Source: Brevibacterium mcbrellneri ATCC 49030 | GTDB taxonomy: Bacteria; Actinomycetota; Actinomycetes; Actinomycetales; Brevibacteriaceae | Direction of reading: 5' to 3' | NCBI RefSeq assembly: GCF_000178455.1 | Contig: NZ_ADNU01000007.1 | Location: 22,924 to 86,923, forward strand | Length of the DNA: 64,000 bases | Shown here: in pieces, positions 1 through 64,000 of the stretch | Layout: the number at the start of each line of letters is the position of its first letter | Numbering within the stretch: position 1 is the stretch's first letter | Translations under genes and position numbers: made by a program | Notes under the pieces: generated by a model | What the model saw: only the letters and a program-made list of their open reading frames with translations | Told to the model about the DNA's origin: nothing | Databases searched by the model: none

Positions 1-209
1 AGCGCTCAGCTGCGGGCACGACAAGCGCTCAGTTGTTAACCCTCCATCGAACCTCGCCAGTGAATACGCCACGCCCGTACCTCTACATACGCAGTCGGCG
101 CAAAAAACAAGACTGCCCATGAAGACACACAGCCGCCACACGATCACAGTGAATACAGAGGATGGCGGTGAGCACGCGCTCACCGCCACACAAAGACCTC
201 AGATCTCAG
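1..209. other. Left-edge stretch without a supported gene
   Basis: No convincing coding region. One forward frame stays open from the edge to about position 226, but its translation has no recognisable composition or motif and there is no start in the window, so it could be chance or the tail of a gene cut by the edge. The word AGCGCTCAG occurs at 1 and again (as GCGCTCAG) at about 25. The only clear structure is the hairpin at 163-188. Confidence 0.5.
163..188. terminator. Hairpin downstream of the VOC gene
   Basis: An 11-bp perfect stem (TGGCGGTGAGC paired with GCTCACCGCCA) with a four-base loop begins about 22 bases past the stop codon of the leftward VOC gene. There is no clear U-run on either side, so it may be a weak or factor-assisted terminator. 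Confidence 0.5.
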
Positions 210-575
210 TCAGTCGACAGGACTGACACGAATAAGATTGCCGTCGGGATCGGCAATGACGAAGGTGCGACCAAACACCTCATCATACGGCTCCTTGACC
301 ACACGTACGCCCTTTCCGACCCACTCTTTATAAACGTCGTCGAGTGCCACTGACGACTGCGGAACCATGAGGCCGACCTCGCTCGTGCGAGGTGTGCCGC
401 GGGTGACATTCTCATTGTGCCCGGTCCAGACGGCGAACAACACCCCTGGCGCCACCTCGAAGGCGACGTAGCGCGGACTCGTGAAAGTGGGTTCGATATC
501 GAACAAGTCACTATAGAAGACGGTAGACCGTTCGACATCGCTGACATAGATCAGAAACAGATTAGGTGCAGACAT
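210..575 (-). CDS. VOC-family (glyoxalase/bleomycin-resistance-like) protein
   Basis: A 121-residue cytoplasmic protein of the vicinal-oxygen-chelate fold. It opens with the typical APNLFLIYVSDVERSTVFYSDLF segment (first beta strand and helix) and ends with IADPDGNLIRVSP, the usual last strand of VOC proteins (DPDGN). The length equals a single VOC unit that would dimerise. Metal-binding residues are not obvious, so the substrate cannot be told: a drug-binding or dioxygenase-like role is possible. The start at 575 is chosen over longer readings because AAAGGAGAG sits just upstream. The gene is divergent from the WYL regulator, which makes it a plausible target of that regulator. Confidence 0.8.
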   Translation of the reverse strand: MSAPNLFLIYVSDVERSTVFYSDLFDIEPTFTSPRYVAFEVAPGVLFAVWTGHNENVTRGTPRTSEVGLMVPQSSVALDDVYKEWVGKGVRVVKEPYDEVFGRTFVIADPDGNLIRVSPVD

Positions 576-664
576 AGATCTCTCCTTTTGTTGCAGATTG
601 GCAGACCTCATTAGACCAGCAATAGACGACAACTACGGTCATGTTTTCTGTTAAATTCGAGACC

Positions 665-1621
665 GTGAAAGCGTCCCGGCTGTTGTCGATCCTGCTGCTC
701 CTGCAGACACACGAGCGAATGACCAGCAAAGAACTTGCTCGACGGTTCGAGGTCTCGCCACGCACCATCCTGCGCGACGTCGAAGCCCTGTCAGCCGCAG
801 GCGTTCCAGTCTTCACGGAACAGGGCCGGAATGGTGCGATCGTGTTGGACCGCCGGGCACGGCTTGATCTGGCACGCCTCAACCCAGTCGAGTTGCAACT
901 CATCACAGTCGCAGGCGTGGACCCCGACCTTCTCAAGCAGATCGGGCTTCAAGCGGTCCACTCCAGCGTCCACGAAAAGCTGACAGCTGCCACCTCGCGC
1001 ACACACCTATCTCCCACCTCACAGTTGTCTGACGTACTCCTTATCGATTCGTCCGGGTGGTTCACGACCGGCACAGAACACGACCTGACTGGCCTGCTAA
1101 CCGCCGCTAGAGAACAACGACGCATACGCCTGTGCTACCGACGTAGCGGAGAACCTCGTGGGAATTGGATCACAGTGGACCCCTACGGCCTCGTGAGCAA
1201 GGCGAACTCCTGGTACCTGGTGGCCGACGTCAACGAAGAGCCCCGCATGTTCAACACCTCTCGCGTCGAAGGCCACGAACTTCTCGCGGATGTCGCCACA
1301 CTGCGACCGGGCCACGATTTGCGGTCGGTATGGGCAGACCTGTTAGCTAGCTTTCGTCCCACACCTCATATCGAGATCCGCGCACTCCTGCGCTCAACCC
1401 GCCTGGACCTTGCTCAACGAATCCTCGGCACCCGAATCGCGAACGTCACCACGACCTCGGGTCAGTGGACGCCAATCGCCGTCCACTATCCCGACGTCGA
1501 ATCAGTACGCCAACTCCTCCAGTTTGGCGACCACATCCGAATCCAGAGCCCAGCCAGCGCCGTCAAGCGGTTCCACGAACTCGCAACCCAAATCGCGCAG
1601 GCCCACGCGCCAACCAGCTAA
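665..1621 (+). CDS. WYL-domain transcriptional regulator
   Basis: A protein of about 318 residues with an N-terminal winged helix-turn-helix of the DeoR/YafY type (MTSKELARRFEVSPRTILRD in its recognition region), followed by a WYL domain whose signature reads NSWYLVADV near residue 181, and a C-terminal WCX-like segment. WYL proteins bind small molecules or nucleic acid and act as transcription factors. The GTG at 665 places the HTH at the usual distance from the N-terminus. An in-frame ATG at 641 is possible, and neither has a strong ribosome site. The gene is divergent from the VOC gene across about 90 bases, so local control of that gene, and perhaps of the ABC exporter downstream, is likely. 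The inducer is unknown. Confidence 0.85.
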   Translation: MKASRLLSILLLLQTHERMTSKELARRFEVSPRTILRDVEALSAAGVPVFTEQGRNGAIVLDRRARLDLARLNPVELQLITVAGVDPDLLKQIGLQAVHSSVHEKLTAATSRTHLSPTSQLSDVLLIDSSGWFTTGTEHDLTGLLTAAREQRRIRLCYRRSGEPRGNWITVDPYGLVSKANSWYLVADVNEEPRMFNTSRVEGHELLADVATLRPGHDLRSVWADLLASFRPTPHIEIRALLRSTRLDLAQRILGTRIANVTTTSGQWTPIAVHYPDVESVRQLLQFGDHIRIQSPASAVKRFHELATQIAQAHAPTS

Positions 1622-1625
1622 CCGC

Positions 1626-1655
1626 GCGCCCCACCAAACCGCGCCCCACCAAACC
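1626..1655 (+). repeat. Tandem 15-mer, two copies
   Basis: GCGCCCCACCAAACC occurs twice back to back just after the WYL stop codon. It is a short perfect tandem duplication in the intergenic space with no recognised role, and it could vary in copy number by slippage. Confidence 0.6.
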
Positions 1656-1675
1656 ACCACCTCGCCACAAAGAAT

Positions 1676-1693
1676 CTCATCCTCAAGGATGAG
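1676..1693. promoter_or_regulatory. Candidate operator upstream of the ABC exporter operon
   Basis: An 18-base inverted repeat, CTCATCCT-CA-AGGATGAG, lies 67 bases before the ATPase start codon. Its size and symmetry fit a dimeric repressor site, possibly for the adjacent WYL protein or an unlinked regulator. The assignment rests only on symmetry and position. Confidence 0.35.
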
Positions 1694-1759
1694 TCGCACG
1701 CCCAAAGCTATATCCCGCAGGCTGATGTTTCCGCCACACAACTTCGCGAAAGTAGAAGC

Positions 1760-2506
1760 ATGAATAAATCTTTAACAACCGCACAGCCCGCGATCTGTGC
1801 CCGCGGACTCAGCAAAACCTACGGCACCGGCGAGGCTCACCTCACCGTGCTTGACAACTTCGACGTCGACATCCGTTCCGGCCAGTTCACCGCGATCATG
1901 GGTCCGTCTGGTTCAGGTAAGTCGACGCTCATGCACATCCTGGCCGGGCTGGACACCCCCGACTCCGGCACAGTCACGCTCGCTGGCCTCGCCATCACGG
2001 GCATCAGCGACACCAAGCTCACTCGCATCAGGCGCGCCCACATGGGCTTCATTTTCCAGGCGTTCAACCTGGTGCCGGCCATGACGGCGGATGAAAACAT
2101 CATGCTCCCGTCCAAACTCGCCCGTAAGAACATCGACCTAGACTTCAAGAACGCGATCGTGGAAAACCTGGGCCTGGGCGAACGCCTCACCCACCGTCCG
2201 CACGAACTCTCAGGTGGCCAGCAGCAGCGCGTGGCCGTGGCTCGCGCCCTGGTGAACCAGCCGGATGTCATTTTCGCTGACGAACCCACGGGCGCGCTGG
2301 ACAAGCGTTCCGGGACCGAGGTGTTAGAGACGTTGCGCTCATGTGTATCCGAGATGGGTCAGACAGTTGTCATGGTGACGCACGACCCGGCCGCGGCCGC
2401 GTACGCCGACCGTGTCGTCCTGTTGGCTGACGGACGTATCGCCGGCGAGGTCTTCGACCCCACCGTTGAAGAGGTTTCCCAGGCCCTCCTGGAGGTCACC
2501 AAATGA
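1760..2506 (+). CDS. ABC transporter ATP-binding protein, MacB/LolD type
   Basis: A 248-residue ATPase with Walker A GPSGSGKST near residue 50, Q-loop QAFNLVP, signature LSGGQQQR near 152 and Walker B VIFADEPTGALD near 170. The GALD ending and overall length are typical of the MacB/FtsE/LolD/BceA branch, which powers mechanotransmission by FtsX-type permeases rather than classical substrate translocation. Its stop overlaps the start of the permease gene by four bases (ATGA), indicating translational coupling in a two-gene operon. In actinobacteria such pairs often confer peptide-antibiotic resistance or export surface components, and the substrate here is not shown by the sequence. Confidence 0.93.
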   Translation: MNKSLTTAQPAICARGLSKTYGTGEAHLTVLDNFDVDIRSGQFTAIMGPSGSGKSTLMHILAGLDTPDSGTVTLAGLAITGISDTKLTRIRRAHMGFIFQAFNLVPAMTADENIMLPSKLARKNIDLDFKNAIVENLGLGERLTHRPHELSGGQQQRVAVARALVNQPDVIFADEPTGALDKRSGTEVLETLRSCVSEMGQTVVMVTHDPAAAAYADRVVLLADGRIAGEVFDPTVEEVSQALLEVTK

Positions 2507-4989
2507 TCGTCAAAGCGAATCTTCGTTCCGGTGGTTCGCGTCTGGTAGCTGCCGGAATCACCGTCATGGTGTCGGTGGCATTCGTCGTTGCAGTGACCAG
2601 CTTGCTCACTGCGTTTAACAACACAATGCGCGACCAGTTCAGCGTGCAGTACTCCGGCGCCGACCTCCTGGTCTCCCCTGACGAAAACGAACTGACGGAC
2701 AAAACTCAGAAGACCGTCTCGTCAGTGGACGGCGTCAAAGACACTCAGATCATCGACCAGGGCTCCGTGTTCACCACCTCGGACGAATTTGCGTTCGTCT
2801 CAGTGTGGCCAAAGCACAGCGGTATCTCAATCACAGAGGGCCAGGCCCCTTCTAAAAAGGGCGAACTTCTGTACGACGCGAAGTTGGCCGAAAAGCATAA
2901 CAAGAAGGTGGGCGACAAGGTCGAACTCGTCGTGCCCTCTGAAGACGGCGAGGGCAAAGACACCCACACCTTCACAATCACCGGTCTGGCACAGGTTCCA
3001 TCCAGCGTCCCCATGTTCTTCGCCACGGACGTTTCGAACCTGTACTCGGCCGCTGACCACATGCGCGTTTTCGTCGACAACCCGTCTGAAGTGGCCCAGG
3101 TCCAAGACGCCGTCGCGAAAGCACTGGCCGGTTCAAAGGACGTCAAGACCGAGGACACCGGTGCCAAATCAGCCGGCGGCCTCCAGGTTTCTACCCCCGA
3201 CCAAATCGTGCAACAGCGCATGAAGGAAATGACCGGTCAAGCAACGACCCTAGTCGCTTTCATCGCCGCCTTCATCATCGTCGCCCTGTTCGTCGCCGGG
3301 CTGGTCATCTCAAACACATTCCAGGTGCTGGTCGCCTCACGCACCCGCACCCTGGCACTCCTGCGCGCAGTGGGCGCCACCCGCTCCCAACTCCGCAACG
3401 CGACCCTCGCTGAAGGCGCAGTCCTGGGTCTCATCAGCGCGATCCTCGGTGTCTTCGTGGGTTGGGGCTTCGCGATCCTGCTGACACTGGCCGCACGTGC
3501 CTTCTTCCAACCCACCTTCGCGTTGGCGCCGCTCACCCTCCTCGCCGCTGTTCTCGGACTGGCCGTGGGTGTCACCGTGACTGTCATCGCCTCGTTCTGG
3601 CCCGCGCTCAAGACCACGCGCGTGTCCCCTATCGACGCGCTGGCACCCGCCGACATCCCAGCCCCGGCCTCCCGGTTCCCGTGGATCCGTCTGGTAGTAG
3701 GGACACTCCTCACCGTGGTTGGAGTCGCCGTGCTCCTTCTAGGCGCCGCCATGGGAGAACTCCTCCTGGCACTGCCCGGCGGCATCCTCGCCTTCAGCGG
3801 TGTTCTGGTGCTCAGCCGCGTGTTCGTACCGCCCATGGTCGCCATGATCGGTCGCGCCGGAGAAGCGATTTTCCGCTCCCCGGCCTTGGGCCTCGTCGCA
3901 CGCAACGTCAAACTGTCGCCGCGACGCACAGCCTCAACGACCTCGGCGCTTCTTGTGGGCGTCACCTTGGTGGCGACCATCCTGGTGGGCGCGCAGACCG
4001 CCCGCACCACCGTCAACAACGGACTCAACCAGAACGACCCCATCGATGTGGTGGCGACGTCGACCTCGGACAAGACTGCCGACACCATCAAAAAGTCGGA
4101 CGCCGTAGACAAGTTCGTCAGCCTCCCGGGTGTGCAGGCCAAAGCGTCTGTGCCATTGGGGCACGACCTCGACGAGAAAGACGAATCTCTGACCCAGGTC
4201 GTGGGCGTCGACACACACGACCAAGCCATCAAGGACGTTCCACGCGACACGCACTTCCTGCCCGAACCCGGCACCGTGAACGTGCGCGACACCCCGGACA
4301 CAAAGAAGCACGACGGCAAGAAGGTCGACCTCACGGTTGGAAACAAGAAGGTCAGCCTCACACTCAAGACCGTCGAAGGCGTGCCACCAAACACGGTTGT
4401 TGCCAACAAGGCCGACGTCACCGACCTGGGCCTCGAAGATTCGAACGGTCAGACGTGGGTGCGCGTCACCAACTCCGCATCCGTGCCGGACTTTTCAAAG
4501 CTCCAGGCAGAACTGGAAAGCGCCGGTGTGGTCGCGTACATCGACGGTGCCAGCCTGCGAGCGATGTTCTCGCAAATCCTCAACATCATGACCGGCATTG
4601 TGCTGGGACTGTTGGCAACCTCGGTCATCATTTCGATCGTGGGCGTGGGTAACACGCTGTCCCTGGCGACCATGGAGCGCAAGCGGGAGACGGCCCTTCT
4701 ACGGTCCATGGGGATGTCGCGGTGGTCGGCGGCGTTCATGGTTGCCGCCGAGGCGGTCCTCATGGCCCTCACGTCACTGGTCGTTGGTCTGGGGCTGGGG
4801 ATCCTGTTCGGCTGGACCGGCGTGCAGTCTCTCGTGGCTGCTGGCGGCGTCGCGGTTTCGCTTGGGATTCCGTGGCTCATGCTTGCTGCGGTCGCGGTGG
4901 TGGCGCTCGTAGCGGCCCTGGCAGCCTCGGTGGTGCCCGCGATCACCGCCTCGCGCACCCAACCGGCGCAAGGCGTTGCGATGCAGTAA
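2503..4989 (+). CDS. FtsX-like (MacB-type) ABC permease, duplicated form
   Basis: An 828-residue membrane protein partnering the ATPase just upstream. A first transmembrane helix near residues 13-35 precedes an extracytoplasmic MacB periplasmic-core-like domain (about 40-235). A cluster of FtsX helices follows (about 250-450), with the family phrase TRTLALLRAVGATRSQ. A second extracytoplasmic domain and a C-terminal three-helix FtsX unit (about 695-815, KRETALLRSMGMSRW) complete it. This double-FtsX layout is the usual actinobacterial long form. It probably extrudes or hands over a lipophilic or peptide substrate. A strong bidirectional terminator follows. Confidence 0.9.
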   Translation: MIVKANLRSGGSRLVAAGITVMVSVAFVVAVTSLLTAFNNTMRDQFSVQYSGADLLVSPDENELTDKTQKTVSSVDGVKDTQIIDQGSVFTTSDEFAFVSVWPKHSGISITEGQAPSKKGELLYDAKLAEKHNKKVGDKVELVVPSEDGEGKDTHTFTITGLAQVPSSVPMFFATDVSNLYSAADHMRVFVDNPSEVAQVQDAVAKALAGSKDVKTEDTGAKSAGGLQVSTPDQIVQQRMKEMTGQATTLVAFIAAFIIVALFVAGLVISNTFQVLVASRTRTLALLRAVGATRSQLRNATLAEGAVLGLISAILGVFVGWGFAILLTLAARAFFQPTFALAPLTLLAAVLGLAVGVTVTVIASFWPALKTTRVSPIDALAPADIPAPASRFPWIRLVVGTLLTVVGVAVLLLGAAMGELLLALPGGILAFSGVLVLSRVFVPPMVAMIGRAGEAIFRSPALGLVARNVKLSPRRTASTTSALLVGVTLVATILVGAQTARTTVNNGLNQNDPIDVVATSTSDKTADTIKKSDAVDKFVSLPGVQAKASVPLGHDLDEKDESLTQVVGVDTHDQAIKDVPRDTHFLPEPGTVNVRDTPDTKKHDGKKVDLTVGNKKVSLTLKTVEGVPPNTVVANKADVTDLGLEDSNGQTWVRVTNSASVPDFSKLQAELESAGVVAYIDGASLRAMFSQILNIMTGIVLGLLATSVIISIVGVGNTLSLATMERKRETALLRSMGMSRWSAAFMVAAEAVLMALTSLVVGLGLGILFGWTGVQSLVAAGGVAVSLGIPWLMLAAVAVVALVAALAASVVPAITASRTQPAQGVAMQ

Positions 4990-5012
4990 CGCGGGTTTCC
5001 TACCGGGAAACG

Positions 5013-5045
5013 AAAAAGGAAGCGTGGATGCCACGCTTCCTTTTT
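5013..5045. terminator. Bidirectional intrinsic terminator between exporter and eis
   Basis: A perfect 15-bp stem with an ATG loop: AAAAAGGAAGCGTGG pairs with CCACGCTTCCTTTTT. The T-run on the right serves the rightward exporter operon and the A-run on the left gives a U-run for the leftward eis-like gene, whose stop lies at 5116. Confidence 0.9.
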
Positions 5046-5115
5046 TGTGTTGTTAGCTGGTGAGCTAGACGGACTTCAAACTCCGGGCTTTGACGCTAGA
5101 ACTCCGAACCTCAAC

Positions 5116-6402
5116 CTAGAAGTCGTTCGGGGTGTACGGTGCGCGTTCCAGCGCAAACAGCGAACGAGCCTCCAGCGCCGCATCTGGGCGGACTTCCGTG
5201 ATGCGTCCGGCGCGGGCAAGCACCACTGGGTCGGCTCCACCCAGGTACAGGGAGCCCAGTTCAGACACGTTCATTTCAAGGTCAGCGGGTTCGCCGTCGT
5301 CCAGCTTGGTCACGGTAGCTTCTTGACCGTTTGAGACCAAGCGGTACGTGCCGTCGGCGAATCCCATGTCGTCGTTGATGCGCAACGTCAGTTCCCCACC
5401 AACTAGCCACGCGCGTGCTTCGAGCGACTTCTTCACGTCGAGGATGCGCAACCAGATTCCGTCGTTTTCGTTGACGATCTTGGCACGGCGCGGGTCGGTC
5501 AGGAGCCACGGCAGAGGTGACTGGTGCGCGGCGTTGTTGAACTTCACCTTCACGCTCAAGTCGATGGCACCCAGGAATGCCCACAGGGCTGAGTACGCGT
5601 CGTTGCTCACTGCGATGAAGTCAAGCAGTTCCAAGGTTCCGTGTGACCAGTCGTCACCTGCGTTGTGCTTAAACGAAACGAAACCGTCTGGCTTTCCGTT
5701 TTCGTCATAGTGCAGGGCGCCGCGCACGGCATCATCTGCTTCTCCGGTCTCAATGTCGTGTCCGGCAGCGAAGTCGTAGAGTGCCTGCTGACGGCCAATA
5801 GCACCCGGTGATTTTTTCTGGAATTCCGCGTAGATCTGTGGCGCGAGTTCCTGCAGGGCCTGCGCATCACACATTTCGACGCGGCGGTCAGGCTCGGAGA
5901 TGAGTTGGAAACCTGGTGATGTGTCCACTTCCAGGTCCGTGAGCCAGGACGCTGCCCCAAAGCCGAAACGGCGGTAGATTCCACCTTCGGTAACCGTGAG
6001 CGCTGCGAACGGGTAGCCTGCGTCGGCTGCGTTGGAGAGGTTTTCGGTCATGAGGCGACGCAACAGTCCGCGCCTACGGTGGGTGGGGCGGACCGTCACC
6101 CATGTGATGAGGTGTGCAGGAATGAGCTTTCCGCCACCAACGTTCACGTTCTTTTCAAAGTGCGCGAACGTTGCGACTGGGATGTCCGAATCCAGCGCGT
6201 GATCGTATGACTCTTGGCTGTAAGCGGCGGTGAACACGCGATCATCAGCGATCGCACGCTTCACCCGTTGCAGAAGTTTTTCTCCCGACACGCGTTTGTC
6301 GTGGAACCCCGCACGCACCGCATGAATGTAGTTGGTGGTTTTCTCATCCGGGGTGTTGTCGGTGATGGTGGGCTTGAACGTCTCAAAAATGTATTCGGTC
6401 AC
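5116..6402 (-). CDS. eis: Eis-like GNAT N-acetyltransferase
   Basis: A 428-residue protein matching the Eis family: an N-terminal GNAT domain with the acetyl-CoA loop RPTHRRRGLLRR (about 105-117), a second GNAT-like domain and a C-terminal sterol-carrier-like fold. The catalytic tyrosine context of mycobacterial Eis is present as GGIYRRFGFG (about 140), and the chain ends in phenylalanine, whose free carboxylate acts as general base in Eis. Eis enzymes acetylate amines on several positions of aminoglycosides and other small molecules or protein lysines as hexamers. The physiological substrate here is unknown. The gene stands alone between a terminator and the divergent peptide transporter operon. 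Confidence 0.85.
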   Translation of the reverse strand: MTEYIFETFKPTITDNTPDEKTTNYIHAVRAGFHDKRVSGEKLLQRVKRAIADDRVFTAAYSQESYDHALDSDIPVATFAHFEKNVNVGGGKLIPAHLITWVTVRPTHRRRGLLRRLMTENLSNAADAGYPFAALTVTEGGIYRRFGFGAASWLTDLEVDTSPGFQLISEPDRRVEMCDAQALQELAPQIYAEFQKKSPGAIGRQQALYDFAAGHDIETGEADDAVRGALHYDENGKPDGFVSFKHNAGDDWSHGTLELLDFIAVSNDAYSALWAFLGAIDLSVKVKFNNAAHQSPLPWLLTDPRRAKIVNENDGIWLRILDVKKSLEARAWLVGGELTLRINDDMGFADGTYRLVSNGQEATVTKLDDGEPADLEMNVSELGSLYLGGADPVVLARAGRITEVRPDAALEARSLFALERAPYTPNDF

Positions 6403-6504
6403 AAACTTCAGACTAACGTACCTGGCGGAATAAATGGGAAGTACAACCGGTTATGCGGTTGGCTATGTCCCTGCCCACAACCTTTACCCGTACAGAGGAA
6501 CCGA

Positions 6505-7395
6505 ATGGAACGTGTTGCGACGCGCATCAAATGGCCGCGCCTGATGAGCAATTCAACTGCTCGCGCAGGATTCGTCATTGTCGTGTTCTTTCTGTGTATG
6601 GTTCCTGCAGCCCCAATTCTGACGGCGCTGACCGGTAACGACCCGCACTCGTTTAACACTGACCTACTACGCCCGGACGCCGTTCCGGCTGGCACTTTCG
6701 GTGGCATGAGCTTCCAGCACCCGCTGGGCGTTGAGCCAAAGACCGGGCGTGACTTGCTCGCGATCGTCACCTGGGGATCGCACGTGTCCCTCTTCATCGG
6801 GCTCGCCTCAACCGCGGTGTCAGTACTGATCGGAGTGGTTGTTGGCGTGGCCGCAGGCTTCTTCGGTGGTGTGTGGGACCGGCTACTAAGCCGCATCACC
6901 GACATCGTGTTCGGCTTCCCGTTCCTTATTTTTGCCATCGCATTGGCAGCCGTCATCCCACCTGAAGTCAATCGGTCATTGGTCCTGGTGGCGGTCATTG
7001 GACTCTTCGGCTGGCCATCAATCGCCCGGGTTGTGCGCGCAGAAACCCTGAGCCTACGCACCCGAGGATTCGTCCGCGCAAGTATCGCCCAGGGCGCAAG
7101 TGGCATCCGCACCATCACACGTGAAATCCTGCCTAACCTCCTGGCCACGATCCTGGTTTTCACTACCCTTTCCATCCCCGGCAAGATCGGCGCTGAGGCC
7201 ACACTCAGTTTCTTGGGCGTAGGCGTTGACCCCTCCACACCGTCATGGGGTCGCACCATTTCAGACGCCATCGACTGGGTCCAAGTCGACCCCGCCTACC
7301 TCCTGTTCCCGGGACTCGCGATCTTCCTCATCACGCTGGGGTTCACTCTCTTAGGCGACGGACTACGCGACGCAGTGGCAGGTGAAAAAGCATGA
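6505..7395 (+). CDS. Peptide/nickel ABC permease, DppC/OppC type
   Basis: A 296-residue inner-membrane permease with an N-terminal helix (VIVVFFLCMVPAAPILTAL), an extracytoplasmic segment containing the OppC_N-like HPLGVEPKTGRDLLA phrase, five further helices and the EAA loop near GASGIRTITREILPNLL that docks on the ATPase. The start at 6505 is preferred because AGAGGAA precedes it at the right spacing. Upstream in-frame starts would overlap the eis promoter region. It is the first gene of a five-gene operon and overlaps the next permease by four bases. Here the DppC-type subunit comes before the DppB-type one, the reverse of the usual order. Confidence 0.9.
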   Translation: MERVATRIKWPRLMSNSTARAGFVIVVFFLCMVPAAPILTALTGNDPHSFNTDLLRPDAVPAGTFGGMSFQHPLGVEPKTGRDLLAIVTWGSHVSLFIGLASTAVSVLIGVVVGVAAGFFGGVWDRLLSRITDIVFGFPFLIFAIALAAVIPPEVNRSLVLVAVIGLFGWPSIARVVRAETLSLRTRGFVRASIAQGASGIRTITREILPNLLATILVFTTLSIPGKIGAEATLSFLGVGVDPSTPSWGRTISDAIDWVQVDPAYLLFPGLAIFLITLGFTLLGDGLRDAVAGEKA

Positions 7396-8402
7396 AGTGG
7401 TGGCCCGTTACTCGTTTCCTCTTGTCACGTCTGGCCGGTTCCCTAGTGGTGCTTCTGGTCATCGCAGTGGCAAGTTTCGCAATCTTCTACATGCTCCCGA
7501 ACGACCCAGCTCAGCTCAGCTGCGGCAAGCCGTGCACGCCGGAACGCCTCGCTGAAGTGCGTGCATACATGGGCATCGACAAACCGTGGCTGGTCCAGCT
7601 GGGCGCGTTCTTGTGGGGCATTGTGGCCGGTCGCACCTTTGGTTCCGGCCAAGCCGCCATCGAATGCGCCGCCCCATGCTTCGGCTATTCCTTCCGCTTG
7701 CGCGCTGACGTCAGCGACCTCCTCGCGGACCGCATCCCGGTCACCTTGTCGATTGCAATCGGCGCCCTGGTGCTGTGGACGGTCGTGGGTGTTGCCATGG
7801 GCACGTGGGCGGCCCTCCGCCGAGGTCGTTTCACCGACCGTGCCCTCACCAGTCTGTCTGTGGTTGGCGTTTCGGCCCCCACCTATTTAGTGGGCTTGCT
7901 GTTCATTCTGCTGTACGGGTTCACCCTCAACGTGCTCCCCATTGGCGGGTACGTGGCGTTTACCGATAGCCCGTTCCAGTGGGCGTTCCACCTGATTCTG
8001 CCGTGGGTCACATTGGCGATCGTCAACGCCGCGATCTACGTCCGGTTCACCCGTGGTTCAATGCTTGACATTATGAGCCAGGACTTCATTCGCACTACCC
8101 GCGCAATTGGCCTCACCGAAGGCCAGGTTGTGGGCCGGCACGGTCTGCGTAACCTCGTAGTCCCCATTGCGACTCTTGTGGCCCTGGACTTCGGTTCCCT
8201 TCTAGGCGGCGCGGTTGTGACGGAAAAGGTCTTCTCAATCCAAGGTGTGGGCTCACTCCTCCTGGACGCTGTGAACAACTTGGATGTCCAGCTGGTGGTG
8301 GGCGTGACCCTGTTCGCCGCACTAGCCGTGGTTCTTGCGAACTTCCTCGTCGACATCATCTACGGGATTCTCGACCCAAGAATCGGGGCTCCCACGTCAT
8401 GA
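7392..8402 (+). CDS. Peptide/nickel ABC permease, DppB/OppB type
   Basis: A 336-residue permease with six predicted helices. The first helix is followed by the family phrase FYMLPNDPAQL and a lineage-specific Cys-containing insert (LSCGKPCTPERLAEV) before PWLVQLGAFLWG. The EAA-type loop is around GLTEGQVVGRHGLRNLVVP (about 240-260). It forms the membrane pore with the preceding DppC-like protein. CGKPC, with a later ECAAPC, gives four cysteines in the first extracytoplasmic loop that could form disulfides, a feature often seen in actinobacterial members. Substrate class (peptide, metal-chelate) cannot be fixed from the permease. Confidence 0.9.
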   Translation: MKWWPVTRFLLSRLAGSLVVLLVIAVASFAIFYMLPNDPAQLSCGKPCTPERLAEVRAYMGIDKPWLVQLGAFLWGIVAGRTFGSGQAAIECAAPCFGYSFRLRADVSDLLADRIPVTLSIAIGALVLWTVVGVAMGTWAALRRGRFTDRALTSLSVVGVSAPTYLVGLLFILLYGFTLNVLPIGGYVAFTDSPFQWAFHLILPWVTLAIVNAAIYVRFTRGSMLDIMSQDFIRTTRAIGLTEGQVVGRHGLRNLVVPIATLVALDFGSLLGGAVVTEKVFSIQGVGSLLLDAVNNLDVQLVVGVTLFAALAVVLANFLVDIIYGILDPRIGAPTS

Positions 8403-8545
8403 TGATTCGGTGGTACTTAACCAGAAGCCCGCGCATCGCGTTTGTGTTTCCACCCGGAACCCGATGTTGAGAGCACGCCAACACACCCACTCGGTAGACA
8501 CCCCTACGTGGCTACCTCAACAACTTTCTTGACACAAAGGAAACA

Positions 8546-10198
8546 ATGAAACACCTAAAATCTCTGTCTGCCATTTTTCTTGCAACCACCATGGCAGTCA
8601 CCGGTTGCAACGCAAACAACTTTGACGAACAGAAATCCGGGCTGGGAGAAACCGCTAAGGGCGGAGACTTAACGATCCTCACCTCGGGCACGGAAATGGA
8701 CATGGACCCAGGTAAGAGCCAAGGTCTGGCCATTACGTCCCTGGGCCTGGTGGCACGGCGTTTGACCACGTGGAAGATCCAGCCTGATACCACCCCCGAG
8801 GTCGTTCCTGACTTGGCTACGGACACCGGGACTCCCAGCGAGGACGGTAAGACCTGGACGTTTACCCTGAAAGACGGTGTGACGTTCGAAGATGGCACCC
8901 CGATCACGTCGAAGGACATCAAGTACGGGATCGAACGGTCCTTCTCGAAGGAGCTTTCTGGCGGTCTGAGCTACCACAAGACACTCCTGAAGGGGGCGGA
9001 CAAATATGCCGGCCCGTTCGATGGTAAGGAGCTCGACTCGATCGAAACACCGGATGACAAGACCATCGTGTTCCACCTCAACGAAGCGTTTGGTGACTGG
9101 CCGTGGATCGCCTCGATGCCCGCTTTCACCCCTGTCCCTAAGGACAAGGACAAGCCCGCGGAGTACGGGAACGCGCCTGTCGCCTCGGGACCCTACCGGG
9201 TTGAATCAAACACCCCGGGCACCTCAATGGTTCTCAAACGCAACGACAACTGGAACCAGGACACCGACAAGGTTCGCACAGCCGGCCCAGACACCATCAC
9301 GTTCAAAATGAGCCAGGACCCCACGGTGGCAGCGCAGTCGCTGATCAGTGATTCGAATGAAGCGCAAACCTCGTTTGGTGCGGACTTCATCCCTGCCGCT
9401 CAGTTGGCACAGGCTCAGAAGAACCCGTCCGCTAAGTCACGTTTGGTGACCAGCGATGATGGGGCGTTGAAGTATCTGGCGATTAACACCGAACGCATCT
9501 CAGACGCGGACGTTCGCAAGGCGCTGAACTACGCGGTCGACAAGAACGCGGTCCGCATTGCCTCCGGTGGTGAGATCTCCGGTAGCTTCGCCTCCACGCT
9601 CATTTCACCCGGAATTCCTGGGCGCCAAGAGTACAACCTGTACGAGGCACCGGACTCTGGGGACGCGGAAAAAGCCAAGCAACTGCTCGAAGGTAAGGAC
9701 GTGGGCACGCTGACGCTGCTGACCCGCAACGACCCGATCTCGTCAGCCCAAGCTCAAGCGATTTCGCAAAGCCTCAGCAAGGCAGGCGTGAAGGTGCGGA
9801 TCAAGGCTGAAGACACCAACTCGTTCTCCGCAGACGCGACACAGGGCGAAGGTGACTACGACCTGGCGCTGTCGTCGTGGCAGCCGGACTTCCCATCAGC
9901 CAACGCCAACATTGAGCCACTGTTCGCGTCGTCGCAGATCGGCAACGGAAACTACAACATTTCGCGGTATTCCAACCCCAAGGTTGACGACATGATCAGC
10001 AAGGCAACGCATACGATCGACGATAAAGAGGCGCAGAAGTTGTGGGCTGAAGTCGACAAGGCGATCATGGAAGACGCGCCCGTAGTTCCGCTGATGTACA
10101 CCAAGAACTCGTTCATGCACGGTTCTAAGGTGGAGAACTTCATCATCGGTTCGTTCCCTGCTTACCCCAACTACCTCAAGGTGTCACTATCTCAGTGA
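8546..10198 (+). CDS. ABC transporter substrate-binding lipoprotein, family 5
   Basis: A 550-residue extracytoplasmic solute-binding protein of the DppA/OppA family (SBP_bac_5). The signal peptide ends in the lipobox VTGC with the lipidated cysteine at residue 21, so it is membrane-anchored outside the cell. The mature part has the family hallmarks of Pro-rich entry strands, TFTLKDGVTFEDGTPITSKD (about 110-130) and KALNYAVDKNA in the second lobe. A good ribosome site (AAAGGAAAC) precedes the ATG. It captures oligopeptides or a similar ligand and delivers it to the two permeases upstream. The 143-base gap before it has no obvious terminator. Confidence 0.92.
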   Translation: MKHLKSLSAIFLATTMAVTGCNANNFDEQKSGLGETAKGGDLTILTSGTEMDMDPGKSQGLAITSLGLVARRLTTWKIQPDTTPEVVPDLATDTGTPSEDGKTWTFTLKDGVTFEDGTPITSKDIKYGIERSFSKELSGGLSYHKTLLKGADKYAGPFDGKELDSIETPDDKTIVFHLNEAFGDWPWIASMPAFTPVPKDKDKPAEYGNAPVASGPYRVESNTPGTSMVLKRNDNWNQDTDKVRTAGPDTITFKMSQDPTVAAQSLISDSNEAQTSFGADFIPAAQLAQAQKNPSAKSRLVTSDDGALKYLAINTERISDADVRKALNYAVDKNAVRIASGGEISGSFASTLISPGIPGRQEYNLYEAPDSGDAEKAKQLLEGKDVGTLTLLTRNDPISSAQAQAISQSLSKAGVKVRIKAEDTNSFSADATQGEGDYDLALSSWQPDFPSANANIEPLFASSQIGNGNYNISRYSNPKVDDMISKATHTIDDKEAQKLWAEVDKAIMEDAPVVPLMYTKNSFMHGSKVENFIIGSFPAYPNYLKVSLSQ

Positions 10199-11766
10199 AT
10201 GCTTTAGAGATTCGGAATGTGTCGGTGTCGTTTAACGGCGCCGAGGTCACCCACGACGTGAGTTTTGACGTGCCGGCTTCGTCGGTGGTTGCGCTTGTGG
10301 GTGAGTCTGGTTCCGGTAAGTCGGTCACGGCACTTTCGCTGTTGGGTCTCACCGGGGCTTCGGTCACCGGTGAGGCCCACCTGGCCGACGGCCCGGAACT
10401 CATTTCTGCCTCACCTCAGCTGTTGCGTTCCGTGCGTGGGAAGCGCATTGGCATGATCTTCCAAGAGTCCATGGGGGCGTTCGACCCCATGTACACGATC
10501 GGGTATCACGTGCGTGAAGCCATGCGAGCGCACGGAACAGAAGCGTCCGTTACCGAGGTGCTAAAAAAGGCTGGTCTGAAAGATCCTGACAGGATCGCTG
10601 GGTCATATCCGCATCAGCTTTCGGGCGGGCAGTTGCAGCGTGCGATGATCGCGCTTGCCACTGTGCATTCGCCTGAACTTCTCATCGCCGATGAGCCCAC
10701 CACGGCCTTAGACGTCACGGTTCAGGCGGGAATTCTGAATCTGTTGCGCGACGTCGCTCAAGAACGCGCAGTCCTACTGATTACGCACGATATGGGTGTC
10801 GTTGCCGATGTTGCGACCCATGTTGTGGTCATGAAGGACGGTCGTGTGGTTGAGACTGCGGGTGTCCGTGACCTGTTCGAAAACCCGCAGCACCCGTACA
10901 CGCGCAAGCTGTTGCAGTCGGTGCCCCGGATTACGGACCGTGCCGCGGAAGAACAGGACGCGAGTGAGACTGTTGCGGCTCGAGTGGAGCACGCCCGGGT
11001 TGAGCACGGGTCGACGGTTGCGCTTAACGACGTTTCGCTGACGATCCCCGCCCACACGATCGTGGGGTTGGTTGGTGAGTCGGGCTCCGGTAAATCGACG
11101 ATCGCTAACGTGCTCACGGGGGCGCAGAAACTTGCCAGTGGAACCGCCGAGGTCGCAGGAACTGCCGTAGTTCCGGGGACTTCCCGGCAGCAACGGCGGT
11201 TGCGCTCACGGGTCGGAGTTGTGTTCCAGGACCCGGCTGGATCTCTGAATCCTCGGCGCACGATCGGGGCTCAGATTGCCCAGCCGTTCGAGTTGCACAC
11301 GCGACTGTCGCGCCGAGATATCGCGCGCAAGGTTGATGGGTTGCTGGGCGACGTTCAACTGCCTGTGGAGTTTGCGCGCCGTTTCCCGCGGGAGCTTTCC
11401 GGCGGGCAGAAGCAGCGCGTGGCGATCGCTCGAGCTTTGGCGCTGGAACCCGACCTTCTCATCGCAGACGAACCCACCTCGGCCTTGGATGTTTCTGTGC
11501 AGACCGGGATCCTGGACCTGCTTGCCGAACTGCACGAGAAGCGTCAGTTCGCATCCTTGTTCATCAGCCACGACCTGGCGGTGATCAGTCAGGTGGCGTC
11601 GCGTGTGGTTGTTTTGCGCGATGGGCGCGTGGTGGAAGAAGGCGAAACGGGGCAGGTTTTGGGGGCGCCCAGTTCGGACTATACGCGGTCGCTCATCGAG
11701 GCAGCGCCCGTGCCGGACCCTGTTGAGCAAGAATTGCGTCGCGAAAAGTCGCGCGGATATCGTTGA
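10195..11766 (+). CDS. Fused double ATPase of a peptide ABC importer (DppD-DppF type)
   Basis: A 523-residue protein carrying two complete ABC domains. The first has Walker A GESGSGKS (36-43), signature LSGGQLQR (about 142) and Walker B LLIADEPTTALD. The second has Walker A GESGSGKST (about 297-305), signature LSGGQKQR (about 400) and Walker B LLIADEPTSALD. The fusion replaces the separate DppD and DppF subunits and powers the transporter encoded just upstream. It starts with GTG, overlapping the TGA of the binding-protein gene by four bases, so translation is coupled. Each domain ends with the peptide-transporter phrase HPYT or a variant of it. Confidence 0.93.
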   Translation: MNALEIRNVSVSFNGAEVTHDVSFDVPASSVVALVGESGSGKSVTALSLLGLTGASVTGEAHLADGPELISASPQLLRSVRGKRIGMIFQESMGAFDPMYTIGYHVREAMRAHGTEASVTEVLKKAGLKDPDRIAGSYPHQLSGGQLQRAMIALATVHSPELLIADEPTTALDVTVQAGILNLLRDVAQERAVLLITHDMGVVADVATHVVVMKDGRVVETAGVRDLFENPQHPYTRKLLQSVPRITDRAAEEQDASETVAARVEHARVEHGSTVALNDVSLTIPAHTIVGLVGESGSGKSTIANVLTGAQKLASGTAEVAGTAVVPGTSRQQRRLRSRVGVVFQDPAGSLNPRRTIGAQIAQPFELHTRLSRRDIARKVDGLLGDVQLPVEFARRFPRELSGGQKQRVAIARALALEPDLLIADEPTSALDVSVQTGILDLLAELHEKRQFASLFISHDLAVISQVASRVVVLRDGRVVEEGETGQVLGAPSSDYTRSLIEAAPVPDPVEQELRREKSRGYR

Positions 11767-11769
11767 AGC

Positions 11770-12951
11770 ATGACTACTTCTCATGGCGTAACCCCACCGA
11801 ACGTTCCACATTCCCACAACGGGCCGTTTGAAACTCCTGCGCAGGAGCCACGTAGCGAACCGTTCGAGAACCACTACCGCACCGCGCACAACCGCTGGTG
11901 GATGGGGCTCGTGGGGATTGTTGCGACCCTCATCGTTTTCTTTTTCGTGTCGATTGTGGGTGGCATTGTCGCGGTGGCGATCGACATTGCGACTGGTGCG
12001 ACTTCACAAGAAGACGCCATGGCCGGCAAGATCACCAACACCCCGCTGCTGCTGTTCACGGTGAACCTGTCGCTCATTTTGGGTGGCCTTGTTGCTTTGT
12101 TAGCGCACCGGATTCTGCACAAGCAGCCGTGGTCGCGCATGTTCTCGGTGTTGCCGCGTATGCGTTGGAAGTGGTGGGGCTTGAGCCTGGCGTGTACGGT
12201 GCCGTTGTTTGCGCTGTACATGGGAGTCGGGTTTCTCTTTGACAACGGCGCAATTCAGGGGTCTGGTGACTCGTCGTTCACGTTTGACGGTACGGCGTTG
12301 GCGTATTTGCTCATCATTGTTCTGACCACGCCGTTTCAGGCAGCGGCTGAAGAGGTCATGTTCCGTAGCTACGTTCCGCGCGTCTTTGGTTCGTGGATCC
12401 CGCGCGTGGGAGGGATAGTTGGTGTCATTGTTGCCACGATCCTGTTCACGCTTGCGCACGGGGCTTCCGACCCATGGCTGTGGGCGTACTACGCGGTGTT
12501 TGGGCTGGTCATGGCTGCGCTCACGCACTTCTCTGGTGGGATTGAGGCTCCCGTCGTCGTCCACGCAGTGAACAACGTGACTATGTTCATCATTGCGTTG
12601 TTATCAGGCGACATTTCTAACGCTTTTGATCGAGGCGAAGGATCCGGTGGTGCGTTCATGCTGTTCCCCATGGTGGCGCTCATTGTTATTGCCGGTGTTT
12701 TGACGCTTGTTGCGCGTTGGAGGAAGGTCGCGACGGCGGCCCCCGTTCACGTTCGCCCGGTTAAGCAGGCCCAGGTTCCTTATGGCGTGCCGGGGCAGGG
12801 TGCTCCAGGTCAGCCGGGCGTGCAGGCTGGGCAGCCTCAGGGTCAGTTGCAAGGCCAAGTGTCCCCAGCTCAGCCTGGTCAGGCTCCGCAGGGCCACCTG
12901 CAGCAGTCGTTTGAACCTCCAGCAGATCCGACGAACCGCCCGCACGCCTAA
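11770..12951 (+). CDS. CPBP-family intramembrane metalloprotease
   Basis: A 393-residue polytopic membrane protein with about eight hydrophobic segments. The CAAX-protease/bacteriocin-processing (CPBP) motifs are present: AAEEVMFRSYVPRV (EExxxR, about 193-199), LFTLAHG, and a late HAVNN motif (VVVHAVNNVT), giving the Glu and His residues expected at the active site. The last 65 residues are a Pro/Gln/Gly-rich hydrophilic tail ending in PTNRPHA. The gene starts three bases after the transporter ATPase and so belongs to the same transcript. Its substrate is unknown. A diverged copy of its last 16 codons lies 1.1 kb downstream (14005-14055). Confidence 0.87.
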   Translation: MTTSHGVTPPNVPHSHNGPFETPAQEPRSEPFENHYRTAHNRWWMGLVGIVATLIVFFFVSIVGGIVAVAIDIATGATSQEDAMAGKITNTPLLLFTVNLSLILGGLVALLAHRILHKQPWSRMFSVLPRMRWKWWGLSLACTVPLFALYMGVGFLFDNGAIQGSGDSSFTFDGTALAYLLIIVLTTPFQAAAEEVMFRSYVPRVFGSWIPRVGGIVGVIVATILFTLAHGASDPWLWAYYAVFGLVMAALTHFSGGIEAPVVVHAVNNVTMFIIALLSGDISNAFDRGEGSGGAFMLFPMVALIVIAGVLTLVARWRKVATAAPVHVRPVKQAQVPYGVPGQGAPGQPGVQAGQPQGQLQGQVSPAQPGQAPQGHLQQSFEPPADPTNRPHA

Positions 12952-13011
12952 CTCGCATCTGACAACCCAACTCCGCCACCTCGGGGCCAAACGAAACGGC
13001 GCAAAGTGAGC
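12900..13011 (+). repeat. Direct repeat A (left boundary of the 13-14 kb islet)
   Basis: This 112-base block pairs with 14004-14112. The first 42 bases (the CPBP gene's last codons) match with about five differences, the middle 25-30 bases are diverged, and the last 38 bases (12974-13011) are identical. It ends in the left arm of the palindromic element (GGCGCAAAGTGAGC). The right arm is degenerate here. Confidence 0.85.
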
Positions 13012-13041
13012 CTAGCCGTCGCTATAACTCACTGCTCCGGT

Positions 13042-13812
13042 TCAGAGTGAGCGCAGGCGATCCACATGTCGCGTCGCAGAGGCAGAATCTGGTGCCGTGA
13101 TGTGATACCCCAGAGCCGTCAAAGCCTCTACAGCGGCACCCGGAGCGTCCCGAACCGCCGCCTTTGTTTGTGTCATACGCCATGCTGCTCGAGCTTCGGC
13201 CAACACATCCCGGGCACCTCGCTCGTGGTCAACGTTGAACTCGTCAATCAGCATCTCGAGAATGTCTTCCAAAGCCGGTCGGAACCTATGCCCACCCAGT
13301 GGGAAGTGCAGGTCCTGCAACGCTGGAATTCCGTCTTTACCACCTCGGCGTTGGGGACGGCGAGTGGTTCGGCCAACCTTGGTCATCACGTAAGTCATAG
13401 CGTCGCGGTGCGCGTGGACATGTAGATGCGCCGAAGGCACATTATTTGGGTCACGCAAATATTCGTAACGAAAAAGTGGCTGGGTACTTGCGCTCGTGAG
13501 CACCTTAATTGTCGAACTCTGAACCGCGAGGAACTGGTTCTCGCGATTCCACTCACAGTAGAACTCTGCTTTAAGCACCAGTAGCGGTTGACCATTAAAC
13601 GTTAAGACAATGCCCTTATCTGGGCACTGTCTTACCACAAGGCGATTATTGCTGTGGGTCGCTTCAAAACCATCGCAGCGCGGGGTGACTGCGCGGATCG
13701 TTCGCGTCATGGTGTCCGCGAATTTCTGCGCGTGTCGTACGAGGCCGTTAGAGAACTCAGTCTCGTCTGAGCAGGAACTCAAGGTCACGCAATTCGTCAT
13801 AGATCGCGGCAT
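13042..13812 (-). CDS. Unknown protein, second gene of a two-gene islet
   Basis: Up to 256 residues, no family recognised. Visible features: an N-terminal amphipathic stretch, a beta-rich middle (LVVRQCPDKGIVLTF, FYCEWNRENQFLAVQ), a histidine cluster HLHVHAHRD (about 133-141), a basic segment RRPQRRGGKD and a helical C-terminus. The histidine run resembles a HIT motif but lacks the rest of that fold. The start is uncertain: 13812, 13800, 13788 (GTG) and 13710 are possible, none with a good ribosome site. The longest reading overlaps the upstream small gene by 56 bases, which suggests coupled translation. GC looks lower than in the neighbours. A toxin-like or nucleic-acid enzyme role is only a guess. 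Confidence 0.6.
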   Translation of the reverse strand: MPRSMTNCVTLSSCSDETEFSNGLVRHAQKFADTMTRTIRAVTPRCDGFEATHSNNRLVVRQCPDKGIVLTFNGQPLLVLKAEFYCEWNRENQFLAVQSSTIKVLTSASTQPLFRYEYLRDPNNVPSAHLHVHAHRDAMTYVMTKVGRTTRRPQRRGGKDGIPALQDLHFPLGGHRFRPALEDILEMLIDEFNVDHERGARDVLAEARAAWRMTQTKAAVRDAPGAAVEALTALGYHITAPDSASATRHVDRLRSL

Positions 13813-13942
13813 CGTCAGCGTCTAAGTCATAGTTCGCTCCACGCACCTTGAACTCTTCCAGGTCGCCAACTCGACTTGCGAGCTCGTTATAACGCGCCTG
13901 TAGCTGCTCAGGAGACATGTACGTCACTGTACTTTCGCTCAT
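13757..13942 (-). CDS. Small acidic protein, first gene of the islet
   Basis: A 61-residue protein beginning MSESTVTYMSPEQLQARYNE and rich in Glu/Asp and Leu (GDLEEF, LDADDAAIYDELRDLEFLLRRD), with the heptad-like look of a short helical, perhaps coiled-coil, protein. The start at 13942 follows a purine-rich AGAAGAAAAGTGGG stretch. The small acidic protein before a larger basic-patch protein, with overlapping frames, is the classic arrangement of an antitoxin and toxin or of a regulator and effector, but neither protein is recognised. Together they form the whole content of the islet between direct repeats A and B. Confidence 0.6.
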   Translation of the reverse strand: MSESTVTYMSPEQLQARYNELASRVGDLEEFKVRGANYDLDADDAAIYDELRDLEFLLRRD

Positions 13943-14003
13943 GATCGCCCACTTTTCTTCTCGCAAAATGTCTGTGTCGGTATATTTTACCAACACGCTC
14001 CCC

Positions 14004-14112
14004 GCAGCAGCCGTTCAAACCTCCAGTAGACCCGACGAACCGCCCAGACCCGTAGCGCGCGTTTACCCAGCTCACGCCACCTCGGGGCCAAACGAAACGG
14101 CGCAAAGTGAGC
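14004..14112 (+). repeat. Direct repeat B (right boundary of the islet)
   Basis: This is the partner of 12900-13011. It starts with a diverged copy of the CPBP 3' end, keeps the 38-base block 14075-14112 identical to repeat A (beginning CGCCACCTCGGGG), and runs into the intact palindrome at 14099-14154. Confidence 0.85.
14005..14055 (+). pseudogene. Remnant of a duplicated CPBP C-terminus
   Basis: The frame reads QQPFKPPVDPTNRPDP and a TAG stop, compared with QQSFEPPADPTNRPHA and a TAA stop at the end of the CPBP gene at 12951. The match is in-frame and codon-phased, so this is a fragment of a duplicated gene end rather than chance similarity. No upstream part of the gene remains. Confidence 0.75.
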
Positions 14113-14154
14113 GAAACTACGCGTTATATTGCGTAGTTTCGCTCACTTTGCGCC
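14099..14154. repeat. Palindromic element, copy B
   Basis: Two perfect 24-base arms (14099-14122 and 14131-14154) flank GTTATATT. The left arm reads GGCGCAAAGTGAGCGAAAC then TACGC. The same sequence recurs as a 64-base palindrome at 62120-62183 and in degenerate form at 12999-13030 and 63022-63075. It is likely to act as a terminator for leftward transcription from 15265. Confidence 0.85.
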
Positions 14155-14353
14155 TTCTGGGCTTAGCTAAATCACCTGGACCTTCTCTCACGTAGGTTCA
14201 AAAGCCAGTTAATCTACACAGCTCAATCTGAAGTGTAGAGTAAACACCACTTTTGTTCGTTTTGTTCACGTTTTCGACCCATAATCGGCACGTTACTCTA
14301 CACAGCTCACGGAAAAGCGCGGACTCATGTAGACAAACGGACAGAACCAGCCC

Positions 14354-15265
14354 CTACAGCGAAGCACCCTCCCTCCCAGACACGCACCCCACTAGAGCAG
14401 CATCCAGGCTCGTCACCGGAAGATCGGCCAGCACCCCCGCGTGAAGAACCTGCGGCGAGTCCCACAAGTACTTTTGGTTGTGTAGTTCGCGGAAGGTTTG
14501 CGAAAACAAGCCCGTCACCTTCATCACAGTCCAGGGAATCTGGAACACGCCAGACGGCTCAGGCTTTGAAGCCACTCGCGCAAACGCACGCGCCAACTCA
14601 ACTTGCGATACCGGCCCAGCCGCCGGCGCATGAACGACAGACGGTAGGTCATGTGCGTTTTCAACCGCATACATCATTCCACGGACCAGATCGGGGATAT
14701 ACGTGATACTGCGAGGTGCCCTCACGTCACCCATACCAAGCGGGTGGCGACCTTTCATCACACGATCAAACACCAGCTGATGAAACACCGCCCCAGCCAA
14801 TGACGCAGTGGGACCAATGAGGTCCGCGGCAACAACGGAAACGGTCTTCCCACCGTACGCCTCGCGGTTGCGTAGCAGTTGAGCTCGCACTTCTCCTAAT
14901 GGCGACGCAGGCTCAACTGGTTCCCCTTCCTTCAGCTCCTGCGCTCCGGCCCCCCACGCATACACGGACTCGGGGAAAACCACCGGCACGTCACCAGCCC
15001 ATTCGAGCAATTGTTTCTCGCGCGGAATCAGCGCGTCCCGCCAGGCACGCGCACTATAAGGCGCGTGCATACAGTTAAACACCCCGTCGAACCCCTCCGA
15101 ACCCAACTCAGAGAGCGCATCTTGCACATCACCCTGTATAACCTCAGCTCCCCTGCGCTGCGGCATACCTGACCGCTTCACGACCGTGACGCGATCCCCA
15201 CGCTCAGTCAGTTGCCGAACAAGCTCCCGCCCAATCTGGCCATACCCAACTACCAAAAAACTCAT
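14354..15265 (-). CDS. NAD(P)-dependent epimerase/reductase-like (extended SDR)
   Basis: A 303-residue Rossmann protein with the nucleotide-binding motif GYGQIGRELVRQL at the very N-terminus and the atypical-SDR pattern of short NAD(P)-binding reductases, including a substrate-domain RSITYIPDLVRGM segment (about 192-205). No YxxxK catalytic pair is evident in the usual place, so it may be an atypical, non-classical oxidoreductase. The start at 15265 is set by a near-perfect ribosome site (GGAGGGCGAA). It is divergent from a TetR gene, with two matching operators in between, so the TetR protein almost certainly controls it. The natural substrate, presumably the inducer or a related compound, is unknown. 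Confidence 0.8.
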   Translation of the reverse strand: MSFLVVGYGQIGRELVRQLTERGDRVTVVKRSGMPQRRGAEVIQGDVQDALSELGSEGFDGVFNCMHAPYSARAWRDALIPREKQLLEWAGDVPVVFPESVYAWGAGAQELKEGEPVEPASPLGEVRAQLLRNREAYGGKTVSVVAADLIGPTASLAGAVFHQLVFDRVMKGRHPLGMGDVRAPRSITYIPDLVRGMMYAVENAHDLPSVVHAPAAGPVSQVELARAFARVASKPEPSGVFQIPWTVMKVTGLFSQTFRELHNQKYLWDSPQVLHAGVLADLPVTSLDAALVGCVSGREGASL

Positions 15266-15282
15266 TTCGCCCTCCACAATTT

Positions 15283-15299
15283 AGCGAACACCGTTCACA
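15283..15299. promoter_or_regulatory. TetR-family operator, copy 1
   Basis: AGCGAACACCGTTCACA differs from the perfect palindrome at 15328-15344 in two positions of its left arm. It sits 18 bases upstream of the SDR start codon, where a bound repressor would block the transcript. Confidence 0.8.
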
Positions 15300-15327
15300 T
15301 AATTAACCTACCTCATCCATCCACAAT

Positions 15328-15344
15328 TGTGAACACCGTTCACA
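15328..15344. promoter_or_regulatory. TetR-family operator, copy 2
   Basis: TGTGAACACCGTTCACA is a perfect 7-3-7 palindrome, 45 bases centre to centre from copy 1 (a little over four helical turns). It lies about 35 bases before the TetR start, fitting autoregulation and joint control of both divergent genes. Confidence 0.85.
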
Positions 15345-15378
15345 TACAAATCGTCTCAACCTTTGCCACACTGTGTAC

Positions 15379-16056
15379 ATGACCACTCGAAAGCCTCACG
15401 CAGAGTCACGCGCCCAGATGCGCAAGGGCATCATCACGCACGGCACACGACTTCTTGAGAAGCATGGGCACGCAGGACTATCACTCCGCGAAGTCGCGCG
15501 ATCCATGGGCGTCGCCCCATCTGCGCTGTACCGGCACGTGAAAAACCGCGACGAACTCCTCACCGTCCTCCTCGTCGAATCTTTCAACCGCGTAGCAGAC
15601 CACGTCGAGAAAGCGACACACACCGCCACAACACCCCATGCGCGCCTTCACGCACTCACCCACGCGCTACTCGAATGGGCGCAACGACACCCGCAACTGT
15701 GGGCCCTGATGTACGGCACGCCGGTCCCCAACTACGCCGCTCCCGCAGAGTCCACCACCGAACCCGGCACCCGGGTCCTCACCTTGTTCGTTCACACGGT
15801 TGCCCACTTCGACCTCGGGACGGAACCTGCCTCACCCGCTCTTATAGAAGAACTCGCCCGAGGCGCCACGGACCTGGGCGCGGAAATGTCGCCTGAGCGC
15901 GCCACGGGTGCGGTGCTAGCGTGGACGTCACTCATTGGCCTGATTAACGCGGTTCAGTTCGGCCAACTTGGCCCGGAACTTACTGACCTTGGAAGCGATC
16001 TGCTCGATTCGTGGCTACGGAATTTACTTGGCACCCGAACAGGCCGTACTCTCTGA
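15379..16056 (+). CDS. TetR-family transcriptional regulator
   Basis: A 225-residue protein with a TetR_N helix-turn-helix near residues 15-60 (GLSLREVARSMGVAPSALYR, the recognition helix ending in YRHVKNRDELL) and a helical C-terminal ligand domain of TetR_C type with a WAQRHPQLWALMYG segment. ATG 15379 is taken, although a GTG two codons earlier is possible, and no ribosome site is visible, so the mRNA may be leaderless. It is divergent from the SDR gene, with the two operators at 15283-15344 in the shared promoter. It presumably represses both genes until a small ligand binds. Confidence 0.88.
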   Translation: MTTRKPHAESRAQMRKGIITHGTRLLEKHGHAGLSLREVARSMGVAPSALYRHVKNRDELLTVLLVESFNRVADHVEKATHTATTPHARLHALTHALLEWAQRHPQLWALMYGTPVPNYAAPAESTTEPGTRVLTLFVHTVAHFDLGTEPASPALIEELARGATDLGAEMSPERATGAVLAWTSLIGLINAVQFGQLGPELTDLGSDLLDSWLRNLLGTRTGRTL

Positions 16057-16104
16057 TGTGACACACTCCACTTTTGCCCCATATCTATTGAGACAAGGAG
16101 AACC

Positions 16105-17658
16105 ATGAACGGTGCGCACAGCCTGACGCAAACCCTGCTCGCCAACGGTGTCGACACGGTGTTTGCCAACCCGGGTACCTCGGAAATGCACTTCGTTGCA
16201 GCACTCGATGACACCCCGGAAATCAACTGCATCTTGGGCCTGTTCGAAGGCGTAGTTACGGGAGCCGCTGACGGTTACGCACGCATGAAGGACACCCCGG
16301 CTGCAACGCTCCTGCACCTGGGCCCTGGCCTGGCAAACGGACTGTCCAACCTGCACAACGCGATCCGCGCACAGTCCCCCATCGTCAACGTCATTGGTGA
16401 CCACGCGATCTACCACCGCCAGTACGACGCCCCGCTCACCTCGGACGTCGAAGGTGCCGCACGCCCGTTCAGCCACTGGGTACGGACCACCGCGAACGCC
16501 GACTCCGTCTCCCACGACACGGCCGCAGCGATCGCCGCGTCACTGACCAACCCTGGCCAGATCGCCTCGCTCATCCTCCCGGCCGACTCCGCGTGGAACC
16601 CGGTGGAGAACCAGCAAGAACCAGAAAAGGCATTCGTGCCCGCCGCCGGAATCCCTGCTGACGACATCATCGAAGGCGCAGCAGCTGCCCTCAAGAAAGC
16701 CAAGAACCCGGCAATTCTCCTAGGCAAGAACGCCCTGCGCGAGGTCCCACTGCGCAGCGCGGGCCTGATCGCAGAAGCAACCGGAGCTGACCTGCTGTGC
16801 CCCAACATGGTCGCTCGCGTCACCCAGGGTGCTGGCCGTGTGCCAGTCAAGCGCGTCCCGTACGCCACCCCTGCAGCCGTTGACTTCCTCAAGGACTACG
16901 ACCTGCTGGTCCTGGTTGGCTCGAAGGCCCCAGTCGGGTTCTTCGCCTACCCCAACCGCCCCAGCGCGCTCACTCCCCCAGCCATGCACGTGGTGGAACT
17001 CGCCCAGCCACGCCACGATCTCACGGCTTCACTTGAGGCCCTGGTCACAGCGGTAGGCGCAGACAGTGCGAAAGAGGCGACGACCTCGGCGCTGGACCTG
17101 CCCGACCTACCCACCGGCTCCATCACCAAGGAAAAGCTGGGCGACCTGCTGGCCAACATGATCCCGGAAAACGGCATCGTGATCGACGAAAGCATCACCA
17201 CCGGCTTCACGTTCTTCTCCACCGCAGCCACCGCCCAACCGCACGACTACATGCTGGGAACCGGCGGGTCTATTGGTTACGCGCTCCCCACAGCAGCCGG
17301 CGCGGCGGTGGCCTGCCCGGACCGCAAGGTGATCTGTCTGGAGTCCGACGGCTCCGGCATGTACATGCCACAGTCGCTGTGGACCTATGCGCGTGAGGGA
17401 CTGGACATCGTGGTGGTGATCTTCTCGAACCGCAAGTACCAGATCCTGCGCGACGAAATGCGCAATGTGGGCGCCGATTTTGGTGGCCCGCGCGCCGAAG
17501 CCCTCATGGACCTCACCAACCCCACAATCGACTGGGTGTCATTGGCCAAATCGATGGGCGTGGATGGCCAGGCCGTTGACAACATGGACGACCTCGCAAC
17601 CGCCTTCCGCGCAGGTCTGGACGCGCAAGGCCCGTACCTCATCGAAGTCGTGATGTAA
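16105..17658 (+). CDS. ilvX: IlvX-like orphan acetolactate synthase / ThDP-dependent decarboxylase
   Basis: A 517-residue thiamine-diphosphate enzyme. Its opening MNGAHSLTQTLLANGVDTVF, with NPGTSEMHFVAALD next, closely follows mycobacterial IlvX, and the catalytic glutamate occurs in LGLFEGVVTGAADGYARM. The ThDP-Mg site appears as ESDGSGMYMPQSLWTYAR (GDGS-like, here SDGS) with FSNRKYQIL following. IlvX proteins belong to the acetohydroxyacid synthase/benzoylformate decarboxylase branch, but lack a small subunit and have uncertain activity. A strong ribosome site (ACAAGGAGAACC) precedes the ATG. It faces ilvBNC across a terminator, and no partner gene is next to it. Confidence 0.82.
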   Translation: MNGAHSLTQTLLANGVDTVFANPGTSEMHFVAALDDTPEINCILGLFEGVVTGAADGYARMKDTPAATLLHLGPGLANGLSNLHNAIRAQSPIVNVIGDHAIYHRQYDAPLTSDVEGAARPFSHWVRTTANADSVSHDTAAAIAASLTNPGQIASLILPADSAWNPVENQQEPEKAFVPAAGIPADDIIEGAAAALKKAKNPAILLGKNALREVPLRSAGLIAEATGADLLCPNMVARVTQGAGRVPVKRVPYATPAAVDFLKDYDLLVLVGSKAPVGFFAYPNRPSALTPPAMHVVELAQPRHDLTASLEALVTAVGADSAKEATTSALDLPDLPTGSITKEKLGDLLANMIPENGIVIDESITTGFTFFSTAATAQPHDYMLGTGGSIGYALPTAAGAAVACPDRKVICLESDGSGMYMPQSLWTYAREGLDIVVVIFSNRKYQILRDEMRNVGADFGGPRAEALMDLTNPTIDWVSLAKSMGVDGQAVDNMDDLATAFRAGLDAQGPYLIEVVM

Positions 17659-17722
17659 CGCAAGGTCAACCGCCGCCGAGGTGGCAGCACCTCCCGGCCC
17701 CTCCCGGGCCCCGCAAAACAAC

Positions 17723-17757
17723 TGTGGCCCTCAGCTCAAGGTGAGCTGGGGGCCACA
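17723..17757. terminator. Terminator between ilvX and ilvC
   Basis: 16-base arms TGTGGCCCTCAGCTCA and TGAGCTGGGGGCCACA (one wobble position) with an AGG loop. On the leftward strand it is followed by AGTTGTTTTGC, so it mainly ends the ilvBNC transcript. Confidence 0.8.
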
Positions 17758-17783
17758 TGCGCCGCAAGGGCAAGCGCTACGGG

Positions 17784-18860
<1,077 letters not shown>

Positions 18861-19376
18861 TTAGTTCCGCAGGGCCTTGTCCGAAATGGACTTGCCTCCA
18901 CGTCCGATTGCCACGGTTCCTGATTGCACGATTTCTCTGATTCCAAACGGTTCGAGCACCCGTCGCAGCGCGTCAAGCTTGGACTGTTCGCCCGTTGCTT
19001 CAACGCACACTGCGTCAGCTGACACATCGATGATGTGGGCGCGGAACAGTTCGCATGTGCTGGCGATGTGCGCGCGCGCTTGTGGATCAGCCTTGACCTT
19101 GAAGATCACGTGAGCGCGCCTGACGGATTGCTCAGGCGCCAGCTCCACGATCTTGATGACGTTGATCAGCTTGTTGAGCTGTTTCGTCACTTGTTCAAGG
19201 GGCGTATCGCGGACGTCAACCACGACCGTGATACGGGAAATCTCTTCAATTTCTGTTGTTCCCACTGCCAGGGAATCAATGTTGAAACCGCGACGGGCTA
19301 GCAACCCGGTGAAGCGCGTGAGCGCACCGGGTTTGTTTTCAATCAGAACCGAAAGGGTATGGCGGCTCACTGTCAC
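18861..19376 (-). CDS. ilvN: Acetolactate synthase small (regulatory) subunit
   Basis: A 171-residue regulatory subunit with an N-terminal ACT domain ([20 protein letters not shown], glycine at the valine site) and a C-terminal ALS_ss_C domain (ANIASTC-like [12 protein letters not shown]). It raises the activity of IlvB and confers feedback inhibition by valine. It overlaps the end of ilvB by four bases (translational coupling), which also helps fix subunit stoichiometry. The length matches the short Gram-positive form. Confidence 0.96.
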
Positions 19377-21199
19377 AACTCCTCCATGGGGTCGTCAAAG
19401 TCTGGTTGCATGTCGCGGGCGTACTGGATCTGGTCGTTGCTCACACCGGCAGGGACCATGGGCCACACCATGGCGTCAGCCGGAACGGTGAAGTCAATCA
19501 CTACGGGACGGTCGTTGGTTTCAAGCGCAGTCGCAATGGCTGCGTCTACGTCTTCGTTTCGGTCAACGCGCAGCCCCAAGCACCCGTAGGCTTCGCTGAG
19601 TTTCACAAAGTCAGGGATGCGTACGGATTCGTGACCGGTGTTGAGGTCTGAGTGGGAGTACCTACCGTCGTAGAACAGGGTCTGCCACTGGCGCACCATC
19701 CCCAAGGACGAGTTGTTAATTACTGCGACCTTGATAGGGATGTTGTTCAGCGCGCAGGTGGCCAGTTCCTGGTTGGTCATCTGGAAGCATCCGTCACCGT
19801 CGATTGCCCACACGGTGCGTTCGGGTTGCCCCACTTTCGCCCCCATGGCGGCAGGCACGGAGTACCCCATGGTTCCCAGGCCACCGGAGTTGAGCCACGA
19901 GTTGGGCCGGTCGAAGGTGACAAACTGGCTGGCCCACATCTGGTGCTGTCCAACACCTGCGACGTAGGTTCCTTCCGGCCCGGTCAAGGCCGAAATCCTC
20001 TCGATCACGTACTGCGGGTCGCACAGTCCTTGATCGTTGGGCTCAAATCCAAGCGGGTAAGTGCTCTTCCACGTGTTCAGTTGCGACCACCACGCACCTC
20101 GGTCGTTGTCCAAAGCTGCCGACTTCGAGGCGGTGAGTTCGGCCGTCAACTGGGCGAGCACCTCGGCGGCGTCCCCCACGATGGGCACGTCCACCGCGCG
20201 GTTCTTCCCAATTTCAGCCGGGTCAATGTCGATGTGGATGACCTTTGCGTTTGGGGCGAAGGATTCCAGGTTGCCGGTGACGCGGTCGTCGAACCGAGCG
20301 CCCACGGCGATCAGCAGGTCTGACTTTTGGAACGCCGTCACCGCGCTCACGGAGCCGTGCATACCGGGCATTCCCACGTGCAGCGGGTGGGAGTCGGGGA
20401 ATGCGCCGCGTGCCATCAGGGTGGTGGCAACGGGGATTCGAGTGGCTTCGGCCAGTTCTTTCAGCTGCGGGCTGGCTTCGGCGCGGATCACTCCGCCACC
20501 CACGTAGAACACAGGTCGCGCGGACTGTTCGATCAGCTTGATCGCTTCCTTGATCTGCTTGGCGTGTGGCCGGGTGGTGGGCCGGTAGCCGGGCAGGTTG
20601 GGGGCGTCGGGCCACACGAATTCGGCGACGGCGTTCTGGGCGTCTTTGGTGATGTCCACCAGAACCGGGCCGGGGCGTCCGGTTGATGCGATATGATAGG
20701 CCGACTGGATCGCGTGCGGGATGTCTTCTGCGCGGGTGACCAGGAAGCTGTGTTTGGTGATGGGCATGGTCATACCCACAATGTCGGCTTCTTGGAACGC
20801 GTCGGTTCCCAGCAGGGCTGAGGACTGCTGCCCCGTGATGGCCAGGATTGGCACGGAGTCCATGTGTGCGTCGGCTAACGCGGTGACCAGGTTGGTTGCC
20901 CCGGGCCCCGAGGTCGCCATGCACACGCCCACACGTCCCGTCGCAGAGGCGTAACCTTCCGCTGCGTGTCCGGCACCTTGCTCGTGGCGCACCAGGACGT
21001 GGTTGATGGTTTTGGAGTCCAGCAGTGGGTCGTAGGTGGGAAGTATCGTACCGCCGGGGAGGCCGAATACCGTGTCGACACCAAGGAGCTCGAGGCTGCG
21101 AATGACGGCTTGTGCGCCCGTGAGATTCTCTGGCGAGGTTCGTTTTGGTACCGGGTGGGCCCTGGTGGCCGAGGCCGGTGCCGGTTGCGTTGTGGCCAA
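19373..21199 (-). CDS. ilvB: Acetolactate synthase large (catalytic) subunit
   Basis: A 608-residue ThDP/FAD enzyme forming acetolactate from pyruvate. It shows the catalytic glutamate in [15 protein letters not shown], a central FAD-binding domain ([17 protein letters not shown]) and the ThDP/Mg motif [18 protein letters not shown] with downstream [12 protein letters not shown]. The start codon is TTG at 21199, chosen because AAGGAG lies directly upstream and the N-terminal tail ([16 protein letters not shown]) is typical of actinobacterial IlvB. It is preceded by an 18-codon leader and an attenuator hairpin and overlaps ilvN. Confidence 0.96.
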
Positions 21200-21234
21200 G
21201 ATAGCTCCTTAGTCTGGGTGGTCGTCTGACCAAT

Positions 21235-21267
21235 AAAAACGCCCCTTACCGTTTTCCGGAAGGGGCG
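21235..21267 (-). terminator. Attenuator of the ilvBNC operon
   Basis: On the leftward transcript an 8-bp GC-rich stem, CGCCCCTT paired with AAGGGGCG, is followed by TTTTTATT, a textbook intrinsic terminator. It lies between the leader peptide and ilvB. Upstream segments can form alternatives: TCGTCCTT (in the Val-Val-Leu codons) with AAGGACGA after the leader stop, and GCGCGCGG with CCGCGCGC, which abuts the terminator arm. Confidence 0.85.
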
Positions 21268-21283
21268 CGCGGGTTCGTCCTTG

Positions 21284-21340
21284 TTAGAACGCTTGGAGTA
21301 ACTCCGCGCGCTTGCTAATAAGGACGACAATGTTGTTCAT
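21284..21340 (-). CDS. ilvL: Branched-chain leader peptide of ilvBNC
   Basis: An 18-codon open frame reading MNNIVVLISKRAELLQAF then TAA, 85 bases before ilvB. Seven of the 18 residues are Ile, Val or Leu, with an early Ile-Val-Val-Leu-Ile run, so ribosome stalling would sense charged branched-chain tRNAs. Ile, Val and Leu leader peptides controlling ilvBNC by attenuation are known in corynebacteria. The hairpins at 21235-21267 and the alternative pairings fit this. No upstream gene would otherwise explain the frame. Its ribosome site is not obvious. Confidence 0.82.
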   Translation of the reverse strand: MNNIVVLISKRAELLQAF

Positions 21341-21402
21341 ATCACTTAGTGTATGGGGCACCCACCGTGCGGTGTCAAACATTGACACATAAGGACCAAG
21401 GT

Positions 21403-22626
21403 GTGAGATGTGAGAAAGTGGGAGGCGTGGATTGTTCGTATTTTGACGCCGGCTTGTGCCGCTCCTGCACGCTTCTTCCTACGCCTATGAGTACGCGTGT
21501 GGAGTCGCAACAGGCCGAGGTCGCTGAACTGTTGGCACCGTTTTGGGCAACAGGGGAAACGGAGACACCGGAACAAACCTGGCTGCCCCCGGTTGTGGGC
21601 CCGGAGTCCGGTTTCCGCATCAAGGTCAAGATGGTGGTCGCGGGAACCACCGAGCACCCCACGTTGGGCATCTTGGACGACGACGGGGCGGGAATCGACC
21701 TCACCGACTGCCCCTTGTACCCCGAGTCGATCCACACCGTGATTCGCACACTCCCCTGGCTCATCAAGCGCGCGCAGGTCCCGCCGTACAACGTGCGCAA
21801 ACGCAAGGGTCAGCTCAAGCACGTGATCGTCACGGCAGGTGATGACAACCGAGTGATGGTGCGGTTCGTGTTGGCGTCACAGTCTGCCCTGCCGCGCATT
21901 CAGGAACACTTGCCCGCGTTTATGGATGCCTGTGAAGGGGTCGAGGTGTTTTCGGTGAGCGCGAACATCAACCCTGTTCACACGGCGATCATCGAGGGTG
22001 ACGAAGAGATCGCGTTGCACGGCCCGCAGTGGTTGCCGGTGACACAGGGGCGGGTGCAGTTGAAGGTTCGGCCGCAGTCGTTTGTGCAGACAAATACTGT
22101 GGTGGCGTCTGGTCTGTATGAGCAGGTGCGTGAGTGGGTTTCCAAAGCCCAGGCTCCCGCCACGTCCCACGGCCGTGACCTCAGGGTGTGGGATCTGTTT
22201 TGTGGGGTGGGAGGTTTCGCTTTGCACGTCGCAGGGCCGGGTCGGCAGGTCACGGGTGTCGAGGTGGCCCCCGCCGCGGTCGAGTCCGCGCGGGAGGTGG
22301 CAGGTGAGAACGACCTCGGGCTGAACTTCATCTGTGCCGATGCCGCCCAGTGGTCCCGCCAACAGACACAGGTGCCGGACGTGTTGATTGTGAATCCACC
22401 TCGGCGCGGGATGGGCGAGGACATGGCCGGGTGGGTCGAGCAGTCCGGGATTCCGCACGTGATCTATTCGAGTTGCAATCCGCGCACCTTGGCGGCTGAT
22501 CTTGCAAAAATGCCCGGGTACAGGATTGAACAGGCGCGGTTTTTGGACATGTTTCCGCATACCTCCCACGCCGAGGTGGTTGTCAGGTTGGCGCGTCAGG
22601 CTGGTGGGAGCACTGACGCCGAATAG
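21403..22626 (+). CDS. rlmC: 23S rRNA (uracil-C5)-methyltransferase, RlmC/RumB type
   Basis: A 407-residue SAM- and iron-sulfur-dependent RNA methyltransferase. The N-terminal cluster cysteines sit in CSYFDAGLCRSC (11, 19, 22), with a fourth in TDCPLYP (about 103). E. coli RlmC has the same CALYDAGRCRSC pattern and modifies U747. The SAM motif is WDLFCGVGGF (about 263-272), NPPRRG is motif IV-like (about 332) and the catalytic cysteine lies in YSSCNPRT (about 358). GTG 21403 is chosen because AAGGA lies seven bases upstream. It is divergent from the ilv operon leader. Confidence 0.9.
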   Translation: MRCEKVGGVDCSYFDAGLCRSCTLLPTPMSTRVESQQAEVAELLAPFWATGETETPEQTWLPPVVGPESGFRIKVKMVVAGTTEHPTLGILDDDGAGIDLTDCPLYPESIHTVIRTLPWLIKRAQVPPYNVRKRKGQLKHVIVTAGDDNRVMVRFVLASQSALPRIQEHLPAFMDACEGVEVFSVSANINPVHTAIIEGDEEIALHGPQWLPVTQGRVQLKVRPQSFVQTNTVVASGLYEQVREWVSKAQAPATSHGRDLRVWDLFCGVGGFALHVAGPGRQVTGVEVAPAAVESAREVAGENDLGLNFICADAAQWSRQQTQVPDVLIVNPPRRGMGEDMAGWVEQSGIPHVIYSSCNPRTLAADLAKMPGYRIEQARFLDMFPHTSHAEVVVRLARQAGGSTDAE

Positions 22627-22644
22627 ATAAGCGCGAGGAGAGGG

Positions 22645-23250
22645 ATGTCGGAACTAGATAAGATGCTCGCTGGTGAGATGTATGACTCGTCTGATCCGGA
22701 GCTGGCTGCGCTTCGGGTTAAGGCTCGGAAGTTGGCCAGGAAATACAACTTGACCGATGAAGACGAGCCTGAGGCGCAGCGCGAAATTCTCGAAGAACTA
22801 CTGCCTTCTGCTTCCGTGATTCCGGCCCTGCAGGCGCCGATCTACTTTGACTACGGGTGCAACACGGTGTTTGGTCAGCTATGCGAGGTGAATTTCAACT
22901 TCACGTGTCTTGATGTGTGCCCGGTCAGTATTGGTGATAACGCGTTTATTGGCCCTAACGTCACGATCGCAACGCCCATGCACCCGCTTGTGCCCAGCGA
23001 GCGCAATGCCCGGAAGCGTGCGGACGGTTCTTCCTACACGCTGGAGTACGCCAAGCCGGTCACGATTGAACGCGACTGTTGGATTGCGGCCAACGTCGTT
23101 ATTTGCGGCGGGGTGACCATAGGTGAAGGTTGTGTGATTGGTGCGGGAAGTGTCGTCACTCGAGATATTCCTGCGTATAGTTTTGCGGCGGGAAACCCGT
23201 GTAAGGTCATTCGCGCTATTCCCGTTCACGGGAAGACGAGCCCGGAATAG
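22645..23250 (+). CDS. Maltose/galactoside O-acetyltransferase-like (hexapeptide repeat)
   Basis: A 201-residue trimeric left-handed beta-helix acetyltransferase of the Maa/LacA/NodL group. The Mac domain at the N-terminus (MLAGEMYDSSDPELAALR) is followed by hexapeptide turns, the catalytic-site region PMHPLVPSERNA containing the conserved histidine, and late repeats CWIAANVVICGGVTIGEGCV ending in AGNPCKVIRAI. It moves an acetyl group from acetyl-CoA to a sugar or related acceptor. Start ATG 22645 follows GCGAGGAGAGGG. It probably shares a transcript with rlmC, 18 bases upstream. Confidence 0.88.
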   Translation: MSELDKMLAGEMYDSSDPELAALRVKARKLARKYNLTDEDEPEAQREILEELLPSASVIPALQAPIYFDYGCNTVFGQLCEVNFNFTCLDVCPVSIGDNAFIGPNVTIATPMHPLVPSERNARKRADGSSYTLEYAKPVTIERDCWIAANVVICGGVTIGEGCVIGAGSVVTRDIPAYSFAAGNPCKVIRAIPVHGKTSPE

Positions 23251-23303
23251 CGGGCGGGTGAACGGACTAGAATGGGAGTGAGCGTACAAGGCGAGGGGAC
23301 GAT

Positions 23304-23969
23304 ATGCGACTAACGAAAATTCAGGCGCGTTTAGAAGAGTCACAAACCAACGGAACCCTTGTACAAATCACCCGTGAAGGCGTTGAAATGTGGCCGCTGG
23401 TTGGCGTGGTGGCAGGTTTCGACAAGTGGGTGCTCGTGGCGACCGTGAACCGGCAGTTGCAGGCGCAGGGTTTTGACGCTGTGCGCCTGCGCGACATTAC
23501 GCGAGTGGATCCACCGTTGACCGAACCACTGATTCAGCGGGTTGCTGAGAAAACAGGAAAAGAACTGGTGCGCCAGCCGGCTCACACGTTGGAGTTGGGG
23601 TCGACGAAGGCGCTGGCGCGTACGGTCATCGACGCGAAGGCGTTTGTGGGCCTGTTTACGTATTCGCACGGCACTGGGCATGAGATCGATGCGTACAGTG
23701 GGCGGATTGGCGAGATTCGTAATCGGATTGTGGCGTTTGACCGGATTTCAGCTAATGGTTCGTGGGACCCAAGTCCGTTGTCATTGCCCATGGCCGAGAT
23801 TGCGCGGTTCGGGTTTGACTCTGTGAGGCAGCGGACGTTCCAGTTGTTCGGTAAGGACTACCCGGGTGGCCCACACCAGCCCATGGACACCAGTGCGACT
23901 TTGCCCCAGTACGACGACGTTCAGGCGGAGGGCAAGAACGACGACTTCCTCGGTTCGCTGTTGCGGTAG
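23304..23969 (+). CDS. Hypothetical cytoplasmic protein
   Basis: A 221-residue soluble protein, not recognised. It has no signal peptide or membrane segment. An N-terminal stretch reads as alternating beta strands (GTLVQITREGVEMWPLVGVV, GFDKWVLVATVNR) and resembles an SH3-like or Sm-like barrel, but this is only a visual impression. A central LFTYSHGTGHEIDAYSGRIG segment and an acidic C-terminus (YDDVQAEGKNDDFLGSLL) follow. A ribosome site GCGAGGGGACG precedes ATG 23304. The gene ends 14 bases before repeat R1, its terminator. Confidence 0.7.
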   Translation: MRLTKIQARLEESQTNGTLVQITREGVEMWPLVGVVAGFDKWVLVATVNRQLQAQGFDAVRLRDITRVDPPLTEPLIQRVAEKTGKELVRQPAHTLELGSTKALARTVIDAKAFVGLFTYSHGTGHEIDAYSGRIGEIRNRIVAFDRISANGSWDPSPLSLPMAEIARFGFDSVRQRTFQLFGKDYPGGPHQPMDTSATLPQYDDVQAEGKNDDFLGSLLR

Positions 23970-23982
23970 GTGGAGTGGCGAC

Positions 23983-24066
23983 GACCTCGGCGGCGGCGCA
24001 ACGCGAACACACGAAAAGGCGCAGGCATTGCCTGCGCCTTTCGCTACCGGAAACCTACTTCAGCAC
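23983..24066. repeat. Direct repeat R1 carrying a terminator hairpin
   Basis: An 84-base block about 86 % alike to 28602-28681. It contains the hairpin GGCGCAGGCA/TGCCTGCGCC (about 24018-24037) flanked by AAAA and TTTC, so it serves as a bidirectional terminator between the convergent genes at 23969 and 24070. It starts with GACCTCGG and ends in TCAGCAC. Confidence 0.85.
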
Positions 24067-24069
24067 TTC

Positions 24070-25557
24070 TCACAAAGTTCCAGTTTCTCCTGCGACTGGC
24101 TTTTCAGGTGTGAGGTCATAGAACCGCTTGAGCGTGGCCTCGGACGCAGGTTTGGTCAACAGTGAACCGACAACCAGGAACAGGACGTTGACTCCAAGAC
24201 CCCAGATTCCTGCGTGGATACCGAACGGGTGCACAATGAAGAACGAAAACACCACGGTCACCACAAACCCTGCCGACAGCCCGGCAATCGCTCCAACCTT
24301 AGTTGCCCGCGGCCAGAAGAAAATCCCTGCAAGCAACGGGAACAGCTGTGCAATAAAGCCGTACCCAATGAGAAGGATGTAAACAAGGCTCGCTGGTTCA
24401 GCAATAGAAATAGGGGCGATGATCAGACCCATAATCGGGAAGATGAGCCAGCGTGACAGTTTCCCTGCCGTCTTGTCCGACAGCTTAAACATTGGCTGAA
24501 GAATGTCCTTACTGTACGTCAGCGCAGTAGCGTGAATGTTGGGCTCACTCGAAGACATGGACGCAGCCAGCGTTCCCGCGCCCAACAGCCCCGCCAAAAC
24601 AACAGGCATGTTGTCAACTGCCATTGTGATCGCAACTTGGTCCGATTTCGCAATGTCTGGATATTCAAAAATCCCGATGAATCCCACAAAGATCATAGGA
24701 ATCAAGACCAAGTAGTACAGGGGCAAATACGTGACTGCTTTCTTCAGCCCAACCCCAGATTTAGCACCCATCCACGAAATCCAGTGCGACTGCCAAATCG
24801 AGAAGAACGAAATCAAGATCGACGACGTCCAGAACGCGTAACCCATGTCTCCCAGCGCACCGGGCAAAGTCAGGAACTCAGGCGCTTCTGCCTGTAGACG
24901 CTCGAAAATGGGACGCGCACTGAACCCACCCGTGAAGTGGTTGACTGCCCACATACCCACAAGCCATGCCACAACAAACATCAGCGCACCCTGGAATGCA
25001 TTGGTAAAGCCAATTGCCCGCAGGCCACTGCGATACAGGTAGATGGAAATGACGGCCAACGTCACCAGCACACCGGCCCAGACTGGGATAAGCCCAAAGC
25101 TCATCACATTGAGAATGTACGCCGAACCAATCGTTTGAAGAACCGCATAGGCCAGTCCACCAATCGATCCAACAAAACCAGACAAACCACCCAAAAAGGT
25201 GCTTTCATACCGGTCAGCAATCGCCGAGGCCTGTGTAATGTGCCCATATCGGCGCCCAAGTTCCCACACTTTAGGGCCGAAGTACCACGCAAGGATCGCC
25301 ATGTATGACAGGTACACAACAACGTAGAGCGCTGGGACACCCTTGTCGTGCGCCCAACCAGGTGAACCCATAAACGTGTATGCGCTCACTCCCCCGGCCG
25401 CGACCAACAGATAGACAACGATTGGCCCCATGCTGCGACTACCGGCACCCCACGCTTCGGTCGTGTTCATGTCATAGCCGCGCCCCGCACGAAAACCAAT
25501 GACGACAGCAATCACCAAGTACGCTGCAGTGATGATAAAAGGAATGTGCTGGATCAT
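24070..25557 (-). CDS. Sodium:solute symporter (SSS family)
   Basis: A 495-residue polytopic membrane transporter with about 13 hydrophobic segments. Its N-terminus is outside-facing and short (MIQHIPFIITAAYLVIAVVI), followed by the family phrases GGVSAYTFMGSPGWAHDKG and LGAGTLAASMSSSEPNIHATAL, whose small-residue run corresponds to the sodium-site helix. It would co-transport a solute, possibly an organic acid, amine or amino-acid derivative, with sodium. It is the last gene of the operon and overlaps the small DUF3311-like gene by four bases, a pairing widespread for this branch of the family. The ligand is probably related to the amidohydrolase at the front of the operon. Confidence 0.88.
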   Translation of the reverse strand: MIQHIPFIITAAYLVIAVVIGFRAGRGYDMNTTEAWGAGSRSMGPIVVYLLVAAGGVSAYTFMGSPGWAHDKGVPALYVVVYLSYMAILAWYFGPKVWELGRRYGHITQASAIADRYESTFLGGLSGFVGSIGGLAYAVLQTIGSAYILNVMSFGLIPVWAGVLVTLAVISIYLYRSGLRAIGFTNAFQGALMFVVAWLVGMWAVNHFTGGFSARPIFERLQAEAPEFLTLPGALGDMGYAFWTSSILISFFSIWQSHWISWMGAKSGVGLKKAVTYLPLYYLVLIPMIFVGFIGIFEYPDIAKSDQVAITMAVDNMPVVLAGLLGAGTLAASMSSSEPNIHATALTYSKDILQPMFKLSDKTAGKLSRWLIFPIMGLIIAPISIAEPASLVYILLIGYGFIAQLFPLLAGIFFWPRATKVGAIAGLSAGFVVTVVFSFFIVHPFGIHAGIWGLGVNVLFLVVGSLLTKPASEATLKRFYDLTPEKPVAGETGTL

Positions 25558-25778
25558 TCTTTTTCACCTTTCATGATCAGGTTGCACACAGCCATCACCG
25601 CAGTCGTCAGAATGACAATCGCTACAGACCACACCATCAGAACTGGCATTCCAAAGATGATTGTGTCGGAGTTAAACAGTGGAATAACCGGCCACACGCC
25701 TATCACAATGACGCCAACCACAAGGCCAAAGCACACCCACTTCCGTGCACTGTCCGGCCATCTGATTCCCATTTTCAT
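25554..25778 (-). CDS. DUF3311-like small membrane protein, symporter partner
   Basis: A 74-residue protein with two hydrophobic helices (VCFGLVVGVIVIGVWPVIPL and MPVLMVWSVAIVILTTAVMAV) joined by a short FNSDTIIFG loop and ending in a charged MKGEKE tail. Small two-helix proteins of this type (DUF3311) are commonly encoded immediately before SSS-family symporters and probably form an accessory subunit. It overlaps both neighbours by four bases, so all three genes are translationally coupled. Confidence 0.82.
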   Translation of the reverse strand: MKMGIRWPDSARKWVCFGLVVGVIVIGVWPVIPLFNSDTIIFGMPVLMVWSVAIVILTTAVMAVCNLIMKGEKE

Positions 25779-26809
25779 AACGTCTCCTTGCTCTTAGTAG
25801 TTTCGGGTTGTGCAGAAAAACTGGCGCCCAAACTCTCAACCGTCACGTTCAGTGACTGGGCAATGGTTTCGACTGCTCGCCGCAGGGCTGCCATTGCGCC
25901 CGGTTCGGCTGCGATGAGAACGAACTCTGTGTAGCCCTCCCCCGCCGAGGTGTTCCCCGGGACTTCTGTGTGTGTCACTTGTCTGTTGGCAAGTTGGACG
26001 GAGTGAAGGTTCCCGGCGGTGTCACGCACGTGTCCTTTTGCTCTGGCGAGTGCAGGTGCCAGGGAGGTGAGTGTGTCAGCAAAGTGCGCTGCGGATGTCA
26101 CCGTGGGCAGGCGTACCGTCACCGTGGCATGGGCGACGTTGTGTTCGGCAACCGTAACTGCCAGTGAACCTTCCGCACGTTCACTGGCAGACGCTGCGGC
26201 CTCTTCATTCACTAACGCCTGGATAAACCAATCCGGCAGTGTCTCCCCAACTGTCCATTCGAGAACCGGGGCTTTCGACGCGAACTTCGCTGACACCTCG
26301 GCCGCCTGACGCCGAACCGCACCCGGGGCAACCGTCCCACCGCTCAACACCACGATGTCCGCGGTGCCAAGCTGCTGAGTGACCACATCAGACACGTATT
26401 GGTCCCACACCAGCCGAGGAATGGCCGTCACGTTCGCGACGATCACCACGGGTCCGGAGTGGAAGCCCGGGAAGTCGCCCCACCTGCGCATGCGCTCCGG
26501 CTGCCCGACCCCGCTGACTTCACACAGCACGGTGTCAAAGCGGTTCATGCGGGCCAGCACCGCCATCGTGTCGATCATGTCAGTGCTGATCTGGCAACAG
26601 ATGCACCCGTTGGTCAGTTGCATGACGTCGTCGTCGACTGCTTCGATGAGGTCCGCGTCAATGTTGACGCTGCCGAAGTCGTTGACGACCACGGCGGTTC
26701 GTCCCAGCCGGCCATCTCGAAGGAGGGCATTCAACAGCGTCGTTTTACCCGCTCCGAGGTAGCCCCCGAGGACGATCAGCCGTGCTGTCTGTAACGGCGT
26801 GTGGGTCAT
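25775..26809 (-). CDS. COG0523/CobW-family GTPase, probable metallochaperone
   Basis: A 344-residue G3E GTPase. Walker A is GGYLGAGKTT (15-24), the metal-binding CxCC motif is GCICC (69-72 as C-I-C-C), and CEVSGVGQPERM follows as a switch-like element. A C-terminal CobW_C-like domain is poorly conserved. COG0523 proteins insert or deliver zinc or other metals to client enzymes. Here the gene is locked between a metal-dependent amidohydrolase and a transporter with four-base overlaps on both sides, which suggests a dedicated chaperone for that amidohydrolase. That assignment is inference from context. Confidence 0.88.
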   Translation of the reverse strand: MTHTPLQTARLIVLGGYLGAGKTTLLNALLRDGRLGRTAVVVNDFGSVNIDADLIEAVDDDVMQLTNGCICCQISTDMIDTMAVLARMNRFDTVLCEVSGVGQPERMRRWGDFPGFHSGPVVIVANVTAIPRLVWDQYVSDVVTQQLGTADIVVLSGGTVAPGAVRRQAAEVSAKFASKAPVLEWTVGETLPDWFIQALVNEEAAASASERAEGSLAVTVAEHNVAHATVTVRLPTVTSAAHFADTLTSLAPALARAKGHVRDTAGNLHSVQLANRQVTHTEVPGNTSAGEGYTEFVLIAAEPGAMAALRRAVETIAQSLNVTVESLGASFSAQPETTKSKETL

Positions 26810-28473
26810 GAGCGCGTTGCTGGTGGGGCAATCAGGCTTGTGTAGTGTTTCCCGCCAACCACGGTTCCGCGAACGTAAATATCGGGCAGACGTTCCGGTT
26901 CTACTTCAAGCGGGTCTTCGTCAAGGATCGCGAAGTCTGCGAACTTTCCGCCCTCAATTGATCCCACTTTATCGTCGATTTTGAGCATGTAAGCAGCACC
27001 GATCGTGATTGCTTCAAGTGCTTCTTGAACACTGATGCGTTCGTGCTCTCCCATGACGCGGCCCGATTGGGTCAACCGGGTTACAGCGTGCTTCGCGGTG
27101 CTCAACGGCCCCAGTGGTGTCACCGGAGTGTCCGAATGAATGCTGATGGGCACCCCGATCCGCAGCGCGGTTGCCGATGCGTTGTTGCGACGGGCACGGT
27201 CTGGCCCCACGGTGACGTCGAGGTGCTGGTCACCCCACGCCCAAATGTGGTTGGCAAACACATTGGCGCACGCACCCAGGGCCTTGAGGCGACGATACTG
27301 GGCGGGGCGTGTCATCTGTGAGTGAGTAACGGTGTGCCGGTGGTCTGGGCGCGGGTGACGTTCCAGCACCGTCTGCAGGGTGTCGATGAACAACTGCGTC
27401 GCTTGGTCTCCGTTGCAGTGCACGTGGATGAGCAGCCCGGCTTTGTGGAACGTTTCGAACGCTTCAAGGTATTCCTGTGGCGTCACGTTCCACATACCGT
27501 TTTCGTCGGTTCTGTAGTACCCGGGTTCTAAAACGCGTGCGGTGAGTCCCTGCAACGTGCCATCGAGCATGAGTTTGATGTTGCCGAACTGCAGACGGTC
27601 TGTTGACTGTTCGCGTAGTTCAACGATTCGGGCGGCAGCTTCGGGAAGTGAGTGGGACACCGGCCCCACTCCTGCCCCAAAGTGGAACACGTTAAGGCGC
27701 ACGGGGAAATCTTCGTCGACCGTGTCGGTGTAGATCGCCACACCATCGTCCATGAGCCTTTGTGAGCCCAAGTCAGTGAGCGTTGTAGCGCCCACGTTCA
27801 CTCCGTTTTGAGCGTACTGTTTGATCGCCCGTGGGCTCACCGACAGCACCCCACCGCCTTCTGTCAGGCTTGCGACCAGGCCCATTGCGGCGAACTCATG
27901 CAGTTCTCCCGTGGGGTTCCCGGAGCTGTCTTTCATGACACCTTCGACGGTGGTGGACGCGTCGACGCCACATTTCTTCAGCGCAATCGTGTTTACCGCG
28001 TACGCGTGCCCGCTGGTGTGGGAGATACAGATGGGGGTGTGGGCCGAGGCGCGGTCGAGTTCCGCTGCAGTTATTGGGGTGTCGGGGAAAAAGATAGGGT
28101 CGAGTCCCCACGCGGTGAGTGGACGGTTGGGGTCATGGTCGCGTAGCGCCTCACGCAGACGGTTCACAATGTCGTCAACTGTTGTGCATCCGGGCCAGAA
28201 CTTTCCGTCTGGGTCCGTGCGGTCTAAGTAGCCGACGTACACACTGTCCCACACTGTGCCTGTTCCTGCGTGTCCGTGCGCTTCGACGAAGCCGGGAAGA
28301 ATCACGGCGTCTGAGTAGCGGTCGTCTAGCTGTGCGTCCGGGTACTCCATCAGCTCTTGGACAGTTCCTACAGCGCGAACAAGCCCGTCGCGTACCGCAA
28401 CTGCTTCTGCCGTGGGGCACGCGGGGTCCATGGTTCGAACCATCCGAGCCGGGTAAACAGTGGTGAACGTCAT
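26806..28473 (-). CDS. Amidohydrolase, YtcJ-like (amidohydrolase_3)
   Basis: A 555-residue metal-dependent hydrolase. The metal motif reads EAHGHAG, with histidines 66 and 68, in the position of HxH in amidohydrolases. Later ligand candidates are HVHCNGDQA (about 355), RHTVTHSQ and SIHSDTPVTPLGP (about 435-445, catalytic-type aspartate). Members hydrolyse N-acyl or cyclic amide compounds and the substrate here is unknown. A good ribosome site (TTAGGAGTACG) precedes ATG 28473. It is the first gene of the four-gene operon, followed with a four-base overlap by its likely metal-delivering GTPase. Confidence 0.85.
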   Translation of the reverse strand: MTFTTVYPARMVRTMDPACPTAEAVAVRDGLVRAVGTVQELMEYPDAQLDDRYSDAVILPGFVEAHGHAGTGTVWDSVYVGYLDRTDPDGKFWPGCTTVDDIVNRLREALRDHDPNRPLTAWGLDPIFFPDTPITAAELDRASAHTPICISHTSGHAYAVNTIALKKCGVDASTTVEGVMKDSSGNPTGELHEFAAMGLVASLTEGGGVLSVSPRAIKQYAQNGVNVGATTLTDLGSQRLMDDGVAIYTDTVDEDFPVRLNVFHFGAGVGPVSHSLPEAAARIVELREQSTDRLQFGNIKLMLDGTLQGLTARVLEPGYYRTDENGMWNVTPQEYLEAFETFHKAGLLIHVHCNGDQATQLFIDTLQTVLERHPRPDHRHTVTHSQMTRPAQYRRLKALGACANVFANHIWAWGDQHLDVTVGPDRARRNNASATALRIGVPISIHSDTPVTPLGPLSTAKHAVTRLTQSGRVMGEHERISVQEALEAITIGAAYMLKIDDKVGSIEGGKFADFAILDEDPLEVEPERLPDIYVRGTVVGGKHYTSLIAPPATRS

Positions 28474-28601
28474 CGTACTCCTAACAACCCTGAGTGATTG
28501 ACGTCATACCTTACAGAGTAAATGTTCGGCGCGCAGGCTTTCTCACATGGCGAAAAAAGAGTTCACCACAGCGAAACTGCAGGTGAGCGGGCGGTTGCTA
28601 A

Positions 28602-28681
28602 GACCTCGGGGGCGGTACAACGCACACACGAAAGGCGCAGGCAATGCCTGCGCCATTCGTTACCGTAACCTAGATCAGCAC
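28602..28681. repeat. Direct repeat R2 carrying the ilvD terminator
   Basis: The second copy of R1 (23983-24066), differing by about nine substitutions and three short gaps. The hairpin GGCGCAGGCA/TGCCTGCGCC (28634-28654) is followed leftward by TTTCG, so it is a terminator for ilvD, whose TGA stop (28675-28677) lies within the repeat. Confidence 0.85.
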
Positions 28682-30381
28682 GTCACCGCGCCGGTGGATG
28701 CCGACTGCACCAGCTTGGCGTACTTGCCCAGCACACCGTGCAGGCGTGGGTTTTCCGGAATCACCCACGACTTCTTCCGCTCGGCCAGCTCCTCTTCGCT
28801 CACGTCAAGTTCGATCGTGCGCGCGGCGATGTCAACGCGGATCGTGTCCCCATCCTCAACCAGAGCGATAGGGCCGCCGTCGACCGCCTCGGGAGCCACG
28901 TGCCCAATGCACAGCCCAGTGGACCCGCCCGAGAACCTGCCGTCCGTAATCAACAGCACATCCTTGCCAATCCCTGCACCCTTGATCGCGCCCGTGATCG
29001 CCAGCATTTCACGCATACCCGGGCCACCCTTGGGGCCCTCATAACGGATTACAATCACATCGCCAGCCTTGAGTTCACCGTTAAGCACAGCGTCCATCGC
29101 GGGCTGTTCCTGGTCGAACACGCGAGCGGTGCCCTCGAACACCTCGGCGTCGAACCCAGCCGACTTCACGACCGCGCCTTCAGGGGCCAGCGAACCCTTC
29201 AACACGGCCAACCCACCGGTGGCGTGAATCGGGTTGTTCAGCGCGCGCAGGATCTTTCCGTCCGGGTCAGGTGGGTTGATCGACTCGAGGTTTTCAGCCA
29301 CGGTCTTCCCAGTCACCGTGAGCGCGTCACCGTGCAACAGTCCCGCATCCAGCAGGGCCTTCATGACCACCGGCACGCCGCCAATCTTGAACACGTCGTT
29401 CATGACGTACTCACCAAACGGCTTCACGTTACCCAGGTGAGGCACCTTGTCACCGATCCGGTTGAAGTCATCCAAGGTGAGCTCCACCCCAGCTTCGTGA
29501 GCGATCGCCAACAGGTGCAGCACCGCGTTGGTGGACCCACCAAAAGCCATCACCACAGAGATTGCGTTTTCAAATGCTTCACGTGTGAGGATGTCGCGCG
29601 TGGTGATGCCCTTGCGCAGAAGCTCCACAACGGCCTCACCGGACTGACGCGCAAACACGTTGCGGTTCCGGTGGATCGCCGGCGGGGCGGCTGAACCCGG
29701 CAGCGACAAGCCCAACGCTTCAGCGGCACTGGCCATGGTGTTAGCGGTGTACATACCACCGCACGCACCTTCACCAGGGCAAACGGCGCGTTCAATCGCG
29801 TCAACGTCAGCTTCCGTCATCTTGCCCGCACGGCACGCACCCACCGCTTCGAATGCGTCGATGAGCGTGACTTCTTTTTCGGTTCCGTCTGAAAGTTTGG
29901 CCGTACCCGGCATGATCGAACCGTTGTACAGGAACACGCTGGACAGGCCCAGGCGAGCTGCTGCCATGAGCATGCCGGGAATCGACTTGTCACATCCGGC
30001 CAGCAACACTGAACCGTCCAGGCGCTCAGCACCAAACACGGTCTCTACCGAGTCGGCGATGATTTCACGCGACACCAGCGAATAGTGCATGCCTTCATGC
30101 CCCATGGAGATGCCGTCGGACACCGAAATCGTGCCGAACTCCAGCGGGTATCCCCCACCGGCGTGCACGCCTTCTTTAGCGAACCCGGCCAACCGTTCCA
30201 GTGACAGGTTGCACGGGGTGATTTCGTTCCACGAACTCGCCACACCGATCTGGGGCTTATCCCAGTCGTCGTCGCCCATTCCCACGGCGCGCAACATGCC
30301 TCGCGCGGCGGCTCGTTCCAGGCCGTCGGTGACGTCGCGGGACCGTGGCTTGATGTCTACTTTGTTATCTGAAGCACTCAT
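28675..30381 (-). CDS. ilvD: Dihydroxy-acid dehydratase
   Basis: A 568-residue [Fe-S] dehydratase that converts dihydroxyisovalerate and dihydroxymethylvalerate to the keto acids of valine and isoleucine. Cluster cysteines appear in [25 protein letters not shown] and [19 protein letters not shown]. An acidic substrate/metal segment and the lysine-containing [21 protein letters not shown] motif follow. The pathway fits ilvBNC 7 kb away, although the gene is transcribed alone. Its terminator is repeat R2. Confidence 0.97.
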
Positions 30382-30453
30382 GCCTGAAGTCTAGCCCGCA
30401 CGCCACACGTCTCATTTATCGCATCACCATGTGGTATGGAAGAGGCCGGGGCC

Positions 30454-31407
30454 TTACCCCTCAACGACGTTGATGAGTGGCTCACCTGCGATGATTCGGC
30501 GTACTTGTTCCGTGAGCATCTGTTCAATGCGGGGTTCAAACGCCGAGGTGTCCCCTCCCACGTGCGGAGTGATGAGTGTGTTTGGGGTCCCCCACAGTGG
30601 GTGTTCGTGTGGCAGGGGTTCGGGGTCGACCACGTCGAGTGCCGCAGACAGGCGCCCGGCACGTAGCTCAGCGACCAAAGCGTCAGTATCGACAACCTTC
30701 CCGCGCCCCACGTTCACCACCAGCGCGTTGTCCGGCAGCTGGCTGAGGAATTCCGCGTCAATGAGCTTTTCAGTCTGCTTGGTCAGTGGCGTGACCGCAA
30801 TAAGGACCTCGGTGTGTGGCAACAGTTTGGGCAGGTCTTCCGGCCCGTAGATACGCCCGTGCTCATCCGTGCGAGCGTGCGAAGCCACGCGCGTGATGTG
30901 CGCTTCAAACGGGACCAGACGCTGGCGGATCGCTTCACCAATCCCACCGGCACCCAGAATCATGACGCGCCGGTCAGCCAACGAACGCATACGCGCATGG
31001 TTCCACGACCTCGAAGCCATGCTGCGTACCGCCGTATCGATTCCGCGAAGGCTGGCCAGTGCGAGGCCCACGGCCAGTTCCGCTGTGGCTGCGGCGTGCA
31101 CGCCCGAGGCGGTCGCCACTGTGGTGTCCGTTCCCACCAGATCTGCGACCAGGTCATACCCGGTGGTCTGCGTCTGTACGAGCTTGAGGTTTGGCAACTC
31201 CCCCAGCCGGGCAACGGTGGGCTGAGCGTCAATGTAGGGCAAGATGATCGCGTCGATGGCTGCGCGGTTCACTTCTACCGTGGGGTTTTCTGCCGACCAC
31301 ACTACAAACTCAATTCCTGTCTGCTGGTGATCGGTGATGCGTCCATCTACTTTGGCCAAAATGTCAGGGTCGGGGAAAGCGATTGTGCGAATATCCAGTG
31401 TCGACAT
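30454..31407 (-). CDS. D-2-hydroxyacid dehydrogenase (NAD-dependent)
   Basis: A 317-residue oxidoreductase of the phosphoglycerate/glyoxylate reductase family. The Rossmann motif is MILGAGGIGEAIRQRL, and the catalytic arginine lies in VNVGRGKVVDTDALV. The substrate-binding region TQTTGYDLV (about 85-95) and the histidine in LITPHVGGDTSAFEPR complete the active site. The chain starts at 31407, where a GGAAAC site precedes ATG, giving the usual length. Substrate specificity (glyoxylate, hydroxypyruvate or a larger 2-oxo acid) cannot be told from the sequence. Next to ilvD it may serve a related 2-oxo acid, but there is no operon link. Confidence 0.87.
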   Translation of the reverse strand: MSTLDIRTIAFPDPDILAKVDGRITDHQQTGIEFVVWSAENPTVEVNRAAIDAIILPYIDAQPTVARLGELPNLKLVQTQTTGYDLVADLVGTDTTVATASGVHAAATAELAVGLALASLRGIDTAVRSMASRSWNHARMRSLADRRVMILGAGGIGEAIRQRLVPFEAHITRVASHARTDEHGRIYGPEDLPKLLPHTEVLIAVTPLTKQTEKLIDAEFLSQLPDNALVVNVGRGKVVDTDALVAELRAGRLSAALDVVDPEPLPHEHPLWGTPNTLITPHVGGDTSAFEPRIEQMLTEQVRRIIAGEPLINVVEG

Positions 31408-31444
31408 GTTTCCATTATGGGCAGGCGTGTCAAGGCCCACACAA

Positions 31445-32098
31445 TCACGCGTCCACGTGCTGAACGTTCAACGCCCCGCCCCGCATACGGGCGTGGCGCA
31501 CACTGAGCACAATCACCCACGCGCATATCAACACCAGGGACAGTCTTTGCACGGCACCTGTCCACCCCACGTGCGGAACCAGTGCCAACACGCCACTAAC
31601 TCCCAGCAAGACCAGCAACGCAACGTTGAGAACAACAGGCAAGCTCGCAAAACTCCGCCCGGAGCGCACCAGCATGACAATGTCGGCAATCACGGCCGTA
31701 GCGAACCCAAAGCCCACCAGGGCCGAGGTCACCGAGTGCAACTGGTGGGCAAGACCCACGGTGCCTGCGACCTCGGCGGCGGCGCATTCTTCACTCAGAC
31801 TGGGCGCACATTCATACGAAAGCAAGGTGTCCCCGACCGTGGCCGCACCGGCCACAACCAAACCGGCGCACAGCATGAGCGACAGCGCGTGCCGCCTGCG
31901 CAAGAACACGCCCAACACAACCAGGAGCACACCAGCCACCGCGTCGCCCACGCGAATGAGCACGGCACCGGGTCTGCCCCACACGGCGTATTCGGACACG
32001 AACGAATGCAACACGTCCAGTTGCGGGTCGATCGCCAAAAGAACCGTCCACGTCGAATAGCTCAACGTGAACAGCACTGCCACAACGATAAAACGCAC
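31445..32098 (-). CDS. DUF998-like integral membrane protein
   Basis: A 217-residue protein with six hydrophobic helices, including FIVVAVLFTLSYSTWTVLL at the start and LVLICAWVIVLSVRHARM at the end. A short cysteine-containing loop (LSYECAPSLSEECAAAE) is probably extracytoplasmic, and a conserved HSFVSEYAVWG segment follows helix 1, typical of the DUF998 family. GTG 32098 is chosen because GAGGAGG lies five bases upstream. A GTG two codons earlier is too close. Function is unknown. Confidence 0.75.
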   Translation of the reverse strand: MRFIVVAVLFTLSYSTWTVLLAIDPQLDVLHSFVSEYAVWGRPGAVLIRVGDAVAGVLLVVLGVFLRRRHALSLMLCAGLVVAGAATVGDTLLSYECAPSLSEECAAAEVAGTVGLAHQLHSVTSALVGFGFATAVIADIVMLVRSGRSFASLPVVLNVALLVLLGVSGVLALVPHVGWTGAVQRLSLVLICAWVIVLSVRHARMRGGALNVQHVDA

Positions 32099-32193
32099 AC
32101 ACACCTCCTCGACACAGTGTAGATGGGTGTGCGTATTTTAGAGTCAGTGCGTCGATTGGGCAGGTACCCCAGGGCAGGCCAGCCTCGACCCAC

Positions 32194-32850
32194 TCAAATC
32201 CAGATGGCGGGGTCCTCAAGCACGTGGTTCTGGGGAGTGTCAGTCCCCTTGGGTGCGCGGTTCTTGGCGGGCACGCCCACGGCCACATGGTTGGCGGGCA
32301 CATCCTTGACCACAACCGCGTTGGCACCTACGGAAGCTCCGTCGCCTATGGTGATGGGCCCCAGGATCTTGGCACCGGCCCCCACCAGCACGTTGTTCCC
32401 CAGCGTGGGGTGGCGTTTGGTCTGTTCCATAGAGGTGCCACCCAGCGTGACCTGCTGGTACAGCATGACGTCGTCGCCGATTTCAGCCGTGGCCCCCACC
32501 ACGATCCCGTCGGCGTGGTCAATGAAGAATCTGCGCCCGATCTTCGCCGCCGGGTGGATCTCAACCCCGGTCAGGGTGCGCACGGCCTGGGACAGAATGC
32601 GCGCGGGCACTTCCCCACCTGGCATTTTGTTGAGTTCGTGCAGTCCGCGATATGCCCACACGGCGTGCAGGCCCGGGTAGCTGACCGCGGTGACAAAGTC
32701 GCTGCGCACGGCGGGGTCGCGCCTTCGGGCGGTGTCCAGGTCTTCTCGTAGGGCAGCGCGGGCGCGCTTGCCCACTGTGGTGGCCGAGGTGGCAGCAACT
32801 ACCGCTGCCCCTACCCCGGCCATCACGGCGAGTTTTTTGAGAAAACTCAT
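32194..32850 (-). CDS. cysE: Serine O-acetyltransferase, short form
   Basis: A 218-residue acetyltransferase making O-acetylserine for cysteine synthesis. The catalytic [21 protein letters not shown] segment, the [18 protein letters not shown] turn and the hexapeptide repeats of the left-handed beta helix are clear. As in other actinobacteria, the large N-terminal helical domain of the enteric enzyme is missing. An unusual N-terminal hydrophobic stretch ([20 protein letters not shown]) precedes the conserved [14 protein letters not shown]. It may be a membrane anchor or a mis-set start. The gene overlaps cysK by four bases. Confidence 0.9.
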
Positions 32851-33779
32851 GCGTCCATGTACTCCGCGAACAGTGGAGTGGACAAGTAGCGTTCACCGAA
32901 CGATGGAATGATGACGACTACGCGTTTGCCCTTGTTTTCTGGGCGTGCAGCCACGCGCTTGGCAGCGTTGATAGCTGCACCGGAGGAGATTCCAACAAGC
33001 AGACCTTCGGCCTTGGCGGTTTCGCGTGCGGTTTCAAGCGCTACTTCGTTTTCAACGGTGACTACTTCGTCGATGATGTCGCGGTTGAGGACACCTGGAA
33101 TAAAGTTCGCACCGATTCCCTGGATGGCGTGTGGGCCAGCCTTACCTTCTGACAGAAGTGGCGATGCTGCTGGTTCTACGGCAACGATCTGGACGTCCTT
33201 GTTCTTTTCTTTGAGGACTTCACCCACACCGGTGATGGTTCCTCCGGTACCGATTCCGGCGACGAAGATGTCGACTTCGCCGTCGGTGTCGTTGAGGATT
33301 TCCTGTGCGGTGGTGTCGCGGTGGACCTGCGCGTTGGCTTCGTTTTCGAACTGGCGAACCAGTACGGCGTTGTCTTGTGAGCCGATTTCTTCAGCCTTTG
33401 CGACAGCTCCCTTCATCCCGTCAGCCTTGGGGGTGAGAACGAGTTCAGCACCGAATGCGCGGAGCAGGGCACGGCGTTCTTTCGACATGGATTCTGGCAT
33501 TGTGAGGACTACCCGGTATCCGCGTGAAGCTCCGACCATGGCAAGGGCGATTCCGGTGTTACCGCTGGTTGCTTCGACGATCGTTCCGCCTTCGCGCAAC
33601 TCGCCTGACTTTTCAGCCGCGTCAATCATGGCAACCCCAATACGGTCTTTCACCGAGTTGGCAGGGTTGTGAAATTCGAGCTTTCCAACGATTTCCGCGC
33701 CAGTTTCTTCACTGGCCTTCTGAAGTTTGACAAGTGGAGTGCGACCAACGACTTCTGAAACGTTCGCGTAAATGTTCAC
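32847..33779 (-). CDS. cysK: Cysteine synthase A
   Basis: A 310-residue PLP enzyme that joins sulfide to O-acetylserine. The PLP lysine is in [15 protein letters not shown], the substrate loop [12 protein letters not shown] follows, and [15 protein letters not shown] binds the PLP phosphate. The GTG at 33779 is the start because AAAGGA sits just ahead and the protein then opens with the family [16 protein letters not shown]. An upstream reading of about 59 further residues is unrelated and rejected. With cysE it forms a two-gene operon preceded by a dyad at 33864-33902. Confidence 0.96.
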
Positions 33780-33863
33780 CAGCGGTCCTTTCTTTGGTGT
33801 CTGTTTGTACCCGGACCGCGCATGGAGGTGATCAGGCGGTCCTTCACACCAGCCAATGGCTTC

Positions 33864-33902
33864 AGCTGTTGTTAATGCGTCATCATGCGTAACGCAACAG
33901 CT
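33864..33902. promoter_or_regulatory. Dyad in the cysK-def intergenic region
   Basis: AGCTGTTG and CAACAGCT, eight-base perfect arms separated by 23 bases containing a second repeat (ATGCGTcATCATGCGT). It lies about 85 bases before cysK and about 53 before def. It is a candidate site for a sulfur or cysteine regulator acting on cysK-cysE, or an RNA hairpin. Only symmetry and location support it. Confidence 0.35.
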
Positions 33903-33941
33903 TCTTACTATATTCCACGCTGGCGAAAATCCTTTCAGCAC

Positions 33942-33947
33942 TATGAT
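33942..33947 (+). promoter_or_regulatory. -10 element of a likely leaderless def transcript
   Basis: TATGAT ends eight bases before the ATG of def, so transcription would begin at or next to the start codon. No ribosome site is seen. A -35 element is not clear. Confidence 0.55.
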
Positions 33948-33954
33948 GTAACCC

Positions 33955-34536
33955 ATGGCTATCCACCCGATTGTTGTCTACGGCGAACCTGTTCTGCACC
34001 GAAAAGCTGACCCTGTCACGGAGTTTGGCGATGAGCTCCACACACTTGTCGCTGATATGTATGAGACCCTCACAGCTTCTAACGGCGTCGGTTTAGCCGC
34101 ACCGCAAATTGGGGTGGGCAAGCAGATCTACGTGTACGACGCTGATGACGAGGTCGCCGGTGTGAGGCGTCGTGGCGTTTTCATCAACCCAGTTTTGGTG
34201 GCGTCGAAGGTTCCCACCACCAACCCGGATCCCAGCGAGGACACGGAGGGGTGTTTGTCAGTTCCCGTTTTGGACTACCCGCTGAAACGGGCAGATAAAG
34301 TCACCGTCACCGGTGTTGATGAGAACAATCAACCGGTGTCGCTCAGTGTTGAAGGCTGGTTCGCCCGCATTATGCAGCACGAATTCGACCATTTGCACGG
34401 AACCCTATACGTGGACCGGTTAGACACCAGGTGGGCCAAGCGGTGGAAGAAGGAACAGAAGAAGCACGGGTATAACGTTCCAGGGAACTCGTGGCTTCCG
34501 GGCACCGACCCCGACCCGTTTGGTCACGGCCAATAA
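33955..34536 (+). CDS. def: Peptide deformylase
   Basis: A 193-residue metalloenzyme removing the formyl group from new proteins. All three motifs are present: [10 protein letters not shown] (about 43-52), EGCLS with the metal cysteine (about 99-103) and HEFDHLHG with two histidines and the catalytic glutamate (about 141-148). The C-terminal tail carries a basic [17 protein letters not shown] stretch and ends in FGHGQ, typical of actinobacterial long-tailed deformylases. The ATG lies seven bases after a TATGAT element, so the mRNA is probably leaderless. Confidence 0.95.
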
Positions 34537-34566
34537 CCAGAACGACCACGCTCACTTCGCGCCGTT

Positions 34567-35604
34567 TCAGTTGTTCGCTTTGCCTTCGCGTTCGGCTTGC
34601 GCCAGCTTCCGGTCCAGGTCATCAAAGTTGTCGAACTCTTCGACCGATTCCTCAAGCTCACCCAGCATGCCCCGGATTGCGTCCGCGTGCGACTCAGCCT
34701 CGAGGTTGAGGTCACTGAACTGCTTCTGCGCAGTGTCGTCGTTGACGGTACGCGATAGCACGTCAAGCACCTGTTCACCCAGTTCGCGCGATTGTTCCGT
34801 GCTGTCCAGCTGAACCAACTGCACTGACAGCTTCCGCAACTGCTCCAAGTACCCGTGCATCGACTCAACGCGGCGGGCCAGCGAAGCGAACGCTTTAGCC
34901 AGGTTCCGCTGATACACATCGATCCGAGCGTCCAGGTGTGGTTGCCGAATGCTCTCAAGCTTCTGGCGTAGTTCGTACAGCTCACGCAACCGCTCACCAA
35001 TGGAAGCGACTGCGAAGTCCAGATCAACCCGGCTCACGTGACCTTCCAGCGCGGGGTGTGTCCATGCGCGAGTGCCCACGATGGCCTGGGAGACCGTCAC
35101 CGCGAGGTGGAAAAGCCTTTGTTCGTCGGTATCACGGCCGTTGGCGCCGGGAATGTATCCCAAGTCGAATGGGGCGATCCACCGGACGTGTGGTGCTTGT
35201 TTAAGTTGCTTGCCGGTCAGCCGTTTGGGGTCGCGCAGAAACCGGCTTCCGGTGAAAATGCCCACGCCGGCTGTGGCTAACGCGGCGATCCCGGTAAACG
35301 CCGAGGTGGTGGCAATGGCAACCGTGTCGGCGAACGCAAGCGCAATGAGCGCGGTTGAGCCGAAAAAGCCGGTTGTGGCCGCACCCGCGCCTGTGGTTGT
35401 TGCGAACACCAACTTGGAGCGGATCAGGTTGCGACTGTAGCGCTGTGGGAACACCTGTTGCGCGAGATCAGATGAAGTGAGGTCGTATCCGCGCGCCTTC
35501 CACACGTCGATGACTGATTCGGGGACGCTTCCCGGGACGAGCACACGGTACCGCGGAACGTGTCCGCGACATTCTTGTTTCCACAACTCACGCCAGTGAA
35601 CCAT
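34567..35604 (-). CDS. Membrane protein with C-terminal coiled coil
   Basis: A 345-residue protein, family not recognised. After a basic N-terminus (MVHWRELWKQECRGHVPRYR) come two hydrophobic hairpin-like helices (about 70-125, rich in Ala/Gly/Thr). A soluble region follows, with a long helical segment (about 180-340: LRELYELRQKLESIRQ, AFASLARRVESMHG, LAQAEREG) likely to form a coiled coil. ATG 35604 has an AAGGAG site five bases upstream. The longer reading to 35757 adds unrelated residues. It is convergent with def. No clue to function. Confidence 0.75.
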   Translation of the reverse strand: MVHWRELWKQECRGHVPRYRVLVPGSVPESVIDVWKARGYDLTSSDLAQQVFPQRYSRNLIRSKLVFATTTGAGAATTGFFGSTALIALAFADTVAIATTSAFTGIAALATAGVGIFTGSRFLRDPKRLTGKQLKQAPHVRWIAPFDLGYIPGANGRDTDEQRLFHLAVTVSQAIVGTRAWTHPALEGHVSRVDLDFAVASIGERLRELYELRQKLESIRQPHLDARIDVYQRNLAKAFASLARRVESMHGYLEQLRKLSVQLVQLDSTEQSRELGEQVLDVLSRTVNDDTAQKQFSDLNLEAESHADAIRGMLGELEESVEEFDNFDDLDRKLAQAEREGKANN

Positions 35605-35666
35605 ATGACTCCTTCCGCATACTTCATTGTAGTGAGCTGACCTGACATCTAGCTGGGTGCATAAAG

Positions 35667-35698
35667 CTGTGGCCCGACCACATTTGGCCGGGCCACAG
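35667..35698. terminator. Hairpin after the NlpC/P60 gene
   Basis: Arms CTGTGGCCCG and CGGGCCACAG, with a further inner CCA/TGG pair and loop CATT. It lies 25 bases past the gene at 35723, on the downstream side for leftward transcription. The U-run is weak (CTTTAT). Confidence 0.6.
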
Positions 35699-35722
35699 AA
35701 GTCTGCGTGTTGCCAATGGTGA

Positions 35723-36280
35723 TTAGCCAACTCCGTTGTAGCGGATTGGTTCGCCAACGCCCTGGCTGATCAGTTCGTCCTTGGTTGCGTGGCGTGTGTT
35801 TGGTGCTTCCTTTCCGGACTGTCCGCCACCGTGTTCGAGCAGTTCGAACGATCCGTCTGGGTTCACAGCCTTAACCAGCACAATGTGGTTTGGTCCGGTT
35901 ACGGCGTCACCTGGCTGGAGTTCTTCCCATCCGATGTTGTGAGCGACACCGTTTTGAACGAAGGTGAATGATGCTTCACCCGGTCCCCCAGAGTTCCATG
36001 CGTATGAAACGAATCCGGAGCAGTCGCGGCGGTAGTCTTCGAAGTAGTCCTGGCCCTGTGAGTAGTAAGGGGCTTTGGCCATGCGGTCTTCAGCGCGCTT
36101 GATGATTTCGTCGCGACTGATGCCTTCGCCTGCCGCCTGGGCCTGTGTAGAAGTGCCCGAGGTGTTGTCAGCTGGCGTGGCTGCCTGAGCGGCGCCGGTC
36201 GCAGCGAGGAGGCTTCCACCACCAATTGCGATAGCCAGCGCTCCGTGGGTGAGGGAACGTGTTAGATCTTTCTTGAGCAT
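35723..36280 (-). CDS. Secreted NlpC/P60-family peptidoglycan hydrolase
   Basis: A 185-residue exported protein: signal peptide (MLKKDLTRSLTHGALAIAIG to AAQAATPADN), low-complexity linker, then a single NlpC/P60 domain. The catalytic cysteine is in RDCSGFVSYAW and a histidine in GPNHIVLVKAV, the usual pair. The third polar residue is probably in the following strand (LLEHGGG). Such enzymes cleave cell-wall stem peptides. A ribosome site GGAGAGTGAC precedes ATG 36280. The leader upstream can form alternative hairpins, and the gene ends in its own hairpin terminator. Confidence 0.85.
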   Translation of the reverse strand: MLKKDLTRSLTHGALAIAIGGGSLLAATGAAQAATPADNTSGTSTQAQAAGEGISRDEIIKRAEDRMAKAPYYSQGQDYFEDYRRDCSGFVSYAWNSGGPGEASFTFVQNGVAHNIGWEELQPGDAVTGPNHIVLVKAVNPDGSFELLEHGGGQSGKEAPNTRHATKDELISQGVGEPIRYNGVG

Positions 36281-36430
36281 GTCACTCTCCATAATCTAGA
36301 CATCCTGGGGGGATTTCCAGGCGTGAAACACGCTACGCCTGTGATGGAGTGTGCGGGGTGGTTCGGTTGCGAAATCGGCCCCATTTTCATTTTCTTCTAA
36401 GCACAGAGCACTGTTTCCGAATGACTATAT
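36281..36430 (-). promoter_or_regulatory. Structured leader of the NlpC/P60 gene
   Basis: TATATAGT (about 36424-36431 on the leftward strand) could be a -10 element, giving an untranslated leader of about 130 bases. Near the start codon CAGGCGT/ACGCCTG (36318-36341) and CCTGG/CCAGG (36304-36321) share the CCAGG bases and cannot form together. Actinobacterial NlpC/P60 genes are often under c-di-AMP riboswitches, but their conserved core is not recognised here. Confidence 0.3.
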
Positions 36431-36533
36431 AGAGCTCCCTTACTGGAGCTTTACTATTCGAATTTCAAACGGCATGTGACGCTCCCGAGGTTGCAGCAGC
36501 TTCCAGAGACGCCACCCTATCGAGGGAATGGAG

Positions 36534-36575
36534 AAGTGAGTGGTCCGGCGCAAGATTGCGCCGGACCACTCACTT
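36534..36575 (-). terminator. Terminator of the adhesin gene
   Basis: A perfect 20-bp stem (left arm AAGTGAGTGGTCCGGCGCAA) with a two-base centre, so it folds with a slightly shorter stem. It lies 43 bases past the stop of the leftward gene and is followed by TCTCCATTCC on that strand. It shares its GCGCAA and CTCACTT words with the other palindromic element of this window. Confidence 0.75.
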
Positions 36576-36617
36576 TGTGGGCCTGTGCGAGGCCGCGACC
36601 CCGCTCAGTCAGAGCCG

Positions 36618-39600
36618 TTAGCTACGACGGTTCCTTCGGCTGGCCGCTGTCAGTGCAATACCTGCACCGATCAAGCCCAGACCCATGGCCACTGCCATAG
36701 CCACCTCGACACCGGTTCTAGGGAGCGGACCAGTCTTGCCGGAATCACCAGGCTTACTGGAGTCCCCAGGCGTTCCGGGACCATCGGAGTCGTCGCCAGG
36801 CTGTCCAGGCTCGCCCGGATCGTTTGGCTCGTCTGATGGCGAGTCTCCAGGCTTACCAGGTTCGTCTGACGGTTCTTCCGAAGGCTGTTCGGAAGGCTTG
36901 TCCGAAGGCTCGTCCGTTGGCGCTTCAGATGGCTTGTCCGAAGGCTCCTGGGTTGGCTCATCTGACGGTTCCTCAGAAGGATTGTCCGATGGCTCTTCGG
37001 TTGGAGTTTCCGAAGGTTCCGTAGTCGGTTCCGTGGTTGGGTCCTCGGTCGGATCCGGCGTCGGTTCCTCTGATGGGTTCTCGCTAGGCTCCGTCGTTGG
37101 TTCTTCCGAAGGCTGCTCGGAAGGCTCATCCGTCGGATCCTGAGTTGGCTCTTCGGTTGGAGTTTCCGAAGGTTCCGTAGTCGGTTCCTCTGATGGGTTC
37201 TCGCTAGGCTCCGTGGTTGGTTCCTCGCTTGGAGTTTCCGAAGGCTTCACTGTCGGCTTTTCAGTTGGATCAGCCGTTGGGTCCTCGGTCGGATCCGCGG
37301 TTGGCTCATCCGTCGGCTCGTCCGATGGATCTTCGGACGGCTCCGGCGTCGGCGTCTCGCAGTCACACTTGGTGCCTACGCGTAGCTTGCGTTGCTGGGG
37401 TTCCTTCACGACCTTTTCGGACGTTTCCGGCTCTCCTTCAGCCTTGCCGTCTTTGAGCTTCCAGGTCTTGGTGATTTCCTTCTCACCGAAGGCACCAGCC
37501 TGGTCCTCGACAATCTTTCCTGCTTCGAGGTTCGGGTCTTCCGCAATGATGGTCTCGAACGGAATCTTCTCCGTGTGCTTGTCTGTCAGCTCGGTCAGCG
37601 TCGGCGCCGTGCCCACTTCGATAATGTGGGTGGTCGGCTTGCTCAGCTCTTCGGTGTCTTCCTTGGTGGAGATCTCACCGTTATCGGAAGTCACTGTCAG
37701 AGTGTGTTTGACCTCACCAGGCTTGCCTTCCTGGATCACCTTGGTTTCCCCGGCCTTGAGCTCGGGGCTGAGACGGACCTCGACCTCAAACGGTGTGTTT
37801 TCTGTCCACTCGACGGTCTTAGAGGTGGTCTTGCCCTTTGTGCCGACCTTGACGATCTTCTTGACCGGATCGGTCACACGCTCGGTCTCGGTCTTCGTGT
37901 CCGTGACCTTCGAGTTCACGATGGTCTGAGTCGTTGTGACCTTGTCCTTACCCAGCTTGCCTTCCTGGACAGTTTCCTGCTTTCCGGCTTCCAGGTTCTC
38001 GTCGAAGATGATCTCAGTCTCGAACGGCACATCCTTTTCGTACGAGGTGGTGTGAGTGCCCTCAGTCTTGGTACCAACGCGGATCTTCTCCGTTGTCGGT
38101 TCCTTGATGCGCTCAGTGGTCACGGTCGGGTCGCCCGAAGGCTTACCGTCGACGAGCTTCTGGGTCGAGGTCTCAACCTCGGTTCCGAGCTCACCCTTCT
38201 GGTCGACTACCTTTTCGCCGGCCGGCAGGTTGGGATCAAACTCGACCTTGGTGTCGAACGGAACCGGCTTCTCAGTCTTGGTCACCAGCTCGCTTGGGGC
38301 CAGCCCCGGACCGTACTCGACGATGCGCTTGACGGGTTCCTTGGTGGTTTCTTCCTCGACTACTTCAGCCTTGTCACCCTTGGCAGTGAACTTGGCGGTG
38401 AACTTCTTCTCTCCGTTCTCGCCCTCCTGAACAACCCTGGTTTCACCAGGTGCAAGGTCAGGGTTTTCGCGGACTTCGGTCGGGAACGGGATCGGAACCG
38501 TCCACGTGACTTCCTTGGCGCTCTCAGCCGGCTTCGTACCGATGACGACGACCTCATTGACAGGCTCCTTGGTGCGTTTCCAGGTGCCGTCCTTTTGCTG
38601 CTTCTCCTCGCCTGGCTCACCCTTGGTTTCAGTCCGGTATTCGCCAGCAGGGATGGAGTCGTCGTACTTGTACTCGACCTTGAACGGGACCTCACGCTTC
38701 GGAACGTCGACAACCTTGACCACGGCTGTGGCTGTGTCCTTAGAGCCGTCTTCGTAGGTCACGGTGACTGGAATCTTGACTTCGTCTCCAGCCTTCGCAT
38801 CCGCAGGTGCGGTCGCTGTGATAGTGCCCTCATCATCAACTGTGACAGTCCAACCAGCAGGAACATTGTCCACCTTGTATGGGTTTTCCTTCGCGACGTT
38901 AACGTTGTCCGGCTTTTCAAGAGTCACCGGCAGTTTCGCAGTATCGCCGGGGTATACCGTTTCCGTGGGGTATGACGGCTCGGCCTCGTAGTTATTGGTC
39001 AGATTCACCACCGTGGTGACGGGCACCTTCGGCTTGGAGCCGTCCGGAGCAGTGACAGTCACAGACACCGTCTTCTGGTCACCCGGTTTAGCGTCCTGCG
39101 GCGGGGTTGCCGTAACAACACCGGTGTTCGGGTCGACCTTGTACTTCCAGCCGTCAACGTCCTGCTCGAGGATCGGTTTGTCACCGTCCAAGCCAAACGA
39201 GAACTTCGAACCCTTCGGGGCGTCCTCAACCTGGTGGTCTACGGGCTTACCAGGACCGGTTGACTCAACGGAGTAGACCGGCACTTCGTCTCCCTTGATG
39301 ACGAACACCGTGCCGGTTGCCTTCTGCGGCTTAGCGCCGGACTCATAGTGGGCAAGAACCGGGATATCTAGCTGATCACCCGGCTGCGCGCCCTTTGGCA
39401 CTGTTGTAGTCAGCTCACCAGTGTTCTCATCAATCGTGACGGTCCATCCATCCTTGGAGAACGTGGTTGTGCCGTCTTCGAACGTGTAGCGGTTTGGTGC
39501 TTCGTCACTTTCCTTACCGCTCAACCCCTTTTCGGGCAGAGTGGGCTTCAGGCTGGCCTTTTCGCCAGGCTTCTTGACTTCGGTGCCGTAAGTCGGCACC

Positions 39601-41393
39601 TTAATTTCGTTGATGACCTGGAACTGGACCTCGACTTCGTCGGTGGTGTGGTCCGGGTAAGTGGCCTTGACCTTCGGAGAAATCACGGTGCCCAGCGGCA
39701 CGCTGTCGTCAGCTTTCGCTGTGACCTTGCCGTTCTTGTCCACCGTGACGGTCCAGCCCGAAGGCACAGTGGACTCATCGACTTCGTATTTGGCCGGCGC
39801 CACAGCCTTATGGCCCTTCATGATGGCCTTAGCCTTAATCTGGGATTCGATGTCCTGGTTCGGTTTGCCCTGTGCGATGTTGGGCTTGACCAGGTCAGTG
39901 ACCTGCGTGTTGTTCGGGTCAACGACGACGAGTAGGTCGAGTATGTCAGTGGATCCGTTCGAGTACTCCACTGTGATTCTCGGGCGGGCAAAAGTGCCTG
40001 GGCGCGGGTTCTCTGGCGCCGTGACGGTCACATTGTAGTCATCGTCCATCTCGACAGTCCAGCCCTCGTAGACATAAGCCTCGTCGAGCTCGACCTTCGC
40101 CTCAAAGCCACCTTCGCCCTTCTTCTTAGCCAGGTTCTTGATCAGGTCCGGGACCTGTTTGAAAGTCACCTTCTGCGGTTCGGTTGCAATCGGACCCGTT
40201 CTGCTCTCCACACCAGAGATGATCTTGGCTTCGGTCTTGTCGTACTTCGGGTCGTGGAACTGGGTATCGTCCAAGCTCCACTGGTGATTGCCGATGACAT
40301 TGGCCTTGCTGTAGCGAGGCAGCGCATTGGACTCTTCGAATGCCTTGCCCTCGTAGCTGTTCGCGTCGACCACGGACTGCAGCTGTTCAACCGAGCGCGG
40401 CAGAGCGAGCACGCTGAAGCGTACACCTTGCTGGGCGTTGAGCTCAGTGCCCTTGTATTCGGGCATCGTAAAGTATATGTCGCCACTATTTTCAACGCGC
40501 AGACGTGCCTCGCCACCGGAGGCTTCAGTGTTACTGGTGCCGATGAATTTGCCCTGAGCGTCGTAGGCCTCAATCACCATGCGCGGCATAGACGCCGCGT
40601 CAGCACTGATGGTGCCGACTTTGAGCTCCTCGCCCGGTTTGACAACCAGCTTTTCCTTGTTTTCCCATACCACAGAAATGGGCGAGCAGTTGTCGTTCTC
40701 GCTTGGCCACGGGTTGACTGTAGCGGAGAACCCTACATTGTCTCCCCGCGTCGCTTTAGGTCCGTCAACGTTATCCTTCGTGTACTTTCCCTGCCATGCG
40801 TAACGCACAGGGTTAGAGGCGTCTGCATCTGCGAACTGTTTGACCTTTTCACCGGTCAGTTCTGAATTGAGGTTCAGGTTCCGTTGGTTTCGAGCGCTAG
40901 TGATTTTGATCTTTTCGTCGGCCTTAGCAGTCACCGGCCCACCAGCGCCCAAAAGAGTCTGGCCGACATCCATAGAGGAAATGGTTCCGGTGTTCAAGAC
41001 GCCACCAAGGAGCCCAGAGTTGCTAAAACCCCAGTCGGCAAACGTTCGATCCTTCGAATTATCCAACGCAACGCTCACGCCCCACTTGGTTTTATCGGTG
41101 CTGTGCTGGTCTGGTTCTAGGGTGGTCCAGGTGAAGCCGGCCTGACTGCCAGACGGGCTGCCACCTTTCACTTCGCAGGAGCCAGCAGGCAGATCCGAGG
41201 CTCGCTGGTCGTCCTTCTCTACCGCGCCGGACTTGTCGCGGATGCCCCCGGAGAATGTGGCAGCCGCGGCCGAATCGCCCGACATCAAGTTAGGTACAGC
41301 AAATGCCCCAGCCGTTAATGCGAGGGCCGACAGAGCGGCAATCGGGACGCGCAAGAAGCGCCTCCGCTGTGTCGGAGTTTTCGAGGAATGCAT
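36618..41393 (-). CDS. LPXTG-anchored surface protein with Rib/YPDG and G5 domains
   Basis: A 1591-residue exported protein. A basic n-region and hydrophobic core (FLRVPIAALSALALTAGAFA) form the signal peptide. The N-terminal part (about 45-440) looks like a globular adhesin head with several cysteines. Then come five Rib/YPDG-like repeats (about 440-900, phrases GWTVTVD and VTYEDGS). Six G5 modules follow (about 900-1344, phrases VPFDTKVEFDPNLPAGE, ending with motifs like KIVKVGTK). Next is a wall-spanning PT/PSE repeat region (about 1345-1525). It ends with LPRTG, a hydrophobic helix and an arginine-rich tail for sortase. G5 domains bind N-acetylglucosamine, zinc or promote biofilm association. 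The gene starts with AAGGA and GAGGG just ahead of ATG and stands alone. Confidence 0.92.
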   Translation of the reverse strand: MHSSKTPTQRRRFLRVPIAALSALALTAGAFAVPNLMSGDSAAAATFSGGIRDKSGAVEKDDQRASDLPAGSCEVKGGSPSGSQAGFTWTTLEPDQHSTDKTKWGVSVALDNSKDRTFADWGFSNSGLLGGVLNTGTISSMDVGQTLLGAGGPVTAKADEKIKITSARNQRNLNLNSELTGEKVKQFADADASNPVRYAWQGKYTKDNVDGPKATRGDNVGFSATVNPWPSENDNCSPISVVWENKEKLVVKPGEELKVGTISADAASMPRMVIEAYDAQGKFIGTSNTEASGGEARLRVENSGDIYFTMPEYKGTELNAQQGVRFSVLALPRSVEQLQSVVDANSYEGKAFEESNALPRYSKANVIGNHQWSLDDTQFHDPKYDKTEAKIISGVESRTGPIATEPQKVTFKQVPDLIKNLAKKKGEGGFEAKVELDEAYVYEGWTVEMDDDYNVTVTAPENPRPGTFARPRITVEYSNGSTDILDLLVVVDPNNTQVTDLVKPNIAQGKPNQDIESQIKAKAIMKGHKAVAPAKYEVDESTVPSGWTVTVDKNGKVTAKADDSVPLGTVISPKVKATYPDHTTDEVEVQFQVINEIKVPTYGTEVKKPGEKASLKPTLPEKGLSGKESDEAPNRYTFEDGTTTFSKDGWTVTIDENTGELTTTVPKGAQPGDQLDIPVLAHYESGAKPQKATGTVFVIKGDEVPVYSVESTGPGKPVDHQVEDAPKGSKFSFGLDGDKPILEQDVDGWKYKVDPNTGVVTATPPQDAKPGDQKTVSVTVTAPDGSKPKVPVTTVVNLTNNYEAEPSYPTETVYPGDTAKLPVTLEKPDNVNVAKENPYKVDNVPAGWTVTVDDEGTITATAPADAKAGDEVKIPVTVTYEDGSKDTATAVVKVVDVPKREVPFKVEYKYDDSIPAGEYRTETKGEPGEEKQQKDGTWKRTKEPVNEVVVIGTKPAESAKEVTWTVPIPFPTEVRENPDLAPGETRVVQEGENGEKKFTAKFTAKGDKAEVVEEETTKEPVKRIVEYGPGLAPSELVTKTEKPVPFDTKVEFDPNLPAGEKVVDQKGELGTEVETSTQKLVDGKPSGDPTVTTERIKEPTTEKIRVGTKTEGTHTTSYEKDVPFETEIIFDENLEAGKQETVQEGKLGKDKVTTTQTIVNSKVTDTKTETERVTDPVKKIVKVGTKGKTTSKTVEWTENTPFEVEVRLSPELKAGETKVIQEGKPGEVKHTLTVTSDNGEISTKEDTEELSKPTTHIIEVGTAPTLTELTDKHTEKIPFETIIAEDPNLEAGKIVEDQAGAFGEKEITKTWKLKDGKAEGEPETSEKVVKEPQQRKLRVGTKCDCETPTPEPSEDPSDEPTDEPTADPTEDPTADPTEKPTVKPSETPSEEPTTEPSENPSEEPTTEPSETPTEEPTQDPTDEPSEQPSEEPTTEPSENPSEEPTPDPTEDPTTEPTTEPSETPTEEPSDNPSEEPSDEPTQEPSDKPSEAPTDEPSDKPSEQPSEEPSDEPGKPGDSPSDEPNDPGEPGQPGDDSDGPGTPGDSSKPGDSGKTGPLPRTGVEVAMAVAMGLGLIGAGIALTAASRRNRRS

Positions 41394-41481
41394 CCCTCAG
41401 TCCTTCCTGGAGGTTTTGAACAACACCAATGGGCCGTTCGATCATTGCCCGTTGAGGTGAGATACATGCAATACACACACT

Positions 41482-41510
41482 TTATTAAGCGCCATAATTG
41501 TTTCACACAA
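41482..41510 (-). promoter_or_regulatory. Candidate promoter of the adhesin gene
   Basis: On the leftward strand TTGTGT (-35, 41510-41505) and TAATAA (-10, 41487-41482) are separated by 17 bases. This would give a leader of about 80 bases. An ATTGT-ACAAT inverted repeat overlaps the -35 region. Confidence 0.4.
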
Positions 41511-41625
41511 TCGGCTCAACTTCTATACGCCCCGGTAACACGCCACATACAGAACAGTGCAAACAGTGGTCACGCGCGCCACTCAAGTGACGACTCTCGC
41601 CCCAGACACTCACCGTTCACTCAAC

Positions 41626-41654
41626 GAAAAACGCCCCGCCACTGGGGCGGGGCG
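41626..41654 (-). terminator. Terminator of the gat operon
   Basis: CGCCCCGCC and GGCGGGGCG arms around a five-base loop, followed on the leftward strand by TTTTTCG. It lies ten bases past the gatB stop codon at 41664. Confidence 0.9.
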
Positions 41655-41663
41655 TAACGCTCG

Positions 41664-43142
41664 TCACTGAATCTTAGCCATGATCATTTCGCGCGCTTTA
41701 CCTGCATCGGCTTGACCACGTGTGGCCTTCATGATGGGCCCCATGAGCGCACCAATCGCCTGCATCTTGCCACCCTTGATCTTCTCAACCACATCAGGGT
41801 TGTCAGCGATCGCCTGATCAACGGCAGCTTCCAACGCCCCGTCGTCCTCCACGATCTCCAGGCCACGTGCTTCCATCACAGCAGCCGGGTTTCCTTCACC
41901 GGCGATAACGCCTTCCAGCACTTTCCGTGCCAGCTTGTCATTGAGCTTGCCCTGCTTCACCAGGTCAGCGAGCTCAGCCACCTGTTCCGGTGTCACCAGT
42001 TCCGTAGCGTGGGCCTCACTAGCCTTCGCCTGGCGCGCAATCTCACCCATCCACCACTTACGGGCATTCCCTGGCGTAGCACCTGCTGCCACCGTGTCTT
42101 CAATCGCTTCAAGCAAACCAGCGTTGACAACGTCACGCATCTCCAGGTCACTGAATCCCCACTCACCAATGAGGCGACGGCGCTTAGCAGCCGGCAGTTC
42201 CGGCAACTCTTCACGCAACTGCTCAACCCACTCACGGGCAGGTGAAACCGGCACCAGATCAGGCTCAGGGAAGTAACGGTAGTCATCAGCGTCGGACTTC
42301 ACACGACCAGACGACGTTTCACCCGTGTCTTCGTGGAAGTGCCGAGTCTCCTGCAACACCTTCTCCCCCGCCTCCAAAATGGTGGCCTGGCGTGCAATCT
42401 CAAACTTCACAGCCCGCTCAATCGACCTGAATGAGTTCACGTTCTTCGTCTCAGTCCGGGTACCCAGTGGCGCATCCGGACTTTCACGCAACGACACGTT
42501 AATATCGGCACGCACATTTCCCTGCTCCATGCGCGCTTCCGAAACACCCAAAGCCTTAAAAATATCCCGCAACGTGCGCACATACGCGGCTGCGACCTCG
42601 GGCGCCCGCTCCCCCGTACCCGTAATAGGCCGGGTGACAATCTCAACCAAGGGAACCCCGGCACGGTTGTAGTCCACCAGCGAGTAGTCCGCACCCTGGA
42701 TGCGCCCCGAGGACCCACCCACGTGCGTGTTCTTCCCCGCGTCTTCTTCCATGTGCGCGCGCTCAATGTCAACGGTCACCAGCTGACCGTCTTCCAGCTC
42801 GACTTCCAACGCGCCGTCAAATGCGATCGGCTCGTCGTACTGCGAAGTCTGGAAGTTCTTCGCCAGGTCAGGGTAAAAATAGTTCTTGCGCGCAAACCGG
42901 CACGTTTCAGCGATCTGGCACCCCAGCGCCAGCCCGATCTTAATCGCGTATTCCACACCGGTTTCGTTCACCACCGGCAACGCGCCAGGCAAACCGAGCG
43001 ACACCGGCGTGGTGTTCTCGTTGGGCCCGCCACCAAACGTGTTGGGGGCGGCGTCAAACATTTTTGTCACGGTTCCCAGTTCCACGTGGACTTCGATTCC
43101 AAGAACTGGGTCGTACTTCTTAATTGCGTCTTCGTACTTCAA
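41664..43142 (-). CDS. gatB: Asp/Glu-tRNA(Asn/Gln) amidotransferase subunit B
   Basis: A 492-residue kinase/acceptor-binding subunit of GatCAB, which amidates misacylated Glu-tRNA(Gln) or Asp-tRNA(Asn). The cradle domain shows [13 protein letters not shown] and the segment [17 protein letters not shown]. The C-terminal helical and YqeY-like tail ([19 protein letters not shown]) are typical. It starts nine bases after gatA. The order gatC-gatA-gatB and the terminator that follows define the operon's end. The presence of this complex implies that at least one of the Gln or Asn tRNAs is made indirectly. Confidence 0.96.
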
Positions 43143-43151
43143 TTCGTGTCC

Positions 43152-44654
43152 TTAGAGCTGAGGAATCTGGTCCAGAATAGGGCCGCCGAGGTGTCCGTTG
43201 AGTTCCGCTTCGAACGCCCCTCCCACTGTGTAGAGGCGGGCGTCTTCACGGGCGGGTGCCAGTAGTTGCAGCCCGGTAGGTAGGCCGTCCGACAGACCTG
43301 AAGGCAGGCTCATGCCTGGGATTCCGGCGAGGTTTGCTGGGATGGTTGCGATGTCACCCATGTACAGGGCCATGGGGTCGGCGTCGTCTTCGACCCCAAA
43401 CGGTAGGGCCGTGGTGGGTGAGGTGGGTGAAACGAGCACGTCGACCTTGTCGAAGGCTGCCGCGAAGTCGCGTTGCACCAGTGTGCGCACCTTCTGTGCC
43501 GAACCGTAGTACGCGTCGTAGTACCCGGCGGACAGCGCGTAGGTTCCCAAGAGGATACGACGCTTCACTTCCTTACCGAACCCGGCAGCACGTGTAGCCG
43601 CCATAACGGTTTCAGCGGTGACCGGACCTTCGGACGGTTCGACCCGCAGCCCGTAACGCATGCCGTCATAACGCGCCAAGTTCGAGGACACCTCGGACGG
43701 CATGATGAGGTAGTACGCCTCAACCGCGTACCCAATGGACGGGATGTCCACCTCAACGATTTCTGCCCCGGCCTTCTGTGCCAGTTCGAGCGCTTCGTTG
43801 AACCTCGCGATCACGCCGACGTCCCAACCTTCGCCCTGCAGCTGGCGGATAACGCCCAGCTTCTTGCCCTTGAGCCCTTCCTGGGCGCCTGCGTGAGCGG
43901 CGGCGGTGAAGTCAGGGACCTCGTCGGTGAGTGATGTGGAGTCGTGGCGGTCGTGCCCGGCCAAAATCTGGTGCAAGGCGGCAGCATCTTCGACCGTGCG
44001 AGCCAACGGCCCCACCTGGTCAAGTGAGCTGGCCATCGCGATGATTCCATAGCGGGACACCGATCCGTACGTGGGCTTGACTCCCACCAGGCCGTTGAAC
44101 GCGGCCGGCTGGCGGATGGACCCACCCGTGTCGGTTCCTACTGACAGCGGGGCTTCAAATGCCGCGACCGAGGCGGCCGCACCACCCGAGGACCCGCCCG
44201 GTGAGCGTGTGGTGTCCCACGGGTTCGTGGTGTTGCCAAAAGCGGAGTGTTCCGTTGTGGCACCCATGGCGAATTCGTCGAGGTTGGTCTTACCCAACAG
44301 CGGAAGGCCAGCTTCCTGCACCTTCTGGTACACGGTGGCGTCGTAGGGCGGCACCCAGTTTTCGAGCATCTTCGACGCGGCGGTGGTGCGAATCCCTTGA
44401 GTTACCACCAGGTCTTTCAGCGCAATGGGCACACCGGCGTACGGGTGCAGGTCTTCGCCTGCTGCGCGCTTGCGGTCAACGTCGGCTGCCGTTGCCAAGG
44501 CCGCGTCAGCGGTGGTGGTGATGAACGCGTTGATGGTGGGTTCTACCGATTCGATACGGTCCAGGTGCGCGCGCGTGACTTCGGTGGAAGTGAAGTCGCC
44601 TGCGCGCAGGCTCTGGGCCAGTTCCGTCGCTGTCTTGCGGGTCAGGTCGGTCAT
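43152..44654 (-). CDS. gatA: Asp/Glu-tRNA amidotransferase subunit A (amidase)
   Basis: A 500-residue amidase-signature protein that releases ammonia from glutamine. The Ser-cisSer-Lys triad is supported by the lysine in [12 protein letters not shown] (about 78-89) and the Gly/Ser-rich core [18 protein letters not shown] (about 150-167), followed by [13 protein letters not shown]. Full length matches the family. The start follows the gatC stop by three bases. Confidence 0.96.
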
Positions 44655-44657
44655 TGT

Positions 44658-44963
44658 TTAATCCTCCCCCAAGATCTGCGGAACCAGGAATTTGTTGTCT
44701 TCTTCCGCTGGCGCACCAGACAGGGCCTGCTCTGCTGTGAGCTGGTCGGCCACAGTATCAGGGCGCATGACATTGGTGAGAGGAATGGGGTGACTGGTGG
44801 CGGGAATATCGTCTGTTGCCACTTCCGACACTTTTGCCACGCTTGAAAGGATCTGTCCCAAATCACTGGAAACTTGTTCGAGTTCTTCCTGGCTCATCGA
44901 GATGCGCGCCAGGTTCGCCAGGTGTTCCACCTGTTCGAGTGTGATCGCGGATTTCTCCGTCAT
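44658..44963 (-). CDS. gatC: Asp/Glu-tRNA amidotransferase subunit C
   Basis: A 101-residue small subunit stabilising GatA on GatB. The N-terminal helices (ITLEQVEHLANLARISMSQE) and the extended loop with MRPDTVADQL match the family. ATG 44963 has AAGGGGTG upstream, which selects it over a start nine codons earlier. It is three bases from gatA. Confidence 0.93.
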   Translation of the reverse strand: MTEKSAITLEQVEHLANLARISMSQEELEQVSSDLGQILSSVAKVSEVATDDIPATSHPIPLTNVMRPDTVADQLTAEQALSGAPAEEDNKFLVPQILGED

Positions 44964-45010
44964 CGTCACCCCTTCTGATATGTGCGTCAACTTCGTTGAT
45001 CAGTGTAGTA

Positions 45011-45853
45011 CTAACTGCCCGCGGGTCGCGCTCCGTACAGGTGTTGCGCTGTGTGCATGATGTGGGATGCGAGTTCGTCCGGGTCCTGGTGACGCAGGGC
45101 GGCCAGCGTGCTGACCGTTGCGTTCAGCGTTTCGATGAGTTCCCGTGCGTGGGACTTCCCGGGGTCGCCCCCGGCTTCTTTGCCCGCGGGCAAGTCGGTT
45201 TCTAACAGGAGTCTGTCTGCGGGAACTTGCGTGACGTAAGTGCGTCCGCGTTTGGTGGCGAGCATCGCCGGGTTAACGGAAATGTAGCAGCCTTGTTTGA
45301 TGAGGCGGGTGAGTTCGTCGCTGGTGCCGCCAAAGCGATGGAAAATGGGCACCATGCCCGAGGTGTCCGTCGCCTCAAGCGCGTCGCACACCTGGCTCGC
45401 GCTGCGGACAGCGTGAATCGATAGGACATACGGGCCGTCCGCCCGCTGGGAGCTGACGATGTCCAAAATGCGGCGGAACACCTCGGCCTGGGTTTCAGCG
45501 GGCACCTGCTGGAGGCGGCGCGGAACATAATCCAGCCCCACTTCCCCCACAAACCGCGTCCGCGTGAGCGCCTGGGCAAAAAAGTCCAGTTCGCGCTGGT
45601 AATCCGGTCCGATATTCCACGGGTGAAAACCCACAGACAGCCGGGGGCTGGCGTGGCTACTGGGGCGCGGACCAGCTGAGCTACTGGTTCCGACTCTGCG
45701 TTTCTCTTCCGCCTCCAGCGCCACGAAGTCAGACGGGGTGAGCGTCTGCGCCACGATCTCCACGCCCGCCTGGGCGAGTTCTTCCAGGAACGCGGACCGT
45801 GACTGGGGCGGGAGGAAGTCGTAGTGGTAGTGGGTGTCGAGCAGGGTGGTCAT
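45011..45853 (-). CDS. TatD-family metal-dependent hydrolase
   Basis: A 280-residue TIM-barrel hydrolase with the N-terminal HxH pair in LDTHYHYDF (His8, His10). Further metal ligands are in VGEVGLDYVPR (glutamate), IHAVRSA and LLLETDLPAGK (aspartate). A region between (SSSAGPRPSSHASPRL) is a low-complexity insert. TatD enzymes act as 3'-5' exonucleases or D-aminoacyl-tRNA deacylase-like proteins, and the actual substrate here is unknown. It overlaps tcdA by four bases, 47 bases before gatC, in a tRNA-related operon. Confidence 0.82.
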   Translation of the reverse strand: MTTLLDTHYHYDFLPPQSRSAFLEELAQAGVEIVAQTLTPSDFVALEAEEKRRVGTSSSAGPRPSSHASPRLSVGFHPWNIGPDYQRELDFFAQALTRTRFVGEVGLDYVPRRLQQVPAETQAEVFRRILDIVSSQRADGPYVLSIHAVRSASQVCDALEATDTSGMVPIFHRFGGTSDELTRLIKQGCYISVNPAMLATKRGRTYVTQVPADRLLLETDLPAGKEAGGDPGKSHARELIETLNATVSTLAALRHQDPDELASHIMHTAQHLYGARPAGS

Positions 45854-46629
45854 GACTCCGTTGGCGGTTGGCTGTCATCTGCCGGTCCGCCGATGCGCGG
45901 TGCAAGCGGGGTTTCTTCAAAGCCCACCAGCCGGCGAATCACTTTCCCTGCCAGCATTTGCCCCATGATGGGTGGGAAGTAGCTCATGGTGCCCACGGTT
46001 TCGGCCTTGGTGCCGCTTCCTTTGTCTTCAATGTTGACGGGCACTTCGGACGAGTACAGAACTTCCAGCCCGCGAATCCGGCGACGAATACACACTTGGC
46101 GGATCACCTTTGCCAACGGGCAGTACTGGGTCTTGTTGACTTTTGCGAACTTCAAGTACGACGGGTCCAACTTGTTTCCACCGCCCATTGAGGACACCAG
46201 GTGGACACGGTTTTCAGCACACCACTGCGCAATTTCGATCTTCCCGGTGACATCGTCAATACAGTCGATCACGTAATCCGGGCGAGGCAACTCAGCAAAA
46301 ACCTCACCCAGGTTTTCCCGGCTCAGGGACACGTTGCGGGCGTACGTGGTGCAGTCCGGGTTGATGTCGGCGACCATCGCCTCCATGACCTGAGCTTTGA
46401 CCTTGCCTACCGTGGACACGAACGCCAGGGCCTGCCGGTTGATGTTGCTTTCCTCAATCACGTCACGGTCGATGAGGATCAGGGTTCCCACTCCGCCACG
46501 TGCTAAGGCCTCCGCGCAGCTGGACCCCACTCCCCCGAGTCCCGTCACCATCACTGTTGAGCCAGCGAGTTTTTCCAGGCCTTCATCGCCCAGGATGAGT
46601 TTGAGTCGCGCAAAGCGTTGGTGGGTCAT
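45850..46629 (-). CDS. tcdA: tRNA threonylcarbamoyladenosine dehydratase, TcdA type
   Basis: A 259-residue E1-like ATP-dependent enzyme that cyclises t6A at tRNA position 37 to ct6A. The nucleotide motif is VMVTGLGGVGSSCAEALARGG and the adenylation site DRDVIEESNINRQALAF follows. A cysteine-bearing segment (QYCPLAKVIRQV) and EVLYSSE lie in the C-terminal half. The start at 46629 (MTHQRFARLK) gives the family's usual N-terminus, and the longer ORF of 21 extra residues is not used. First gene of tcdA-tatD-gatCAB. Confidence 0.88.
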   Translation of the reverse strand: MTHQRFARLKLILGDEGLEKLAGSTVMVTGLGGVGSSCAEALARGGVGTLILIDRDVIEESNINRQALAFVSTVGKVKAQVMEAMVADINPDCTTYARNVSLSRENLGEVFAELPRPDYVIDCIDDVTGKIEIAQWCAENRVHLVSSMGGGNKLDPSYLKFAKVNKTQYCPLAKVIRQVCIRRRIRGLEVLYSSEVPVNIEDKGSGTKAETVGTMSYFPPIMGQMLAGKVIRRLVGFEETPLAPRIGGPADDSQPPTES

Positions 46630-46737
46630 GTGGTTGCTTCTACCCTTGTCGCTGGTCGGTTCTTCACAGGTCTGGCACAATGTGCGCCTCAACTAGGATA
46701 GTGCCCATGTACCGGGGCGAGAACACATGAGCACACG

Positions 46738-48363
46738 ATGAACCGACGGCAGTTTCGTATTGCCTTAGCGCTTGGACTGTGTGTGGGAGTTGCTCTGGCG
46801 CTTGTGGTCCCCCTGTTTGTCAACACGCCCCGCGCCGCGGTCAACAATGCGATCGAGGACCTCATGTCGGGCACGGTCACACACGAATGGGCGAACCGTT
46901 CACCGGGTGATTCGCTCGAATCCGCGGGCCTGGTCGAAGGCCTGAACGTAACACCGCGCATCGAATTTGACTCCACCCGCCGCGATGGCGATGTGGCACA
47001 CGCACAACTGTTGTGGACGTGGGATTTTGCCCAACCGGTCACACCGTGGAAGTACCACACGCGCATCACGGTGAAGCGTGTGGGGCTGAAGTGGAAGCCC
47101 GTAGCGGAAGATTCCCTGGTTGCCCCGGGTCTAAACCTGGGTGACCGGGTGCGCGTGCGGTCACTTGTCGCTGCTCGTGGTGCCATCCGAGGTGCGGGCG
47201 GGGTTGCGCTCATGCAGGAGACCCGCGTTGTCAATGTGGGGGTTGAGCCAAGGCGGGTCACCGACGTTACGAAACTTGCGGCAGAGCTGCGGTCGATTCT
47301 GGACCTTGAGTTGAAGGATCTCGAAAAACGGGTGGAGTCCGCGCCTGAGGATCAGTATCTGCATGTTTCGGCTCTCAGGCAGGAAGACTACAACCGCTTA
47401 GAAAAGACTCTCCGGCCCATTCCTGGTGTTGTGTTTAGGAAAGGACGCCAACCGATCACGGTCGAAGCAAACTTTGCCACAGAAACCTTGGGAACCGTGG
47501 GCCCGGCGACCGCGGAAGACATTGAGAAACTCAGCGGAACGCGTGAAGGCGATACCGTGGGGAAGTCCGGGATTCAAAGGGCGTACAACTCGAAGCTCGG
47601 TGGCACCCGCGGATTCGCGGTTGAACGGATTCCTGCCGACGCTGGGGAATTCGACCCTCCCCATGAACTTGCCACCATTCAGAGCGAACCCGGATCGGAC
47701 GTTTCCACCACACTCGATGTGCGCACACAAAAGGTAGCGCAGGACGTGTTGAGCTCATCTGGCTCACCCGCTTCGCTCGTTGCGATCCGACCCAGCGACG
47801 GGCACGTGCTCGCGGTAGCCAACCATGACCCTGCCGGCGCTGTACCAAACCGTGCGCTCTACGGTCAGTATGCACCCGGGGCCACGTTCACATGTGTGAC
47901 GGAGTACGCCCTGGCAAAGGACGGCGTGCTCGATTCGCACACGCTTGCTGACTCAGCCAAGGCGTTGGGATTTACGTCCTCATTACATGGTTTGGACGCG
48001 GCCAAAGGGAAGATTCCCCTCATCGATTCGCCCGCAGCGCGGCAGGAAGCGTCACGCGGTCAGGGTGAGGTGCTGGCCAGCCCGCTCAATACGGCCACTG
48101 TAGCCGCCTCTATCGCTGCCGGACACACGGTTTCACCCGTTCTGGTCACCGAGGACGCCCCGAACGAATCGGCCACTCCCTTGGACTCGCAGGCTGTGAA
48201 GGACGTGCGGAACACCATGCGCGAGGCGTTTACGGACGACACCGCGAGCCAGTGGTTCACGGGCTATGACGGCGATCTTGCGATATCGGTGTTCGTTGAA
48301 GATAGCAACGCCACGTCAGCCGTTACGATTGCAAAGGATTTCTTCGCCCAAGTGGCGAAGTGA
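46738..48363 (+). CDS. Degenerate class B penicillin-binding protein
   Basis: A 541-residue exported protein with a single N-terminal membrane anchor (ALALGLCVGVALALVVPLF). An NTF2-like (MecA_N) domain (about 35-140) and a PBP dimer-like region (about 150-330) follow. A transpeptidase-like domain comes after that, with fold landmarks such as STTLDVRTQK, NRALYGQYAPGATF and GQGEVLASPLNTATVAASIAAG. The active-site SxxK is replaced: APGATFT has Ala382 and Thr385 where Ser and Lys belong. The SxN loop region is missing, and KTG is replaced by DDTASQW. All three motifs are lost while the scaffold remains, so a non-catalytic structural or beta-lactam-sensing role is inferred. Confidence 0.85.
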   Translation: MNRRQFRIALALGLCVGVALALVVPLFVNTPRAAVNNAIEDLMSGTVTHEWANRSPGDSLESAGLVEGLNVTPRIEFDSTRRDGDVAHAQLLWTWDFAQPVTPWKYHTRITVKRVGLKWKPVAEDSLVAPGLNLGDRVRVRSLVAARGAIRGAGGVALMQETRVVNVGVEPRRVTDVTKLAAELRSILDLELKDLEKRVESAPEDQYLHVSALRQEDYNRLEKTLRPIPGVVFRKGRQPITVEANFATETLGTVGPATAEDIEKLSGTREGDTVGKSGIQRAYNSKLGGTRGFAVERIPADAGEFDPPHELATIQSEPGSDVSTTLDVRTQKVAQDVLSSSGSPASLVAIRPSDGHVLAVANHDPAGAVPNRALYGQYAPGATFTCVTEYALAKDGVLDSHTLADSAKALGFTSSLHGLDAAKGKIPLIDSPAARQEASRGQGEVLASPLNTATVAASIAAGHTVSPVLVTEDAPNESATPLDSQAVKDVRNTMREAFTDDTASQWFTGYDGDLAISVFVEDSNATSAVTIAKDFFAQVAK

Positions 48364-48367
48364 TGAT

Positions 48368-51645
<3,278 letters not shown>

Positions 51646-51649
51646 GCGG

Positions 51650-52813
51650 TTACGCCACCCGGTTTGCCCGGTCGATCGTGGCCTGTCCCAGCACGCGGGT
51701 GCCTTCGTAGATCACCATGGTCTGCCCGGGTGCCACCCCAGAAAGCGGTTCCTTCACCGCAACGTGGAGAGTCTGCCCCGCGGGCCGAGGTGTGGGCACG
51801 TTGTATTCGGATTCCGGCGCCTGCGTGACCACATCCCCCAGCCACACGCGGGCGGAAACGGGTTCAGCGTGGGCGCGGATCTGCACTTCGCAGTCCAGTG
51901 CGGTGTCTTCTGAGTCGCCCATGTTCTGCGCTGGCTGGCCGCACCACGTGGCGCGGATACCTTCGAGCCGATCAACTGACAAGGCTTCACGCCCACCCAC
52001 CGTGACGGTGTTGTTTCTGGCGTCAATGTCAACCACATAGCGGGGCTTGCCATCAGCTGCCGGGCGTTCCAAAGCAAGGCCTTTGCGCTGGCCAATCGTG
52101 AACGTCATGGCGCCGTCATGCTCACCCAGAGCGTTGCCCTCTTGGTCCTTGATGAGGCCTGGGCGCATGGGGATCTTGTCAGCCAACCACGCTTTAGTGT
52201 CCCCGTCTGGGATGAAGCAAATGTCATACGAGTCGGGCTTGTTCGCCACGGGGAACCCGCGGTCGGCGGCTTCTGCACGCACATCGGCCTTGGAGGCAGA
52301 TGCGCCAATCGGGAAGTAGCAATGGCGCAGCTGATCTTCCGTGAGCACACCCAGCACGTAGCTCTGGTCCTTGTTCATGTCCACGCCGCGGTGCAGTTCC
52401 GGGTGACCGTCCTGGTCGTACACGATTTCCGCGTAGTGGCCCGTTGCAACGGCGTCGAAGCCCAAGGCGAGTGCGCGGTCGAGTAGCGCTGCGAACTTGA
52501 TCCGTTCATTGCAGCGCATGCACGGGTTAGGGGTGCGGCCCTGTGAGTACTCCGCAATGAAGTCATCGACAATGTCTTCTTTGAACCGTTCCGAGAAATC
52601 CCACACATAAAACGGGATGCCCAACATCCCCGCAACGCGGTGAGCGTCACGGGAGTCCTCAATCGTGCAACACCCTCGGGAACCTGTGCGCATGGTGCCA
52701 GGCATTCTGGACAGCGCCAGGTGCACGCCCACCACCTCGTGGCCGGCGTCGACCGCACGGGCAGCAGCCACGGCGGAGTCAACCCCACCTGACATGGCAG
52801 CCAAAATCTTCAC
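51650..52813 (-). CDS. mnmA: tRNA-specific 2-thiouridylase
   Basis: A 387-residue enzyme that puts sulfur on U34 of Lys, Glu and Gln tRNAs. The PP-loop is [19 protein letters not shown] at the N-terminus. The catalytic cysteines are in [12 protein letters not shown] (Cys 97, 100 region) and [14 protein letters not shown], and the C-terminal OB-like domain ends in [21 protein letters not shown]. Sulfur would come from the cysteine desulfurase whose gene overlaps its start by four bases. Length and order are typical. Confidence 0.95.
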
Positions 52814-54078
52814 GAAGTTTCAGTCCCTTCTGTGTCTGTGTGTGCGCTGGAGGCTGCGCTGGAACCCTCGCCCGCGCTCATCCACGCCGGTGTCGCGGAC
52901 ACCATACCGGCCTTGCGGGCGTTCTCAACGACCTGGGGCAGTACCTTCAACAGCGCGTCAATATGTTCTTCTGTGGTCCCCGGCCCCAGGGTGAACCGCT
53001 GGGACGACCGCGCGTTATCTTCGCTACGCCCCAAAGCTAACAACACGTGACTGGGCCGATTTACTCCCGCCGAACACGCCGAACCTGTAGCCGTGTCGAA
53101 TCCCGCCATGTCCAAGCCGAACAACAACGTGTCGCCCTCGCAGCCGGGGAACACAAAGTGGGCGTTGCCGGGGAGGCGGCCGTCACCTCGGGGGCCGGTC
53201 AGCTGAGCATCCGGGATCCGTTCCTCAATTCCTGCGATCAAGCGGTCACGCAGGCGGGCGATGCGCACCTTTTCATCGCGATCCTCCGTAGCCAGGCGGG
53301 CGGCCGTGGCGAACGCAACAGCACCGGGGACATCCAGAGTCCCAGACCGCACGGACCGTTCCTGCCCACCCCCGTGAAGCACGGGCACCGCGTTGACGCC
53401 ACGCTTGAGGATCAGCGCGCCAATGCCCACGGGACCGCCCAGCTTGTGCGCGGTCACGGTCATCGCGTCCACGCCCGCTTCGCTGAAGTTCAGGTCCACG
53501 TTGCCCAGCGCCTGCACGGCGTCAGTGTGCATGAGCGCGCCGTGAGCGTGGGCCAGTTTGGTGATTTCTGGGACCGGCTGGAGCACACCGATTTCGTTAT
53601 TTGCCCACATCACCGACACCACCGCGGTGCGCGGGCCGTGGGTTTCCAGCAGTTCACGGGCCGCATCTACCCGCACCACGCCCTGCTCATCAACCGGCAA
53701 GGTGACGATGGTGGCGCCTTGGGTTTCGAGCCATTCCGCAGTTTCCAAAATGGCCGAATGTTCAATCGCTGACACCATGACCACGGGCCGTTCGTGTGGG
53801 GCGCCGGTGGTGAGGTGTGCCTTGTTGGCCTGCCAGAACAGCCCCTTGAGTGCCAGGTTGTCGGCTTCCGTACCGCCCGAGGTGAACACCACTTCCGCTG
53901 ACTGCGCGCCCACACACTGCGCGAGTTGTTCGCGGGCAGCTTCAAGGCGCATCCGGGCCAACTGACCGGATGCGTGGAGGGCCGACGGGTTGCCGACCTG
54001 CTGAAGTTCTTCAACGTATGCGTCCAAAACCTGCGGTTGAATAGGGCAGGTGGCCGCGTAATCCAAATAGATGCGCAT
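52810..54078 (-). CDS. Cysteine desulfurase, NifS/IscS type
   Basis: A 422-residue PLP enzyme taking sulfur from cysteine. It has the PLP lysine in [11 protein letters not shown] (about 212), preceded by HTDAVQALG, and the active-site cysteine in [15 protein letters not shown] (about 335). The C-terminal tail is extended and disordered ([15 protein letters not shown]). It overlaps mnmA by four bases, so its sulfur acceptor is probably the MnmA thiolation step. Whether it also serves iron-sulfur assembly is not shown. Named IscS-like only. Confidence 0.93.
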
Positions 54079-54100
54079 GAGACTTCCAGTGTAGGTGCTC

Positions 54101-54106
54101 TAAAAT
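54101..54106 (+). promoter_or_regulatory. -10 element of a likely leaderless transcript
   Basis: TAAAAT ends seven bases before the GTG of the downstream membrane protein. As with def and orn in this window, no ribosome site is present and transcription would start at the first codon. Confidence 0.5.
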
Positions 54107-54112
54107 GGTTCG

Positions 54113-54463
54113 GTGCTCTTCATCTATACAGTTTTCCAGTATGCCGTATGCGCGGTGATCTTCGTGTGGTCATTAGTGACCGCGCTGCGTAACCGTCATG
54201 CCTCTCCCCCGCTGGTGCTGACCACCGCGGGACTGTTGCTGTTGTTGATTGTGCAACTCATCATGGGTGTCGTCATGTGGTCCACCCAAACAGGCACCGA
54301 CCCCATCCTGTTCTTCGGCTACGTGCTCACCGCGATCGCCGTTGTTCTTGCCTCCGGTTACTGGGCGTTTGCCGAACTGTCTAAGTGGGGGCCTATGGTC
54401 TTAGTAGTTTCTTCATTTACCGCTTTCATCATGGTTTTTAGGATGGATCAGATTTGGCAATAA
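54113..54463 (+). CDS. Small integral membrane protein
   Basis: A 116-residue protein with four hydrophobic helices: MLFIYTVFQYAVCAVIFVWS, PLVLTTAGLLLLLIVQLIMG, ILFFGYVLTAIAVVLASGYW and GPMVLVVSSFTAFIMVFRM. Polar loops are short. It resembles unannotated membrane proteins found beside cysteine desulfurase genes in related genomes, an impression and not a search result. GTG 54113 is the start: a TAAAAT box ends seven bases earlier and no ribosome site exists, suggesting a leaderless mRNA. Followed after 11 bases by a second membrane protein gene. Confidence 0.65.
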   Translation: MLFIYTVFQYAVCAVIFVWSLVTALRNRHASPPLVLTTAGLLLLLIVQLIMGVVMWSTQTGTDPILFFGYVLTAIAVVLASGYWAFAELSKWGPMVLVVSSFTAFIMVFRMDQIWQ

Positions 54464-54474
54464 GGAAGAACCGC

Positions 54475-54936
54475 ATGGGTGGCGGCGCGGGTGCTGGCGC
54501 CAAGGACAGCAGTGCCAAGGCAGCGCAGAACCCGTATTCGGCCATGCACTCTGGGCCGGGGCGAGTACTCACCGCCGTCTACGGGATTTTCGCCCTGTCT
54601 GCCACCGCGCGGGCCGGTTACCAGTTTTACCGAGATTTTGAACACGCTCCACTTGCCTACTCACTCAGTTTGTTTGCCGCTGTTGTGTATGTTGTGGCCA
54701 CAGTGTGCCTGGTCATTGGCAATAGGGTGACTCACCACATCGCCGTCGTGGCGGTATCGGTTGAGCTAGTGGGCGTTTTGTCCGTGGGCTTGCTGACGGT
54801 GCTGGATCCTGAACTTTTCCCGGCTGCAACCGTGTGGTCCACGTTTGGGATCGGCTACGGGTTCGTGCCGCTGGTGTTGCCGTTTGTGGGACTCTTCTGG
54901 TTACTCCGGGTGGGACGCCGGGCGCGCGCTGCGTAG
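54475..54936 (+). CDS. Four-helix integral membrane protein
   Basis: A 153-residue protein with a hydrophilic, Gly/Ala/Ser-rich N-terminal segment (MGGGAGAGAKDSSAKAAQNP) followed by four hydrophobic helices (VLTAVYGIFALSATARAG, LSLFAAVVYVVATVCLV, VVAVSVELVGVLSVGLLTV, FVPLVLPFVGLFWLL). ATG 54475 is chosen because TAAGGAAG lies just before. A TTG seven codons earlier is rejected. It is 11 bases after the previous gene, so the two form an operon. Function unknown. Confidence 0.7.
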   Translation: MGGGAGAGAKDSSAKAAQNPYSAMHSGPGRVLTAVYGIFALSATARAGYQFYRDFEHAPLAYSLSLFAAVVYVVATVCLVIGNRVTHHIAVVAVSVELVGVLSVGLLTVLDPELFPAATVWSTFGIGYGFVPLVLPFVGLFWLLRVGRRARAA

Positions 54937-55006
54937 GCGCACGAGGCGTGAGGCATGGCCGCCAAGCCCGCACCACCTCGGCACTGGCCCCGCGGCCCGC
55001 TAGCCC

Positions 55007-56740
55007 CTAGTTCTTCTCAGTACGTGACTCCAGCATGAACCAGCCGGTTCCCACTGCTTTCACGCCGTCACTTTCATGCATCATGAACGGCACCGATGTC
55101 TCAATAATGACTCGGCTGCCTTTTTCTTCGCTTGTCTTCACAGCTTCGACCGCTTTGGGGAGCGTCACGGCGTATTCGGCCGGCACCTCAAGCGTGAGCG
55201 TACAACGGATTTCCCCAAACCCTATGGACCCGTCCGTGGTTGCCAGGGTGTATGCCGAAAGGTCCACGTCTTCATACGGTTTGCACTCGGTGGAGACTTT
55301 GTCGAACGCGTTGTCGCCTTCCGAGTAGCTGTCCACGTAATCCCGGAAGTCTGAAAACGCCTTGCCTTCCGTGCTGATATTGGCGCCGTCCAGGTGCTCC
55401 TTTTTGCCGTCACTTAAGTATTTGGCGACCACGTCCGAGGTGTCCCCCAGCTTCGTAGCGAACCCACCTGGGGCGCGTTCAGCAGACCCGCCTTCATCTA
55501 CTTCAAATCCCGGAACTTGGTCATCGGGCACAAAGAGCGCTTGAGTGACCGTCCATTCTTCTGTTGCTGATTCCCGGGTAACAAGGAGCGCTTGAGAGCC
55601 GGCGTCTTTCTTATCAACGGCCCCAAAAGCCACAAACCACATGGGGTACTTTTCGAAGTTTGGGCTGGCTACCAAAACAGATGAGAACCGTGGAGACGAC
55701 AGTTTGCCGTCAGTCTTTTCAGCAATCGCAACTTCAGCACGCGTGCGCTGCAAAAGCGGCCCGGTCTGGATCTGATCGAGCTTCTTGTGATCACCCTTAA
55801 GCGCCTCATCTAACTGGTCCGAATAGTCTTTCAGGAACTTAGACGCTTCGCCCTGCCTGATACCTGGGCGCGTGTACTTCTCGATCTCAGGCTGCTTGGG
55901 CTGAGCAACCGGCAACCCGCACCCACTGAGCGTCACTGCCGTCACAACGGCGAAGGCGCTCACACCTCGGGCGCGGCGGTTTATCGCAACAGAGCGAACC
56001 TTTTGGGCGAGGCCAGCTTGGAAGGTGGTGCGGGCGCTCTTTTCAACGCTGTCTCCCTTTGGAAGAGCCGTTTGAGGGTCCGCGTCCTTGTCAGCGACCT
56101 CGGCCTCACCTTTCACGTTCGCCTTTCTTTTCACGCGCGGCTGGTCGTTCCTCCACCACATGAAGAGCGCGAACGCCCCAGCAAACGCGATGATGCTCAG
56201 CGCAATCCCCATCAGGCAAAACGCTAAAACGCCCTTCATTTCTACAGAAATGTGAATGGTGGTGCCGTTGAGGTTTGGGTTCTCGCCAGTGGGCGCGATA
56301 ACGACTGTTTGCGGATCGCCGTCCACATCGAAGGACCGTGACACATGTGTGCCCTCCGTTGTGTCGATCCACCAGTCACGGCTCTGCGCGGTCTTGGCAG
56401 GCGTCTCCTCACCCGCCACAGAACGGGTAGTGATATCCCGGGGGAACTTCACTTCCGTGATTTCTTCGTGCTTCACACCCGTAAGAAAACTCGACGAGTC
56501 CACCCCGTTGGCCACTCCCAGCATGATGGGCTTCTCAGAATCCGCGCTGATCGTGGCAGTCGTCTTGGTAAACGGAATGCTCTGTTGGTCAAACACCACC
56601 GCGTACGTTCCGTCGCCCACTTTGTGGGGTTTGGTCTGTGTGACATCGTCAAACCCCACAACGGACAGAGCCGAAATGGCCAAGATCAGACTGAGCACGC
56701 CTACAAGCGCACTCAGACCAGATAGAACCAGACGAATCAT
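55007..56740 (-). CDS. Membrane protein with an internal lipobox, paralogue 1
   Basis: A 577-residue protein with an unusual plan: an N-terminal helix (LVLSGLSALVGVLSLILAI), an extracytoplasmic domain (about 30-170), a second helix (LAFCLMGIALSIIAFAGAFAL), a basic cytoplasmic linker, then RRARGVSAFAVVTAVTLSGC, which looks like a lipoprotein signal peptide inside the chain. A large C-terminal extracytoplasmic domain follows (about 280-577). The same plan occurs in the 557-residue protein at 57849-59522, so the two are ancient paralogues. Its start overlaps the thioredoxin gene stop by one base (TAATG). Function unknown. Confidence 0.75.
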   Translation of the reverse strand: MIRLVLSGLSALVGVLSLILAISALSVVGFDDVTQTKPHKVGDGTYAVVFDQQSIPFTKTTATISADSEKPIMLGVANGVDSSSFLTGVKHEEITEVKFPRDITTRSVAGEETPAKTAQSRDWWIDTTEGTHVSRSFDVDGDPQTVVIAPTGENPNLNGTTIHISVEMKGVLAFCLMGIALSIIAFAGAFALFMWWRNDQPRVKRKANVKGEAEVADKDADPQTALPKGDSVEKSARTTFQAGLAQKVRSVAINRRARGVSAFAVVTAVTLSGCGLPVAQPKQPEIEKYTRPGIRQGEASKFLKDYSDQLDEALKGDHKKLDQIQTGPLLQRTRAEVAIAEKTDGKLSSPRFSSVLVASPNFEKYPMWFVAFGAVDKKDAGSQALLVTRESATEEWTVTQALFVPDDQVPGFEVDEGGSAERAPGGFATKLGDTSDVVAKYLSDGKKEHLDGANISTEGKAFSDFRDYVDSYSEGDNAFDKVSTECKPYEDVDLSAYTLATTDGSIGFGEIRCTLTLEVPAEYAVTLPKAVEAVKTSEEKGSRVIIETSVPFMMHESDGVKAVGTGWFMLESRTEKN

Positions 56741-57714
56741 TAGAACAGGGCGCGCATCAACTTGCCACGGGCTTGTGTCACGCGTGGGTCAGCCGGGCCA
56801 ACAGCTTCGAACAGTTCCAGGATGCGTTTGCGCACGCGCTCTTTGTCATCGCCAGTGACTTTGCTCAAGGTGGTGATGAGGCGCGCGAAAGCATCGTCGA
56901 CGTGACCACCGCTGATGTCGAGGTCCGCGCACTCAAGGGCGGCGTCAACATCGCTGGGGTCTTGGGCGGCACGGGCGCGAACCTCGGCGAGGTCCTTTCC
57001 ACGTGTGCGACGCAACAGTTCAACACGTGCTAAACCGCTCTTAGCGTCTTCATCGCCAGGTGTTTCGTTAAGGGCGTCCTGGTACACCTGAGCGGCCCGG
57101 TCTAGGTCACCTGCTTCCAGTGCTTCAATGGCTTCTGGGTACTTGGGGCCAGCGGGTTGCTGAGGCGCGTCGCCGGTGATTGCGCGCTTGTTGACACCGG
57201 CCTGTGCGGCCGCGGTAAGCAACTGGTCAAACACTTGTTTGATCTGTGGTTCGGGCGTTGCACCTTGGAACAGTGGCACGGGCTGGCCCTTGACCAGTGC
57301 TACAACCGTGGGGATCGACTGGACGCCAAAGGCCTGCTGAATGCGCGGGTTCGTGTCGACGTCGATCTTGGCTAGTACCAGCCGACCGTCGTAGTCGCGG
57401 GTGACTTTTTCGATCACGGGTGACAGCTGCTTACATGGCCCACACCATTCAGCCCACAGGTCAATGACAACCGGAACCTGAGTCGACAGCTGGACAACCG
57501 CTTCGAACGACTGCTCGTCAACGTCGAACACCAGTGCCGGAACATTCACCCCGTTGGGGTCCTGCTGCTGGACATGTGGCTGAGCGACTGACTGTTGCTG
57601 GGCTGACTGCGCGCTTGCTCCAGCGCCCGGCGCGGGGGTACGAACTGCCGACAGGTCGAGCCCCTGTGGTTGTGCTTGTTGTTGCCGTGGGTCAAATACG
57701 CCTTCGTTGCTCAC
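56740..57714 (-). CDS. Thioredoxin-TPR protein, CnoX/YbbN type
   Basis: A 324-residue protein with an N-terminal disordered Gln-rich segment (AQQQSVAQPHVQQQ), a thioredoxin domain with WCGPC near residues 88-92 (active pair retained), and a C-terminal TPR-like helical region (about 195-320). It resembles YbbN/CnoX, a holdase/co-chaperone handing proteins to DnaK and GroEL. Unlike E. coli CnoX, it keeps both redox cysteines. The gene sits between the two internal-lipobox proteins and overlaps the second by one base, so they may act together at the membrane. Confidence 0.85.
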   Translation of the reverse strand: MSNEGVFDPRQQQAQPQGLDLSAVRTPAPGAGASAQSAQQQSVAQPHVQQQDPNGVNVPALVFDVDEQSFEAVVQLSTQVPVVIDLWAEWCGPCKQLSPVIEKVTRDYDGRLVLAKIDVDTNPRIQQAFGVQSIPTVVALVKGQPVPLFQGATPEPQIKQVFDQLLTAAAQAGVNKRAITGDAPQQPAGPKYPEAIEALEAGDLDRAAQVYQDALNETPGDEDAKSGLARVELLRRTRGKDLAEVRARAAQDPSDVDAALECADLDISGGHVDDAFARLITTLSKVTGDDKERVRKRILELFEAVGPADPRVTQARGKLMRALF

Positions 57715-57848
57715 TTTGTGACCTTTCCCTGTGAACGTTCAGTTTATCGGTTGATCGAGGGCCACTACGCCTACGGTCCTGCACGCCTTTTCACGCCCGC
57801 GCTCACACGTGCGGTAGCCGGCAAAGACCGCGTCAGCGTTACTCTTCG

Positions 57849-59522
57849 TTACCGTCCGCCGTCGTTTCCATCTCCGATCTTGGCGCCCGAGAGCACCGAA
57901 GTCAGCCCAATCAAACGAGCCTTTCCTTCACCCTTAGGCACAATGAACACGTATACCTGACGGTATTCGGTGGTGAGGTCCTTGTCCGTTTCTTTCTTCC
58001 CAACGATTTCACTCTGTGGCTTGTCAATCGTCAGCTGACCCGTACGGCCGTCAACCTTTTCCGGCGAGTACGTGACTTTCTGGACAGCCGAAGCCACTAC
58101 CATTGCCGAACCATCTGCCACCTGCTGCGCAACCAGTTCGTCACCTCGGGCGTAATCAAACGTCACTTTTGCGTTTCCGTCCTTGAGCGCCTCAGCTGCC
58201 TTGCGCTGTCCGTCAGCGGTCTGCTTGCGGAACGGGTCGTCTTCAAAGTTCTTGGCGTTCTTTGCTTTGCCACCGTTCTTCAGGATGTCGATGTAGGTGT
58301 TCACGGCATCGGAAGGCGTCATGGCTAGGCCATCAGCGTCTGGAGGCAACAGTTCCGAACCCTGACGTGAGTCGTTTACGGAAGGGAATTCGCTTCCACC
58401 CAACATGACGGCCTGGGCCCATACTTTGTAATTGTCCCGAGGTGATTCCTGGCTGAGTATCAACACCTGGGTTTGTTTGGTTTTTTCGTCGTAGGTAACC
58501 GCGGACGTGACGCGCGGCCACGTGTCCGTCGCCGAGGTGAAGTTCACCTTGACGCTCTGTGTCGCCAGGGCGGGAGGAAGTTTGAAGCCTTTGTCTTTTT
58601 TCTTGATGCCGTAGGCGACTTTGCGCTGCTCAAGGAAGGGGCCCGTTGCACGCTCTTCTAGAGCCTTAGTGTCTGTCTTGTCGTCTGCACCTGAAACAGT
58701 GGATGAGATGCGTTCCAAAATTGAGTTCAACTGGTCATCGGTGACGACCCCGCCGGGGCTTTCTGGGGCTTCATCGGGTTGAGGTTCTGGAAGTTCGGGG
58801 CTTGCGCACCCTGCGAGCGCTAGACCGGGGACAATGACGAACGCCGTTCCCATCTGGGCGAGCTTGCGGCGACGCTCAGCGCGCTTGTTGCGACGTTCTT
58901 GCTCACGGCGAGCGTTCCGACGGGCAAGGAAAGCGAGAACAATACCCAGGATGATGAGAATCACGCCGATCACCATGAGTGGGATTGCCCATGGGGTTGA
59001 AGCAGAGTTAGGCCACGAGATAGAAACCTTGCCATCAATCTGCGCTTTGCCGTCTGAGCTGACAACGAACGCCGTGCGTCCAGGGTCTTCTTCCCAATGC
59101 ATGTTGAGTTCAGACTCGCCTGATTCCACCGAGGTGAAAAGGTCAGCATCCTTTACGGAAGGAGTTTCTTCGTCACCGTCAACTTTTTCAGTACGGAGCT
59201 CAGTTTCGCTTTTCACACCAGTAACCTTGGTGTGAGCTGCCGAATCAACCCACGCGTCAACGTTTTCCTTGCTGGCGCGAGCAACTGAGATGGGGCCATC
59301 GTGTTCCACCTTGAGATCAGCGACGCCTTCGTACAGGTTTAACACTCCAGGTTCAATAACAACCACAGAGCCTGGATCTGCCAGATCAGCATGGGCAACA
59401 ATCTGTTCACTGGGAGCCCAGATAGTCTTTTGGGCAACACCAATGAAACCAGCCACGAGACCCATGACGATCAGGACGCCAGCCAAGGCATAACGCACAT
59501 TTTCCCCTAACGACGGCAACAA
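57849..59522 (-). CDS. Membrane protein with an internal lipobox, paralogue 2
   Basis: A 557-residue protein with the same plan as the 577-residue protein downstream: N-terminal helix (YALAGVLIVMGLVAGFIGVA), an extracytoplasmic domain, a second helix (WAIPLMVIGVILIILGIVLAFL), a strongly basic linker (RRNARREQERRNKRAERRRK), then FVIVPGLALAGC, a lipobox-like sequence, and a large exported domain. If signal peptidase II recognises the internal LAGC site, the polypeptide would be split into a membrane protein and a lipoprotein. Otherwise it is a three-helix protein. Function unknown. Confidence 0.75.
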   Translation of the reverse strand: MLPSLGENVRYALAGVLIVMGLVAGFIGVAQKTIWAPSEQIVAHADLADPGSVVVIEPGVLNLYEGVADLKVEHDGPISVARASKENVDAWVDSAAHTKVTGVKSETELRTEKVDGDEETPSVKDADLFTSVESGESELNMHWEEDPGRTAFVVSSDGKAQIDGKVSISWPNSASTPWAIPLMVIGVILIILGIVLAFLARRNARREQERRNKRAERRRKLAQMGTAFVIVPGLALAGCASPELPEPQPDEAPESPGGVVTDDQLNSILERISSTVSGADDKTDTKALEERATGPFLEQRKVAYGIKKKDKGFKLPPALATQSVKVNFTSATDTWPRVTSAVTYDEKTKQTQVLILSQESPRDNYKVWAQAVMLGGSEFPSVNDSRQGSELLPPDADGLAMTPSDAVNTYIDILKNGGKAKNAKNFEDDPFRKQTADGQRKAAEALKDGNAKVTFDYARGDELVAQQVADGSAMVVASAVQKVTYSPEKVDGRTGQLTIDKPQSEIVGKKETDKDLTTEYRQVYVFIVPKGEGKARLIGLTSVLSGAKIGDGNDGGR

Positions 59523-59617
59523 AGATCGACCACTATTCTATAGAAGCCTCAAAAGCGCAACTCTGAGCACCGCTTAAGAAATTGGGCACTACTTAAGAAA
59601 CTGGCAGTCCCTGTCAG

Positions 59618-59623
59618 TACAAT
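59618..59623 (+). promoter_or_regulatory. -10 element of a likely leaderless orn transcript
   Basis: TACAAT ends seven bases before the GTG start of orn, and no ribosome site is seen. Upstream, CTTAAGAAATTGGGCA and CTTAAGAAACTGGCAG lie 21 bases apart as an imperfect direct repeat, perhaps a regulator site. Confidence 0.55.
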
Positions 59624-59629
59624 CTAACC

Positions 59630-60232
59630 GTGGCTATAGACAAAATTGTATGGATCGACTGCGAAATGACTGGCCTCGAACTCGAGGTCGACGAACTCAT
59701 TGAAGTCGCTGCAATAGTAACGGACTTCGACCTCAACCCCGTCGACGAAGGCGTTGACGTGATCATCAAACCATCGCAGCGTGCCCGCGAAAACATGAAC
59801 GATTTCGTCACCAACATGCACACCACCTCGGGCCTCATTGACAAACTTGACGCAGGAATGAGCGTCGATGAAGCGGCCACCATTGTGCTGGACTACATCA
59901 AAAAGCACGTGCCCGAGGCCGGAAAGGCGCCGCTGGGTGGCAACTCGGTGGGCACTGATAAGACGTTCCTCCAAAAGCAGATGCCACAGGTTGTGGATCA
60001 CTTGCACTACCGCATCATTGACGTGTCCACAGTTAAAGAACTTGCAAAGCGGTGGCTACCTAAGGCTTACTTCCATGCGCCGGAAAAAACTGGTGGGCAC
60101 CGCGCGCTGGGTGACATCCTCGACTCCATCAAGGAGCTGAAGTACTACCGCAACGTGGCATTCGTGGATGACGTCACTTCTGAGGTTGCGATCGAAGCCT
60201 CACGCGCGGTTGCGGACTCAAAACAGATTTGA
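59630..60232 (+). CDS. orn: Oligoribonuclease
   Basis: A 200-residue DEDDh 3'-5' exoribonuclease that clears 2-5-nucleotide RNAs, including pGpG and related linear dinucleotides. The signature begins IVWIDCEMTGLELEVDELIE (first acidic pair), and continues with NDFVTNMHTTSGL, GGNSVGTDKTFLQ and the histidine/aspartate end GGHRALGDILDSI. GTG 59630 follows a TACAAT element by seven bases, which suggests a leaderless mRNA. It is divergent from the internal-lipobox protein. Confidence 0.95.
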   Translation: MAIDKIVWIDCEMTGLELEVDELIEVAAIVTDFDLNPVDEGVDVIIKPSQRARENMNDFVTNMHTTSGLIDKLDAGMSVDEAATIVLDYIKKHVPEAGKAPLGGNSVGTDKTFLQKQMPQVVDHLHYRIIDVSTVKELAKRWLPKAYFHAPEKTGGHRALGDILDSIKELKYYRNVAFVDDVTSEVAIEASRAVADSKQI

Positions 60233-60279
60233 CGTGACGAGTATCACCACGCATCTTCACCTCATTTACAGCTCATCTG

Positions 60280-60308
60280 CCATAAACACTCAGCGTGCTT
60301 CTTATAAT
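60280..60308 (+). promoter_or_regulatory. Promoter of the GT2 gene
   Basis: A consensus TATAAT at 60303-60308 gives transcription starting near 60315 and a short leader of about 30 bases with a ribosome site (AAGGTGATCAC). The -35 element (CATAAA, 60280-60285) is poor, so an activator or another sigma factor may be involved. Confidence 0.5.
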
Positions 60309-60345
60309 GAGAAGTTGCCCTGTTGTACTTAAGTAAGGTGATCAC

Positions 60346-62109
60346 GTGGACAACGAAATCCCATTGGGAAAACGTAGACCGCTTTACCGCTTCTTCGAAC
60401 TCCTCCCAGCTCTGATGAGCTACGGCGCGTTGATACTGCTTATTGTGCTGTCAGCAATTTCACCAATTGCGGGTTCCGTTTACGTCCTGGCTGTTGTGGG
60501 ATTCATGTTCATCCGTGGTGTGCGCGGTGCGTTCGACTTGGTCCGCGGGTACAACAGGTACAAGCGTTCGGCCCGTGTCGACTGGGGGTCGCGATTGACC
60601 GACATTGGGCTCACGCTTGACGGCAAGCGTGTGCCGCCTAGCCCCCCTGGGTCGTTTAACGTACACCGTCACCGGGAGTTGCTCGATCTCATCAAGAGCA
60701 ATCCAGAAGACTACATTCACCCCAACGACATTGTGCACGCGGTCATCATCGCGGCGTACAACGAGTCGTATGAGGTCATTGCGCCCACCGTGCGTGGTTT
60801 GCAGTACACCACAACACCAGGAGAACAGCTGGCGATCTTCTTCGCATATGAAGAACGAGGTGGTGAAGAGATCGAGCGGACCGTCAACCGTTTGAAAAAC
60901 GAGTACGGGCACAAGTTCCGGGAGTTCGAACTGATCAAGCACCCACGTGACCTCCCCGATGAGATCGCCGGTAAAGGTGCGAACATCACATACGCGGGCT
61001 ACCGAGTACAGGAATGGGCAGACGAAAACGGAATCGACTACTCAAACGTTGTCGTCACTACCCTGGACTGTGACAACAAGCCGTACGAAAGCTACTTCGA
61101 CTACGTTTCATACGAGTACATCGCTGACCCAGAGCGTAAGCGTCGGTCTTACCAGCCCATCGCCTTGTACTTGAGCAACATTTGGGACGCCCCGGCGATT
61201 ACGCGTGTGATTGCGTCAGCGAACTGCTTCTTTAACCTGACAACTACCGTGCGGCCCTTTGCGTTGCGCAACTTCGCGTCACACTCGCAGTCATTGGACG
61301 CATTGGTGGAGATGGACTTTTGGTCCAAGCGCACGATCGTTGAAGACGGTCACCAGTATTGGCGCTCGTATTTCCACTTTGGTGGGGACTACAAGGTCAC
61401 CGCGATTCACGTGCCTATCTTCCAGGACGCTGTTTTGGCAGGGACGCTCAAACAGTCAATCGTGGCGCAGTTCAAACAGCTTGCACGCTGGTCCTATGGC
61501 GCGTCAGACGTCCCGTATGCGGCTCAGGGAATAGCCGATAAGAAGGCGCCGTTCTGGCCTGCGGCCGTGCGGTTCTTCATGTTGCTAGAAGGCCACGTCA
61601 CGCTGGCTTGTGTGTCTATCATCATTGCGTTTGGTGGTTGGGTGCCCGTTATTGCGCTTCTGCAAAGCGGTGGCTCAAAGACGTCATTTGTTGCCAACAT
61701 GCCGTTTGTTGTGGGTGTGATCCAGCAGGTTGCAATGATTTCGTTGCTAGTTTCGATGCTGGTGTTCTTGTCGATCTTGACGCCGCGACCGGTACGTTAT
61801 GGGCGCATGAGGTCATTCATGATGATTGGCCAGTGGTTCCTTTACCCGTTCACCATCATGACGTTTAACGCCTCGACTGCGCTGTACTCACAGGGTCGTT
61901 TGTTGTTTGGTAAGTACCGCGAGAAGTTCGATGTGACTGAGAAGTCGATTGTTGCCGATGCGGACTCTGACTTCGCTACCGCACAGATGACATCGGCCGG
62001 TGTGCACCGGCGCGCGTCCCTTTTGGCGCGCAACGAACACGAATCTGGGAGGGGCTCTGTGGCTGAACAGGGAGCTACGCAGGGTTCAGAACACTCTGAC
62101 AAGCGGTAG
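60346..62109 (+). CDS. Processive family 2 glycosyltransferase (polysaccharide synthase-like)
   Basis: A 587-residue membrane protein with two N-terminal helices (about 20-62), a cytoplasmic GT-A domain and C-terminal helices (about 405-520). Active-site motifs of the processive GT2 group are present: first Asp region in HAVIIAAYNE, DxD as D241-C-D243 (TTLDCDNKP), an acceptor motif VEDGHQ (Glu333-Asp334) and QxxRW as Q378-LA-R381-W382. This set is shared with cellulose, hyaluronan and poly-N-acetylglucosamine synthases. The polymer made here is unknown. A polysaccharide deacetylase is encoded convergently next to it. GTG start with AAGGTG site. Confidence 0.85.
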   Translation: MDNEIPLGKRRPLYRFFELLPALMSYGALILLIVLSAISPIAGSVYVLAVVGFMFIRGVRGAFDLVRGYNRYKRSARVDWGSRLTDIGLTLDGKRVPPSPPGSFNVHRHRELLDLIKSNPEDYIHPNDIVHAVIIAAYNESYEVIAPTVRGLQYTTTPGEQLAIFFAYEERGGEEIERTVNRLKNEYGHKFREFELIKHPRDLPDEIAGKGANITYAGYRVQEWADENGIDYSNVVVTTLDCDNKPYESYFDYVSYEYIADPERKRRSYQPIALYLSNIWDAPAITRVIASANCFFNLTTTVRPFALRNFASHSQSLDALVEMDFWSKRTIVEDGHQYWRSYFHFGGDYKVTAIHVPIFQDAVLAGTLKQSIVAQFKQLARWSYGASDVPYAAQGIADKKAPFWPAAVRFFMLLEGHVTLACVSIIIAFGGWVPVIALLQSGGSKTSFVANMPFVVGVIQQVAMISLLVSMLVFLSILTPRPVRYGRMRSFMMIGQWFLYPFTIMTFNASTALYSQGRLLFGKYREKFDVTEKSIVADADSDFATAQMTSAGVHRRASLLARNEHESGRGSVAEQGATQGSEHSDKR

Positions 62110-62119
62110 TCTTTCGAAG

Positions 62120-62183
62120 AAACGGCGCAAAGTGAGCGAAACTACGCGTTATAACGCGTAGTTTCGCTCACTTTGCGCCGTTT
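62120..62183. repeat. 64-base perfect palindrome (copy C)
   Basis: The left half runs from AAACGGCGCAAAGTGAGC to ACGCGTTA, and the right half is its exact complement, so the whole 64 bases are self-complementary with no loop. It sits between the convergent GT2 and deacetylase genes as a bidirectional terminator-like hairpin. B (14099-14154) is the same element, and degenerate copies lie at 12999-13030 and 63022-63075. Confidence 0.92.
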
Positions 62184-62187
62184 GGGC

Positions 62188-62967
62188 TTACTTCTTTTTC
62201 TTTTGGGCGAGCAGCTCCGACACAGTTACAAATTCGTACCCTTGTGAGCGCAGCTCTCTCACAATGTGGGGAATCGCGCTACGTATGTTTTCTCTCCCGT
62301 ACCACGGGTGCAAGATCATAATGTCGCCAGGTTTCGCGTGCTTGATGGCGTAGTTGACGATCTCGTTCGTGGGTTGTGTCTTTTTACGCGTGAAGTCTTC
62401 CGGGTGATTACTCCACATCACTGTTGTTCGTTCGTGGGCATGCAAATACATAGGGAGGATTGCGCCCTTTTTACCGTACGGCGGGCGGAAGTGCACAGGA
62501 CCGTAGTAGCCCGCTTTACGAATCAGGGTGTCTGAGGCAGAGAGTTCCTTGGCCACCGTAGTGTACGAAACACCAAGCATGGGCCGGTGATTGAATGTGT
62601 GGTTCCCTAACTCATGACCATGGCTTACCAGTGTGCGCCCGTATTCCGGGTACTTCTCCATGGCCGAGCCAATGACAAAGAATGTGGCGCGAATATCAAG
62701 CTCGTCGAGCATTGAAACGATTTGGTCTGTGTGCTCATCTGGACCGTCATCAAAAGTGAGCGCGATGAGTTTCTTCTCCGTATCCACATGATTCACGAGC
62801 CCACCGAAAAGCTGGTACGTGCGCGACGTAGAAATCTTTTCCATGGCCACCGGAACTGAAATCGCCAAAAGAGACAACACAGCAGCGAGGGCCATGACGC
62901 GCTTAGCCAGAGCACGCGAGCGCACCCCAAAGTGGGGGTGGTAGATCAGACGAAACAATCGGCTCAC
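62188..62967 (-). CDS. Polysaccharide deacetylase (NodB homology domain)
   Basis: A 259-residue exported or membrane-anchored enzyme: a basic N-terminus, one hydrophobic helix (AAVLSLLAISVPVAME), then the NodB domain. The metal/catalytic aspartates are in LIALTFDDGPDEHTDQI, the histidine pair in GNHTFNHRPM, and the RPPYGKKGAIL motif (motif 3) is clear. It ends with a lysine-rich tail (LLAQKKKK). It would deacetylate a surface glycan or peptidoglycan. The convergent GT2 synthase is a plausible source of its substrate. Palindromes C and D lie on either side. Confidence 0.9.
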   Translation of the reverse strand: MSRLFRLIYHPHFGVRSRALAKRVMALAAVLSLLAISVPVAMEKISTSRTYQLFGGLVNHVDTEKKLIALTFDDGPDEHTDQIVSMLDELDIRATFFVIGSAMEKYPEYGRTLVSHGHELGNHTFNHRPMLGVSYTTVAKELSASDTLIRKAGYYGPVHFRPPYGKKGAILPMYLHAHERTTVMWSNHPEDFTRKKTQPTNEIVNYAIKHAKPGDIMILHPWYGRENIRSAIPHIVRELRSQGYEFVTVSELLAQKKKK

Positions 62968-63021
62968 GCAATTAGCCTAACGGCATGAGATGCAGTGTAA
63001 AGACGAGGGGGGGGTACTTCT

Positions 63022-63075
63022 GGCGCAAAGTGAGCGAAACTGCACAATATAATGCGCCGTCTTGCTCGCTTTGCG
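63022..63075. repeat. Palindromic element, degenerate copy D
   Basis: The left part GGCGCAAAGTGAGCGAAAC matches the perfect copies, and the right part keeps GCTCGCTTTGCG, so CGCAAAGTGAGC still pairs with one wobble. The middle has diverged. It lies upstream of the deacetylase gene and downstream of the leftward gene at 63142-63663, where it could act as a weak terminator. Confidence 0.75.
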
Positions 63076-63141
63076 TTGCCTTGCACTGACGGCAGCAATC
63101 ACTGTGGGCCCGCTCGGCCCGGCGAGACACTCCCTGTGAGG

Positions 63142-63663
63142 TCAATCCGAAACGATGCGCATCCGCTCCCCAGAATAACTGACCACCATGCCCATCGGGG
63201 ACAGTTTTTCCCCGTGGAGCATGTGGCTGAGCGCCCGGATGGGCGGTTGTGCTTGTTCCAGTCGTTCGAGCCAGGGTTTCCACGCTTCAGCCTCAAGGCG
63301 GAACGCTGGGAAGGGATCCTGGTACCACTGCTTAAAAAGATGGCCATGTGCTTCTTGATCCAGTTCGCCTTTCTTTCGTGCACCTGACAACAGTTCAGCG
63401 AGCAAGAAGTAGCGGATCGGGGTGAACCCGGCGCTATGCAGTTCTTGGGCCGTCTCTTTCCACACTTGAGGCGCGCGGGTTCCGCCATTGATGATGCCAT
63501 CTGAGATCAGAGTCATGATGGTCGCTCCTGGGAACCAGGGGCAATAGTCGAGCATGTAGCGCGACCACAGTGGGCGATCGTTTTCAGGGACGACGCCCCA
63601 CCCGTCTGAAGAGTTGCGGTGATGAGATCCGTTGGCACCGACGCCATTACGGTGATTAGACAT
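63142..63663 (-). CDS. Hypothetical protein
   Basis: A 173-residue protein, not recognised. An N-terminal polar, His/Asn-rich stretch (MSNHRNGVGANGSHHRNSSD) is followed by a helical, Trp-rich body (RPLWSRYMLDYCPWFPG, EAEAWKPWLERLEQAQ) with no signal peptide or membrane helix. This could be a small DNA- or membrane-associated protein, but nothing decides. ATG 63663 is preceded by AAGGAAC. Copy D of the palindrome lies just beyond its stop. Confidence 0.6.
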   Translation of the reverse strand: MSNHRNGVGANGSHHRNSSDGWGVVPENDRPLWSRYMLDYCPWFPGATIMTLISDGIINGGTRAPQVWKETAQELHSAGFTPIRYFLLAELLSGARKKGELDQEAHGHLFKQWYQDPFPAFRLEAEAWKPWLERLEQAQPPIRALSHMLHGEKLSPMGMVVSYSGERMRIVSD

Positions 63664-64000
63664 GGGAATGTTCCTTACCAGATCCCAGCGTGCGCACACG
63701 CGGGTATCCATCGACTTGCACGAACGGTTGTTCATGCCGGTTCTTCCCCTGGGGCACCCCGCTCGGTGAAGAGGGTTGCCGTGCAGCCAGCCAGGTACCG
63801 AAAGCTACAACTCTTGAACCTGCAAAAGAATGTACCCCAGCTCAGGGGCCATTCGGGTAGAGCCAGTCACAAACTGTCACAGGCACTTAAGCGGTGTCTG
63901 ACTCACGCGCGCAGAAACCACTTGCCCAACACCCCAAAACACAAAAAATCTCGGGACATCGAGTGAACGATATCCCGAGACTTCACAACGCGGTAGCGGT
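63664..64000. other. Right-edge stretch without a supported gene
   Basis: 337 bases holding the likely promoter side of the leftward hypothetical gene and, near the edge, an intrinsic terminator at 63943-63980. No gene is supported. Confidence 0.6.
63943..63980 (-). terminator. Terminator of a gene beyond the right edge
   Basis: Arms TCTCGGGACATCG and CGATATCCCGAGA pair with one mismatch around AGTGAA. On the leftward strand the stem is followed by TTTTTT, so it ends a leftward transcript entering from outside the window. Confidence 0.8.

Follow-up and report, generated by a model that had tools for sequence, protein, structure and literature searches.

The islet lies in a 64,000-nt stretch of the genome of Brevibacterium mcbrellneri ATCC 49030 (the window, with positions counted from its first letter). 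Two overlapping leftward genes, P1 and P2, are found there between direct repeats, both of which are copies of the 3′ end of a CPBP-protease gene. The features of the region, by position and strand, are as follows:

11770–12951, + strand: gene for a CPBP (Rce1-like) intramembrane protease; ORF, open throughout; PF02517, E = 6.5e-16
12897–13011, + strand: left repeat copy, with the CPBP tail, stop and 3′ UTR, ending 14 nt into the left arm of the palindrome
12974–13011, + strand: 38-nt perfect repeat, left copy
13042–13812, − strand: ORF for P1, 256 aa, pI 9.1, predicted toxin/effector
13757–13942, − strand: ORF for P2, 61 aa, pI 4.3, three predicted helices, predicted antitoxin
14001–14112, + strand: right repeat copy, a detached CPBP tail (17 codons, stop, UTR)
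14075–14112, + strand: 38-nt perfect repeat, right copy
14099–14154, no strand: complete dispersed palindrome, 24-nt arms with 8 nt between
14354–15277, − strand: SDR/epimerase gene, the right neighbour, which adjoins CPBP in B. paucivorans too

Repeat comparison confirmed the 38 identical bases at 12974–13011 and 14075–14112 that the initial annotation had noticed, and its 42-base block with about five differences was recovered (42 nt at 88%) inside an adjoining 81-nt block of 73% identity (12897–12977 and 14001–14081). A 20-nt part of the 38-mer occurred at only these two sites in the window and had no match in 100 shuffles. The last 17 CPBP codons fall inside the left copy. The right copy had been described as a codon-phased fragment of the protease tail, and it does read PQQPFKPPVDPTNRPDP* in the tail frame; of the two, it also better matches the one copy that B. 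paucivorans has (90% over 69 nt). Both leftward frames between the repeats are in the ORF list, together with further mechanical frames of at most 119 aa, each overlapping P1 or P2. The lower GC content proposed for the islet was borne out, with 0.518–0.544 in 500-nt windows over 13250–14249 against 0.57–0.63 just to the left and 0.55–0.60 just to the right.

The suggestion that a terminator had been duplicated along with the gene end held for one copy only: the right copy runs into the complete palindrome (MFE −49.3 kcal/mol), whereas the left contains just the first 14 nt of the left arm. With up to 3 mismatches allowed, the palindrome arm had 41 matches in this genome, 49 in B. paucivorans, 3 in a further relative (G008, where a reversed-pattern control gave 1) and 0 in another (G045). 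The palindrome belongs to a dispersed repeat family, and that family accounts for 14 to 19 of the 38 shared nt. The palindrome might itself have caused the duplication, if hairpin slippage, breakage or transposition duplicated the local sequence and thereby trapped the pair or kept it in place. Its abundance in this genome and in B. paucivorans would suit such an origin, as would a left copy ending inside the left arm and a right copy holding the whole palindrome, but the duplicated block reaches about 100 nt past the palindrome into the gene, and other bracketed pair loci have tRNA ends or unrelated sequence as their repeats. We regard a palindrome-driven origin as improbable.

Distribution of the gene pair and its bracketing repeats

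P2 adjoined P1 in 95 of the 98 tabulated entries, and in a 96th (L031) it was recovered by tblastn (E 0.003). The general form was an acidic P2 of ∼60 aa with a basic P1 of ∼245 aa, the median pI over 74 loci being 4.6 for P2 and 8.5 for P1, and the longest P1 frame reached the P2 stop in 64 of 69 loci. Among 57 Brevibacterium genomes, P1 was present in 12, and P2 in 11 of the same 12 and in none of the 45 others. P1 was thus patchy (11 of the 56 Brevibacterium genomes other than this one, one of them with merely a truncated relative), and the 11 Brevibacterium sites, window included, had no flank in common above threshold. One B. paucivorans record (P0088) had a partner that was 95% identical. 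Beyond chromosomes, P1 was found in five plasmid records, with P2 in all three that were inspected, and a P1 search matched eight IMG/VR contigs. The pair was also located in a Mycobacterium abscessus prophage, between the lysis genes and the integrase (two records match, one inspected). Judged from gene sequences, the pair is an actinobacteria-wide module in which order and overlap are conserved.

Repeats bracketed 7 of the 83 pair sites, compared with 8 of 557 control positions (p = 0.0013), and the other 76 pair sites had no bracketing repeat within 1.5 kb. The enrichment weakened (5/81, p = 0.016) once two loci were set aside: the window, whose repeat had been the reason for choosing it, and one of the two from A. 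oris. The expectation that the pair would be bracketed elsewhere by the ends of other genes held at a minority of sites, where tRNA-Lys, tRNA-Gly and tRNA-Ser ends and a vapC-like remnant (read by eye) were seen. Counting pair loci alone, a tRNA gene lay within 3 kb in 19 of 89.

At locus L027 a 3.3-kb element (3.29 kb between repeats) with 42-bp tRNA-Lys ends contained an integrase of the tyrosine type, a DUF5677 gene and the pair, and its flanks met with a single 40–42-bp copy at the empty sites of four genomes (G007, G053, G012, and G032). Shorter arrangements, with repeats about 1.2–1.3 kb apart around the pair, were found at L028 (tRNA-Gly, 42 bp) and at two A. oris loci, L120 and L123 (112–119 bp). 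The L028 islet itself lies within a larger insertion of 3.9 kb in a tRNA-Gly hotspot, as shown by the gene at L028:2429–3744, which adjoins the intact tRNA in 5 of 11 relatives; a clean empty join was not found there, the left gene of the islet not lying beside an intact tRNA in the relatives examined. No empty site was seen for L021 or L089 in the relatives compared.

Insertion at the protease gene

An empty site with one repeat had been predicted for relatives, and the CPBP–SDR junction of B. paucivorans (G025) has a single copy of the CPBP tail and no pair, with 228 nt in place of window positions 12837–14239 (1403 nt). Alignment of the two junctions makes an insertion at CPBP relative to B. 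paucivorans well supported. The initial annotation had taken the islet for a small acquired cassette with a duplicated target gene end, and this empty site and the bracketed pairs elsewhere support that view. Recombination between direct repeats can also delete what lies between them and leave a single copy, and the one tail of B. paucivorans could have arisen in this way if an ancestral pair had been deleted between two tails. That history was already disfavoured and seems very unlikely, since G008 and G045 have other sequence after the protease gene and no pair, the 38-nt block is missing from the B. paucivorans junction, and in other species the pair has a patchy distribution at unrelated sites.

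The window's two tails represent distinct alleles, each of which is also known from other records: the …NRPHA tail of the left copy in P0096–P0098, P0100–P0102, and P0110, and the …NRQHP type in P0105 of B. paucivorans and in P0104, P0106–P0108, and P0111. Later recombination seems to have shaped the site as well, the 38-nt repeat being partly palindrome arm and the two tails being of different alleles.

The reading we favour, to which we give about even confidence, is that the islet is an inserted, integrase-less cassette with a predicted antitoxin–toxin pair, likely the cargo of an integrative element at the CPBP 3′ end. The pair would have entered as such cargo, and the insertion would have left one copy of the target gene end on each side. 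The event at CPBP may have been of the att type, as in L027, with the integrase outside the islet (lost, or supplied in trans), and a later homologous exchange of CPBP alleles could then have made the two tails differ. Between the window repeats, P1 was the only frame of integrase length. A resident integrase acting in trans was sought with PF00589, and the genome gave only two such recombinases, with open frames of 327 and 330 aa, which we take to be typical XerC/XerD lengths. Several observations sit uneasily with this reading. Outside the 38 nt the window copies have just 73% identity, 14–19 of those 38 nt are palindrome arm, and the 38-nt block is absent from the B. paucivorans site. Most pair sites (76 of 83) lack a bracketing repeat, some controls (8 of 557) have one, the genome offers just the two PF00589 recombinases, and the L028 islet is nested in a larger insertion.

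Homologous import may instead account for the site, without an integrase at CPBP: DNA from a different strain, carrying the pair behind its own CPBP allele, would have paired with the resident CPBP, its far end joining at the 38-nt block or the palindrome, so that two tails of different allele type were left. The allele difference in the window and the presence of both NRPHA and NRQHP tails in other records fit such an exchange, NRQHP carriers may hold the islet too, since P0107 and the partner P0091 share one value for the longest contig (38516), and a 38-nt identity beside one of 73% resembles a crossover or conversion tract. Alone, however, import leaves unexplained how the pair first arrived behind a CPBP gene and why tRNA ends bracket it elsewhere, and we hold it to be possible and rather less than probable.

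The integrative-cassette reading invites comparison with known elements. In the excerpted text of one source, a CIME is a cis-mobilizable element that has lost its integration and transfer genes and kept attL and attR (PMC5704250). The islet is similar in that a target gene end stands on both sides of its genes, none of which encodes an integrase. Integration and transfer genes are absent between the repeats, where only P1, P2 and the overlapping frames of at most 119 aa occur, and the two CPBP ends, which may or may not represent attL and attR, have only 38 identical nt, 14–19 of these being dispersed repeat. L028 likewise shows accretion at a tRNA hotspot. Unlike a CIME, the islet is only 1.1 kb long with two genes, its target is a protein-coding gene, its two ends are not identical, and a parent ICE or IME was not identified for it. 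With respect to integrative elements in general, L027 has its integrase and a single 40–42-bp copy in four genomes, while the window islet has no integrase and the G025 site is a single tail lacking the 38-nt block. PICMI and other minimalist satellites, as far as the excerpted account describes them, are also very small islands, comparable to L027 with its integrase and few genes and unlike the integrase-free window islet (PMC10803314).

Duplicated gene ends around an orphan pair were the sign that led from raw sequence to a mobile element left unnamed by ordinary annotation, and an unexplained hypothetical gene pair becomes a testable mobile module, one unmatched in the curated libraries of families that were searched.

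Possible roles of P1 and P2

Across 76 aligned homologues, residues H129, H133, H135, H169, R176, R178, E182, and D183 of P1 were invariant or nearly so. P2 starts at the ATG at 13942, in a frame open to 13996, and shares 56 nt with the longest P1 frame. Searches with Pfam, NCBIfam and PADLOC models gave nothing above cut-off for either protein and no confident PDB fold match was obtained; against PADLOC-DB 2.0.0, the window P1 and P2 matched 0 families at E ≤ 1. Keyword searches of the open-access literature brought up no paper recognised as describing the pair, though a description that uses a different name could have escaped them.

Toxin–antitoxin pairs typically have a small acidic protein encoded first and a larger basic one encoded second, in overlapping genes that occur together. 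The pair has the type II gene layout, with a small first gene, overlapping frames and co-occurrence, and on this basis P1 is likely a toxin and P2 its antitoxin. P1 would harm the cell or halt its growth whenever P2 is missing or titrated away, for example during phage infection or upon loss of the element. Like type II systems, the pair has a short upstream gene for an acidic protein that runs into a longer downstream gene for a basic protein, and it occurs patchily, on plasmids and in prophages too; unlike them, P1 and P2 match no known family or clear fold. P1 also exceeds the usual length of a type II toxin. Type II toxin–antitoxin systems are encoded by many prophages and plasmids of M. 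abscessus, and the excerpted text of that report does not name the pair (PMC8092298).

Several observations on the toxin–antitoxin assignment point the other way. Neither protein matched a known toxin or antitoxin family in the libraries searched, and no clear fold emerged. In one genome (G046) an IS3-like insertion splits P2 and the P1 frame stays open, which would be unexpected for a strict antitoxin if P1 were not silenced; in another (G022) P1 is partly degraded and P2 was not found.

The pair could also be a two-protein enzyme or regulator system, with P2 switching P1 on or placing it where it acts; a module for phage defence or stress would be one example. The invariant His, Arg, Glu, and Asp residues of P1 would suit an enzyme, and the open P1 frame beside the split P2 of G046 is compatible with such a role. 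Some neighbours are defence genes: an Hma-type helicase beside L099, an SNF2-HKD protein beside L095, a type I methyltransferase beside L111, and type I-E CRISPR genes adjoining the pair on a Streptomyces albus plasmid. Yet gene sizes, charges, overlap and co-occurrence look like those of toxin–antitoxin pairs, and no PADLOC family exceeded 3 of the 148 neighbours among the 25 of 91 families listed (of 294 candidate frames, the scans took in 148, chosen by proximity under a size cap, and pair neighbours alone). An enzyme or regulator system is a serious candidate that falls somewhat short of an even chance.

We tentatively propose, as a broader view that is doubtful at present, that the pair is an undescribed, actinobacteria-wide module for toxin–antitoxin function or phage defence whose effector has a new fold, among the smallest integrative cassettes, which rides between captured tRNA- and protein-gene ends and sheds its integrase. 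Were it a toxin–antitoxin or defence system, it would be a new family in the phylum of Streptomyces, Corynebacterium and the mycobacteria.

No prophage was recognised among the neighbour genes of the window copy. In Mycobacterium phage prophi102-2, genes 77–78 are a homologous pair in the same order, placed between lysis genes and integrase; they differ from the window pair, the identity to P1 being about 35% across 63% of its length.

The islet and its empty site

The interval between the CPBP protease gene and the SDR/epimerase gene of the window contained two overlapping leftward frames, encoding a basic protein (P1) and an acidic protein (P2), and two copies of the protease gene end.

Features of the CPBP–SDR interval
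11770-12951, CPBP protease gene (PF02517), left neighbour of the islet
12897-12977 and 14001-14081, second repeat block, 81 nt at 73% identity
12974-13011 and 14075-14112, direct repeat, 38 identical nt
13042..13812, minus strand, P1, 256 aa
13757..13942, minus strand, P2, 61 aa
14099-14154, perfect palindrome with 24-nt arms
14354-15277, SDR/epimerase gene, right neighbour of the islet

The right copy read PQQPFKPPVDPTNRPDP*, in register with the CPBP protease tail, and GC in the 500-nt segments inside the islet was 0.518–0.544. The coordinates and the description of the islet in the initial annotation were confirmed.

The pair is an insertion at this site. In Brevibacterium paucivorans (G025), where the flanks aligned with those of the window at 90.9% and 93.3% DNA identity, only 228 nt stood in place of positions 12837-14239 (1403 nt). 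They contained a single CPBP tail and neither the pair nor the 38-nt block, an empty site of the kind that the initial annotation had proposed to look for. Two other compared genomes (G008 and G045) had other sequence after the protease gene, and the pair was absent there too. The single tail of G025, with 20 nt past the stop, was closer to the right copy (90% over 69 nt) than to the left one, where identity was 74% in an alignment of 188 nt reaching further into the gene. Both tail types were found in other protein records, the left copy's …NRPHA and the …NRQHP of B. paucivorans; the two ends in the window are therefore different alleles.

The right copy ran into the palindrome (folding energy -49.3 kcal/mol, z -12.3), while the left copy ended 14 nt into its left arm. 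The window's genome had 41 matches to the arm and B. paucivorans had 49, against 3 in G008 (1 with the reversed-pattern control) and 0 in G045. The palindrome is a dispersed repeat and no private terminator, so that between 14 and 19 of the 38 identical nt belong to a repeat family; one 20-nt piece of the remainder occurred at these two places in the window and nowhere else in it. Of the proposed duplication of a gene end and its terminator, the gene end stands, but the terminator is not duplicated in full, the whole palindrome being in the right copy only. Two further copies in the window, at 62124-62180 and 63022-63077, about 0.9 kb apart, flanked a gene (62188-62967) that looks like one for a polysaccharide deacetylase.

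Conservation of the P1–P2 pair

A search of 5.8 billion proteins yielded 78 homologues of P1, none with a listed Pfam domain, and library and fold searches named neither P1 nor P2. P2 directly preceded P1 in 95 of 98 rows (74 by reading frame and a further 21 by frame scan). Among the 95 are one weak match (L140, E 0.003) and one IS-split locus represented twice (L020 and L088), and the 98 also count L029 and L030, which are truncated second copies; with seven duplicate loci removed, the figure was 88 of 91 distinct loci. The rows without a partner were L026, where P1 was partly degraded, L031, where the P1 frame was broken (P2 does show there in a separate search, E 0.003), and L163, at a contig end. 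The longest P1 frame extended to the P2 stop in 64 of 69 distinct loci, and a start codon giving an exact 4-nt overlap was present in 18 of the 69. Median pI over 74 loci was 4.6 for P2 and 8.5 for P1.

AlphaFold2 predicted three helices for P2 (pLDDT 84, pTM 0.63). Its model of P1 (pLDDT 85, pTM 0.83) combined one helix and seven strands with a C-terminal part that was helical. Alignment of 76 of the 79 P1 sequences at hand revealed invariant residues H169, P171, G173, G174, R176, R178, P179, E182, D183, R208 and R212, and nearly invariant ones including H129, H133, H135, R136 and D137.

Distribution and mobility of the pair

The pair is a mobile, conserved module. P1 was present in 15 of 99 genomes searched, counting the window's own. 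Of the 56 other Brevibacterium genomes 11 had it, one of these (G025) as a truncated relative only. Among 57 genomes, P2 accompanied P1 in 11 of the 12 that had P1, and it was in 0 of the 45 others. Eleven Brevibacterium loci, the window included, had no common flanking DNA of more than 200 aligned bases within 3.5 kb. A scan of named genomes turned up 116 relatives, the best 80 of which were retained. P1 occurred on five plasmid records (Rhodococcus, Curtobacterium and Streptomyces), and P2 adjoined it in all three fetched. P1 was also in two M. abscessus prophage records, in one of which, the one fetched, the pair lay between lysis genes and an integrase, and in eight IMG/VR contigs (P1 search alone). 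A tyrosine integrase lay within 500 nt of six loci (five confirmed by Pfam, the sixth from annotation), and Phage_integrase was the commonest Pfam among neighbouring proteins (5 members; 148 scanned of 294 candidate frames). Another B. paucivorans record (P0088) had a P2 of 95% identity, to which none of the P1 homologues from the protein search was traced, and which is possibly an orphan P2. Since G025 is without such a pair, presence may differ between strains of this one species. On a Streptomyces albus plasmid (L085), the pair was located upstream of a type I-E CRISPR-Cas operon, at a distance of about 1 kb.

Repeats within 1.5 kb on each side bracketed 7 of 83 pair sites versus 8 of 557 control positions taken from the same loci (Fisher p=0.0013), or 5 of 81 (p=0.016) minus the window and one of two A. 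oris loci. The pair bracketed by other gene ends, for which the initial annotation had proposed a search, was found at a minority of sites (tRNA-Lys, tRNA-Gly, tRNA-Ser and vapC-like).

Repeats bracketing the pair at other loci
L027, 42 bp of tRNA-Lys, 3.29 kb apart, enclosing an integrase, the pair and a DUF5677 gene
L028, 42 bp of tRNA-Gly, 1.29 kb apart
L089, tRNA-Ser end plus 25 bp, 2.94 kb
L120 and L123 (Actinomyces oris), 112-119 bp, 1.24 kb
L142 (Tomitella cavernea), 9431-9670 / 11010-11248, 240 bp at 88%, 1.58 kb, resembling vapC remnants by eye

In at least one relative, then, the pair is part of an element that has an integrase and lies at the end of a tRNA gene. L027 had a clean empty site, its flanks meeting with one 40–42-bp copy in four genomes (G007, G053, G012 and G032). 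The L028 islet was part of a 3.9-kb insertion at tRNA-Gly(ccc), which looks like an integration hotspot. Two further genomes of that genus (G104:C1:299692-303152 and G101:C9:317229-325757) had partial copies of this tRNA at distances of 3.4 kb and 8.4 kb. At L142, a frame that is vapB-like by eye stood beside the right repeat.

The favoured reading is that the window islet is an integrase-less form of such a tRNA-end-type element, inserted at a protein gene end; its left tail would have been brought in by the element or exchanged afterwards. Against this reading, the repeat copies differ outside the 38 nt, part of the 38 nt is a dispersed repeat, 76 of the 83 pair sites were without visible close repeats, and the window's genome has just two PF00589 recombinases. 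A serious rival is that homologous recombination produced the duplication at this site; the CPBP site has probably been affected by recombination between strains.

Function and neighbours

Gene order, overlap, charge, co-occurrence and distribution make a toxin-antitoxin pair the best guess for P1 and P2. Against it, P2 of G046 was split by an IS3-like insertion (L020 4923-6262, two IS3-like frames labelled from reading frames), while the P1 frame was open. For it, the window's genome (L029 5790-6280, G000:C79) and B. paucivorans (L030 6261-6784, G025) each had a degenerate second copy that kept the P2 frame with P1 cut to 114 aa, stopping before the conserved histidine motif, which is how a discarded toxin with a retained antitoxin would appear. 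Defence genes were among the neighbours of the pair, in numbers too small, and with no control for comparison, to demonstrate that it acts in defence.
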